Positions 1 through 64,000 of a DNA stretch of 64,000 bases are shown one piece after another. A program made the position numbers and the translations under genes. Origin of the DNA: Antilocapra americana (lineage: Eukaryota; Chordata; Mammalia; Artiodactyla; Antilocapridae); NCBI GenBank assembly GCA_007570785.1, contig ML662442.1:63141392-63205391 (forward strand). Direction: 5' to 3'. The notes beneath the pieces were generated by a model. That model was not told the origin of the DNA. It did not search any database and saw nothing but the letters and a program-made list of their open reading frames with translations. Positions within the stretch are counted from its first letter, which is position 1, and the number at the start of each line of letters is the position of its first letter.

Positions 1-99
1 TCTAACACATAGAATATCCACGTTGATTTATAGCTCAAGAAATTGGAAACTAAGTTTGAAGCTCTGCAGAATGCTCATGGACAAAAATATAGTCCAGGA

Positions 100-845
100 G
101 TTCTATACACAAAGATGAATTCAAATGATACTGAGGGAGTACATGAGTTCACTCAAGAGAGAATATAAAAACAGAAGACCAGAACTGAACTCCAGAAGCA
201 ATGATATTTATCAGGTGGGAGGAGAAAGAGGGACTAGGTCTGAGCCACAAGAGAACAACCAGGAAAGTAAATTGACAAAGACATTACGTGAGAAGACAGT
301 TTCAAAGAAGGGATTAGTCAACACCATCAAATGCTTCTAGAATCTTAAATAGGAAGTGGACTGTAGCCACTAGATTTGACATTTAGGAAGTCACTAGAGA
401 CTTTAAAAGAAGAAAGCATATTCAGTAAGTCCATGGATTGAAGGATGAATCAGATGTATGGAAACGAAGAACGCTGAGTGCAAACTTCTTGTTCAAGAAG
501 TTTGGCAACAAAGGAGAAATTATGGCACAGTATTTGAAGGGACGTAGAACTGACAAAAAAGGTTTTCTTTTCTAGGGAAGATATGAGCATATTTGGGGGC
601 TGTAAAAAAGCCAGTGGAGAATAGCAAACTGGAGAATAAATGAATAATAAATATCAGGAGAATAATGAAAATTTATGGAGGACTAGTAAGAGGGTGTGAG
701 TGATCAAGAACACACTTAGAGAGATAGCCTGGTGAAGAAGTAGGAATATTTCTCCCTGGGGATGGGAGAGAAAAAGAGAGAGATTTGAAAGTTGAAGGGA
801 AGTAGGAGTTTACATTGGGACAGGAGAAACCTGGGGTGGAATTTG
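100..845 (-). repeat. L2-family LINE relic, antisense
   Basis: Purine-rich on this strand and matching, from memory, the reverse complement of an L2/CR1-clade LINE. Recognisable stretches are around 300-400 (complement of the aspartate-rich RT region upstream of YADD) and 470-830. Heavily decayed; edges uncertain. Confidence 0.5.
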
Positions 846-1977
846 ACCTTGCAATCAGTACACAGCTGGTTGGGTTATGTAGAAGAGGAAGTCAACTAGA
901 GTCAAAGAAATAGACCATCCAGCTCTATTGAGGGCTCCTCTGAGTTACGATTATTTTAATCTTTAGTGAAGCCAATCAGCTAGAATAGTGACCAAAACTC
1001 AGTCTCCCTTTTCAGTCCAATACATTTCCAGGCTTTTCTGAAACTCCACAGAGACACCTGATTGGATTTGGGCATTTCCCAAGTCTCTTTAAACTAGATT
1101 ACTCTTGACTGATTTCATCAACAGTGTACTGAGTTTTACCCTTTCATTCTTCACTGTCTACAAATTCTAAGGGCATACATACAGAAACCCTCTAAACAGT
1201 GACAGGAGTCAAGAACTACTTTCTTGGAGAGGCTTTCATAGAAAAAATTGGGAAATTACTAAGATATGGTGAAATGTTTCAATACTGAATTTCAAAATTT
1301 TATTCCTTAAAGTCTTCAAACCCATTGAGAAACCCTAGTTTAAAAACCTTTCTATTGATTCTAGTTCCTGAAATAGAACCAAGTGAAAGGCAGAGCTAGT
1401 ATAATTTAAAGTAACAGATTGTCTTCTTCTTGAACACTGACATTCCATTCGGCATTCTACATGAACAAAGTAATGTTCCAGATTTTTTTTAATATACAGT
1501 TACACTTACTGTATTTATGTGATGAATTTTCTTCCAGTTATAGGTTTTAATGATTGGAACCATGCCTCAGTTACCTCCCTTATGAAAGATAACATAGGAA
1601 TGTTATAACAAATATTTAGTTAAAAAACTGAAAAGGGCTTTGAAAATGTAAAAGTGTAATATAAATGCTAAATAAAGATAATATATTCTGAACAGCAGGC
1701 TTCTTTGAAATAGGGCCTATGAATTCCATTAGCACTCTCTGTTTACATGCTTTTAGGAACTTTTTGGAGGATGTTGTCCATGGGCATGCCTGTGACGTGA
1801 CACCTCTGGCCTGGTCACTAGCAAGGAAAGAGGCAAATAAAAGAGTGGCCATAATAATTCACATAATGGTATTTTCTTAAGTCATTCAATAAATATTTAT
1901 TGTATTCTTAATTGTGTGCAGGTACAAGTCTGGGTGCTAAGAATGCTGCCGGGAGCAACAAGCAAAAACCCTGACTC

Positions 1978-2340
1978 ATAAGCTAACATTTATTGATTAG
2001 TAACTACACACCAAGTTTTAGTATTGCATTACTCCATTAAATCCTCATAGCGGGGACTTCCCTGGTGGACCTGTGGCTAAGACTCTGGGTCCCTGGTCAA
2101 GGAATTAGATCCAATGTGTTGCAACTAAAGATTGAAGATCTGTGTGCTGTAACTAAGTCCTGGCACAGTCAAGTAAAAAAAAAAAAAAAATCCTCATGGC
2201 ACCCTCATGAGCTAAGTACTGTAAATATTTCCATTTTACAGATGTAGAATCTTGAGGTAAGAGAGCTTCAGCAACTTGCCCAAGTGGTGAACTTGAGATT
2301 TGCTCCTCACCATCTGGCCCACATGTTCCAGTAGCAGGCA
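1978..2340 (+). repeat. MIR SINE, split by a younger SINE
   Basis: The left part (to about 2048) and right part (from about 2190) carry the MIR-like stretch TTTTACAGATGTAGAATCTTGAGG followed by CAACTTGCCCAAGTGG. The intervening 2049-2187 is a CHR-type SINE flanked by direct repeats, so this is a nested insertion. Confidence 0.6.
2049..2187 (+). repeat. CHR-type tRNA-Glu-derived SINE
   Basis: Begins GGGGACTTCCCTGGTGG, typical of the cetartiodactyl CHR family, and ends in an A run (2175-2190). A target-site duplication AAATCCTCAT is seen at 2039-2048 and 2188-2197. Confidence 0.75.
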
Positions 2341-2458
2341 CAAAGTTATTGGATGTTGGGCTGACTCAACTGACTTTCAGAGTTGGTCCCCTTTAAATAT
2401 GCAAAGCTAAAAAGAACAGCCATACAAATTGCTGGTGTTAGGGGTCTCTTGCTTATCT

Positions 2459-2733
2459 GCTGCTGCTGCTGCTAAGTCGCTTCAGTCGTGTCTGACTCTG
2501 TGCAACCCACAGACCGCAGCCCACCAGGCTCCCCTGTCCCTGGGATTCTCCAGGCAAGAACATTGGAGTGGGTTGCCATTTCCTTCTCCAATGCATGAAA
2601 GTGAAAAGTGAAAGTGAAGTTGCTCAGTCGTGTCAGACTCTTTGCGACCCCATGGACTCCAGCCTACCAGGCTCCTCCGTCCATGGGAGTTTCCAGGCAA
2701 GAGCACTGGAGTGGGGTGCCATCGCCTTCTCCG
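2459..2733 (-). repeat. Bov-A2 SINE (dimer of Bov-A units)
   Basis: Two tandem Bov-A units in reverse orientation, each with the complement of TCCATGGGGTCGCAAAGAGT and ending CCTTCTCC. The first starts with a TGC repeat, and the linker is rich in GTGAAAGTGAA. Flanking duplication CTTGCTTATCT at 2448-2458 and 2734-2744. ORFs here are spurious. Confidence 0.9.
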
Positions 2734-4699
2734 CTTGCTTATCTACTCAATTCAAAAAACGACTCAATTATCCACAAGGGATGGGGAGCCCTCATGGTGA
2801 TACTAGTGAAGATAGAAATTCTAGCCGTGCAGGTGGCTTTCACAAGGTCCCGGAGTGGCCAGGCCTGTCTAAGACTAGAATGACATTTGGGGAGTCAGGC
2901 AGCACCCCGGGCAGCTCTGGCCTTTATTTGGCTGGTTAACTTCGGCTCTGCTGTACCTTATGACTTCTGTTAATACTTGTACATAGTTTCTAATGGATAA
3001 CAACTGAGGAAACTACACTCTACTTGCTTCTCTCCGTGAATCATTTAGTTTTTGTAATGCCTATCAACTAATTTTATCCCCAGTACTTCCAGTTCACATG
3101 GCGAAGCATAAGTATAGATGAGTCCATTTCATCACTTTTATTCACATGGGGAAGCACTTCCTGCTGACTCATAGGCTACCCCTTACTTGATTTAGTCCTT
3201 GGATTAAATGCCCACTCCTGGACCAATCAGCTGTGGCCAGGAGGCCATGTCATATGGAAAGAACATTCTAGAACCAGGCTCTAAAGTTATCAGGGGCTAC
3301 AATCACAGATATGTTGTGAAGTCTGGCTTGTTCCTCTAATACTGTTTAGTTAAAGGCTTTTGGATTTAGGCTTTAAGCAAGTAAATGTGTTCTGGAAAAT
3401 TATTAACTTATAATTTATAAGTCACTTTATAGTTCTATATTATTCCACTGTTTTAAATATGGCTGTAATATTTCTATCTTTACTTTTGCATCTAAATAAG
3501 ATTATAATAAGATGTTCTTTTATATTAATTTCCTTAAGATGTTGAGAATTTAAGATTTACATCATAATCTTTCCTTACCTAATGAGTAATACTAACAGAT
3601 ATTGTTTCTCTCATCCTTAGCATGTCAATTACATTTCACCATCACAAGCTCTGTGCTAAGAATGTATACAGATGTGTCACAAGAAAAATAAGCAGGACTC
3701 AAATTAGAGTACTACATGAACATTTCAGTGTTATCTAGAACGCTAACAAGAAAATCAAACTCAGCTTGTATAAATAATTGTCAATAATAAGAATCTTGGC
3801 CAAATCAATGTTAATGTCATTTTTATACTTGGAAAAACATGGAGCCCACAATTATATAGACTTAAAAAATCAATACCTTGACTCACACTTAAAAGTAAGA
3901 TAATACATTGAAAGAATGATTTCAAATATTGTTCATTTTAGAAAATTTCTATGGAAAGATTCAATTTTACCTGAAGACTTACAACCAATAACACACATTA
4001 CAACATGGGAAATGGGTTAGGAAAGCAGTCTGTGGCTATGAAACAGATCAAAACTAACTAGCCATTAGGGAATGGAATCCATGACCTTCATCTCATTAGT
4101 AACAGGCTTAAACCAACTGAATGAGCTATAAACTGATAACATTCTGATACCTAGCAGATGGATGGATTTTTCACTCCTTACTTAAAATTCATTTCTTGGT
4201 TCCATATTATTTGTACTAAAATGTGACAATGCTGCTGTTATGTGGAAGGATGGAAAGGGACATGGCATTCAACGAGATCTCAGAAATCAATGATTACTCT
4301 TTCTTTGTGTAACTAGTGAGAGAATTCAAACCCTGAAAGATAAGGTGACCTGCCTAATGGGTTCCCAGTGGGTGGTGGCAGAACTGTATTACAATAAAAA
4401 TCTCTTGGACTTCACTCCTGGTCACTTTCAATTTGTGAGGGGCTGGCTGGTGGAGCACGTTGTCCTTGAATTGTTGAAGGAAGGGGGAGTATGTCCTTTC
4501 AATGCAGAACAAACTTAGTGCTAGGAAAAGGGAGTGTAGGTTTCTAAATTGAATTCATACCGAATGGAGGTTACAGGATGGAATATAGTGAGAAAGGTTT
4601 TGAATGACTTTCATCTGGGAGGGGATGAGAAGCTTCAGAAAGTCTCCAGAGAGTGAACACAGTGATGGAAAATATTTTCCATGTAAAATGGCTTTAGCT

Positions 4700-4752
4700 T
4701 CAATCCATGGGGTCACAAAGAGTCAGACACAACTGAGCACGCACACATACAC
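4700..4752 (+). repeat. Bov-A SINE tail fragment
   Basis: TCCATGGGGTCACAAAGAGT followed by CAGACACAACTGAGCACGCA, the 3' portion shared by Bov-A, Bov-tA and BovB. It is a short remnant only. Confidence 0.7.
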
Positions 4753-5369
4753 ATTAGGATATTTAGGAATGGAGTAACCTGAAGTCATGGGGCTGGGGGC
4801 ACAAGTTTGGGTCTAAATGAATAAATATAAAGAGAAGTAAAGTAGTGGCTAATAATTTCACTTGGGAGGTCAGGGAAGTTACAGATCTGGTCTGAGGATG
4901 GGTTAGGTATGTAGGTGTGATAGTGTAGAGTGGAATGGAATGGGAACCGGGGAAAGTGGTGGAGACTGATGCCATGAAGGGAAGCTGGAAAGAAGAGATT
5001 CATCATGGATTATTAACCAGTGAGTGAACAGTGGAAGGGTGAAGGAGCAACAAAAAGCTTCTACTAGTATATTACCATTTAGGGAACAGATGGACAAAGG
5101 TTCTGTAAATACTACCAATTTATATATAGGTCCAGTGTTATTTAGATTCTAATATCATATACTGTCTCAGGTGGTCATACCAGTGGATTCTTTGTAGCAA
5201 TATCTTTAGAAATGAGTATCTTCAAAATATTTACCATCTGGAACCACATCTTGGGAACAACTTACATTAAGTCTTTGAGCTTTTACTGATGACCTCTGAA
5301 GGAGATTGACCATGTATTGGAGAGGGCCTCAACTCATCCTTATTTTTGTTACTGTACCTCCACATGTGC

Positions 5370-5705
5370 ACAGGTCCCAGGCAAGCCTTGCTCTTCTTTA
5401 CTCAGAAAGTCCTTTACTCAGACTTTCTCTGATTGGATCATCTTCCCACATATCCTGGACATTTGTCCTTCAAGAATCAGTTATCACCTTTTCTAGAAAG
5501 CCCTTCCTTATTGCCACAGTAGCTCCTCAGCTATAACTGCTCTGCACACCCCTAGCACAACATCTTTCACACTGTAAAGCATTGCCCAGTGCACTAGACT
5601 GTCTTTACCAGACTGAATTCCTTGGGGCCTAGTTTTGATCATTTGTTTATCCTCAACACCTTGTAGTGTGATTAGCACAAGGTAGGTCTTTAATTTAAGC
5701 TGAAA
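5370..5705 (+). repeat. L2 LINE 3' end
   Basis: Resembles the L2 3' region: CTTCAAGAATCAGTTATCACC, a cysteine-free decayed coding tail, then CTTGGGGCCTAG and TAGTGTGATTAGCACAAGGTAGG, the L2 terminal motif. No intact ORF. Confidence 0.55.
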
Positions 5706-6996
5706 GACTATGGAAATCTCTGAAAAACCTTGGGAAGTAGAAATATAGTCTAGAAATTATCTCACGAGAACAAGTCTAGAATGGATTTTTAGAAAGAGGA
5801 ATCTAAAATTAATTTTATTAGTTTCCTTGGGCATAAGGCCTTAGTTTTGCACACAGCTCCTGGCCTTGCTTCCCTTCTTCTCTTGTAGTCTGCCTTTGGC
5901 CATTTCACTGCTTATTATTCAAGAGCTAGGGAGAAAAGGAGAGAAGCTGAAATTCAGATCAGTTAATTAGGCTGTTTGGGAACAGCTCAGAAAAAGGTTG
6001 GATATTGTGAGTGAAATCAATATTATCTATAGCCCTCTCTAACCCAGCCTTCCTCATTTCACACTCCTAAACCAATGGTTGCCCAACAGAGGAAGCATAT
6101 TTTATAAACTTTTCAGCTTCACAGGGTTTGTTCCCTTGTGTTGAGTACATGTCAAGCTGTATGACCTGGGTTTTGGTTTGGAGAATTCGGTCACTACACC
6201 AGCAGAAGACATTGTGGGTAGTCTGCCTCTCTAGGGTAATTTCGTGGTCCTAAGGAAAAAATTTAGCAGTTTATTTTTCTGAAACTGGTTCAAGGAACAT
6301 TCCCGAAGTGAAAAAATTCAATCGAGAATATTATTACTTACATTTTGGAGAAAGATTTTTAATACAGTATTTCCATCTGTGATATATTTAAATTCTAGGC
6401 CTCAGGCAGCAATTTCGGAAAAGGGTCTCCTTTCCCATTTATTTGATGCAAACTAGCCCACTCTGAGGGGTAGGGGGCCCTACTTCATCTCCTCACCCCA
6501 GCAAAATTCCTGAAATCACCACCGCTCCTTTATTTTTCCTTGCACGGTGAACTCTGTTATCGACCTAAAAATGTTGATCACAACTTCAATTTGTTGAATT
6601 ATTTTCTAAGTACTTGTAACTAGTAGAAAAGGAGAATGGTAAGCTGCCCAAAGAAGGCCTACAGTCAATCAGTGGAAAGCTGTCAATACCGAAACACAAT
6701 ACTCTCGCTTGATCTGGTTTTGATGCCCTAACAAAGACAGGTTTTGCTGTTTAGGACCGCTCAGCCATCTTGACTGAATCCATTCAGAAGGTAGTCCTCG
6801 ACCTGCTTACTGCCAGAGGACTTTAACACAGATTTGTAAGTTGACATATGTATCCCAACAGATTTCACAACAGAGACCTAACACATTTAAGCTGTCAATA
6901 AAGACCAGCATTTAAGAAACGCAAGGCACGCGGACACTTTACATGCACACTTTATAACGCATTCTTCGAGTCCTCTAAGAGAGAGACGCTGTGTGT

Positions 6997-7020
6997 GGGG
7001 GGGGGGGGGGGGGTGGGGGG
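6997..7020 (+). repeat. Poly-G run next to assembly gap
   Basis: Seventeen consecutive G (6997-7013), one T, then six G. It lies 13 bases before the unresolved bases and at the edge of the CpG island. It could form a G-quadruplex and is a plausible cause of sequencing drop-out. Confidence 0.9.
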
Positions 7021-7033
7021 AGCTTAAAACTTT

Positions 7034-7433
7034 NNNNNNNNNNNNNNNNNNNNNNNNNNNNNNNNNNNNNNNNNNNNNNNNNNNNNNNNNNNNNNNNNNN
7101 NNNNNNNNNNNNNNNNNNNNNNNNNNNNNNNNNNNNNNNNNNNNNNNNNNNNNNNNNNNNNNNNNNNNNNNNNNNNNNNNNNNNNNNNNNNNNNNNNNNN
7201 NNNNNNNNNNNNNNNNNNNNNNNNNNNNNNNNNNNNNNNNNNNNNNNNNNNNNNNNNNNNNNNNNNNNNNNNNNNNNNNNNNNNNNNNNNNNNNNNNNNN
7301 NNNNNNNNNNNNNNNNNNNNNNNNNNNNNNNNNNNNNNNNNNNNNNNNNNNNNNNNNNNNNNNNNNNNNNNNNNNNNNNNNNNNNNNNNNNNNNNNNNNN
7401 NNNNNNNNNNNNNNNNNNNNNNNNNNNNNNNNN
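7034..7433. other. Assembly gap (400 N)
   Basis: Exactly 400 unresolved bases between a poly-G run and very GC-rich DNA. Any first exon or core promoter inside it is invisible. ORFs crossing the gap are artefacts. Confidence 0.99.
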
Positions 7434-8290
7434 GCGTGTGTCGGGCGGCGGCGGCCGCGGCCGCGCCGGGGCGGCGGGCGCGGGTGGGGGCAGGCGCGGG
7501 GCTGCTTTTCCTGCAACTTGTTTACGCCGTCCTTATCCTGGGGAGGCGGCGAGGGGTCCGAGGCGGGGCCGCCGCCGGCCTCGCGCCGCGTGCGTGTGCC
7601 ATTCCGGAATAATGGGTTTTGCACACTAGCGTCCTGGGCCCGGCCGGCCGTCCTCGCGCCGCGGCGGCCCGGCGGGGGGAAGTAGAGGCCGGCGGGGGTG
7701 GAGATCGGGGAAGCGCAGGAGCCGAGGCATCCGCCGCGCGCCCCGGGAGCTGGTGGCGGGGGCGGGGGCGGGGGAGAGGGAGGAAAACTTGGGAGCCCCG
7801 GAGGCGGGGGAGGGGGGCACGGTGGCACGGGCGGGGGGAGGGCGCAACTTTCGCGTTGGTGGTAAAACTTTAATTACCTTGAAAGAAAAAGGCCCTCCGG
7901 TCTCCCCCACCCTCTCTGGGCGAAGCCCGGCCCAAGCGCGACCGTGAGAGAAAGTTTAAAAGCGGGCACTTTGCTCCCCGCCTTCCCCGCGGAGGGGTAG
8001 GGGTATCTGTTTGTCCGTCTGCGCTCGGAGAGACCCGGGGGTAACGAGCCGCCCTCCGGGGTCGCGAAGATCGCGGCTCTCACCCCACCCTTCCACGGGG
8101 AGACGAAGGTAAACGTCGCTTCAGTTTCCCTCCTACCTCCTCCCCCACAACCACCCCGCTTCCTTTTCCTCCCCCTCCCCGCCGATTTTTTGAGGGGACC
8201 CAAAAAACGGAGTCTCTTTTCCTTATGCAACTTCCTCGGGCGCTGCGAGCACGGCCCTTCCCCCCTCCCTGCATCCCTCGGCCGGCTCCT
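7434..8290 (+). promoter_or_regulatory. CpG island, probable L3MBTL3 promoter and first exon region
   Basis: Dense CpG and GC-rich sequence in an otherwise AT-rich window, with overlapping GCGGCCGC sites (7451-7464), GC boxes such as GAGGCGGGGCC near 7559 and GGGGGCGGGGGCGGGGG near 7757, and the palindrome ATTCCGGAAT at 7601-7610 (ETS-like core). No TATA box was recognised. It is the only CpG island in the window and lies upstream of the L3MBTL3 coding exons, so it is the likely promoter. One possible first-exon donor is CGAAG|GTAAAC near 8108, which is weak evidence. Island DNA probably begins before or within the gap. Confidence 0.75.
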
Positions 8291-9702
8291 TGACCACCTC
8301 GGGTCTACCGCCAGAAAAATAATGCGTTAGAGATCATTCACAGTACACCGAAACAAAAATAGATTTTTGATTGTTCTAAGTTTAAGTTAAGGGAAACTGA
8401 GATGAGAAATAAGAATGGAGGGGGGGAGCGGCTGGAGCGAGTGCGTCGAATTTTAATTTTCCTAGAATGTTGTTTGTGATAGCTTTATTGCTGTGGGGAG
8501 CCCGAGAGTCTCCGTACTGGCTAGCTCGGTCGCGTGGATTTTTGCGCAAGTTTTTAGAAAAACACTGACTCGAGTAGAGCATTTCTCCGGAAAGTTTCAA
8601 GTGCAGCAAAATAGCGAACGTGCAAAACTGGCCAAGGGGAGACCTCTAGTGGCTAGACGCGTCTTTAAGTTCGGAAGGCCGAGAGCAAACTTTGGCCTTT
8701 ACTTTTTAGCTACGTGGTCCGTTCAGACGTGGAAGTGATTAGACGACCTGAGCCAGGGGCCAGATGTTGTATGAGAGGATGCTAATCAGAAATAGAAAGT
8801 TTAGTAAATCCGAGAGCAAATGAAATCTAAGGACCCAGCCTTCCAGTTGGGGTACTTCTATGGGAAAGTAGCGCCTTCCGATCTTCATGACTTCTATGGG
8901 AAAAACACTTTGCTTTTATTCTGGAATTTGAGATTGGGTCACTCTCTGGATTAGACGCAGTTGTTGGGTTTTTTTTTTCGCCAGTATTTGTCATTGTCTA
9001 TACATTTGATCAACCTTTAATCAGGAGTGACGGTGGATAATTTCATTTGAATGTTAATAAAAATACGAAGTGCAATACATGTTTAAAGCTTTGAAAAAAT
9101 GAAAAACACTTGTGTTTAAGAAGGCTCATATAAAATTATTTATATGAGCTAATCATTTTATTCTCTAGTAAATGTAATTTAAGGCCTTATTTCGTTTCTT
9201 AAACACATAGTCATATATAGTTATAAAATAAATGACCCCGTTTAGCTCAAAGAGTATAATTTTGGTTCACTGGTTAAGACTTATTTCTGAATACTTTGTA
9301 TAATTTGGAATTTAAACACTTAAACATATGAACAAAACTTGCTTACATAGTATCTATTCTGCTAGTGTGTGTTCTGTATGGTAACTTTAAATAAGAGAAG
9401 CAGTGAGAGAAATTAAAATTGAGTCAAATGATCCTGGTAACTTTCATTTGCTTGTCATACAATGGAAGAGACTTGAACGGGAATTTAGGGTAGGGCAGTT
9501 ACATAAATGTAACATCAGTTTCACCTCATCCAAAGCTAGTTTATTTTTTGTGTGTGTGTTGTAACATATTAAGTGGTAGTATACAAAATTATGCAATGTC
9601 AGTAATTCAGAATTTGAACTTACTATCTATGAGTTTAAAGGCTTCTTTTTTTTAAATGACAATACTTTGATTTTATTTCTTTTCTCTTTAAATTGATGAT
9701 AG
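8291..9702 (+). other. Island shore and early intron 1
   Basis: GC content falls off after about 8,300. No repeat or exon was recognised. A perfect 11-base-arm hairpin lies at 9124-9149. The 81- and 75-residue ORFs near 8400-8740 overlap on opposite strands and show no domain. Confidence 0.5.
9124..9149. repeat. Perfect inverted repeat (11-base arms, 4-base loop)
   Basis: GCTCATATAAA, loop ATTA, TTTATATGAGC. All eleven pairs match. Function unknown. Confidence 0.9.
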
Positions 9703-9776
9703 ACCTCCAGGAGAAGTCTTGAGGGTGAACCACAGTCTTAAAGACCATCAGATAATTATTTCTTCACTGCCACTAG
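9703..9776 (+). other. L3MBTL3: Candidate 5' UTR exon of L3MBTL3
   Basis: A 74-base segment with a pyrimidine-rich approach and acceptor GATGATAG, and the strong donor CACTAG|GTAAGA. It contains no ATG, as expected for leader sequence, and lies about 1.5 kb downstream of the CpG island. An internal CCAG at 9707-9710 is an alternative acceptor. Joined to 27622 it would give an uninterrupted leader. No transcript evidence is available here. Confidence 0.45.
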
Positions 9777-10499
9777 GTAAGAGTTGTGTGTTGAAACAAA
9801 TTACTCGATATACTTGCAAATATTAAAAGCTGTATTTGGGGGTAAGGAAGGAGCGTGTGGAACAGGGTTGGCAGAAAAACATCATTTTTGAAAGGGATGC
9901 TTTGAATTCATGACAGTCTTGACGCTGTGACTGAAGCTCCAATTAAAGTATTATGAAAAGTTAAGAGATTGTTCTGGATAATCTTTGCACTGGCTTTTTA
10001 CTGGATTCTTAATTCACACTTCAATTGTACCTGTTCTTTGCTGAAAGTAAAGTTTTATTCTTTGGAATTGAGAAAGTGGGAAATCTAGAACAAAGCAATT
10101 GAATTAATATAGCCGTTGTATAAGTACACTGTGATGCGAAAAGTTCTGGAGCTTGGTAAAATTTTGTAGGTGATATTTCCAACAAGATGTTTGGGCACGT
10201 TTAAGTAACTTATCTTCTATGGCTCAAATCCTATGGTGGGCTGACATGTGCCAAATATCATGTCATAGTGTTATAGTGAATTTCTAGTGTGTTAGCATAA
10301 ACTTGTCAACTTTTAAGCATATCACCACAAGCAATACAGCTGCTGCCCAATAAAGATATCTTTGGCAATTTTGGAGGGTGCTGGTTAGTCTCCAGTAATC
10401 CAGGGCCTACTCTCAGAATGAAGGTTATTCTCAGGCAAAAAAGAACGCTGTCTGGGTAGAACATGAAAGTACACTTGTGCGACTTTAGTGCTTTTCTGC

Positions 10500-10728
10500 T
10501 ATTGATGATGATGATGATGTTTAGTCGGTAAGTCACGTCTGACTCTCTTGAGACCCCATGGACTGTAGCCCACCAGGCTCCTCTGTCCCAGAGATTTCCC
10601 AGGCAAGAATATTGGAATGGGTTGCCATTTCCTTCTCCAGGGATATTCCCAACCCAGGGAAGGAACCCGAGTCACCTGCATTGGCAGGCGAATTCTTTAC
10701 CACTGAGCCGCTAGGGAAGGAAGCCTCC
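10500..10728 (-). repeat. Bov-tA SINE, antisense
   Basis: On this strand it starts with a GAT repeat (10502-10519), runs through CCCATGGACTGTAGCCCACC and ends with the complement of the tRNA-Glu head, near TTTACCACTGAGCCGCTAGG. Seen in reverse orientation within intron 1. Confidence 0.88.
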
Positions 10729-10869
10729 TCTACTTTTTAGAACTGTTTTTTTAATCGTTCCCTTTCTTTTTCTGTTTCATTTCATTTTCCTTCTCTGTCC
10801 CACGTATTAAAGGAGTTGCTAATTCTTGTTTGGCAAAAAAAAATAAAACAAAAATTAGCAGGACTAATA

Positions 10870-11140
10870 ATCCTTTTTAAAAATCTTTTAAATTTTATAT
10901 GGGAATGTAGTCGATTAACAATGTTGCGAATAGTTTCAGTTTCACAAAAAAGCGACTCAGTCCTACATGTGCATGTATCCATTCTCTCCCAGTGTCCCTT
11001 CCCATCCAGGCTGCTACATAATATCTAGCAGAGTTCCCTGTGCAATATAGTAGGTCCTTGTTGGTTATCCGTTTTAAATATAGCAGTGTGTACATGCCAT
11101 CCCAAACTCCTTAACTATCATTTTGTACCACTCTTCCCCG
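10870..11140 (-). repeat. L1 3' UTR fragment, antisense
   Basis: The stretch CAGAGTTCCCTGTGCAATATAGTAGG followed by CCTTGTTGGTTATCCGTTTT matches the artiodactyl L1 3' UTR in reverse orientation as I remember it. Degraded, no ORF. Confidence 0.6.
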
Positions 11141-11224
11141 CTGGTAGCATAAATTTGTTCTCTTAAGTCTGTGAGGACTAATAGTCCTTATTGAGCCACG
11201 TTATAACCATGATAGATGTGATCT

Positions 11225-12590
11225 AGACCTCAAAACTGAATAAATACCACTATAAAAATGATTGTCGAAAAGGAATTTATTGTCATTTTCTGCTTGTGGA
11301 TCACCTTGAGAAGTATAAATAGCAAAATAAATAGATGCCCATGTAGGTGATGCAACAGAAACAAGGGGGCAAGAACGGCTGACAAGAAGATCACACAGAT
11401 GGAAGTAGAGATCAGAGAGAGTGAAGTGTGTTTCCTAGGTTGGTTTAGGTGCAAAGACAATGGTTATTTTTCTGCATTTGGGGAATCATTGTGATTGTAG
11501 GTAGAGTGTTAGAATAGGAATCAGAGGACAGTTTAGCCACTAAATATACCACTTTGTGTGAATCAACCTAACTCTTTTAGCCTAGATTTCCCCTTCTGGA
11601 AAACGGGAGCGACGATGCTTGCCTTGGTCTCTTTGTTGAAGGGATCAAATAAAGTTTTGAGAACTATGAAGAATTATTCAAATGTTTGGTAGTCATATTA
11701 TCATTTTACCTTAGCCAGGTTTTGCAAAAAGGGCAGAACAGAAGGTAGGTTTTTAAAAGCTGAACAGAGTGATTTAATTCTGGCTAAAATAATTGGTTTA
11801 GTTTTTGGTGTACATATTATATGGACTTGCCACAGGGCTTTCAGGGGATATTTCATTTCTTTAGGAAAATAGTAGTTTCTCTTTTATGGCTTTCTTGAAG
11901 GAAGAGACCATGTTTTAAAATGGTGCTGAATACGAATTGTGTTTTGTTTATCTCAAGGTAGTCATTAAACAGGTAGGAGTTGGTGAAATAAATACTTAAA
12001 TATAAAATAATACCAAATTGTGGAAATGGTAGGGTGGTGAAAGTAGAAGGGTTGGTGTGAGGGGAATTTATGTACTGTAATTAATATTTTAGTTGCATGA
12101 GTCTGTTAGGAAATGGAGATGACAAAATAGGTAACTGGAGTAGTAAGAATTTAAACTATAGGGACCAGAAACTGGGTCCTGCAAATGACTGAATTTCGGG
12201 GGTGCTCCCTGTAGGGCTTTTTCCTGCCTACATTTTCTAGAACTCTTGGCTGCTTTATTCTAATCCTAATCAACTATATATTATCTAGATAGAAAAAAGA
12301 AAATCACAAGTCATTGCTTTCAGTTTGATAATACTGAATTTGCCAAACTCTGACAAGTTTTAGCCTATCTCTCTTATCTTGTAAATTATCCAGTCAATAT
12401 TCTAAGAACCTAGAAACCCAATAGTGGAGGAAAGAAGTAGTATAGGTCCTGTTTAATTAGTCCCTGCATAATTGAAGGTTGGTTCTTGAATAATTCTACT
12501 GTTTTGTTTGATAGTTTATTTCTAATAAATGCATATATCCACCAAGGCTATTTATAATAGATGCAGTTAGGACAGGAAATTTACAAAAGA
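11225..12590 (+). other. Intron 1 sequence with one MIR (about 11525-11665)
   Basis: A MIR-like core is seen around CTAGATTTCCCCTTCTGGAAAACGGG. Nothing else was recognised. A 76-residue ORF at 11230-11460 (minus) has no domain. Confidence 0.5.
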
Positions 12591-12595
12591 AATTA

Positions 12596-12675
12596 TTGGG
12601 CTGGCCAAAATGTTCATTCGGATTTTTCCATAGGATGGTATAGAAAAGCCCAAATGAGCTTTTTGGCCAACCCAG
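12596..12675. mobile_element. Mariner MITE, copy 1 (80 bases)
   Basis: Almost wholly palindromic. It begins TTGGGCTGGCCAAAATGTTC and ends with the complementary GAGCTTTTTGGCCAACCCAG, flanked by TA at 12594-12595 and 12676-12677, the target of Tc1/mariner insertion. Consistent with a ruminant mariner-derived miniature element; no transposase. Confidence 0.85.
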
Positions 12676-13054
12676 TATTTTCGGCAGTGTGGACAAGGGT
12701 ACCCTTGGCGTCCCAAAGTTGGGCAACCTGAGTAATTCCTCTAGTGATATTTCTACTAGTTAACTGATGATTTTTTTTTTAACTCTTAGAGTGCTGAACA
12801 CTGAAAGACTAGGTCTTTGCTCTTGAGGAGTTCCCTACACCCTTACCCTGGGAGTTTGATTTATGAAGTCAAACTGAAAAGCCTTTAAGTCCTTTTTTTT
12901 AGGAGACAGGGTGGTTTGCAGGAAGGAATAAGGACTTTCGAGAGGCACTTGTGTGAAGCTGACTGATTCTGGATGCACCTCCAGTTTCTTCCTCAGAAGT
13001 AGACTTATAGTTAATGACCTGGGTAGTGATTGAAAGAGTTACATGTGTATTAGC

Positions 13055-13133
13055 TTGAGTTGGCCAAAAAGTTCACTTGGTTTTTCTGTACCATCTTATG
13101 GATAAATCTGAAAGAACTTTTTGGCCAACCCAA
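13055..13133. mobile_element. Mariner MITE, copy 2 (79 bases)
   Basis: Same family as the copy about 380 bases upstream: TTGAGTTGGCCAAAAAGTTC at one end and GAACTTTTTGGCCAACCCAA at the other, with TA following. The arms would fold into a long hairpin in L3MBTL3 pre-mRNA. Confidence 0.85.
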
Positions 13134-16100
13134 TAATAAAGCTTTATTATTATTGTTTACTATTCTTTCTGCAAGTCAGTGTTTTATGTCAGTCAATAGA
13201 TATTTATTGGATATTTTTGTAACTCTGTTGGAAAGTGCTTTACATAATTAATACATAGAATAGGATGGAATAAATGACTTTGTTGTGGCTACAAAGAAAG
13301 CAACAGCCTTTGGCCTCAGTGTGTTTATAGTCTATTGAAGAGGTAATCCATACAAACACAACGATAATTACAAAACAAAGTTGTGGTTCAGCGCTAGCAG
13401 TGAAAGGTCGTGGAAAATGCAGTGGGCACTATATTGGTGCTGCTGGCTGTGGCGGTAGGTGTGTCCCTAACATAGAGACCTGGAACATGGGGCGCCCTTT
13501 GCAAAATACCGTGAAGTGTTAATGTAGTCAACGTAATTGTATATTGAGTGCCTTCTGAATGTCAAGCATTAAGCTGGATATTTTACATTCATTCATTCAC
13601 TCATTCATCTAATGGAAACTTACTGAGTGCATTCTGTATGCCCAGGTACTGTTTTAACAGTATTATCCCTAATGCTTTGAGTAACCTTGAGTGTTTGGTA
13701 TTATTAATTCTCTTTTAGAGGAAACTGGTACTCAGAGATACTTAGTAACTTGTGTAAGTTCATATCATGCAGTTTGGAAGGGCTGGGACAAGGGAAAACG
13801 ACATTGGCTTTTGTTTTGTTATGTCTTTAACTTTCTAATTTTCAAAATAGTAGTTCTTACAATTTTTCCAAGAAATCACATTTCCAGAGTTTGAGGAATA
13901 TACTTGCTTTTATACATTGGTTCACTAAGATGAGCAATAGCATACAGGTGTAAGAAAAAAATGATGGGAAGAAAACACTTATTTCTTCACTTTCCTCTTT
14001 CTTCCTCCCTTTTTAAAAGTTGGGGAAAGACTTAGTTGTACTGAAAAGAACACCTTGGTCTAGTTCATGGCCTTGAAATGATCATTAGCTGTTAACAAAA
14101 CATTACTGAGATTAGGTTTGGTAATTACTGGGCTAATTTATAAAAGTTTCACCTGTTCTTTGTAGGAAGAGACCTGATAATGCAGTGGGGTTATTAATTA
14201 ATTTAAATTAGCTGGTAAATTAAGTTTAAATCAAGTAATTATCAATCAAAAGAATGGGACCTAAATTTACCATTTTGTGAACTCAAAACATGATGGAATT
14301 TATTGATTATAAAAAAATGAGGGATAAAGATAATAATGGTGAAAAGCTGGAGACAGGGAAGAATGTAGAGTGAGAATCAAAGTTTAAAATAAGATACCAG
14401 AGAATATGACCAAGAATATATTCACCAAAATGTGATAATTACTGATATTATTCTCTAACCAGAAGAGTAGGCCCATTTACAAAATAAAGTGAAGAGTCTT
14501 GGATTCATTCGGTGGTTCTGGTTTATAGTGGGAGTCATTTCTGTTATCTGAGTCATGGTCCATCAAGCAGAGCTTTCGCCTTAACTTCAAAGGATGCTGT
14601 TGCAGGCGTTGGTTATAGGGTGATGGACTGTTTCTCCTTTGTTGAATTTCTATCATCTAACAAATTTTTTTAAGCACCTGCTGTATGTTGGAGCCTTTCA
14701 AGATTGGACCACGGCTTTATGTTATGTGTGCTTTTATAGAATTAAACTAGTTCAGTTACTGGAACACTTTGAGTAGGATGGTTGAGGCACCAGATCAGTT
14801 GATTACTATTTCCCCATCTGTTAAACTGACTGAACACTGAACTGTGGTCCCTGGTCTGGTTGTTAAATGATCTAAATAATTTCACCCCATTGCTTTGTGG
14901 TCTTATTTGGAAGACTTGAGGCCTAGCTGTTCAATCTGTTGATAAGGAGTTTAGCTGCAAAGGGTTATCAAGATAAGCCTGTAGACATGACTTCTGTGAC
15001 AGAAATAAAATCTGGACAAATCTAATTTATTATAGGCAAAGGAAATCAAGTGTAAATCTTTTAATTTTAGCTCTGTGTTCTATAAAAATGTGAAGCATAA
15101 TAAAAAAGAATGTACTACTTTTAGCATTTAAAAATTATGAAGTGAAGTAAGAAAAAAGAACAAGATACTACTTTTAGTTTTCTTTTAAAATTTAAGCTCG
15201 TGCATATTTTGCATAAGCATGGAAATATCTCTGTGAGACAGGTTCTTGCTCTTTTTATGCCCTTGAATCCCTCTAATGGGTGTAAAGTTTCTATTATTAC
15301 CCTACTAGTGTAAGTGTATGGATGACGTTATAGCACTTTTCAGGATATTTCTTCCTCAAATTGAGTATCTCATCGGCTGTATATTGAAAATGAATTTCAA
15401 ATAAAAGCATTCGAAGAGAGCGTGTTAAATATGCCACAAGACTGTTAATGTCAGTTTGTGATTTCATTTTCTATATACATTTTTTTTTTTTCTTGAAAGG
15501 CATTTTTTCATTTTCTGTTCCTCCTTCAGAGGAAGTAAGTAGGTTAAGGCCACAGACTCTCAAACAATTCATCCTTCTTACAGTAACAAACGGAAGGGCA
15601 GGAAGTTGAGATTTTGTAAAGTTTGCCTTTGGTGACTACCCCTTTGCATGTCATCTTCATAGCAGAAAAGGTAGGAAGTCAGATAAACCATCGATATGTT
15701 ATAAATAGAGTCATTTTCATTAAAACATGACTAATAGTAGATACAGGGGCGAGAGGTGTTTCTTGAAAAAAATATCAACTGTCCTAAGAACCGTTTTCAT
15801 ATTTAAAGGAAGCCTAGGTTAGCTGCCACTCAGGCACCTACTGTATGAACATAGATAGGGACAGAAAACCCAGATCCTCAAGAATTTGTTCTTGATGCTA
15901 TTGAGATTTCAGTTTTCACACTGAAGTCATCTGCAGTTCTACCTGCCTAAAAAAAAAAAATCTATGAACTCGGGCCCTCAGGGCAGAATTCACTTCTTTC
16001 CACAACAGATCTCAATTCCAGTATGTGTGCGATTCAGAGTTCTTATCAGTCAGGGTTACTGGAATATCAAAGCTGGTATCTGTCATGCTTGATTTGAAAG

Positions 16101-17200
16101 GAAAATTTTTCTTTGTAGCAAAATATTTGTTGAGAGATGCTTCAAGAGTGAGTTTAGATTTTTCTCTTATCCTTGTTGAATAAGCCTGTTTAAGAGGCTT
16201 GAATTTAACTTCTTTTGATGTGTTCTTCACTGACACTTAAATAAGGAGGGTTTCTTGGAGCTGGAGACTTATCCTCTTGCCAAAGAGGTAAATAAATACT
16301 TAGCAGCCTCCTTGGTAGAATTTTCAGTGGAGAATATGCGCTAGATGGACAAATGAAGATCTGTTTCTGATTTTCCCTCTCCCCAGTCCTTGCCCACAAC
16401 TAGTCTGTTACGTTTTCCCCTTCTCCTTTGTTCATTCGTGTGATAAATTTTTATTGATGCCTACTGTGGGTATTCACATGAGGGTAATAAATAAATCGAA
16501 GTCTCTTTCCTCCAAAACCTCCTGTAAGAAAGGATCATGATAGGATGTAGGAAGTACTACTATTGGGGTACAGTGTCTCCCTCCAGCCCCTGTTCTCCTG
16601 GCATCTTACATACCCATGTTCCGGTACTTGTACAGAGAAAGACTCACTGCAGTCTTTTGAGTCCCCTTTGGAGAGGATCCATAGCTTTCATCTCTCCTTT
16701 CTCTATAGGCCTTTTACCTCGATCTCCTAACAGTGCTTTCTGTTTGCCTCTGTGTTAGCTTTCTTGAAAGCAGGTCCTGGAACCAGAGTTGATATGCAGG
16801 GATGCTTTTATGCCTCCTCAGCAAAAATGTCACAGTAAGGTTGCCAATGGCTTAGTCTTAGGTCGTTGTGAAGAGATTATGTCCTTCATACTTTTCTCAT
16901 TGTTAGAATGTTCTTTTCTTTATAAGAGCTTGGAAAAACCAATACTTACTGACTTCTCATCAGTTTCCTAAATTCATTTTGAAATTTTACTTGTTTGTGA
17001 AATCCCTGAGTCCTACCATAGTTCTTAACTCCCACTTTTCTCCAGCTTTACCTCTGGACTCTGGAAAAAATCTAGTAGGACTTTGTGGTGCTAAGGTATT
17101 AACTTTTATACAGTTATTGTTCCTCTGCCCTGAGATATTCAGACATCTGGTAAACTCATGCTTGAAGGGAATGTGGACACTGGAGAGCAACTTGTTTCTT
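13134..17200 (+). other. Intron 1: MIR/L2 remnants and unassigned sequence
   Basis: A MIR-like remnant lies at about 13560-13770 (TTTTAGAGGAAACTGGTACTCAGAG). An AT-rich block at about 14110-14260 is crowded with TAAT/TTAA cores. The rest shows no gene. ORFs at 16012-16399 (minus) and 16537-17241 lack recognisable domains. Confidence 0.45.
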
Positions 17201-17229
17201 TGCTTCAAAATAACTGTAGCCGTTTTGGA

Positions 17230-17440
17230 CTGAGTGTCCACAAAGTACAGAGCACTTTAACATGCATAATTAAAAAAAGTTCAAATCCCTATGAAGTAGA
17301 TATTCCTATTCATTTTTTAGATGAACGAGCTAAGGCTCAAGAGAGGTTGGGTCCCATGCCCAAGATTATTCAGCTAGTAAGTTGTGAAGCCAGGATTCAA
17401 CCCAGGCACTCTAGCTATTGTGCTTTTCACCTTTACATTA
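17230..17440 (+). repeat. MIR SINE
   Basis: Contains AGCTAAGGCTCAAGAGAGGTTG, then CAGCTAGTAAGTTGTGAAGCC and AGGATTCAACCCAGGCACTC, the MIR core and tail. Well preserved for this old family. Confidence 0.8.
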
Positions 17441-20110
17441 GATTGGCTTCTTTATTGACTAAAATACATTGTGTTGGGCACTGTGCTGTAGTCTGAGGGT
17501 CACTGTTTGGGGAGGTGAAAGCCTGTTTATTGGTTTGGGGATCTTTTCTTATCTGTAAAATGAGGCCAACAATTCTTGGCCAACTTAAAAGATAGCTGTT
17601 AGGGTCGAATAGGCTTGTGTTGGTAAGATCCTTTAAAGTGACAAAGTGTAGAAGAAACCCTCCAGCTCCACTGTATCTCTGGAGTGGGTTAGATTTACTG
17701 ACTTTGTCTGACTCCCCTTACATGGCCGTGTATTTGTAAATATATGAGTTTCCCCATGTACCTCTCAGAGCCCGTGTACCTCTCAGGTGTCATGAACGTG
17801 CATAGGAAGGCATCAGAGAATAAATCAGAAAACCGTAGATAGACCTTAAGAGGCGGGGCCGTGTCTTTCTCAGGGTCACTTTCTTGGGCCTGGACTCTAG
17901 ATCCCCAGGACTTTGCCCCAGTGTTAGATACTATAGATTTCAGCACATGGATGTAGCCTGGGAGCTCAACCAGAATGCAGCATCTCTGTAGTTGATTTTC
18001 TAACCTGGAGATGAATGAGTTCTATCCTGTAAAATACTGCCTGTTCTCGTGTTATTTTCTTGAATTTATTTTCCATAGCTCAGCATTTTCTGAAAAGGGG
18101 TTCCATGGGACGTGCTGGACTGTGATAACAGAGCTGTAGGGCTAAGTGACTGTGGGAAGCTTGGATTCAGCGCTTCACAGGTAACTGCATTGCTGCTGAT
18201 GGGTACGGTCCATCTCCCAAAGACCCAGAGGTTCCATTTCTCCATCACCACAAAACTTGTGTCACAGGACACACAGTAATGGTCTCCTGTAAGTTCTGAG
18301 GAGCAGACTTTGGGACAGTTTGCCCTAGCCTTTCATCTTAGTCTTGTTTACCTGCTTTAGCCTGGTCCCCAGGGTGCTGCCAGCCCAGCGTGATGGTGAA
18401 GAGAGCCCTGCCCTCGAGTCCAGCTCCCTCCCTACGTGGCAGATCCTTCTCCATTACTTCAGAGGAATTGTTCCTTGAAGAAAGCTGGTCATTTCTAGAG
18501 CCATGTAAATATGAGGGATTCATTGTTATTCACAACACAACATCTGTTTCTGTGTTGTAATGTTGACATCTTCTAGTGGAGCTTTGAACACAAGTGGCTT
18601 ACCATAAGCTATGCCACTGAAATAAAATGAAGGGAAAGGGGGGAAAAAATGCCAGTGACTAATTTTTTAAGGTCACTGAGCAATTCTCGTGAACTCAAAT
18701 AATTGTTAAACCAGGTAACTATAATAGACAGTTAAGATTTTATTGACTGCTTAACTTTGGAGTAGGCCCTTTGTTGAAATGTTACCTGACTCATCTCATT
18801 CGATCCTCACTATGTGCAATGAAGAAAAGTTCTGTTTTCATCCACATTTTATAGATGGGGAAATTGAGGCTTCAAGGGGTTAGTTGGTCTCAAGTCACAA
18901 AACAGGGCATTGTCAAGCCTTGGAAAGTGAATTGGAGGAGAGGAAAGGGAGGTCATAGCTCCTTTAGGAAAGGGCAGGGGAAGGAGAGAGGAACTTGAGA
19001 GCATGTGGCACGTTTTGAGGATGATGCATGAAGTGTTTGATTTGCATCTGTGAAAGGATGACAAGGAGCAGGGTGGGTGGGGAGAGGGAGGCTCAGCAAT
19101 TTTATACACCATTTTTATATGGGTTTAGCAGTGGGTAGAGGCCCTTTCGATGATATTACTGAAGATGATGCTTAAGACTTATTTTTTGAGAATTCACAAT
19201 GTGCCAGAGACAGCATTTGGTGAGTGATCGATGATTTCTGCAAAGTGAACCAAAAGCCAGCTTTGGTTGATGGTATTCATGTGGGCATCGTAGCCACAGA
19301 GCATTGAATCCCCACCGTGGAGGTTGACTTTTCTTATTATTTCCTCACTCTTCTGCAGAGCTGTCATTTTTGTTTCTTTCATGGTCATGATTTAAGGGTT
19401 AGCATTCCTGACTTACTCTTCACAAAAGATACATTGCCCTCTTGAACCAAAAACTGATGTGTTTAGTTCATTGACGCCAGGCACTGAGATCTCACTCAGT
19501 CCCATTCTCTCTCTGAGGGATAGAATTAAATCTAATTCTCAGATGCTGCTTCTGGGGTAATGCCTACCCCTGTTTTACAACTACCCCAGTTCTTGGCCTT
19601 GCTGTCTCTATAACTTACTTTTGAAAACTGTACTTGTTAATGGTAAAGCTATAAAATGGAATTCTAAAAAAACAACTTTATTTAAAAATATTAAAACTGT
19701 TTAACTGGCATTATTGAACATTACCTGTTCTTGTAAATACTCTACTATTTTGGAAACAATGGTTTGAGCAGGAATGGCCAGGCTGCAGTTAGTACCCTTT
19801 CTTAGTAATCTTTAATACTGACCTTATCTACAGATCCAGACTTTTGGTTTCCAGGCAAGGCCCACTCTGTCACTTTGTGTTGCAGCTACCAGATTGGGTT
19901 GCTTATCTTCCAAGGGACTGTTATCTTCTCTTCATCTCTCAGCCCCAGGCAGCCTCTTCACCTTGAATGTGCTACACAAGTACAGGCATGGGGAGTCTCT
20001 GCCCCCAACTCGGAGCCTCCATCTTATCCTCTCCTGGCAGACGTGAGCAAAGGAATCATACAAAGGGAGGATTATGAAGGACTCTGTTTATCTCCAGTCA
20101 GAATAAGATA
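17441..20110 (+). other. Intron 1: MIR at about 18725-18905, otherwise unassigned
   Basis: The MIR is recognised by TTTTATAGATGGGGAAATTGAGGC. No exon was seen. A 64-residue minus-strand ORF at 19194-19388 was inspected and not identified. Confidence 0.5.
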
Positions 20111-20761
20111 CAGTAGACTCTTGACATTTATGATGGATATAGCCCACGACCATCGCCAGTCCACAACCTGAAAAAAAATCGCTGTAGCACATAATTCCTC
20201 CCTTCAGATTGCTGAAGTATATCTGAGTAATGTGAATGATCTCTCTAGACCCTAACTAGTTATCTGACTTGATGAGCAATTTTTGTACTGTCTAGAGCAC
20301 TTATTGAAACAAATTCACACATCTTTTCTGCTTATTTCCTTTCGGAGTGTTCGGTAGTTTTGTTCACACAATGTGTCTGAGTCATCATTGCATTTGACAT
20401 TTCAGACTAATTTATCTGAAACTTCTGTTTTGTGGCGGGGACCTGTCACTTTCATAAACATTTCCATGTTCTCCTTGTTCTGTCATCAACACTAGAATCA
20501 ACTAGCAGTTCATTTTGTCTGTTTCATTTCTTCACTAGAAGCAGGGCTGTTACCACTTCATTTACAGTGTCTGTAGCACTCAGACAGAGCACTGTGACTC
20601 AGGGCGCACCTGGACCTTGGCCGGGCCCCTCAGTTTATGGTGTGTGTGATTCAGAATCCCGCCTCTGCAGAATGGCAGATTACTAAATGTCATGGGGGGC
20701 TTCAGCGGCCACTCAGGGATGGTTGAAATCAAGATAGTCTGCAAATGCCAGGGATCTACTG
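20111..20761. mobile_element. Tigger-like DNA transposon relic with terminal inverted repeats
   Basis: The left end CAGTAGACTCTTGACATTTA and the reverse complement of the right end (CAGTAGATCCCTGGCATTTG) agree at most positions, defining a 651-base element. The CAGTAG terminus resembles pogo/Tigger-class elements. TA precedes the left end; the right flank is TT, so the duplication is eroded. No transposase ORF. Confidence 0.55.
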
Positions 20762-20959
20762 TTTGTTTGTGATACCTGAGTTGTGGAGAAGTGAACCCTC
20801 AATCAACCTTTTCTCTTTCCATCCATCTGGGGAGCTGATACATTGTGTATGTAGTTAAATAGCTACTCGTTAAATTACACAAGAGCTTTGGGGAAGTCAG
20901 TTTTCGTTAGTGCCTTCCAGGCTATAGCTTCAATTGTTGACATCAATAAGAAGATAACT

Positions 20960-21640
20960 ATTTTTGTAAGGAGAAGCGCCTTTCATAACATAGTGTATTT
21001 TAAATAAATATAAAATAGAATTTTAAAATGTACTTTTAATGTAATTTTTTTTTCATAAAAAAAATTACACATTTAAGTATTCAGCGGGTGCTAAAGGGTC
21101 CACAGAGAGTAGGTTCCCATCCTTTGCCTGTCTTTCAGCCTACCATTGCCCCTTGCTGGAGACAGGCAGTGTTAACCAGCTTTTGACAAATCCTTGTAAA
21201 GATAGTCTGTGCCTATATAAGCAGTACCCATATTGATATATGCTCCATTTGTTTTACACAAATTATATCACACTGTTTTTATAACTTCTGTAAAATTAGT
21301 AGTATTGATTGTATCTTGGAGCTTCATCCATATCAGAACGTTAAGAGTTTCCTCATGGTTTTCCACAGTGGCGTTTCATACTATTGTATGGATGTACCAC
21401 TGTTTTCCTTCACTGATGGACAGTCGGGTTGTCTGAAATTTTTTGACATAGACAAGTATCTATGGGATAAATTTCTAGAGGTAGAAGGGCTGAATTGGAG
21501 AATCTGTTCTTGAAAATTGGTTTCCATAGATTGGAGGTTGTTTCAATCAATAATGCCACCATAGTGTATGAGAGGGCCCGCATTTCCATATTCTTACAGG
21601 ATTTTTCTTAATACGAGATAATTAACTAATTTCATTACCC
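20960..21640 (-). repeat. Old L1 (L1M) 3' region, antisense
   Basis: Features of mammalian L1M 3' UTR read backwards: TTTTACACAAATTATATCACAC, TGGAGCTTCATCCATATCAG, TTTCCTTCACTGATGGACAG and AATGCCACCATAGTGTATGAGAG. Assigned from memory. Confidence 0.5.
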
Positions 21641-21814
21641 CCTAATGTTTCTAGATTCCTGGTGGTACATGGTAAACCAGGGCTTTCAGGAATTTCTTTG
21701 CATAAGAGATTGGGGAAGTGTATCCATTTGATACATGATTCCAATGAAGAGTCAAGTTTCACAGCTTTGGTTTAGAGGCAGGGGGTGGATCAGGAGAGAA
21801 AGAGGAGGTAATTT

Positions 21815-22085
21815 TTTTTTAATTTATTTATTTTAATTGGTGGATAACTTCTTTACAGTATTGTGGTGGTTTTTGACATACATCGACATGAATCACCCAT
21901 GGGTGCACATGTGTCCCCCCATCCTGAACCCCACTCCCACCTCCCTCCCCACCCCATCCCTCTGGGTTGTCCCAGAGCCCTGGCTTTGAGGCTTTGAGTG
22001 CCCTGCTTCATGCATTAAACTTGCACTGGTCATATATTTTACATATGGTAATATACATGTTTCAGTGCTGTTCAGAGGAGATAAT
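21815..22085 (-). repeat. Ruminant L1-type 3' UTR fragment, antisense
   Basis: CATCGACATGAATCACCCATGG, a C-rich stretch with CCCACCTCCCTCCCCACC, then TTTTACATATGGTAATATACATG. This is a recurrent bovine repeat that I attribute to L1 3' UTR. Family name uncertain. Confidence 0.55.
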
Positions 22086-22420
22086 TCTGTGTTAAATGTC
22101 ATTTAGTCTGTCAGCCAGCCCTTTTGTAGATTCTTATACAAGGAAATTGTAATAAAAAGAGTAAAAACTAAAGTGTAACTGTTTCACCCAGGAGGGACTT
22201 TGAGAGTATCATACATTTGCATTGGTGCCAGCAGTAATGGTCTCCACCTACAGTATTGATGAGACATCCCATGGTGGGCATTGGAGGGAACACACTGGGT
22301 GTCAGTACCCTTGATATTAGCCTTTCTCAGGTATAGTATAGGTGAGTGGAAATCAGAAGCTGCATTGGTGTATTTCCTGGATATCTGACCTCCAAAGCTG
22401 TCCCTTTTGATATCAGCAAT

Positions 22421-22634
22421 GGCTGGAGTGGTAAAGAACCCACCTGACAATGTGGGAAATGCAAGAGACATGGGTTTGATCTCTGGGTTGGGACCATCCC
22501 CTGGAGGAGGACATGGCAACCCACTCCAGTGTCCTTACCTGGGGAATCCCGTGGACAGAGGGGTCTGGCGGGCTACAGTCCATGGGATCGCGAAGAGTAG
22601 GACAGGACTGAGTCGACTTAACATGCATGCACTG
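22421..22634 (+). repeat. Bov-tA SINE
   Basis: tRNA-derived head (GGTAAAGAACCCACCTGACA, then GGGTTTGATCTCTGGGTT as a decayed B box) joined to a Bov-A body with GGCAACCCACTCCAGTGTCC and CTACAGTCCATGGGATCGCG. Confidence 0.9.
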
Positions 22635-22639
22635 GAAAA

Positions 22640-24680
22640 AAATGGTAGATCTTGGCTAATAACACAGAGGACCCATCACGGTACACATTTAAGGTACCTC
22701 CTTAGGAAATCTCAGCAGACTAAAGAGATTTGGAGTGTGCTTTTCTGCACAGTGAGAAATACTGCTTGTGACTTATATGGTGAGTGACTTAACCAACCTA
22801 CAGGTTTTTAGGCCTGTGGAATACAGGTTACACATGAGATGATGGGATAGTGTCAGAGGATAATTAAAGAAAATACAAAATATAACGGATAGCATTTCTA
22901 AGTACTAAAAAATTTTGCTTATCTCTTAGAAGCATAATTTGTTGGTGTGAAAAGTCTGTGTATGTTTGTATACAAGATCACACACTTACAGAAGACAGAA
23001 AAAGAGGAAAAAGGTGTCATAAAAACAGCTTCTGTTAAAATAATATTGGCTTCTGGTTATTCTACCTGATTAGGAGATGGTGGAAAAAATGCCTAATCTA
23101 TACTAGCTGTTCATAATTTATGTGATAGTTAAAGTAGCCAATGACTTCAAAATTAGATAAAAGAATGTATTGAGTATTTTTATACTATAATATTTTATAA
23201 AAAATGTCCATAAACCTTAGCATGAGACAATGGATGAAAACAATTTTTATAAATGTTAGATATGTGCTTATAGGCGGAATATACTATGTAACATTACCAG
23301 TGTTTTGTAAGTTAGTTATTTCCTAAAATATGTAATAAACACTTACTGCAGCCTTTGTACAGTGATAGCTTTTAGATTTCTCTTATTTTTCTATTTCTCC
23401 TAGTCACAGACAGGATTTTACTGTTGTTAATTTCATACATTCATGGGTTTTAGGTAGGAAAAGACCAGAAATCTATGTGTTGGTTATGTGTCTCAGTGAC
23501 ATTTTGTTAATCAGCGTATATTTGATGGCATTTTATTATTAAAAGGATACATGTTGTACTAATCTATATACATCAAGAACTATGGAACCTAGTAAGCTGG
23601 TTTCTGGATTTTCTTGTTCCAGAAAGTAAAGTAAGGAAAAATAGGCTTACTCAGATTCTCAGAGGGGATAAGACTTTGAGAAAGGAAAGGACAGTGGTTG
23701 AAGAAAAACACCAGGGTCAGAATCAGGCTGATCTGGGTTCAATCCTTACTGTGTCACCAAATATAATTCTGGGTGAGTTACTGAACTCTGCAACTCACTT
23801 TCTCCAACATCAACTAGAGGGATAATAGAACCCATCTTTCTGTGAGAAAGAAAGAAATGAAATAACTTTTGTAAATTATCTGATGCTTTGAATCCTTTTT
23901 TGGAAGAAGGTGAGATTGAATTAATAAATTTAAAATGTTTCTTTTTGAAAGATCACTCAGGTTTTACCTCGTTTATCCACCAGGGGGAAAATTATACTAT
24001 CACTCTATCAGGAAAAAGTTGCCACTCCTACATTATTTAATAGGGAAGTCAGGTTCATTGCTGTTGTTTATTTAGTGAGGTAGAAGTCATAGAGAACATT
24101 AGTATGAGTCTTAATTTATTTCTTATTTTTACTGCTTTTTAGATGGATTCTTCTCAGGCCTTTACAACTTGCATATGTGAACACGAAGTCTTTGTAGCTC
24201 ACATTATAACGCAGAGAAATACTCAGGTTTTTGTGTTTTTTTTCTATTGACTGTTTAAGATGTATAGAATGTAGTGTAATAACTATTCTGGACTCTTCAC
24301 TCCTCTTCACAGCTTTCCAGCATGTTGCCAGTCTTGTTTCACCACTTTACCACTTAATTAATTTGTAGCAACTTCCTCACCTTGTAGCATTTCATTTCAC
24401 AATTTTGATTTGTATCTCTAAAAATACATGGAAGGCCTCCTCTCTTTAAAGTATGTACCATCATCTCTCTAAAAAAAGCAAATAGTTGGTATTCATATTT
24501 CCCCTCCTAATAATCTTTTTTAAAAAATAATTTAAATCAGGGTTGAAACAAGATCTATGAAATGCAGAATATGATTGATTAATATCTCAATCTAAATTTA
24601 AAATTTCCTCTTTCATTTGCTTATTTATCATTCCTAAAAATTTTTTTGTGTATGTGCAGAAAATAACTTTAATCTTGTCT
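22640..24680 (+). other. Intron 1: MIR at about 23690-23890, otherwise unassigned
   Basis: The MIR (opposite reading) shows GATCTGGGTTCAATCCTTACT and GGGTGAGTTACTGAACTCTG. No exon or other repeat was recognised. Confidence 0.5.
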
Positions 24681-24683
24681 AGC

Positions 24684-25975
24684 AATGGCTTTCAAACTTT
24701 TGGGTCTCAAGTCTCCTTTATGCTCTAAAAAATTAAAAACCCAAAGACCCATTGTTTGTATGTGTTATACTTATCAATATTTACTGCATTAGAAATTAAA
24801 ATGTATTGGTTATTTATTACTTATAACTGGTAAATGGATTACCTAAGTATATACAAGCACACTTTTTATGAAATATTATGATAGTTTCCAAAATTTAAAA
24901 GAAAAGGTGAGAAAAGTAGCACTGTGTTACATTTTTGCAAATCTCTGTAATGTCTGCTTAATAGAATACAGCTGAATTCTCCCGTCAGTTTCTGCATTCA
25001 GTCAGTTGCAATATATTGTTTTGATTGAAGCATGTGAAGAAAGTCTCCTTCACACTGGTATGCAGTTGGAAAAGGGAGGAATATTTTAAGTTTTTCATTT
25101 AATGATGGATATTCTTTAATATTATACCAAAACTTGACATGTGGTAGTTTCTTAAAGGTTAGTTGGAGTGTGCCATTTGAAATCTTATCAGTGAGTTTTC
25201 TGTACTCTCTTACATTAAAATCACATTGGCCTGTCCTACATTCTGAATGGACCCTTTAACCTTGCATAATTTTGTAATTTTAAGCATTGATTGTTTGGAA
25301 AATACTGCCTAACTGAGTTATGACATATTTCATTATTAAATATCTTTAAAGGTCATATTCATGAATATCACTGTCCACCTCCTTGGAAAAGTCTATAGCT
25401 ATTGGGAAGCTGTCAGGCTCATGGTGGTACATACAGGTTTTCCAAAATGTTCAAGTTGTATCATTAGTAACATGCTTTCAGTGTTTTCCTTCACATGACA
25501 AAATCTTTTCATTTATTTTTGACAGTGTATTTTCCAGGCATCCAAACTTGAATAAACATAATTTTTAAAGTAAAAGTGGGATTCCAAAGAAAAAAACCCA
25601 CAAAAACAGCTTGTTCAGCTTGCATCTCAAACAGTTCACAAGTACTTTCCCTGGAGACAGCCACGGTACTTTGACATGCCTGAGCTCTGTGTGCCTACTC
25701 CTCTTTCATCAGACAGAATATTAAAAAGATATATATTCAAAAATCAGGACTTAATACAATTTATTATTTTACTTCATCAGAGATGGGCTTTAGTGAATCT
25801 GGCATTTGTTGACTGTGAGTGTGTGGTGGTGAAGAATGAAATGACTCCTACTGTACCTGGGTGCTTCTGCTCCAGCAGGTTTATCCACCTCAGCATAGTG
25901 AAAAAGGCAAATAATGCGCTAGTATTTTTATGAAAATAATTTTGACATCTTGGACCTCTTGGAGTTCCTAGAACA
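24684..25975 (+). mobile_element. hAT-Charlie-type DNA transposon relic, both ends present
   Basis: The left end GGCTTTCAAACTTTTGGGTCTC and the right end TATTTTTATGAAAATAATTTTG then GACATCTTGGACCTCTTGG match the two termini of a hAT-Charlie element as I remember it. Internal stretches also match, for example GTTACATTTTTGCAAATCTC and GGTAGTTTCTTAAAGGTTAG. About 1.3 kb; no transposase ORF survives. Confidence 0.6.
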
Positions 25976-27621
25976 ACTCATATCTTGCTGCTTTTATCTT
26001 TTTGGTGTGATTTCACATGTTCTTTTGTCTATGGTATTTCCTGTGAATAGACTTGATCACATCGGATTTGATGTAACTTTTGCCTGGCAACTTCATAGAT
26101 GGTGTTGGCTTGGTCCGTATTCTTAGAAGGCATTGATGGTCATTGTCTAGAGCCATTATTTTAAAAGTTGCAAATGGTTATGTTTCAATTTTATTCATTC
26201 CTTCTTCTTATCAAGAATTTTTTTTTCTAAAAGGAAGCTTCCTTTCCCCAATGATTTGGTTTCCCTGAGATATAGTTCTTATTGATCTTATGTGATATAG
26301 TCAGGATAAATCCTTGTTTCTTTTTCCCAATAATGAATTAGTGGTTCCCTTGTATTCTCAGATGATCAATGAGGTGTTCTTGATTGGTTGGTTTTGAATA
26401 TCGTTGTGAACTCATAATAATTTAAACTTATTTCATATGTTTCAAGTCACTGCAGCTAATATCCTTATTTTGACCAACAGAAGCCTTTTCAGGTTGGTCT
26501 CTGAGTCCTTTTGGTATGAACTCTGCTGTCTTTGATAGCTTCCTTGCTTTTTAATGTGAGAAGATGTTCTTGACTCATCGTGCACATTTCCTGCTGCCAG
26601 TTAGCTCCTTCTCTGGGAGGACCTGGGAGAAATGGCATTTAGAGACTACAGTCGGAACACTAGGCGATTAATTTTGACTGGTGGTTGTTTCCAGTTTGTC
26701 TGGGCAAAGCTAGAAAATATGCATATTTCTAAAACAAAGCACATCATGAAATCATCATGATACTTCCATTCAGATTTAGGACCCATTGATTTTTGACCAC
26801 TTGTCAGTGACACCAGTGTAATTGCTTACTTGTTTTATCCCACACCACACAGACAGCAGCCTCAGAATAACAATATCAATACTACCACCAGTGGGTATAT
26901 GATTATGAAAAAGTTCGTTTTTGAATTTTTTTAAAAATGAAAGTTAAAAGTATTAGCACAGTGTAGCTACCCAAACTGGTTATCTTAACATAGCCCTTCT
27001 ATATTTGCTCTACGTTTTGAGACTGTTTTCCTGTTTCTAAGAACATCAGTTTGGCAGCTGTTTCAACTAAATTAAATAAGTAAGTTTATTGAATCAATCA
27101 TACTGTGTATTCGTTGTGTTGATAGAACAGACTTAATTGACAAATTTAGTGTAGATGGCGTTCAATAATGGACTGAGTTTTCTTCTTTTCATTGTCGTCT
27201 TTTTTTTTTTTTTAATCTAAATGGCCTCTCTTTTCTTTCCAACATTTTATATTTGGTACAATTCTTTATGCACATCTACTCTCTTTTCAAAGTCTTAGAG
27301 GGGAAAGAAAAAACTTAGAGGGTGAAGAATTCTATCCGTATGTGATCAAGATTTTTTGTTTTGAGTATTCTATGAGACAGTGAATTCCTTTTCTAACAAT
27401 GGCAAAGGTTTACCATGGTACTTTTTGTTTAAACTAGAACTTATTTTCTCCTGTAATATACTTTAGATTGCCTCAAAAAAATGTTTCTGAAGCAGTTATT
27501 TCTAAATCTCTGGATATGGGACATTGTGACCAAGAAAATTATGTATTTAAGGGAAACTGAAGGAATGACCACTGAAGTAAAAACTGATTTGTTTGCGCTA
27601 TGCCCTTTTTTCCTTTTCCAG
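25976..27621 (+). other. Distal intron 1, nothing recognised
   Basis: AT-rich sequence with poly-T runs (27200-27213) leading to the first coding exon. No repeat family or exon identified. Confidence 0.5.
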
Positions 27622-27738
27622 GTTAAAAAATAAATCATGACTGAATCTGCCTCTAGCACAAGTGGTCAAGAATTTGATGTATTCAGTGTTATGGATTGGA
27701 AGGATGGAGTAGGTACATTACCCGGAAGTGACTTAAAG
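27622..27738 (+). CDS. L3MBTL3: L3MBTL3 first coding exon (start codon at 27637)
   Basis: Acceptor after a pyrimidine-rich run ending TTTTCCAG; 15 nt of 5' UTR; ATG at 27637; donor AAG|GTAAGC. It encodes residues 1-34, starting [20 protein letters not shown], as in human L3MBTL3. The start is secure: an in-frame TAA lies two codons upstream (27631-27633) and A is at -3. This segment belongs to the region reported to contact RBPJ. The exon ends in phase 0. An antisense-oriented Bov-tA SINE lies only about 110 bases downstream of its donor. Confidence 0.96.
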
Positions 27739-30700
27739 GTAAGCTGTCTGTATTGCATACAGTTGTATATGTGTGTCTGTTTGTGTTTATTATTAAAATG
27801 AATTTGAGCGCGTATGTGACGTAAGGATTAAAGGTGTTAAGCACAGGTGTGTGTAGGTGTGCTTAGTTGCTTCCGCTGTGCCTGACTCTTTGCGACCCTA
27901 TGGACCCTAGCCTGCTAGACTCCTCTGTCCATGGGATTTTCCCAGCAAGATTACTGGAGTGTGTTGCCATGCCTTCCTCCAGGGGATCTTCCTGACTTAG
28001 GGATTGAATCTGTGTCTCTAGTGTCTCCTGCATTGCAGGCAAATTCTTTACTGAAGCACAGTGGCTATAGTTTTATATGGTACTTGTTCCTCTGCCTCTC
28101 AAGACAATACACTGCTGGTGGATTGGCAGACACCTTTGTCATTTCAGGTGGGGGACTAAGAAATCCTTCTGCAGTCTGTACTCATTTTGTAGAAATTATA
28201 GTTTCAAGGAAGATCGTTTCAGGATTTCTATGGCTAATAAATTTTAAGAGTGGTAGACTTAGAAGGCCTAGTTTTGTATATGTTGTGGAGTGATGGGCTT
28301 TGTAACTGAAGTGAAAAGCTACACTCCCTGTGTCCTAGTTTTTTTATGTAAAAACTGGATAAAGCTACAATACTGAATAAACAGGATGGTTCACCTCCCT
28401 TAAATTATTTATATTGTAAACTGTGAATATGGATTTTTGTATAATCACTTGTTCGGAAGCTGGTGCTTCCTGTAAATGAGACTGCTTTTGTAAAAATCAG
28501 AACTCTCTTCAGAGAGGAGTGCTTCAGTCTGCTCCTTTTCTAGGTGCTCACCCTGTCCCCTTTCCCCAGCACCCCCTGCCTCCCCCCGAGCCACTCCAGG
28601 ACCACACCTGCTGCCCCGTGGAACAGGGTTGTGCAAGCGCCACCTCTCATTTCTAATTTGCTTTTGCTCTGATCCTATCTCTGGGACCTTGAACCTGTCT
28701 GTGGCCCTTTAGACTTTGTGTTTGTACTTGGTCACTTAGGTGTTTGAACTTCTGATCTCCCTGACTGTCTCTTGGCTTGCCTCACTAATGCTTGTCTTTC
28801 TTGCCTGTCTTGACTAGGAATTCATGCACCCTAATATTGACTTCTTAGAATCTGCTCTCTTTTAGTGGCTACTTGGCAAGTACCTGAGCCAAAACTTTTC
28901 TAGTTGATCCTCAGTGGTGAGATTTGGACAGTCTGCTTATTGTTGGAAAAATACTTAGATTTTAGTTGGTTTAGGTTTAATTCAGTGTTGTGTGCCAGCA
29001 TATCTATCGGAGTTTAGTTTAACAAAAATATTGCAGTGAGGCTTAGTAAAATCTGGAAAGAAGATCTGGTTTTTAGTGTTAGTTTTCTATGACCTTGAAC
29101 AAGTCAGTTAATCTCTTTGGGGCCAATTTCCTCTTTGGTAAAATAAGGAATTAAATAAATACCAAGAATTTTATTTGCTCTAACATTCTCCAAATGTTCA
29201 TCTGGATTAGATATGATGGAAATAGAGTGCTGAAACTTTTGAGAAAGAACAACTGTTTGAGATTCTGATAGTGTCAACCACATATTAGCTAAATGAGCTT
29301 TGTTTAAATTGAACTTCAGAATCTTTATCTGTAAAATGGGGATATAGGATCTATGTCATAAGGTGGTTATAAGGATTTAAAAAAAATACATGTAAAAAAA
29401 TTAACAAATTCTATCTTTTCTTGCTTTATGGTATATTATGTAAGCTATCTTTTTTATTGTTTCAGAGTCTTATTTTTCATGTACATTTTTGTCCTTTTTC
29501 TTTTGAATGGCTTTTTTTCCTGTGTCATGTGGATGATGAAATTTATAATTTTTTTTCAGTTAGATTTTGATAATAGAGTGACATCTCCATCCCTGAGAAA
29601 TTTAGATTGCCTGAAGGTTTTGTAAGCAATGGATTTTAGGCATTAACCTATTACTTTTATAAAGGTAATCAGGTAATTAAGCCACTTAGTGGGTATTATA
29701 AACTAGGTTATTTGATTTGACTTTTAGACTCATCTAATTACCTGGGTAATTGCCATGTACCCAGTTTACTTTATGTGCTGTTGACAGTTTGATACCTCAC
29801 TTAAAAAAATAATTTAAAAAACATTTTCTACTTTAGAACTCCTTTTATCCAAAGAGAGGCAAAGACTCACCAGTTGATTATATTACAGAGGACTCACTTG
29901 CTCTTCATATTAAAATTTGAGTTGCTTAGGAGATCTGATTGAGAAATTTATTTTTCACAATTAAGTTATTGGAAAGAACTTTAAATCAATCATGAAATTT
30001 ACTCTCCCACATCATACTTTGCCTATTTGACTCTAGAAGCTTCTCTTTTTTTTTAATGGACAAAGGCATGTGGCTTTCCTAATATGCGATCACTAAGACA
30101 ACCAGCTGACCTTAATTCAGGAAATACGTAGAAGTCAGTTTCTTTTCATGGGAACAGGTTTTTATATGCTTCAGTTTATTGCCGTTTTGAAAGAACTTTT
30201 CTCTGTAAAAGCCTCCTGATTGCTGGCCAATCAAGTTACATCACTCTTCTGCTTAAAATCCTTAGCAGTTTCCTGTATCTTTCGTGATAAAATTCAGACC
30301 CCTTAAGTTCACCACAAAAGGTTTTTGGTGGTCTGACCATTACTTTTCTCTCCAGCTGCATCTCGTTTCACATCCCCATGCCACCCTGTTTCCTTTCCAG
30401 CCCAGTCAGCTCGTTCACCCCTTGGTCCCTTTTTACTGGTCCCTGTTGCTGAAGTCCCCATTCCCCTTACCCCTCTGGGCTAACCCACCCTTAGAGGAAG
30501 CAGAGTGCAAAAGCTCCTTTTTTGGGTGCAGTAGCAGAAAGAATAGAGAACTTATTCTCTAGTGAGCACTTTGTTCCTTGTGCGTAGTTGCTCAGTTGTG
30601 TCCGACTCTTTGCAACCCTGTTGACTGTGTATCCTGCTAGGCTCCTCTGCCCATGGGATTTTCCAGGCAAGAATACTAGAGTGGGTTGCCTTTGCCTTCT

Positions 30701-33700
30701 CCAGGGGATCTTCCCAACCCAGAGATGGAACCCAGGTCTCCTGTGTTTCCTGAATTGCAGGGGGGTTCTTCACCCCCTGAGCCATCAGGGATTGGCCCTA
30801 TGTATTTTACTTTAAGTCACTTATTTTACCCATTTGAGGCAGTTTCTGTCACTGATGTTAGTTTACAGACGAGGTAAACAGAGGCCTGGGGTGGTTACTG
30901 TCACTTGCTCAAGATCAAACAGTTATTGGTAGAACTGGGTCTTAAAACCAGGCTTTTTTGATTTTAAAATGGATTCTCTTACACTGCTATTCTACAGTCT
31001 AACAAGAGAAATGTTTTCATATCAAAAGAGATGAAAGGAAAATGTTAACAGCAGTTTAGAGGCAGTATTTGTTAGCTGGAGGGATCAGGAGGGTTTTGGA
31101 AACAGATGTCATGGTGAGCTTTTAGGTGCCTGAAAATAGGTAGGCATCTGTGAGGACTTTTGGGGATGGGGATGGGAGAAGGGATAGAGAGGGACATTCA
31201 GAAAGGAGGTCAGCATCAGCAAGTCCAGTGTTAGGGGAGACCAGGAAGTGTCCGCTGGTCCTCTTGTAGTCATTAACAAGACATTTTCACTTAAACAAGC
31301 TTTGGAAGCTTTACTGTTGTCTAATTTGTTCCTTTAAAATGCACATCAGTGTTTGTAGATTAACATCTCAGGGCCAGCTGAAAGAGCAGGCAGGCGACTT
31401 AAGCGGTGAGGCTAGTGGAAAGATGCACGGTAGGGCTTGCTTTGCCTAAGCAGTTCTCTACCTAAACTTCTTATACGATTTCCGAAATTGATCCACAGAG
31501 AATTATTCCTCTGTGTCATAAGGATTTAGCCTTCCAGCATCCCTCAGTAAAATGTCAGTACACTCCCAACAGTGATAGCATCTTATCTTGAAAGAATAGT
31601 TGCCACTTAACCGGGAGCAAGACCCAGCAGCAGTGATGCAGAAACCCAACTGGAAAATTCACTGCTCTCTTTGTGCAGGGTTTTGCCTGTCTTGATTGGT
31701 GTTCAGAACAGTTTAGTTACTAAATATCTTTGCCCTTAAAACAGATTGGTAAGTAGAACTCACATTTGTTTCAACGTTGTAAGTAATAAAAAACAGTAAT
31801 CTCAGCAGTGTCTTTTAATGATCTATTATTAAAGACAGGCACAAATAGGCTAAAAGATCCTTTGTCTCCACAAGCAAAAATAAAGAAGAGAATGAATCAA
31901 ATGTAGCTTAAGCCAAGACAAACAAGTAAAACCTTCTCAATCCCTTATATATTTCAGGCGTAATTATTTTCTGGTTGACCTATATGTATCCACTAACAGA
32001 AAAAGTTAGTCTCAACTGATATGCTTGATTTGCCTTATAAAACCCTTTTATATAATTTGTAATTTTTACATTCTTGATTGTAGAATGGAGTCAGTTGCTA
32101 ATTTTTTATACTGTTTTTAAGGTGTCTAGGTTAAAAGAACTAATAACCTGAAAAAAAGTGATTTTATCAAGTTTCTGTGGTTCCACCACCATTCATAAAA
32201 TGTTACCAGTTTCAGACTTTGAGCATATCATAGGATACTTTAAAAACACTTTGAGGTTAATGTTTTATTATAAGTTACAGGTGTACAATTTAGTGATTTG
32301 TAATTTTCAAAGGTTATAGTCTACTTATAATTATTAATACTGGTTATGTTTCCCCATGTTGTACAGTATATCCCTATAGCTTATATTGTACCTAATAGTT
32401 TATAACTCTTAATGCCCTACCCCCATGTTGCCTTGTCCCCTTTCCCTCTCCCCACTGGTAACCAATAGCTTTACATCTGTAAGTATATTTCTTTTTGTTA
32501 TATTCACTAGTTTGTTGTTGTTTTTAGATTCTGTATATGAGTGATACCATAAAATATTTGTGTTTCTCTGTCTGACTTTTATCACTTATCATAATGTCCT
32601 CCACGTCTATCCATGATGCTGCATATGGCAAAATTTCATTCTTTTGTGGCTGCATAGTATTCCATTGTGTGTGTGTCACGTTTTCTTTGTTCATTCATCT
32701 GTTGATGGACACTTAGGCTGCATCCATATCTTGGCAGTTGTAAACAGTGCTGCTATGATCATTGGGGCGCATGTGTTTTAAAATTAGTGTTGTGGTTTTT
32801 TTGATATATTCTTAGGAATGAAATTGTTGGCTTATATGGTAGTTCTGTTTTTAGGTCTCTAAGAAACTTCCATAGTGTTCTCCACAATGAGTACACCAAG
32901 TTACAGTCCCACTAAAGTATAGGAGGGTTTCCTTTTCTCCACATCCTCGCCAACATTTGTTATTTGTATCCAGCTTCATGATGGCCGTTTTGACAGTTGT
33001 GAGCTAATGATATATAAAATGACAGAGGTTCTGATTTGAATTTCCCTGATGATTAGCATGTCTATTGGCCATTCCTATGTCTTTTCTGGCAAAATGTCCA
33101 TTATGTTCTTCTGCTCATTTTTTAATTGGGCTGTTTGTTTCTTGGTGTTGAGTTGTATGAGCTGTTTAGATACATAGATGTTAACCCCTATTGGTCATAT
33201 CGTTTGCAGATATTTTCTCCCATTCAGTAGGTTATCTTTTCCTTTTGTTGAGGATTACTTTTGCTGTGCAAAGATTTTACATTTAAATGAGTGCCCCCTT
33301 TCAGGCTTTTATTTCCTTTATATTAGGAGATAGGTCCCCCCCCCCAAATATTCCTATAACTTACGGAATTATTATAAATAATAATAACGTGTTCTGCCTA
33401 TATTTTCCTTTAGGAGTTCTGTTTTGTTTTTTTTTTCCCCCTAGCGTTATAGGATACCTTTAAGAATGTTAAAAACTTACTGAACCCTATCCACAGATAA
33501 ATCATTGTCTGCCCTTAACCATAATTTTGCATTTATTTCATGTGATTTATCAACCCCTGGAGTCCATCCATGGGTCCCTGGCTTACAGGAGTTAACTTTG
33601 TTCCTAAGTGCGTTGCATCCTTATTTTGTGCTTAGACTGTAGGTCAGTTACTGGCGGTGACTATTAGGAGAAGGAAAAGATAACTGGAATTAAATGTTGT

Positions 33701-36700
33701 TCTGCGGGAATATTAACTTTTTAAAAGTGAGCCTAAAACTCCCAGGTGTCACAGGTCTGAATTTTGATTTGAAGATTCCATTCAGCTGTGCTCTCTTTCT
33801 CAGTGTTTGAAATGCCAGGGTGTAGTGAACCACAGAAGACTTTCTCTGCAATGTAAATGTTTTGTACTGTTTCCCAGATTTTGTATTAATAGTTCAAAAA
33901 AGCTTAAATTAACATCAGCATGTAATAAAAGTAAACTTACTTACCTGAGCGAATGCCAGTTTTTAAAAAATTCCATTCAGAATTGATTTTCTATCATCAT
34001 TTTTAACGTCATTAATTAATAATCATGATAGCTTGACTTTTCTACTCTTGCCCAGTAGATGGTACTATCAGCTTTATTTTCAGATATTTTGGATTCAGAG
34101 TTGACCATTTAAAACTTTATTTTTTCCCAACAAGTGAAGTTATTTTTAGCTCTTTCCTTCCCAGTTGACTTTTTACCACCTCTTAAACTGACATTTTTAG
34201 GTGAATCCACAGGTTTAGTATATGCATGCTACCTGGGAACTTGTATCTGGAACATATAATAGGAAGAAAACATTTTCACTTTCCATAACTTGTTCTGTCT
34301 AGAAAGCTTTTGGTAATTGTGGAACATGTGCAGAAAATTGTTTAAGGTTATTATTTTCACCTGGTGGAAAGAATAATTAGTTGTAAATTTGGCTGAAGAT
34401 TTTTCTGACTTGTAGCCTGAATCTCGTTTGGTAAAATTAATCATTCTGTTGGCATGTTTACCAAACAGATTTTTAGATTGGAAAATACAAGGCCTCATTT
34501 TAAATACTGCATATTTGCATGTTCATATATATTTCTGAGAGCAGTCAAAAAACTTGAAGCCAATGTTGTATGATCCTTTTGAATTTTGAGCTTTCTAGCT
34601 CTTTGTCCCCTGGTAAAATTAGTGAATGTCTTATGTCATTCTGTTTTATGGAATGGAAGGAATACAGAAGGAAAACAGAAGGAATACAGAATAGCTTTGA
34701 CTCTCATGAATGTGAGAGTCAACCTAGCTGTTTCAAAGAGGATGGGCTCCTGCACACAGGTAGTGGTTAAAAACCTTCAACACATGATGCCCAGTATGAT
34801 TCAACATAGTATGCCCAGGAGATTGCAGAAGAGTATTTGGTTTGAGGCTTACCGTGAGATGAGGTGAGAGGAAGTTTTCAGTATTTGGGGTCCAGAATGC
34901 CCATGAAATCAAAATGCCCTTACTTTTTAGTGGTAAACTTGGCCTGAGGCTAGTAGACTTGTTCAGATCTCTCAGATATTACCAGTTGTTTGGGAGGACT
35001 GGAAGTAAATGACTATAATGGAGAATTCTAAAGAGCAGTCAGTGAAAGAAAGAGGAAATATAGAGCCTGGGGGGGTGGGGGGAGTCCTATGACTCATGCT
35101 TCAGCCTTCCTTCTAAACATCTTGGAATATGGGGATTGGATGTATAAGTCAGAATTTCTAGAATGGTAATTTTCCCTGCTCTTTGAACTAGGTGAACTTG
35201 GATGAGACAAGTTGATTCTGGGAAAACAGTGATTCTGCTTTTACTAACTTTAATCATTAAATAAACAGTAATATGAAATATGAAAAAAAAGCCTTAGCAA
35301 AAAAAAAATAGTATTTGAAATTACGAGCCATATAAGTGAGCTGGCAACTCCACGGGACAGTGCAAAGATGGTAGTTTGTGTCCTTAAGAAGTGCTTTGCC
35401 GCGTTCTTCTGTTCCCTCTTCCCGAAATTCCAAAGTTGTTAAATGCAAAGGTCTTCATAGTGGTAATGAGCTTATCTGGATATAATTGGGGCTTACCTGG
35501 ATATAATTGTTGAAATTAACTCTTAAAATATCGACTCTATGTGCCAGCCTTTAAATGGTGGCAGTTCTGAGCGCTTTTATAAATTTTCCCCCTTTCTTCT
35601 GTTGCTGCTAGTTCCGTGTAAATGAGTTTGGAGCCCTGGAAGTTATTACAGATGAGAGTGAGATGGAAAATGTTAAAAAAGCAACAGCAACTACAACTTG
35701 GATGGTACCAACTGCTCAAGAAGGTAAGACTGGGTCATCTGCATTGTCGTTTCTCTCTTTTTTTTTTGGAAAGTTTTTAATGTAAGACTGTCTAAGGTTT
35801 TATAATAGGCTGGAACTTTGAAAATCCTGGGTGAGCTTCATGTCACATATTCTTAGGTAAATTTCTATGATGAAACTGATATGGAACCAGCTTTAATATT
35901 TTTGAAATAACCGTAAAGTGTCTTCTTTCCTCAAGCCAGATCTGTCATAGCACAAGGTTAATTGAAAATTACCAAGTAAATTCATATTGTAATAGCCTAC
36001 CCAGGTGATTTAGCCAAAAGCCTGCCACTTTTTTCTCATCTGCTCCGATGGTTGTAACTAACACCTATATGCTGATGACTCCTAAATCTATATCTCCAGC
36101 CCCGACCTCTCCCCCGAGCTCCAGGCCCGTATTTCCACCTGCCTACTGGACATCTCCACCTGGATGTCCCACAGGTACCTCAAACTCCACATGTCTAAAA
36201 TGCAATTCATTTTCTATTTCTTTCTTCCCTCCCCCAACCTGCTTTTTCTTCTGTAGCCCGTAATATCAGTTGATGGTAGCAACATCCATCCAGTGGACAA
36301 GCAAGAAATCTAGGAGTCATCCTGAATTTGGTCTCTCCCAGCCCCATGGCCTGTTACTGAATCCTCTTGGTTTTTGTTTCCTAAATGTCTCAGATCTGGC
36401 CTTTTCTACCTATTATCACAGCTGCTGTCTTAATTTAGGCCCTTATCACTCTTACCTGAACCACTGCAGACATCTCTTAAAGAATCCCTCTGCTTCTGAT
36501 CACCCCCAATTCATCCAGCACACGAAGTCAGAGGAACTGATGTAGATTGCTTATCTGACACTTCAACTTGTTATTGTCTCCTTGGCAAAACATACCAAGA
36601 TCTGGGTGACCCACACCCACCTGCTTGCTCTTGTCTCTTTGCTCTCTGTTCTGTTCTTTGTACGCTGTGTTCTGGCAGGGCCAGCAGCACTGAATTACAT

Positions 36701-39700
36701 AGAATTCTCCCAGGACTGTGTGGTTTCATGCTTCCTTGCCTTTGCTCACACTGTTTCTCCTGGCCAGGATGCTGTTTCTTTCCTTGTCCCGTTGGTAAAT
36801 TCCTCTTTGGCCTTCAAAACCCTATTGAGGCTTTCTATCAGAAAATCTTTTCTCAAACTACCCACTGCCCCCTTGCCCACCCCCCCACCACCATCTTGGG
36901 CTGGATGAGTCACTTCTTCCTCTGCACTGCTTCTGGAACTTGTTCATGCTTCAATTATTGCATGCATCACATTTTATTATAAATATTGGTTTTCTTGCCT
37001 GTCTTCTCTTCTAGACTGTGAGCTCTCTTGGGCAAGGTCTATACTGTCATTATCAGTGTCTAGCATAAATGGGTGCCTAATAAGTGTTTGCCGAATGAAT
37101 GATTAGCCTAATGGTTCAGACGAAAGGAAATGTGGACTCCTAAACAATATGGATAATTATGATTCAGGAGATCTGCTGCATTAAAAGTAAAATAGAAAGA
37201 TGTTGATTCAGCCCATTAACTAAAAGAGTCACTCATCAAAAACATAACATAGATAACTCTTTTTAAATTTTGTCAAAAAGATAACAGCTGTAAAGGATTC
37301 TATGGATGGACAATTTCATTTTCTGAATTTGGTGACTAATGAAATTTTCTTCATTTTACTTTGAATTCTGTAGAAAAGGCATTAGACAAGCTTTTGCTTA
37401 TCTTTTCTACAGATATTTTTGTTATGTAGATGATTTGAGTGATCCCTGTCAAGCCCATCCTCTCCCTCCCAAAGGAATGATCAGTGTTCATTCATTCATT
37501 CAGCAAACATTATCCTTTTTATTGTGTTGCTAACAAAATTATTAGAAGAAAAAGTTTAAATGTATTTTGCCACAATTTCTGTCATGGTTTTAAGTTTTGT
37601 TTTTTTTTTCTTCTTTTCGTCTTCTAGTCTTTTCTGAGAAGACTGGAATGCCTTTCAGGTTGAAGGATCCAGTGAAAGTAGAAGGGCTTCAATTCTGTGA
37701 GAACTGCTGTCAGTATGGCAATGTAGATGAGTGTCTTTCTGGAGGAAACTACTGCAGCCAGAACTGTGCTCGACATATCAAAGACAAGTAGGTTTTTGCC
37801 CACATTCCATTTATAAAATGAGTTTTAGAGTCAAAGGGCCTGGTGCTTGGGAATAGAGCAGTTAAGTGTTTTCTGACGTCTGTCATCCAAATGCCTTCCC
37901 CCCCACTCCACCCCACCCCCCGAGACTTTCCCTTTGGAGGCCCTTGGACCCTAATCCCACTTCTGGACCAGGTGGCTTCAGTCAGTATAGGTATACTGCT
38001 CATGTCCTACCTGCAATACAATCTTGGCCTCTTTCTTTAGTCTTTTATTTATATTTATTTATTCCCCAGCCAAGAATATTTAGATCTCTTTGGGCTACAT
38101 ACACATTTTACTGATACTGATGCTTATGAAAATGTACTTGGATTTAAATTTTGGGAGTTCTTAGGTAATTCAGCCAAAACTCCATAGATGAAATACCGTT
38201 TCCCTTGACTGAACATCCACTGAATGGCCATAGTGAGGGGTGTTGTAATTGTGTCTCTGTGGTTCTCGGGACAGACTGAGAATTCTGAGACAGGGCCATC
38301 AGCTGTGACTGATGGTGGTGTGATTGCTTTGGGGGACTGTGATGAGGTCAACTTCTCACTAACAAGGTGGATTTGCTGCATATACTTGTGTACTGCAAAT
38401 AAATGACTTGGTAAATACCAAGTTCTAGTGGAGTTTCTCATGTATTTTAATCAGAACAGGCTGGAGAATTGTCTGTTTTTGTTGGCCATCTGGTATTTTA
38501 CCAAATTACATTTGGCCTTTTTTGATTGAACTTGGCATTCTCAATAATTGCTAGATTGTTGCTTTAAAGTTCCCACCAAAAACTAGGATGGCTACAAATA
38601 ATCGATTCTTTTATTAGTATGGATGGTAGCTGTGAAAAACCAACAATTTTAAACTTGTTAGAACCTATTTCACCTGTAGGGCTGGTGCCCTTTTAAAATT
38701 TTATCATTAATTACATAATTATAATCAATAATTATATAAATTAATATATAAGCTAATTTCCACTTTTTATCTTGACATTGTCATTCATGATTTTGGTCTG
38801 AAGTGTCTCTTATCTATGATATTCTAATACATACACATTTCTCCTTCTGGTTAAATATTTTTAAAAGGTTTTGCATTGCTAATCAACATGCAGATATTTG
38901 ATGGGTATTGTTTCCTGTCACTCTTTTGGGTTTATAAATTCAGCAGAGATCAGAAGGAAGAAAGGGACATGGGAGAAGACAACGAGGAAGAAGATTCTAA
39001 GTGTAGTAGGAAGAAAAAGCCAAAGTTATCTCTGAAAGCTGACTCCAAGGAGGAAGAAGAGCGAGATGATGAGATGGTTAGTACCCACAGGGCTGCTCCT
39101 TCTGCAGGTAGCACCAGGATTTCAGTGCTGGTTCTGTGACCTTGTTTTACCATCAGCAGAGTGCCCACCCACCCTCTGTGTGTCACTGTCCTCATCTCAA
39201 GATGAGGATAATAAATAATAGTATAGTACCCCTCCCTCAGGGTGAAGAAGTAGAAAGTCCTGAAATTTATTGCTGGAGTGAGAGAGGCAATGGCAGAACC
39301 TTCAATTCTGCAAATTAATTTTAAATTCTTCTTGACAGCAAAATGCCAATCTCATTTTGGTAAATTGCAGACAGATCTTATAAAACTATGCAAGTAGGTA
39401 GAAAATGGCAGATAAATGTCAGATATATTCAGGGAAAGCTAATTAAGAATATGCTAATTAAAACATAAACATCTCATCTCTAAAGTATTGGTAACTCTAT
39501 ATGAAAAGACAACTTTGAAGTTGTCAAAGCATTTTCCTTAAGATCAATATTGAGTAGTGATTACTGATTAGTCACTGTGTTAGGAGCTGGGAATGCAGGG
39601 ATGAATAGGATAGCAGAAGGACAGGATCTTTTTTCTCAGGGACATCTGTGTAAACCACTGGGGGAAATATCAGCCTGTGAGAAGTGCTATGAGGAAAAGT

Positions 39701-42700
39701 ACAATAGAGCATTGAGATTATCTGACTGCTTTAAACTGGTTTATCAGGAGGCCTCCCAGGGAGGGTGGCTTGGACAGTGTGATCTGAATAAAGAGGCTGA
39801 TGTAAAGTTGGGAGTAAGGAGCTCTGCAGGGCAAGGGAATTGTCTGGGGAAAAGACCATAAGGTAAAAACATATGTAGCATGTTTTGTTTAAGGAAATAA
39901 AGAAGACAATGTTGCTGAGCCTTGAAGGCTAGAGAAGAGTGGAGTAAGATGAGGCTGAAGAGTTCTGTGCGTCCAGGGCTTTATGACAAACCAGAGTCAC
40001 TCTGAGTGTGCTGGGAAGCCATCAAAAAGTAGAGGGCAAGGGGAATACTTGGATACGATGAATATTTTAAAATGATCACTCTAGCTTTGACATGTGAGAA
40101 CAGAGTAGAATCAGGGAAACCAGCTGGAAGCTTATTGTAGTAGACTAAATAAGAGGGCTGTTTAAGATAGAAGGCCGTGGTTTTGAGATAGATGCTAGAG
40201 GCAGAGTTGGCAGGATATGTGAGGGAGAGAGAAGAATGAGAGAGAACGCCTAGCTTTTGGGCTTGAATGGTTGACTGGGTAATCATACTGTTTCCTGAGA
40301 AAGGGAAGGCCGGAGTGGAGTATAGAACTTAGAATACTTTGGCCATCATGCATTTGAGATGCTTATTAGATGTCCAAGCAAAAATCCCAGGTAGGCATCT
40401 GGATATATGAATATGGAGTCAGGGCTCAAGGTATAAACAGGGGCTATTTAGCAGATAGATTATCTTTCAAACCTAAAGAGAGTGATTGGATAAAGAAGAG
40501 AAGGGGATTAGATGGCAGGAGATGTCAGCAAAGGGACCAAGAAAGAGGGGCAGTGAGGTACCAGGGGAACCAGACCAGAGTGGTCAGGAGCTGAAAGAAG
40601 AAAGCATTTTAAGGAGGTGGGAACAGTATCTGTGCTATAACAGAGTGTGATTCTTGGAAATGTCCTTATTTTGTAAGGACCTTAGGCCAAGAGCAACAGA
40701 GTTCTCAAGTGACCTATATTCTTACTTTCTTTCAAAGTTATGAAGTGAAACTGAAGAACAGTGCAAAAAAAATGCTTTCTGACAGCTCTCTAGCTTTTCA
40801 TTGATGCCAATTTCATGAACTTTTAAAAATCATAAACTTTTCTGCCTTATTGTAGGAAAACAAACAAGATGGGAGAATCCTGAGGGGTTCGCAGAGAGCC
40901 CGAAGGAAAAGACGAGGTGATTCGGCTGTATTAAAGCAGGGTGAGTTGATGAAAGGAAGGTTTTACTTGTATGAAGTTGAAAATATTTCACACAGGCAGA
41001 CATTTTAGTCTTAATAGTAATGCACACTATGGCAGTTAAAGGACCGTTTGGGGATTTTCTTTGATTAATTGTGTCAATAAGAATTGGAGTTTAGGAGAAG
41101 TAGAAAAGGGCAAGGGGAAAGTGGAAATTAGCAAGTTTCAAGCATTGTCAAGGAAAACTTGAGATCATTTTCTGTTATTTATTTTTTCGTCAAGTAGGTT
41201 TCTTTTGCTTCTGCACTTTGACTAAAACCTCTGGTCTTACTCATTTCATAAAATTTTAGATTTTTTTTTTTTAATGTTTTCTCTCAAGCATAACTTCCTG
41301 ATGTGGTACCCTTTTTTTCCTTTCTTTGTTTCTCAAGGAACACTTTATTCTCTGAGGAATCTAGACCTTAGGCCCTGTCCTTTAGTGCTTGGTGGGTTAA
41401 CTCGCTGCCTTTTTCATCCCAGACCTTGGGTTGTCTCCCCAGAACTTCTGTGTGGCCCACTAGGCTGTGTCGAAGGACCCGCCGCATCTGCCCGGCCGGA
41501 CTTCCATGTGAGGTCACTGTAGTTTGCACAGTCCCATCCTGATCTGCCATCCACATCGTCCCTGTGAATCAGAGCCTGAACCCAGTGCTTCTCTTCAGGG
41601 CTTAACCACCTTCCTCCCTTTTTTGTCTCTTAAAAACACTTTGAGAGGTTTCTACCTGCATCAAGCGTACAGCCTAACTTTTACATTTGGATGGCCTTCT
41701 GTATTGCATCACTGACGTTAAAGGGAGTAAATTCTCAGTTACTCTGCACTCTGCCTCCAAGATGTCTCTGTCCTTCTGTCCCTTCCCATTCATTTCTACT
41801 CTCAGGGCTCTGGCCCTTCAGTGGCCTTGTTGCTTCAGTCATTTCCCTCTCTTAGGCCTTCTATTTTCTCCCTCTTCATGAGCTTTATCATTGCCTGTTC
41901 TAAGCTCATATCCAAATATCTTTCCCTCAATTTTAAAACCCATCAAGCCTACCATTACATATCCTTTCTTCATTTTCATTTTTGGTTAAATTAACCCCAA
42001 ATAAAATTGCTGTAGACTGACTCTGTATCTTTATCATTTATGTGTTCTTTTGCAACTTAAAATTTGACCTTGGATGCATTGATTTTTTTTTTTCCCCCTT
42101 TTTCCAAGTTAGCAGCCAGTCCCTGAGTTACTTAGCACACTGACCTTTTCTCAGTTCTCAGTTTCTTGATTCATTAGGAAAAAACTATGGAGCATCCTGC
42201 TTCTAGACACTCACTTGCTGAGCTTCCATGATTTTGGTCTATCTTCGCTTCCTACTGCGTCTCCTTCATTTACTTTAAGTCCTTAAAGTAAATGTACTTT
42301 AAGTAAAGTACTTTAAGTTCTTCTGTTCCTTTCTTCTACACTCATTCCTGGATATACACATAGTTTACTTTTTAGCTCTCATTTCTTCAGAAGAGAAGTC
42401 AGGAAAAGAAATTGAGAAATATCAGTCATGGAAGTAAGAGAAGAGCCAGGCCTGGGTATAGTTAGGGAAGTGAGAGTTCACAGTAGACTGCGCTGATTTC
42501 CTAGATTTGGAAATTCCATCAGTTTAGTCTCACTTGCCTTTCAGGTTTGCCTCCTAAAGGAAAGAAAGCTTGGTGCTGGGCGTCCTACCTGGAAGAGGAG
42601 AAAGCTGTGGCCGTGCCAGCAAAGCTGTTCAAGGAGGTACAGACCCTTCTAGAAGGCGTTGTGTATAAGGGCAAAGGAGCTGGAATGCTGGTCTGGAATT

Positions 42701-45700
42701 AGTATTGCCGTTTCTACTATCTATCTAGGAAGTGTGACTTGGGATAATTTTTCAAACATACTGTTTTTCATATGTGGAGGGGGACCTCGGAGGGTAACTG
42801 TCATCATATATGCACACCTTCCCTAGGGCTGCATGTATGGACACACAACACACATACAAATACACACGTATACGCAGATGCTGTTTTCTGTCAACATTTG
42901 TTAGGCTTTCATGCATTGATTTGAAGGATGCTTCTATTACTACTGAAAAACTAATAGATAAAGAAAGACCAGCATAAAATGCCGTGGCTTTGAGAGAATA
43001 GAAATGAATTACTAAGGTTTGCATAATATAACAGAATATCAAAAAGCAGGTTGTTATATTAACTATAGTAACACTGTTTTATCAGAAGTGAGTTAAGGTC
43101 AGTAAAAGTAGTTCTAAGTAGGAACTGCTGTCACTGGGCTAAACCAGGGATCAGCAAACTTTTTCCATAAAGGACAATAGAAAATCTTATAGGCTTTATG
43201 GAGTATATGGTCTCATTTGTAGCAGCTTAACTCTGTTCTTTTAATGAAAGCAGCCATAGGCAATGTATAAATGGATGAACATGGCTAATATTCCAGTAAA
43301 ATTTAATTCACAAAAACAGTGGTCGGCTGGTTGTGTCCCACAGATCGTAGTTCACTGACCCTTGATTTAAATGACTTAATTATATGTTACTTGGTATTTA
43401 ATAAATCTGCCATCAGTGCTTTGTTACATGCATATTAACACACCATTTTTAAGAAGTGGTGAATATTCAATAACAATTTTTTTTGAAAAGTGGTGAATAG
43501 TAAGTGTTGGGATGATTACATTTACATTAAGACTATTTAATTCAATACAATAGCAATTGCATATGACTTGTTCTGTATAATTATTTTTCGTAACTTTGGT
43601 CCTTTGCATAATAGACTTTTACACTTTAAACAGTTTAAATACAGTTAATTATTTAAATCAGCAATACATTCATATGATTCAAAATATGAAAGTGCTGTAA
43701 GAAGATTACATGTACATATAGGCAATATATAGGCAAATCTTCCCCCTACCTTAAGCCACATGATGACATATGTCACATACTGTTTTGAACTTTGTTTTTT
43801 TGTCTGAGTTTGGAGTTTATTCTCAGTTCATTTACCCACTTCATCAGTCTTTTATACTCATACATAGTATTTTATCTTATGTTTGTTCCATAATTAAACT
43901 GGTCCATACTGTGGTTGAAATAATGTCATACATGTATGTCATATATATGTCACCTGAGTGTTACGCAGATACATGTGTCAGTCACTAGAGACCAGCTTAC
44001 ATTATTATGAAACAGACATAAGATGAAATACTATATGTATATGTGGACTGCAAGCATGCTCAGTCGTGTCCGACTCTTTGCAGCCCCATAGACTGTAGCC
44101 CGCCAGGCTCCTCTGTCCATGAAATTTTCCAGGCAAAAATATTGGAGTGGGTTGTCATTTCCTTCTCCACTATGTGGAATATATAATACATATACATGAA
44201 TCTTTTGCTAGGTAAATGCTTTAGTGACTAGCCTTATACACTGCTCATTTAGCACATAGGTGGCTGTCTCTGTTGGATTATTTCCTAGGATTAAAATTGC
44301 TGAGTCAAAGAGAATGTTCTTTCTTATAGATCTCAGGAGATTGCTAGAGGTTGTACAGATTTATATCCCTATTAGCAACGTATTGATACATCTCTTTCCC
44401 TAGAGCTTTGCTAGTGTACTGTAACCAAAGTTTCTGATCTTTATCAGTCTGATAGGTGGAATCTATTCTACTGTAATTTTACTTTGTATGACTCTTATGG
44501 GGAGGTTGATCATCTTTTCAAATTTGTAAAACATTTGAATTTCCTTTTCTGTCACCTCTTTGCTGTCTTTGTCCATTTTCACATGAGATGATTTGGTGAT
44601 CCTTTTTTTTTTTCTGCATTTTTAGGAGCTGTTTATGATTTGGTTATATAGTCTTTACTTAAGAATGATTATCACTCACTAAAACTGCTGTCATTTTACA
44701 TTCTAGTATCAATCTTTTCCATATAACAAAAATGGGTTTAAAGTTGGCATGAAACTAGAAGGCGTGGACCCTGAACATCAGTCTGTGTATTGCGTCCTCA
44801 CTGTGGCTGAGGTAAGCTTTGCCTCATCTTTATTTTTAAAATAAAATAGTGATTATAGGGCTTTAATAATGGGAAAAGATGCGATTTGTTGAAAACTTCC
44901 TTTATGCCAGGCACAGGACTTAGTGTTTTGTAAACATTGCCTCATTTAATCTTTGCAAGAACGCTTTTTCATCCTTGTTCTATAGATGAAGGAACTGAGG
45001 CTCAGAGAGGTTGAGTGAGGTATATAAGGTCACACAGCTTCCAAGTAGTAGAACCACGATTTGACCCTGGTCCATTTGACACTGTAGCCTTTGCCATACC
45101 ATGTTCCTTAACATAAGAGACCAACAGATATTTGTATTATTTTTAATATTTCTTCAAGGTATCTCTGAAGTTTTTCAGGAAAAAATGTCCAAGTCAATTA
45201 TGTGTATCTTAGTACAATATATTACTGAGAACTCTTTAGAACTTTTTTTTTCCTTTATACGCTTGACTCCTTGTCTTCTCTCTTGAGTCAGGGGAGGTGT
45301 CTTACAAAGCTTTCCTCAAAGAATCAGATGATCTTGTGTGTTAGTTTTACTTATAGTTCAGACATAGAACCCATCTGCTGTGCTAATGGGAAGAAGATTG
45401 TGAGGCTAAACTTCTGCGAGCCTAGTGCCAAGCGTGACCTGGCAGAGGCTCCATAAACCAACGTGACTTTAACTTAGAACTCCCTCAAGTGCCGCCCTAA
45501 TTTAAGCAGATGTGTGGCCTCCGTGTTGGGCATGGGTTATATAGAGTGAATTCTCACCACGTTCCAGGGATCCTGTTTCATCTAAGTATGAACTGGGGAG
45601 GCTCTTCTTTCTCCCAGCTCTGCTACTGGTGGAAAGGAGACTGTTGACTTCTCCCTGTGTCTGCACCAGCCTTGGTCTGGCCAGATATCGCTGTGTGTGG

Positions 45701-48700
45701 AGCTTTGTAAAGGACAGAGAGCCAGCGCTGAGCCAGTGCACAATAGGGCACCCACGCTGGGCCCCTGCAGGAGCTGTGCACCCTGTGCCTGTACAGTACA
45801 GGTGATAAAGAGGGGGACTTGTCTACATGGAGAATTATTCTTCACCCAGATCCATGTGCTTCTAATGGAACTAGGGATGAGGCCGGAACCCCCTAGCCCA
45901 GCTCTTCCTAACGAAATAACGTTTGCCTTTAGATTTTGTTATTTGTCCACTTGTTTTTGTGGTTGTTAACAATGGGTGCTTTAACATAATCCATATCATA
46001 CTTGAGATCCATGTTAATTTATTTTTGTACATGTGAACAAATATTCCCTTCTTTACCTATTACAGGTTTGTGGATACCGGATAAAGCTGCACTTTGATGG
46101 ATACTCTGATTGTTATGACTTCTGGGTAAATGCCGATGCTCTGGATATCCACCCAGTTGGATGGTGTGAGAAAACTGGCCATAAACTCCATCCTCCGAAA
46201 GGTATTGTCACTTTTTAATTTCATATTTTATATTCTAAAAACACTTAATTTCTTATATTGTAATATAGATTTTTGAGAATTCAGACTTTGTGGTTATTCA
46301 GGTGGGCCCAAATTTAAGCTTATTGTTCATGATGAAGATATTTCTTAAAGTGAAAGAAGTTTAAAAAATAGAATCCTACTTAAGAGAATAAACTATGTCC
46401 ATGTACTTATTTGCATGTCACAGAACATTTGTTTGATACTTTGACTATAGATTTTAGCTACAAATTTCTGTCTCATACCTACACACACACACACACACAC
46501 ACAAAACACATACATGCATACCTTCTTGAAATAACTGATTGCAAAATTATGTACATAGCTGTGTTTATTGACATTTCAGGAAATAGAAAACCTTGAGAAA
46601 TTATGCATTGAACTTATCTTAATATTTAAGAGATTGGAAAGGAGACTATAACACTAAAAAGCAGTTTGGGTGAGGGTTGAACTAATAGTGATTACTCTTT
46701 TATTATTAAATTTTTATATTACAGTCTGCCAATGATTTTGCCTATTTCATGTTTACAAAACATCCAAGAATAACAGATTGAATCTTTTTCGGTTCATTCC
46801 TAGAGTATTTAATAATATCTTACTTCCTTTGTTTTCATGTTGCATTCAGTATTGTTTGCTTGATGTGAAAGAACCAGGTTACCAATTTGATATTTTTGGT
46901 CTGTCTCAGAACTATTGGGGCTTCCTTGGTGGCTTAGATGGTAAAGCATCTGCCTGCAGTCCCGGAGACCTGGGTTTGATCTCTGGGTCGGGAAGATCCC
47001 CTGGAGAAGGAAATGGCAACCCACTCCAGTACTCTTGCCTGGAAAATTCCATGAATGGCAGGCTACAGTCCATGAGATCGCAAAGAATTGGACACGACTG
47101 AGCAACCTCACTGGCTACTACATCAGGATTATTGAGGTTTTTCTTTGAGAGGGGAGGTGGGTTATTGGGTTTTAATGGACAAGCCATCTTTTGGTTTTAA
47201 GTGAAAAATTAATGGCAGAATGGTATTTTCAGATAACTGAAGGATTGAACAAAAACACCTAGAAAAGAGAAGGATGAAAAAGAAACTCTGTAAGCCTTTA
47301 TATAAATTGGCCTCATATGTGGTGAATTGTTTTTCTTTTCACACCACCTTCTGGACTTTGATGGAAGTAGGAAAGAGAACCTGAGTAGGTAAAATTAAAT
47401 GCCCAATTTCCTTTTTAAAGGAAGTGTTAGGTTTACCAGTGTTGAACATGAAATGGTGAAAACTAAGGAAAGGACATTTCCATTATTGTAGTTGGCCAAC
47501 ATGCTCACTTCATGAATCTTGAATTGTCATTCTTGTGGTGACAGGCCAGAAAGATTTCATCTCTTGTAGTACCATTTTTTCCAGCTTCCCACTGTTCCTG
47601 CAAGTTAGTCTCCCAAAATAGAACGAGTGAGGGAAAACTAGAACCCAACTACTGCAGCTCACTGCTAATGAATTCTACCTAAATACTGATAGAAACTGTC
47701 TGGTAATGAGAAGAAGCCCACCTGAGGACAATGTGTATTTGCTTCCTCATACCTTTTCCTTTCATCCATTGCTATTTATTTGGAATTGAAAAAATAATAC
47801 AGTTTTTTGGAAATAAATACCCTGTATATAAAAATCCTTAGATACTAATTATGAGTTAAATACTATCCATTTAAAAAGTCACTTGATGGCTTGATTTTTG
47901 GCATGTTGGGCTTACAGATAAAAGAAAGAATGGAAAGCTAAGTATGAAACATTTTGTTATTTTACTGTCTGTTTATATGTGTGGACCCTAGGATATAAAG
48001 AAGAAGAATTTAATTGGCAGACCTATCTCAAGACATGCAAAGCTCAGGCTGCTCCCAAGTCATTATTTGAAAATCAGAATATAGTAAGTACCTCCAAGAT
48101 ACTTTTTCTTTCTCAGGAGGTGGCTTTTGAGTGTTTCCTTGGATAAATTATAAGTGATAACAAGAAACTATAATAAATGTTATTGCTTTGCTAAATAGGG
48201 TGCTCTTAAGCTTTAAAATTAACTAAAAATTATCATGAAGAAATATCTGTTTTTAACCATATCATGGCTGTCCTTTTTTAAAATTAAATAGTAAAAGGCA
48301 ACATAGTATAAAACCTAGATATACTTTACAATTAAGGTACCTAAGCAAATTAAATCGACTGGGACATTTTATGGTTATGGTCTCTTGATTTTAGGAGTGC
48401 TGTGCTGTTCAGATAGGATTCCCATAGTGAGATGAATGTAACCCTATTTGAATTCGCATACTAGACTCTATCATTTAAATCTTCCCTCCAGATTCTGGCT
48501 CTGTTTTGCAGTGTTAACATAAGCAAAGTCCGGATGTATTTGTCTTTTCTACTTCTTAAGCTATGGGCATCTCTGAGGAGGCCTGATACATTACAGTGTT
48601 CTACCCTGATCAAGTTCTGATCTACTTGGAAAGAGTAGAGGACAGGCAGGTGGAAAGCCAGACTCTCACCTTTACAGTTGATGAGAGCTCAGTTGGAGTA

Positions 48701-51700
48701 CATGCGTGGCCTGTATCTGCTGACAAATGAGTCTCTGGATTCTGAGCCCTGGAGTTAGAGATTTACTGGCCCTTCCAACCTCACCACTCTAGCCCGTGAG
48801 CTCTGGACCAGAGCAGACTACCGTCTTGCAGGACAGAGCTTGCTCCTAGAGGAGCAGAGTGGAAGCTCCATGCCCTGTAGGCCAGCTTAACGGTGTGACC
48901 ACTTCTTCCTTCCAGATTCACCAGTTAGGCGATAAGTGAGTGAGAGTGTGGAGGGAGGCCATCATATTTCACTAGGGGTTCCCTCCAGATATCAGGAATC
49001 AGAAAAACCTTCTCGCTCACCCCGCATACTCTCCACTTGGGAAATGGTGTTATCGAGGTGTTTTGAGGGCATCAAGTCTAATGGCTGAAACATTCTCTAA
49101 TCAAGTTGAACATAGGCCAGCGTGAGTTAGAGAACTGGAGGGGTGTGTGTGTGTGTGCACATGCGCACTCATTTAGGTAATTAATAGAGATAATGAGCCA
49201 GATTATTATTTTTAAATATCTTAATTGAGAAGATAGCTTAATTGCTGAGATGTACATGTTGCATAGTCGGGAGACATTCTCCTTCAAGATGGGGAAGGAC
49301 AGTCAGGTGGAAACCTCAGCAACCTGCTTGCTGTCACAGCTCCGAGTTTCCTAATCCTTCTCTGGTTCTCTGATGATGAGTTCAGTCAGGTATTTGAGCC
49401 ACTGACCATCATCTTAAATTCTGTGCATTGCTAGCACAAAACTGAATCTTGGGCCATGTGTTTGGTATCTAATTAATTTTTGTATTTCTAGATTTCTCTC
49501 CCTCAGAATACTCAAATATTTATGGTCTGATACAGAAGTCCAGGGCTTAAATATGTAGTCACAGTATCTGTGTAGCATTAGCACCTGATCCTTCGACTCA
49601 GACACGACTTCACTCTAACATAGTCAGATACACGCCTGCCCGCATTTTTGTAATGATAGCTGTATAATTATAGTAAAAAGAGATAACATCTATTTTGCTT
49701 CAAGTAATGAGAAGAGTGTCTGTATGCTTCAGTCTGGACAGAAAGATTTTTTCTGAAGGGCAGAAATGACTTGTAGTGTGTTGTGATTGATACTGCTGAT
49801 AGCCAAGTACTTCTCTGAGATTAGGATATTTTTCTTCATGAAATATTGTGAGGAATGTTTACATCCACAGCATTTCAAGTACTGAGTCTGACTGAATTTT
49901 TATTGTTTTCGTTCCATGTCCCGGATGGCCAATAATCTGTGGATTTCCTTATATTACAAGCTATTTTGAAAAGCTCTGTGTATTAACAGCCAGCTCTTTG
50001 GGTGCTATTGTGAATAACATCTGTATTGTTGAATCAAAGTTGTAATAATTTCCAGCCTTTCAGGAAGATGGCCTACTTTTAGTAGAGTACCCTTTTGAAA
50101 GATTTTTCAGAAGTGGGAGTGAATTTGTACTGACTTACACACGTTTTTAACTTGATTATGTGCTTATTCTGTATGAAATAATTTTCATTGTTAAGTCTGT
50201 AATAAAGGAAGAGAGAAACTGAAAGTAAACTGTACAGTTCATAAAACTTGCCTAACTAGCATAGTCATCTACAGTAACAAGACGCATGTTAAGATTAAGT
50301 AAACTTTTCAAGGTTGTGGGTGTGTTAGCTTTAAAGGTCCAGATGATTAATTGGGTGTAGCAACGGGGCATTTTTCTTATTGCTGCTTCTTAGAAAGCAA
50401 CTCTGCTGCAGAACTGGTCCATGATTTTTAAATTATGTGAATACAGCTGATGGATGCCAGGCTTTCAAGCAGGGGTGCAGAGAGGGTACAGGTCCTTGTT
50501 GTTAAGTGTGTGCTTATCTCTAATTAAATCTGTATATTTCATAGACAGTGATCCCATCAGGGTTTCGAGTTGGAATGAAGCTGGAAGCTGTAGACAAAAA
50601 GAACCCTGCATTCATCTGTGTTGCTACGGTAACAGATATGGTGGACAATCGTTTCCTCGTACATTTTGACAACTGGGATGAGAGCTATGACTATTGGTGA
50701 GACGTTTTTCATTGCTCTGTGCATTTTCTAATTGGTGTTTATTGAAGTACTTACTTAAAACCAGTAATAATGACAAGCCGAGAACACAAATAACAGTATT
50801 TTGTCCTGCTCTTTCTCATTTCAGATTTTTAACTTCTTACCTGTTCCATATGGCACATGTTTCTAAATAACATCCTTTAGTTCCACTTTGTGATTTGTAT
50901 TTTAGTTGACTACCTCCTATGGAAGCACAGTTCATGCCACACTCCCAAGGGACACTCACACGTGAGTGCACACACAGATTCACACTTCCCCCCTCATCTG
51001 AGGTGTCTTCTCTCATTTCTTAGGAAAATATTTTAATCTTCCTTCCATATTTTCATGCCCAGTAGCTAATTTTACTATTTATAATAACAATACAAATTAT
51101 TAATTGAGGAATATTGTTTTTAACCCTGAAGGGTTTTGGCTATATTACACAAAGTGGTAGGAGCACCATAATTATAAAATTATATAATCATGAAAGGATT
51201 ATAGTAAAGCCATAACATTTTGATTAGGCAGTTGAAATAATGATTTTTTATACCTAATTCATGTTCACTAATGAAACTGTAGTTTGCTGGTGAAAGGCAT
51301 TTCTGCACAGTTTGGTTCCTTCTGGACAATACTTGCATTGAGAAGTAACAGTTATCTTTATAAAATATGGCTAATGTTGCAGTAGCAAATGGATGTTAAT
51401 TTATATAAATGCAGCTCAGTTTTAGGAAAACTTGTTTCCTGACCTTTTTAGTGTGTGTATAGTTAAATATTCAGTAGAGCCATTAATAATTTCCATTACT
51501 TCTCAGATTGTATTCTTACACAGTCATCAGTTTTACTTGTTTTAAAAAGGGAGAGACACTGAAAGTCATTTGCTGTTTAGACTTTTAAAAAATGAATTAT
51601 AAAAATCTGAATTGTATTTTATGTATGGTTTTCACAGAATTTTTTAAAGTAGTTCTGTGATCACATCACATAGAATCCAGTACTTTTGAATATTATAGTA

Positions 51701-54700
51701 AGTTTTACCCAGCTTTTTTCTGCAAAGCATAGTTTTCCTCATAGGATATCTTTTTATTCAGTTTGCAATCAAATTTGTTACTGAAATACAAACCATTTCA
51801 GATGTATACAGAAGTTAGAGCAGTGGAGTGACCTCTTGCAGGCATTACCTACTACCAGCAGTTATCAACATATACCAGTCTTGTTTCCGGTGTTTTCCTG
51901 CTCTAAAATCCCAGTTCCAGGACTGTTTTGAAGCAGATTCCAGATTCCATAGCCTTTCATGTCTGAATATGTCTCTTCTAAAGATAGAACTTCTTTTTCT
52001 GTTTTCAAATATATAAAGTTATAAATAGCGTCATGTCACTAACATACTAAAACATTATCCCCCAACTGTCTTGGTTTATTAGCTTTTGGTGCAAATAGGG
52101 CGCACATTCTATGATTGGTTTGCTGTTTCCCTTGACCTCTTTTAATTTACAGTTCCCTACCCCTTCACCGCTTTCTCCCCCTGTAACTTTTATTTAAGAA
52201 ACCAGGCTGTTTGTCCTGTTCACCCTCCCCCAGCCTGGGTTTGCTGATTGAATCCTCATTGTGTTGCCTACTGTGTTCTTCTCTTTCTCATATTTTCCGC
52301 ACACTGGTGGTTATTGTTTCATTTAAAATTATCTATACCTGTCTTGAATGAGTGAGTAGGTGAGAAAACTATGAATTTAGAAATGTTGGAATCTGGCCTG
52401 GGTGGAACATATTTCTCTTCCTCCTGTGTTTGATGTGCTGTGTTAATGGCAGTACCGACATGACAATTGGGATCCAGTCTTTTTATTAATAAATGATACT
52501 TTATTAGAATCTGTTGATTTTTGCTGTTAAAGTTCTGCTTGCTTCAGGGACAATTTTTTAAAAACAGCCTTTGCCTGATTTAAACACAGTGGGTGAATGT
52601 TTCAGTTATTTTTGTGGTCCTATAAGTATTATAGGGTTTTAAAAGTGTAGGTTCCTTATTTGACATAATATGTATTTCCTTTAAAAGCATTCTTTCTTCT
52701 GGGAAAGAAAAAGAAGTAATGAGAAAGTCTAGCAGAATGTATCACATTTTTCTTTGATGCCAAATGCCTAGGGAATAGGAAGCATCCTGGTTTCTTATTA
52801 GAAAGAGCAGGGGGGAAAATTGATCTCTTTCAGCAATGATTTTGCACTTCTATGAGCACAACCAAATTATTTTTAGAATGGAATGTACTTTGAGGATAGA
52901 CTTATACTTCTAACTGTTGAAGTTCTATTTTGTTAATTGTCAGAAAAAGAATAAGAGTGTGTTCTCTTCCTCAATATGCAGTTAAGGCATATTGAAAATT
53001 ACTTAAGTACACTGGAATTTCTCCAACCTTATTAAATATTATGTTCTTTGATCTTTGAATTTTGGAATGGTTTTTATCTGCATAAATTAGTTACTTAGGT
53101 ATGTAATTGAGGTTACAAATTGGATTGCTTTCCCAACTTAAAATAGTTTGAAATGAGATTTTTTTTCCTTTGAATCGGGCAGTGATCTTATCTCTTTTTA
53201 CCTTAGTGGGAGTTTGAAAGTGTGCTTGAATGCACATGTGCATGCACATGCACACACACACACACACATTTGTGGTACTGCATGTTTAATTGCAGTAAAA
53301 CATTTCTTCCTTTCAAAGAGAAATGCTATGTGGGATTCAAATTTATGTAGGGTTGTAGTAGTTTTTAATGAGAGCAAATAGTATACACATATTAGAATAA
53401 AAAGTGGTTTACCTCTGGGTTTTCTCTACGCTTTTGTGACTAGTAGTTGGGGTCTTTTACATGTACACATTAAGAGTAATAGTAATTTTATGTGTCTCCC
53501 AAAATAATGTTGAAAAGTTTGCATCGTATTGTCAGTTTCTCAGAGCAGTGTGTGTGTCATCAACCATTGACTGGGACCTAGGGACCTCTGCACTTCAGTC
53601 TGGAGAGGCTCAGCGTCTGGGAACAGAGAGCAACACAACACTTCTGTCTTAGCTGCAGAGTCCATGGTGGTTAGTGCTGAATTACTAGAACCAACTGCGT
53701 GCTGTCTGTGGTGGCCCGTGCAAGGAAGGACTGACCGACTCACTGGAGGTTTCTTAGAAAGATCTTCCTGGGGAACGTGGAATTTGAACTGGCTCATAAA
53801 GAATGTTAGGAGTTAGTACTTAGAAGTTGGGATGAAATATTCCTGGCCAAGGAAAGCACTTTCTATGTTTAAGTCCATGGGGCAAACAGGGATATGTTTG
53901 GGGTGTGGCAGCCTTGGTATTCAGTAAGTGACTTAACCCTTCTAGGCTTTAGGTGCCCCCTTGGCAAAAAGGGTTAATAGTCCCTATCTCACAAGATGTT
54001 GTGAGGATTAAAGTAAGAATTTCAGAAACCAGTTTGCAAAATGTAAAGAGATGGCTGTTATGTGAAGAACTGAGTCTTTGGAAAAGACTTTGATGCTGGG
54101 AAGGATTGAAGGCAGGAGGAGAAGGGGACGACAGAGGATGAGATGGTTGGATGGCATCACCGACTTGACAGGCATGAGTTTGAGCAAACTCCAGGAGCTG
54201 CTGATGGACAGGGAAGCCTGGGGTGCTGCAGTCCATGGGGTTGCAAAAAGAGTCGGACATGACTGAGCGACTGAACTGAACTGACTGAAAGAGATGTCTG
54301 TAAGGCACGTCGGGCAGAGAAGTTTAGCCGTGAAGGTGAAAGTGGATTATTGTCTCAGAGGGAGTAAGCCCCTCAGGTGTTGAACTTGGTTTTAGGCTGA
54401 AGGAAAGAAGCTGCTGTTGAGGGAGAATGGAGACATCTGAGACTAGATAACTGAGGATCCCGGTCCCATAGGAGAAGAGCTAGCCTTTGGGAGAAACGAG
54501 CTTTCTTCTCTCTCAATGTGGAGAAAACAAAGACATGAAAGGAACGTTGATGTTAGGGTGATGAGATGGCACCTCCTTTGTCTCTTCCTGGTAGTCACCT
54601 TGTTAGTGAAAATCAGGTTTTATGCTTGAAGCAAATTATGAATATTGAAAACAGCCTCTGTAGGGAATGGGCTTGGAAATGAATTAAGGATGAAAAGGAG

Positions 54701-57700
54701 AATGAGATGACTCGGTGGGATGAGGTATGGGGCTTAGTAAAAAAGAATGATGGAAGCCCTGAAGAGTTAGCACAGAGTGGAAGCTGGGAAAGTAGGCACC
54801 AACAAAGAAATTGGCAGTCATCATGCTCTGGATTTAGGGAGTGGTAGAGACCAAGTGTGCTGTATTTCTTCCAAGAATCTAAACCATTATTGCTTGAAAT
54901 GAAGACTTTGATGTGTTCCTTAAGTGAGCATCTTGAAATGTTCTTGTCTGACTCTCTGCCGAGATCTGGGGAGCCCAGTGTGTGCGCATTAGTTTTGTTT
55001 AGCTTTTGGCTCTGACCGATGAAACCAGGGCCCCTTTTCTTTCAACCTGAAATCACTTAACCTCTCAGTGTTTCCATAAAATGAGGGTTTTAATGTTTGC
55101 TCACTTTATATGACAATTGTGGGTTCTTCATGAATTCTTATTTCTTTTTTTTTTTCCAAGTAAAATGACACATTTATTGTAGTATTTATGTACTTATTGA
55201 ACATTTAGGTTGTGTAAAACTGTATTATTATTTTGAATGACATTGTATCTTTTACAGAATAGCATTTTTATTTCACAAATAAAAATAGTTTGTTGTTTTT
55301 CAGTCGCTAAGTCATGTCTGGCCTCTTTGCAACCCCATGGACTGCAGCATGCCAGGCTCATCAGACCTCCACTGTTTCTTGATTTGCTCAGATTCACGTC
55401 CATTGAGTTGCTAATGCTATCTAACCATCTCATCCTCTGCCGCCCCCTTCTCCTTTTGCCTTCAGTCTTTCCCAGCATCAGGGTCTTTTCCAGTGAGTTG
55501 GCTCTTCACATCAGGTCTGATTTGGGTCTTAGCATCCTTCATAAATAATTTGTACTTCCTTGTGAAATGGACTTAAAAATTGTTTTGAAATGGACTTTCT
55601 TAACAATACACATAAAAACCCCGAAGAAAGAAAGGAAAGGCACAGGGAGCAACAGTTTGCCAAACATTTCACCGTTATTTGTTCTTCATTATATTTCTTT
55701 TTGGTTACATTTCTGCTTTTGAACACTAGATGGGACTAAGAGATGACTTGTGTTTCAATAGTAACAAATAATTTCACAGCCTTCCCACTTCTGAAGGAAG
55801 TATTGTTTGTTTATAGAGGGGCTGTAAGTCAACTAGATAAAAATGAGACTATTCTTATTTTCATAATTGAGACAGCGTCTTCGTTTATTTTAAATGGTGA
55901 CTTTGATCGATATTTAAATAATATTAAAACCTTATATGAGATTTTGGCTGTACAGGAACAAGTGGCCAAAATATGCTACAGTGTTTTCTTGTAATGTATA
56001 GAGAATTCCAATAAACAGAATTGTGTCTAATGCTTTTACTTTAATCATCATGAATCTGACATAATTAGAAGTACTTGATAGTTCTCTTAAATTGAAAAAA
56101 ATTAAAGAAGTGTTACATACTTATTTTTTCATTTTTAAGGAGCCATTAAGAGTTTTCCCTAGAATAATATAAAAATTTCCCTAAAATAAAGGCTGCATCA
56201 TTACTAATAATCCATAGCCAAATGATTGTCGAGGAAAGAATAGTATAACTGGAAAATCAAGATCTATAGTTTTGCTTATTATACAGTTTAAAACAATGCA
56301 TCTAAAGGGATCGGGCATTAAAGTCTACTGAGATTTCCATTTCCATATATGCCTCACCCAGCTTCTCCTAAATATTTCCCAGCTTAAAAAAAAAAAAAGG
56401 TTTCTTTTTTCTATCTAAAGTCTCATTTCTCTGCTTCCTTTTAAAACAGAACGCCTTAAATGTGTTTTCTGAGCTAGCTATGCTCATTTCCTAACATTTT
56501 CTCCTAAACCCACTCTATTCAGGCTTTTGCCCTTTCCCATACCCAGCTCCACCACAGCAGCTCTTGTCAAGTATACCAGTGACCTTTACACTGGTAAATC
56601 CAGTGATCAGTTCTTGCTTCTCTTCTTTGACCGAGCAGCAGCATTTGACCCAATTGATTTCTTCTTTCTCTCTCTACCAGTCATTGTTTCTTGGACTTCC
56701 TCACCTTTTCTCTTTTCTGTCCTCTGTACTCATTTTCTGGATGGTCACATCTCTGCTCATGGCTTTAAACACCATCCTATTTGCCGATGACTCCTGAATG
56801 TGTTTTTAGGCTTGATCTTGCCCTTCAATTCCGAATTTTTGTGCTTATGATCTACTTCTTTACCTGCTTGTTAAACATGTCAATATCAGATCTCTTCATT
56901 CGCTGTTTGGAATGTCAGGCTGTGCTTGCATTCTTTCTATCTCAAAAAACGGTCACATCCATCCTCTCGTGGCCACGCCCAAAGCCTTGGAATGTTCTGG
57001 ACTTCCCTTCACTCCCACTCTGCGTCAAATCTATCAGCTTGTGCAGTGGATTCACCCTTTAGAACACTGACCTAAATATACAATCACTTCCTATTATCTT
57101 CACCACCAGCACTCTGGTTCAGATTATCCTCACCAACTCCGGCAAAACCCTTCCAGCAGCCTTTTGTCTCCTTCCCAAACGTGGTTTATTATCTGCAAAG
57201 CAGTCAGAATGATTACTTTAAAACATAAATCAGATTATGCCACTCTTCTGCCTAAAACCTTTCACAAAATATTCCAGTAAACATCATTTTACTCTTAAGA
57301 TTCCAAGACCTTACCATGGCCTAACAGCCCCTTTTTATATTTCCTGTTCTCTTCCTCTCTCAGTCCATTCCTAACACAGTTCTGTTTGATATCTCCTCTT
57401 AACATGGCATCTGTACTTGCTGTCCCCTCAGCATGGAGGGCTTTCCTTTATATATTTGAGTGGCTTAGTCCTCTCTCTACTCTTTTCAGATGTCATCTTA
57501 TGTAAGAAGGCATCTTGACTATGTGTTTTGAAGGAGTATCTTACCACTGTTACACTCTACTTTTTCATTCCAATTCTTTGTATAGCATTTTGCTCCAGAA
57601 TATACATTTTTTTGTTAATTAATTTCCTCTTTTCCCACTATACTGTAAGCTCCAAAAGGCTGAAAGTTGGTATATATTTTATTTGCTACTGTATCCTCAG

Positions 57701-60700
57701 TGCCTATCCCAGTGTCTGGCACGTGATAGACACTCAGCCTTTCAATGAATGGGTGAGTGAATGAATGAATGAAGCATGTTGCATGTTGAGATGAGGAATG
57801 TATGGACCAGGTTTGATGCAGAGCAAGGAATCAGATGTGCATACTGGTAAGGAGGCCTTGGCAAAGCATATACTTGACTGAAGTAAAGATGACAAAGAGA
57901 AGAGGGGAGGAAAAGAAACACCCCATCTTAATACCTGGTCTCTGCCATTCTAATGGGCAATAGAGAGAGCGTGTTTGCTTTTTTAGGGTGATTGGGCTTC
58001 CTGCTTTTGTATATTTGTCCTTAGAAATACTGAAATAATTTTAGTTTGCCTGCATATAGGCTTTTTATATACATGTTTATTTTTCCAAATGATTTTCCTA
58101 AATGGAAATTCCAAATTTTAATGAAATTAAATTTGCTATTTTTGTAGTTGTGGAATATAACACCACTTGTATGGAAACACAAACTATTTGCCTGGTGTCA
58201 GTTTTGTATGTTATATGTCTGATAGAAATCTCCTTGGTACTAATATGCTGGAAGAGTGAAAAATTCTTTGGTTTAGCCACTTTTTCCCAAATAAGATAGA
58301 TTGTGAAAAGGTAGAACTCGGTGTAAAATGTTCTCAATCACTAACTTTTTTTTTTTTTACTTTTACTGGTATTTGAGAATTTTTCCTAATTACCATTTTT
58401 AAATTTATATAACTCACAGGTGTGAAGCCTCTAGTCCACACATCCATCCAGTCGGTTGGTGTAAAGAACATCGCAGAACCCTCATTACTCCCCCAGGTTT
58501 GTGTTGATTATGTGTCTGCTGTTTGTTATTTATGTCAATTTGAGTTTATTTTCATGTGCTAAAGAACAGATTCTGTGACTTCATCGTAAGACAATGAACT
58601 TTTGAGCATGTCACTAACGTGCCGTGGCTACTGCTGGTATGAGATGAGAGTGGTCAGCTCACACAGAGCATCACTGGGGTGTCTGCGGCTTCTTATGGAT
58701 ACCCCCGTGAGTAATGAAAACTGTCGTTGTCATAGGGAAAGAATGCCTCCTTGGTTTGTTAGGAGCTGTTGTGTGGGTGTTGCCCACAGCCTGTAAGCAA
58801 CAAAGACTCAGCTTGGCGCTTCAAATATTTGCCTCATTCTGTTCTGCCAGCTAGTGTCATTGTTAGCCTTGTCCCCAGTTCCTTGATACTGCTTCTCAAT
58901 TAGCGCCTGATCATTTACTCACTCGGGACCAGCTGTTCCTGTGATGGGCAATGCAAGTCCCTTCTGCCTCCTGCATTTTTATCCATGTCCAGGGATGAAA
59001 GCTCCTGCCCTTTACTGATTTACAGAGCGGTTTTGAAGCTGAAAGCCTATTGGCATAAACCATGTCGTGTCAAAGTAAGATATTAAATGGTTCGGTAGCT
59101 CAAACGTGCCGCTGCCTGGGAGAACCCACTCAGCCCTCCTAGGTTCTGGGTTTACACAGTATTAGGAGCCAGTGAATAGTGACCGCCACTGTCACCGTCT
59201 GAATCATACGACACAGATTCTTTGGGACTTCGCAATTTGATACTGATCTTTCCGTTTTTTCCCTTACCTTCCTTTTGGTCATCATTGGCAACCCACTCCA
59301 GTATTCTTGCCTGGAGAATTCCTTGGACAGAGGAGCCTGGTGGGCCACGGTCCATGGGGTCGCACAGAGTTGGACGAGACTGAAGCGACTTAGCATGCTT
59401 GCAGGGATCTGTTAACTCAACAGGACCAGTGAACAGCAGGTTCCTGGCTATGTCTTCACACCGTGGGGAGGGGTGGGTGAGGTATCATTACTGACTTCTG
59501 ATGTGAGGCAGATTACCAAGTCTCCTGCCTCTCTTCATGGACTTTTATAATTCAGTACCAGAGAAAGTATATAGCTTTTTGGCAAAATTTAAAAATACAA
59601 AGTTGCATGTGAAAAAGTACCAGCACACAGTAGTGTGAATATAATTGATGCCGCTAACTGTAACACATGAAGATGGTTAAACTCGTAAATTTTATGTGAT
59701 ACATATTTTATCACACCAATTTAAAAAGTTAAAAAAACAGAAGTAAAAACATGCCAAATAAAAAAACTGGTGTGCAAGGCCTGTGCTGATGTTACTTTGC
59801 TCTTTGGATCCATGGCAAACAAGAGGCCCTTTCTCTGGACCCTTTTCTCTAAGGGCAGATTCCTGGCTTGTGTCTCACATCTTCTCTGTGAAAAGAAAGG
59901 ATGTTAATCACCTGTCTCCCTAGGCAGTTGCTCTTCTGCTTCGTAGACCAGTCTCATGAGCAGCCCTGCCAGTTACTCCATATTCATGTTCTTTTTTAAC
60001 CTTTGTACACCTACTGTTCTTTTTCCAAAATTAAAGTCATGGTGATATCATGACAGTGTATGGCAAAAACAATTAAAAAAATAAAAATAAATAAAAAAGT
60101 AAAAAATAAATGATTTTCATTTTTGAATTACCAAATTATCTATTTAGATGTGCTTATTTTTAAGGGTTTAGAGTGAAATTAGAGATAACCACCGTTCTCT
60201 CTCTTAATGGTTTAATAGGTGGTTATTATATCTTTGCAGAGAACCCTTTTTTGCCTCTGTATTCACATACATGCAGGGCTTCCCAGGTGGCGCAGTGGTA
60301 AAGAACCCACCTGCCAGTGCAGGAGATGCAAGAGACGCAGGTTCGATCCCTGGGTCAGAAAGATCCCCTGGAGGAGGAAATGGCAGTCCACTCCAGTATT
60401 CTTGCCTGGGACAAAGGAGCCTGGTGGGTTAGAGTCCCATGGGGTTGCAAAGAGTTGCACGTGACTGAGGGACTGAGTGCACACATATATGCATGCACGC
60501 ACTGTCAGCTTCAGTGTTATTTAAATTCGGCAAGGTATATACCTTATAAATGCACTGTAAAATGGTGACTACTTGGAAATGTTTGCATACTTACTTTTTC
60601 AAACTTTTATTTTGAAACATTTTCAAATGTACAGAAAAGTTGGAAGAACAGTAAATAGCTCATTTATATAACCTTGAACCAGAGACCCACCCAAGTTTAT

Positions 60701-62636
60701 CAGTTGTATCAAGGATGTCATTTATAGCAAAACGGTGGCACATTACTCAGTTTTCATATTTATCTGGTCTCCTTCAATATGCTGTCCTTGACTTTTATAG
60801 CTTGCATATGTTTAAGAATTATAAATTGGTCATTTTGTAGAATATTACTTAATTTGAACATGATGGGTACTTTCTGGTAATTAGACCCACAGTGTGCATT
60901 TTTGGCAGGAATATCACAAACAGTGCTGTGTTCTCATTGGATCCTCTCCTGGCCACTTGATGTTCATTTATCTCATTATTGGTTGATTTTTACCAGTGAT
61001 TGATCAAGATGGTAGTTACGGGCTTATTCATGGGTGTAGGGGTTTCATTGTCTGTAATTATTAAATATTTTAAGAAGACACTTCGTATAAATATCCTGGA
61101 CTTCAGTCCCATGTCACTTACTAGTCTTAGCATCTGTTGATATTTCTAGTGTAAATTAACATTCTGATAGTTGCTAAACGATAACTTTTCTTATTCAGTC
61201 ATTCGTTGTACTTGACATTTTTCCGCAAGAATAGCTTTTTCATCTTCCTATTTATGCATTCAATTAATTTATTTGTATCAACATGAACTCATATGTTACT
61301 ATTATCAGTGGCTTATATTCCATTACTTACGTTATTTATTTTCATGTTCAGATTTTCTCACATTTGACCAGTGGGAGACCCTTTAAGCTGGTTTCCATGC
61401 CCTTTTGACATGTTTTTATTATTTTTTGGAGAAATTTCCTATTTTCTGGCACAGCTGGGCTTATCTTTTGCCTTCCTTGACCCAACGTTGACGTCACCCA
61501 TTTCTCCCAGACTCTGGTTTATTTTTGTAGAGAACGATTTGTAGACACTAAGATCTGGGCACTAGATGAGCTCACTGCTACTGAACTAATGCTGCTGCTG
61601 ACCTTTCAGGGGACATATGATTAAGTAAATACAAAAATTTGTTTATTTCTATATCCATTTGTAGATATTGAAAACCACGAATGTATACCATTAGCTCCAG
61701 TTCATACCTAACAGCACCAGATTCATTCTAGTTTTTCACTTTTCATGTTTACAGTCAGTGAGAAATCTGGCTTCTATTTTCTCCAGTTCCATTTACTTAC
61801 TTTTTCAGTAAGGACGGACTACATAAAGTAGCCATAAGGAGAACTACATAAAGTAGCCAGTTTCCTCTCCTACTGGGCCAACACTAATTCCTACTCATGT
61901 CTACCTAAAGGCCTTTGGACTCCAGAGGAAACAGAAGGAGACTGAGAAGGAAGAAGGATACTTGTTTTTATATATTCTATTAATACTGTTCCATGATTTA
62001 TTTTGTTTGGCCTAATGATGTGATTGTCTGGAATATTTCACATATTGGTGTATATATTAGCCTGCCTCATTTTTTTTATAAATGCTTTCTGTTTTACATT
62101 TATGATATTTATGTGTGTATATATATATTTGCACATTTCTATATTGATGGTCATTTAACTGATTTTTACATTTTCATATTCACAAAAGGTGCATTTTCTT
62201 TGTACACACATATGAGATTCTTCCTAGATTAATAGAAGTAAAATTTCTAGATTAAAGGGTATTTATATTTATGTGTTTGTGGATATCTTGTGTTGTTAAA
62301 CTATCCTCACTTGAGAATGCAAATTATATATATTCTTATTTAAAAGTTAATAGAGAAGTCATGAGCTAGATGAAAACAACTTCATTATTACGTGTGTTTC
62401 CAAGTGTGTAAGTGTAAAGTTGTTTTGTGTAATATGGTCATGCTTTTCTTCATTACAATGATAACGATATCTCAGAATTTTATAGGCCTGCTTATGGTTG
62501 TCACTATCATTTTCGTTAAACCTGATAGGATTTACTGTTTTCATTCTTAGGTTATCCAAATGTGAAACATTTTTCTTGGGATAAATACTTAGAAGAAACC
62601 AATTCTTTACCTGCTCCTGCAAGAGCTTTCAAAGTG
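27637..62636 (+). CDS. L3MBTL3: L3MBTL3, 5' part (13 coding exons; 3' end outside window)
   Basis: Nuclear, chromatin-associated MBT-repeat protein that reads mono- and dimethyl-lysine. It is reported to bind RBPJ and recruit the demethylase KDM1A to repress Notch targets (family knowledge). Joined coding segments: 27637-27738, 35612-35723, 36100-36174 (alternative), 37628-37787, 38947-39076, 40856-40940, 42545-42636, 44707-44811, 46066-46201, 47992-48083, 50545-50696, 58420-58496, 62551-62636. They total 1404 nt, 468 codons, with no stop and every junction in frame at GT/AG sites. Protein order: RBPJ-binding N-terminus (about 1-71), optional insert 72-96, FCS-like zinc finger about 120-143, charged linker with basic clusters 171-180 and 203-213, MBT1 from about 231 to 332, MBT2 about 340-439, start of MBT3. 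The remembered human ligand-pocket residues D274 and D381 fall at 273 and 380 here, an offset of one that supports both the exon chain and the identification. The remaining MBT3, CCHHC zinc finger and SAM domain lie beyond 64,000. Confidence 0.96.
27845..28072 (-). repeat. Bov-tA SINE, antisense
   Basis: Complement of the Bov-A body (TGCGACCCTATGGACCCTAG, then GGATTTTCCCAGCAAGATTACTGG) followed by the complement of the tRNA head (TGCATTGCAGGCAAATTCTT). It starts about 110 bases after the donor of the first coding exon. Confidence 0.88.
28073..30215 (+). other. Intron 2 with two MIR remnants
   Basis: MIR-like pieces at about 29045-29155 (GACCTTGAACAAGTCAGTTA) and 29250-29385 (ATCTGTAAAATGGGGATATAGG). 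Otherwise unassigned, with no exon. Confidence 0.5.
30220..30480 (+). repeat. L2 LINE fragment
   Basis: ATCACTCTTCTGCTTAAAATCC, then TTTTTGGTGGTCTGACCATT and CTCTCCAGCTGCATCTCGTT follow the order of the L2 ORF2 3' part. Confidence 0.6.
30578..30796 (-). repeat. Bov-tA SINE, antisense
   Basis: TGTCCGACTCTTTGCAACCC, TTCCAGGCAAGAATACTAGAG, then the complement of the tRNA head ending CCCCTGAGCCATCAGGGA. A MIR remnant follows at about 30815-30950. Confidence 0.9.
30960..32245 (+). other. Intron 2, nothing recognised
   Basis: No repeat family, RNA gene or exon identified on either strand. Confidence 0.45.
32250..33330 (-). repeat. L1 LINE 3' end (ORF2 tail and 3' UTR), antisense
   Basis: A long, well-preserved stretch of mammalian L1 in reverse: CATAGTATTCCATTGTGTGTG, TTCATCTGTTGATGGACACTTAGG, CATATCTTGGCAGTTGTAAA, ATTTCCCTGATGATTAGCATG and GCAGATATTTTCTCCCATTC. 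About 1.1 kb, an L1M/L1P-age copy. Degenerate, no ORF. Confidence 0.85.
33331..35611 (+). other. Distal intron 2, nothing recognised
   Basis: Unassigned sequence. A short direct repeat (GGAATACAGAA twice near 34660-34690) is visible. ORFs at 34570-34867 overlap in two frames and show no domain. Confidence 0.45.
35612..35723 (+). CDS. L3MBTL3: L3MBTL3 coding exon 2 (RBPJ-binding segment)
   Basis: Acceptor TGCTGCTAG, donor GAAG|GTAAGA; 112 nt, phase 0 in and phase 1 out. It encodes residues 35-71 plus the first base of the next codon. W64 in the stretch TTTWMVPT resembles the hydrophobic-W-hydrophobic-P motif by which RAM-like partners dock on the RBPJ beta-trefoil domain. That role is remembered from human L3MBTL3 studies and the motif match is my reading. 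The last G makes Ala with the optional exon (G+CC) or Val when it is skipped (G+TC), so both joins stay in frame. Confidence 0.95.
36030..37105 (+). mobile_element. L2 LINE, sense; donor of alternative exon 3
   Basis: Begins near the reverse-transcriptase YADD box (36068-36079, TATGCTGATGAC) and runs colinearly with L2 ORF2 to the 3' end, which shows GACTGTGAGCTCTCTTGGGC, a CATTATCAGTGTCTAGC region and the terminal GAATGAATGA near 37095. It is 5'-truncated and decayed: the RT frame is already broken by TAA at 36083-36085. It supplies both splice sites of exon 36100-36174. CR1/L2-clade elements amplified early in mammalian history. Confidence 0.8.
36100..36174 (+). CDS. L3MBTL3: L3MBTL3 alternative exon 3, exonised from an L2 LINE
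   Basis: 75 nt, phase 1 in and phase 1 out, so it can be included or skipped without changing frame. Acceptor ATATCTCCAG, donor ACAG|GTACCT. It adds 25 residues, [10 protein letters not shown] through PPGCPT, rich in Pro and Ser (residues 72-96). I recall the same insert in the 780-residue human isoform and its absence from a 755-residue isoform. The exon lies inside an L2 element: the YADD box of the reverse transcriptase is at 36068-36079, and the RT frame continues through the exon as an L2-like peptide ([11 protein letters not shown], then LDISTWM). The L3MBTL3 frame is +1 relative to RT. The insert falls between the RBPJ-binding segment and the zinc finger. No domain is recognised; it is probably disordered. 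Confidence 0.88.
37628..37787 (+). CDS. L3MBTL3: L3MBTL3 coding exon 4 (FCS-like zinc finger)
   Basis: Acceptor CGTCTTCTAG after a long T/C tract, donor GACAA|GTAGGT; 160 nt, phase 1 in and phase 2 out. It encodes residues 97-149 and part of 150. C120-x2-C123 and C139-x3-C143 (NYCSQNC) form an FCS-like zinc finger of the kind found near the N-terminus of Polycomb/MBT proteins; such fingers are associated with RNA binding or protein contacts. The extra cysteines C124 and C132 leave the exact ligands uncertain. Confidence 0.95.
37788..38940 (+). other. Intron between exons 4 and 5, nothing recognised
   Basis: A C-rich stretch (37890-37922) and AT-rich DNA; no repeat family or exon identified. 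Confidence 0.45.
38941..38946 (+). promoter_or_regulatory. Tandem NAGNAG splice acceptor (CAGCAG)
   Basis: CAGCAG directly before exon 5, behind the tract CTTTTGGGTTTATAAATT. Use of either AG keeps the frame: the distal AG gives Lys, the proximal AG gives Asn-Arg at residue 150. The human-like protein corresponds to the distal AG. Actual usage cannot be read from DNA. Confidence 0.6.
38947..39076 (+). CDS. L3MBTL3: L3MBTL3 coding exon 5 (acidic linker, NAGNAG acceptor)
   Basis: 130 nt, phase 2 in and phase 0 out. It encodes residues 150-193: an acidic run (EDNEEEDSK), a basic run [10 protein letters not shown] that looks like a nuclear localisation signal, then another acidic run. The acceptor is the tandem CAGCAG at 38941-38946. 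Using the second AG gives the KDKDQ junction expected from human; using the first would add three bases and change K to NR. The donor is ATG|GTTAGT, with T at +3, weaker than its neighbours. From memory the human segment is one residue longer (KEDGEER against KEEEER), which explains the one-residue numbering offset downstream. Confidence 0.93.
39550..40690 (-). repeat. L2 LINE relic, antisense
   Basis: The reverse complement aligns with the same L2 region as the sense copy at 36 kb. For example GAGATGCTTATTAGATGTCC (around 40357-40376) complements the segment equivalent to the alternative exon. It fills most of the intron between exons 5 and 6. The 94- and 74-residue ORFs here are antisense L2 and not genes. 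Confidence 0.6.
40856..40940 (+). CDS. L3MBTL3: L3MBTL3 coding exon 6 (basic linker)
   Basis: Acceptor CTTATTGTAG, donor CAGG|GTGAGT; 85 nt, phase 0 in and phase 1 out. It encodes residues 194-221 plus the first base of Gly222. The cluster RARRKRR (about 207-213) is a second nuclear-localisation candidate. The exon lies just downstream of a long antisense L2 relic that fills most of the preceding intron. Confidence 0.95.
40941..42544 (+). other. Intron between exons 6 and 7
   Basis: No repeat family confidently assigned. Two perfect adjacent hairpins at 42268-42311 are listed separately. ORFs at 41274-41881 have no domain. Confidence 0.45.
42268..42311. repeat. Two adjacent perfect hairpins
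   Basis: First: ATTTACTTTAA, loop GTCC, TTAAAGTAAAT (42268-42293). Second, directly next: GTACTTT, loop AAGT, AAAGTAC (42294-42311). Both share the ACTTTAAGT motif, which appears again just after. They lie about 230 bases before the exon that opens MBT1. Confidence 0.9.
42545..42636 (+). CDS. L3MBTL3: L3MBTL3 coding exon 7 (start of MBT1)
   Basis: Acceptor GCCTTTCAG, donor GAG|GTACAG; 92 nt, phase 1 in and phase 0 out. It encodes residues 222-252. W231-C-W-A-S-Y-L-E-E-E starts the extended arm of MBT repeat 1, and VPAKLFKE ends the exon. It opens the first of three MBT exon cassettes, each starting with a Gly codon split after its first base. The donor has C at +4, so it is moderate. Confidence 0.95.
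43145..43364. mobile_element. hAT-type MER DNA transposon
   Basis: The left end CAGGGATCAGCAAACTTTTT and the complement of the right end (CAAGGGTCAGTGAACTACGA) form a terminal inverted repeat. The inside reads TTATAGGCTTTATGGAGTATATGG and GCAGCCATAGGCAATGTATAA, typical of a common non-autonomous hAT-Charlie element. Confidence 0.7.
43650..44680 (-). repeat. Old L1 (L1M) relic, antisense, split by a Bov-A
   Basis: Reverse-strand L1M 3' features lie on both sides of the Bov-A insertion: TTTTTTTGTCTGAGTTTGGAG upstream; GATTATTTCCTAGGATTAAAATTGC, ACATTTGAATTTCCTTTTCTG and TTTTTAGGAGCTGTTTATGA downstream. It runs to within about 30 bases of exon 44707. Confidence 0.55.
44055..44172 (-). repeat. 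Bov-A SINE, antisense
   Basis: TCAGTCGTGTCCGACTCTTT, CATAGACTGTAGCCCGCCAGG and CCTTCTCC near 44168, a single Bov-A unit. TATGTGGA appears just before and just after it, a probable target duplication. Confidence 0.88.
44707..44811 (+). CDS. L3MBTL3: L3MBTL3 coding exon 8 (MBT1 core)
   Basis: Acceptor TTACATTCTAG, donor GAG|GTAAGC; 105 nt, phase 0 both ends. It encodes residues 253-287 with [15 protein letters not shown]273 corresponds to human D274, the acidic pocket residue of MBT1. The first codon is TAT (Tyr), where I recall His (CAT) in human. The sequence directly upstream is an old L1 relic, so part of the acceptor region may be transposon-derived. Confidence 0.95.
44880..45095 (+). repeat. 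MIR SINE
   Basis: TTTATGCCAGGCACAGGACT, TATAGATGAAGGAACTGAGG, CTCAGAGAGGTTGAGTGAGG and GGTCACACAGCTTCCAAG form a clear MIR core between exons 8 and 9. Confidence 0.85.
45096..46065 (+). other. Intron between exons 8 and 9, nothing further
   Basis: Unassigned DNA; overlapping ORFs on both strands near 45500-45970 show no domain. Confidence 0.45.
46066..46201 (+). CDS. L3MBTL3: L3MBTL3 coding exon 9 (MBT1 end, aromatic cage)
   Basis: Acceptor CCTATTACAG, donor AAAG|GTATTG; 136 nt, phase 0 in and phase 1 out. It encodes residues 288-332 plus one base of Gly333. [11 protein letters not shown] supplies the cage aromatics (F297, Y300, Y304 here), followed by the family signature [19 protein letters not shown]. 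It closes the first MBT cassette. Confidence 0.96.
46481..46503 (+). repeat. (AC)n microsatellite
   Basis: Eleven and a half AC units followed by AAAACACA. A potential polymorphic marker. Confidence 0.95.
46917..47108 (+). repeat. Bov-tA SINE
   Basis: GGGGCTTCCTTGGTGGCTTA head, TGGGTTTGATCTCTGGGT decayed B box, AATGGCAACCCACTCCAGTA and TTGGACACGACTGAGCAACC. Confidence 0.92.
47109..47991 (+). other. Intron between exons 9 and 10, remainder
   Basis: No repeat or exon recognised. Confidence 0.45.
47992..48083 (+). CDS. L3MBTL3: L3MBTL3 coding exon 10 (start of MBT2)
   Basis: Acceptor GTGGACCCTAG, donor ATA|GTAAGT; 92 nt, the same length and phases (1 in, 0 out) as the exon opening MBT1. It encodes residues 333-363: [18 protein letters not shown], then [11 protein letters not shown]. 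The equal exon length fits tandem duplication of an ancestral MBT cassette. Confidence 0.95.
48084..50544 (+). other. Intron between exons 10 and 11
   Basis: Contains a short TG repeat at 49144-49157 and otherwise unassigned DNA. No exon or named repeat was identified. Confidence 0.45.
50545..50696 (+). CDS. L3MBTL3: L3MBTL3 coding exon 11 (MBT2 core and cage)
   Basis: Acceptor TATTTCATAG, donor ATTG|GTGAGA; 152 nt, phase 0 in and phase 2 out. It encodes residues 364-413 and part of W414. D380, F404, W407 and Y411 match the methyl-lysine pocket of human MBT2 (remembered as D381, F405, W408, Y412), so the reader pocket is intact. A22 of this exon (NPAFIC) is Ser in the human sequence I recall. 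Confidence 0.96.
50697..53914 (+). other. Intron between exons 11 and 12, proximal part
   Basis: Mostly unassigned. A region at about 51780-52340 resembles old L1 3' UTR sequence, but I could not place it firmly. A 38-base alternating purine-pyrimidine tract lies at 53231-53268. Confidence 0.4.
53231..53268 (+). repeat. Alternating purine-pyrimidine tract ending in (CA)n
   Basis: TGCACATGTGCATGCACATG followed by nine CA units: 38 bases with strict pyrimidine-purine alternation, a sequence class able to adopt Z-DNA. Confidence 0.9.
54054..54287 (+). mobile_element. BovB (RTE) LINE 3' end, 5'-truncated
   Basis: Encodes in one frame the RTE reverse-transcriptase C-terminal signature [15 protein letters not shown], and ends with the (ACTGA)n-like tail CTGAACTGAACTGACTGA. 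AAAGAGATG at 54045-54053 and again at 54288-54296 is the target-site duplication. A MIR remnant precedes it (about 53915-54040). Confidence 0.93.
54300..56515 (+). other. Intron between exons 11 and 12, middle part outside BovB
   Basis: No gene or other named repeat recognised. An 83-residue ORF at 55743-55994 is AT-rich and domainless. Confidence 0.4.
55285..55535 (-). mobile_element. BovB (RTE) LINE 3' end, antisense
   Basis: On the minus strand it reads [16 protein letters not shown], then a frame disrupted by indels. It is more diverged than the sense copy 1 kb upstream and so probably older. Edges approximate. Confidence 0.85.
56520..57775 (+). repeat. L2 LINE relic, sense (paralogue of the exon donor)
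   Basis: Colinear with L2 ORF2: CCACCACAGCAGCTCTTGTCA, GCAGCAGCATTTGACCCAAT, the YADD-equivalent TTTGCCGATGACTCCTGAAT near 56779, TTTAAAACATAAATCAGATT and the terminal GAATGAATGAATGAAG. It covers more 5' sequence than the 36 kb copy. The equivalents of both splice sites of the alternative exon are degraded here. Confidence 0.75.
57776..58419 (+). other. Intron before exon 12, nothing recognised
   Basis: Unassigned AT-rich DNA with a T run at 58348-58359 upstream of the acceptor. Confidence 0.45.
58420..58496 (+). CDS. L3MBTL3: L3MBTL3 coding exon 12 (MBT2 end)
   Basis: Acceptor AACTCACAG, donor CCAG|GTTTGT; 77 nt, phase 2 in and phase 1 out. It encodes the rest of W414 to P439 plus one base of Gly440, including the signature [13 protein letters not shown] and ending TPPG. 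The preceding intron is 7.7 kb, the second longest between coding exons here. The donor has T at +3 and +4 and is weak by consensus. Confidence 0.95.
58497..59284 (+). other. Intron after exon 12, nothing recognised
   Basis: No repeat, RNA gene or exon identified. Confidence 0.45.
59285..59398 (+). repeat. Bov-A SINE
   Basis: GGCAACCCACTCCAGTATTC, CTTGGACAGAGGAGCCTGGT, CGGTCCATGGGGTCGCACAG: a single unit without a tRNA head. Confidence 0.9.
60276..60482 (+). repeat. Bov-tA SINE with intact B box
   Basis: GGGCTTCCCAGGTGGCGCAG head and a consensus Pol III B box GGTTCGATCCC at 60340-60350, then a Bov-A body (GGCAGTCCACTCCAGTATTC) and tail (GCACGTGACTGAGGGACTGA). The best-preserved Bov-tA head in the window, so possibly one of the youngest copies. 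Confidence 0.93.
60595..61790 (-). repeat. Old L1 (L1M/L1ME-like) 3' UTR, antisense
   Basis: ACAGAAAAGTTGGAAGAACAG, GTGCATTTTTGGCAGGAATATC, TGTAATTATTAAATATTTTAAG and GATCTGGGCACTAGATGAGC follow in order a long L1M 3' region that I recognise from memory. Subfamily uncertain. Confidence 0.55.
61791..62550 (+). other. Intron before exon 13, nothing firmly assigned
   Basis: A 17-base direct repeat ACTACATAAAGTAGCCA occurs at 61818-61834 and 61843-61859. AT-rich thereafter; an L1-like character is possible but unproven. Confidence 0.4.
62551..62636 (+). CDS. L3MBTL3: L3MBTL3 coding exon 13 (start of MBT3)
   Basis: Acceptor TTTTCATTCTTAG, donor GTG|GTAAGA; 86 nt, phase 1 in and phase 0 out. It encodes residues 440-468, [18 protein letters not shown] then [10 protein letters not shown], the N-terminal arm of MBT repeat 3. 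No later L3MBTL3 exon is recognisable between 62,637 and 64,000, so the gene continues past the window. Confidence 0.95.
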
Positions 62637-64000
62637 GTAAGATATTACATTTTACAATATTTGATTCATTTATGTTGGTAATAGTGCCGAGTCATTGAAA
62701 TTTAAGAACATGAAAAGTATTGGTAAACAGGAACAAGAGAGAAGCAGAAGGCCGAAGAAGATGTTTTTGAATTTTTACAGTTTTGAAAGGGAAAATGGTT
62801 ACTGGGGGAGGGGGGATTATTAGTGCCAACTAAAGAATACTTCCATTTTGGACTTTAAAGTCTCCTTGGAAAATAATTATGTTTGAATTGGTTTGCAGTG
62901 AGTTGATTGTACAGCAGACTTCTGTTTTTCCAGCTAGATATTCTGAAAGACCAAGCAGCGCAAGATATCTGTTGTTTTATGATGAAAATTTTATTTCCTC
63001 ATTCCTTTGGGTTTGCTTATGGCAAGCTGAGATGTTGTGTTTTGTTTTGTTTTATGTTATTGCTATAAAAAAGCATGTTTGATTACTGCAATACAGGGTC
63101 ATCTGTTTTGATTATAGTGTCTTTCTAACCCAGGTAATTGTTTCTTGCATATTAAGATTTGAAGTTAACCTAATTTGTGTGCAAGAGAAAAATACAAAAT
63201 AGAAATGTATTTAAAATTTTTTAAAATCTCAAACAGCTTGCTTTATAATTTGTATTTTAAAATAAAAGATATATTAAATACTTGATTTTTTTAAAAAAAT
63301 GACAGTATTGTAAGCATTTTTAATAGACCTTTTGTGCATAAATTTATAGGATTTTTAATGATTAAATTAATTAGTAGGTATGGATCCAAATACATCAGAA
63401 AAGAACATCAAAGATTTTGAGAGAAAAATTGTTACATGAAGAAAAGGCATAAATTCGGGATTATACCTGAGTAGTGTTTAGAGTCACGAAATTTTATGGA
63501 TTTTTATCTGACCCTCTAACTTAGCCTCATACAGAGGAAGAGCTGCTTTGCATTTTTGCTTTGAACTAGATAAAATCAAGTCAAACTCAGTCTGCATATC
63601 TAATATCACAGGGATATCAGAGAGAAAATCAGAATTCCTCCAGCTTGGCCTTTAGGTGCCTTGCATTAATTGTTCTGCATCCTTTGCTTGATTTTCACAG
63701 CAACACTTTTATTACACCTGTTAGCCATCACCTTTCCTTCTGCCCGTAAATTTTTCAGAGGCCTGTGGGTCTCTGCTGAGTTTTCAGATGTAGGTAGCCC
63801 CATTCCTGTTCTTAGAGCAGTTCCACCTTGTGTGTCTTAATTCCCAGTTTTCTTCTTAGAAAGACTTCTGTTACTTTTTGGTGTCATGCTAATTTCTGTG
63901 TCTCCTCTGTACAACTTGAGCGTTCTTCCCTCTTTTTTAAAAATAATTTTCATGTTTGTTGACTTTTGCCAAGACAGCTCCAAGTAATGAGAAAAAATTC
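62637..64000 (+). other. Intron after exon 13, to window end
   Basis: No further L3MBTL3 exon was found in this stretch; the MBT3 core expected next is absent. A short GTTTT repeat lies near 63038-63052. Confidence 0.5.

Follow-up and report, generated by a model that had tools for sequence, protein, structure and literature searches.

A probably optional 25-residue segment of L3MBTL3 that appears to derive from an ancient retrotransposon read out of frame

The 25-residue piece that a 75-nt candidate exon would contribute to the protein L3MBTL3 is probably optional and appears to come from an ancient retrotransposon read out of its own frame. The exon lies in a 64,000-nucleotide stretch of the genome of Antilocapra americana (contig ML662442.1), referred to here as the window, and we regard its LINE origin together with its coding use as highly probable; that its inclusion is alternative is what we infer. 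In the proposed course of events, an old LINE of the L2/CR1 type would have come to lie in sense orientation in an L3MBTL3 intron, and part of its reverse-transcriptase (RT) gene would have turned into a cassette exon, with an acceptor AG commonly present already in the element and a donor that a GC-to-GT change probably provided. Read out of the RT frame, this exon would add proline-rich sequence between the RBPJ-binding segment at the N-terminus and the cysteine (FCS-like) motif. The features concerned are collected in Table 1.

Table 1. Coordinates of the candidate exon, its neighbours and the surrounding repeat in the window.
Feature	Position	Strand	Details and evidence
Upstream L3MBTL3 coding exon	35612..35723	+	37 residues + 1 base; tblastn with assumed human protein, AG/GT borders
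Repeat-derived stretch, L2/CR1-type LINE, sense orientation	36033..36549	+	Stepwise profiles from other copies
Possible branch site CTAAC	36058..36062	+	By eye, no prediction; aligned consensus differs (TTAAATACCATC)
YADD codons, RT frame	36068..36079	+	Sequence; RVT_1 alignment
AG acceptor	36098..36099	+	AG in 28/33 first-set and 6/12 second-set rows with letters there
Candidate cassette exon	36100..36174	+	75 nt, phase 1-1, 25 residues in host frame
PPAY codons (PPxY motif), host frame	36135..36146	+	Residues 84-87
GT donor	36175..36176	+	Family: GC 15, GT 7 of 40 rows; GC 10, GT 2 of 22 rows (second set)
Weak candidate for the 3' tail of this LINE	37048..37121	+	Profile from 4 copies, E 0.36
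Downstream L3MBTL3 coding exon	37628..37787	+	VFSEKTG..., FCENC...CSQNC cysteine motif; tblastn with assumed human protein, AG/GT borders

The coding exons of L3MBTL3 in the window were located by tblastn with an assumed human protein sequence. The gene runs on the forward strand, where joining 13 coding segments, bordered by AG and GT except that the first begins at the start codon, gives an open N-terminal part of 468 residues. An MBT stretch aligns without gaps, along all 174 of its 174 residues, to chain 3ut1 of human L3MBTL3, and this names the gene independently of the assumed sequence. Relative to the assumed human protein, the acidic linker (window 38947-39076) is short of one residue, with KEE-EE against KEDGEE, and the numbering shifts by one. 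A 400-base run of N occupies window positions 7034-7433. Outside the window, the minus-strand locus G000:C1281:1087005-1087265 carries an uninterrupted 93% match to the last 87 residues of the assumed human protein, which in the L3MBTL3 gene itself fall into three separate places; this locus is possibly a 5'-truncated L3MBTL3 retrocopy.

The candidate exon is directly preceded by AG and directly followed by GT, and it joins the coding exons on either side without a shift, so that the frame is kept whether it is included or skipped; in the protein with inclusion its product spans residues 72-96. The original prediction had placed YADD codons 20 bases ahead of a 75-nt AG/GT exon of phase 1-1 that fits its L3MBTL3 neighbours, and the sequence and its predicted splice joins confirm this arrangement. 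It had also held that the exon is used in a frame other than that of the RT, which the two translations bear out. The RT frame of the window copy contains one stop (TAA), immediately after YADDS, which the prediction had not mentioned. A Pfam search with the spliced sequence that starts at RVNEF and ends with the cysteine motif gave no match, a PDB search returned no chain for the N-terminus or for the insert (matches of E 0.42 or worse), and the cysteine motif reached a Polyhomeotic-like finger in the PDB at only E 0.78. A degenerate pattern for part of the insert had 0 matches in the prokaryote and virus contig sets, as expected there.

That the exon sits in a dispersed repeat is evident from the animal's own 2.44-Gb genome, in which positions 36050-36250 of the window have at least 39 non-self matches at 70-90% identity. 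All 39 matches, picked by their likeness to the window, form the first copy set. A profile seeded with the window and built from rows of the other copies only matches the window at E 3.8e-63. A single-sequence search of the flanking DNA against the 39 copies gave no match, and the repeat was instead followed outwards with stepwise profiles, which match, all in a single orientation, 36033-36215 (E 2.9e-52, 30 copies), 36133-36418 (E 5.3e-34, 26 copies), 36261-36496 (E 4.1e-15, 17 copies) and 36377-36549 (E 7.3e-8, 11 copies). Its left edge is placed at about 36033 because the first upstream model (30 copies) has no match before its column 101, so the repeat apparently begins there in the manner of a 5'-truncated LINE. 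The weak possible tail further downstream is one that we take to resemble the L2 tail. Window 56752-56799 matches this LINE stretch a second time, briefly and weakly (78% over 50 columns, E 0.002), and the loci L038 and L026 each hold two separate LINE-profile rows within about 1.5 kb, possibly from broken or duplicated copies.

The original prediction of an L2 RT gene as the source is supported, as far as a LINE of the CR1/L2 type, by this dispersed family and by a consensus containing YADD that matches the Pfam profile RVT_1 just under the curated cut-off (E 1.5e-6, 28.6 bits against 29.6, profile positions 149-192 of 205). The window's own RT frame matches RVT_1 at E 0.0017 and the second-set consensus with YADD at 20.8 bits, every one of these matches lying below the cut-off. 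The family piece after YADD gives RVT_1 only at E 0.13 when searched alone, beside a chance-level match to SPOC_AIPP2 (E 0.1), and the RT reading therefore rests on colinearity with YADD.

Both splice sites (36098-36099 and 36175-36176) are inside the repeat. The family consensus has GC at the donor position, where the window has GT, and since GC is commoner than GT in the family, the donor probably arose by a C-to-T change. The donor, GTACCT, has no G at +5; this base is present in 10 of the 13 L3MBTL3 donors and absent from 2 of the 12 others, and its absence here would fit an alternative exon.

Family copies were also used to ask how often such a segment looks like an exon by chance. Forty rows span it, 29 from 28 loci of the window-similar set and 11 from 11 loci of a second set that was drawn blind to the exon. 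The host frame is open in 19 of the 40 and is both open and of a length divisible by three in 11. All four splice bases have letters in 34 rows, two of which carry both AG and GT, and the full combination of open frame, divisible length, AG and GT is found in 0/40.

For the human protein, the assumed sequence comes to 780 residues when the insert is present and to 755 when it is absent, with insert letters presumably identical to those of the window (25/25). Its residues 468-780, the last 313, have eight colinear matches beyond the window on the same contig and strand, which cover query positions 3-313 at 72-98% identity and so account for the remaining human length. Full-length human L3MBTL3 is described as having 780 residues in PMC5915600. 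This published length equals the assumed inclusion form and not the form of 755 residues, which makes it very probable that the insert belongs to the human reference protein. The presence of the insert in the human full-length protein, and an insertion older than the split of humans and ruminants, were both part of the original prediction and are thereby supported indirectly, by the published length together with the assumed sequence. Human numbering by the published D381 was discarded as support for inclusion, both forms having Asp at 380 here.

Divergence from the family was compared between the exon and its flanks. In the first set, mismatches number 11/75 in the window exon, 5/45 in the flank before it and 36/130 in the flank after it, but the exon's lower divergence is not significant with family column rates (binomial p 0.34-0.35); the window ranks 4 of 37 by the exon/flank ratio, and copy L032 has a lower exon rate than the window, 10/70. 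Constraint based on this set was dropped, as the result was not significant and the set had been picked by similarity to the window. For the latter reason the second, exon-blind set was collected by searching with a consensus from downstream of the exon, which had 40 matches, 30 of them fetched, giving 31 rows, 20 with at least 50 exon columns. In this set the window exon has 13/75 mismatches, and the 20 rows all diverge more, at 20-47% (406/1370 when pooled; p 0.009-0.011 one-sided and 0.022 two-sided); without the doubtful row L087, which has 1 downstream column only, the pooled rate is 378/1302 and p is 0.014. Against the window's own downstream flank (35/108) the exon differs with a Fisher p of 0.026; a fair comparison of that flank with those of the copies is not available, the latter having been selected. 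Drawn from one genome and small counts, the exon-blind comparison would favour selection on the exon. The exon has 3 CpGs, where counts of 0 or 1 occur in 33 of the 35 rows of the first set and in all 16 of the second. The CpG count was nevertheless set aside as support for constraint: it points in the same direction but weakly, for among the sites marked as ancestral CpGs by the rule applied, the window has kept 1 of 3 in the exon and none of 4 in its flanks, and a gain is the likelier source of one of the 3 exon CpGs.

Several other readings have to be weighed against a coding exon of L2 origin. The segment might be no exon at all, its frame and sites coinciding by chance in an intronic repeat. 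The case is made at the level of sequence with an assumed human protein, and the donor is not strong, which leaves this reading some room; the combination seen in 0/40 family rows and a published human length that agrees with inclusion make it highly improbable, and a chance exon in the repeat was rejected on these grounds. Less remote, though still rather unlikely in our view, is that a repeat-derived exon is spliced at a low level as tolerated noise that lengthens the linker without consequence. The donor without G at +5 and the non-significant first-set test fit such a neutral exon, as does the low average inclusion of exons from transposed elements reported in PMC2394776 (19% in human, 27% in mouse), but the exon divergence is the lowest among the window and the 20 exon-blind rows, and the human full length of 780 fits inclusion. 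As to the repeat itself, its name is drawn from RT and tail features by which we take the family to be L2; it might instead be a CR1-clade LINE other than L2. Against this stand the motif HLKLN.SKTELLIF after the catalytic box, present in the second-set consensus, and the many diverged copies, both of which we assume to be L2 features, so that L2 is most likely and another CR1-clade LINE very unlikely.

What the insert does has to be considered from its position, 8 residues after W64. The segment around this residue presumably binds RBPJ by means of a W-containing motif similar to the one in the RAM region of Notch. L3MBTL3 brings methylated proteins to CRL4-DCAF5; it also binds the RBPJ-LSD1 complex, and N-terminally truncated forms that do not contain the RBPJ-interacting region are described (PMC10889763 and PMC9262392, respectively). 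The peptide is 36% proline and has two TSPP sites and one PPAY, a PPxY motif absent from the original prediction. Most likely, judging from position and composition, the exon would supply a flexible segment open to modification, a spacer or a docking site, and in this way change the environment of the RBPJ-binding motif; an effect of the insert on RBPJ/Notch output is possible but doubtful. Alternatively, the insert might work mainly through PPAY, by which a protein with a WW domain, for instance a NEDD4-family ligase or a YAP-type factor, would dock to the RBPJ-L3MBTL3 complex. Both family consensuses read PTAY at this place and PP.Y occurs in 0/18 exon-blind rows, which speaks for this docking; on the other hand, PP.Y also occurs in 3/30 window-similar rows, a PPxY may arise by chance in a peptide so rich in proline, and a literature search showed, among the papers listed, no link between L3MBTL3 and WW domains. 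Nor would PPAY be alone, a PPxY-like PPGY being already present at residue 438 of the window's protein part, where it spans an exon junction (window 58420-58496 / 62551-62636). Docking of a WW protein as the main role is unlikely. A bolder version, still less probable, is that an L2 RT fragment gave a Notch corepressor an optional WW-docking module, made up of PPAY and two SP sites and placed right after its RBPJ-binding motif. Including this one exon would then switch, in mammals, the ubiquitin ligase or Hippo-type factor that is brought together with the RBPJ-L3MBTL3-LSD1 complex. If the usual full-length L3MBTL3 carries a retrotransposon segment beside its RBPJ-binding motif, constructs with and without the insert are not interchangeable, and a simple comparison of isoforms could test whether exonized repeats tune Notch repression.

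Among the papers listed in the literature searches, none describes a repeat origin for the L3MBTL3 exon, and the name L3MBTL3 has 0 occurrences in the main text of PMC2394776 or PMC2879366; the origin may well be catalogued already in repeat-exon databases. A choice of N-terminal isoforms bearing on RBPJ is known from the short L3MBTL3 transcript that starts in intron 7 and has no RBPJ region, but that transcript arises from an internal start site and not from the candidate exon (PMC9262392). The human and mouse exons described in PMC2394776 and PMC2879366 resemble the present one in that an intronic transposed element becomes an exon; among them, the MIR-derived exon 2 of DMWD is alternative in both species, and exons of this kind are more often found near the start of the coding sequence. 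Most of them are non-symmetrical (PMC2879366), whereas the L3MBTL3 exon keeps the frame. Another close case is IL18R1-Short (PMC13232192, a 2026 preprint), in which an ancient intronic L2 likewise alters an isoform of a mammalian protein, with residues of L2 origin added to it. That L2 contributes a polyadenylation signal and the receptor ends up truncated, while the element in L3MBTL3 provides an exon that is internal and leaves the frame intact. The exonization of repeats, including L2, is already well known, and the L3MBTL3 exon is a well-supported further example of it and not a new phenomenon.
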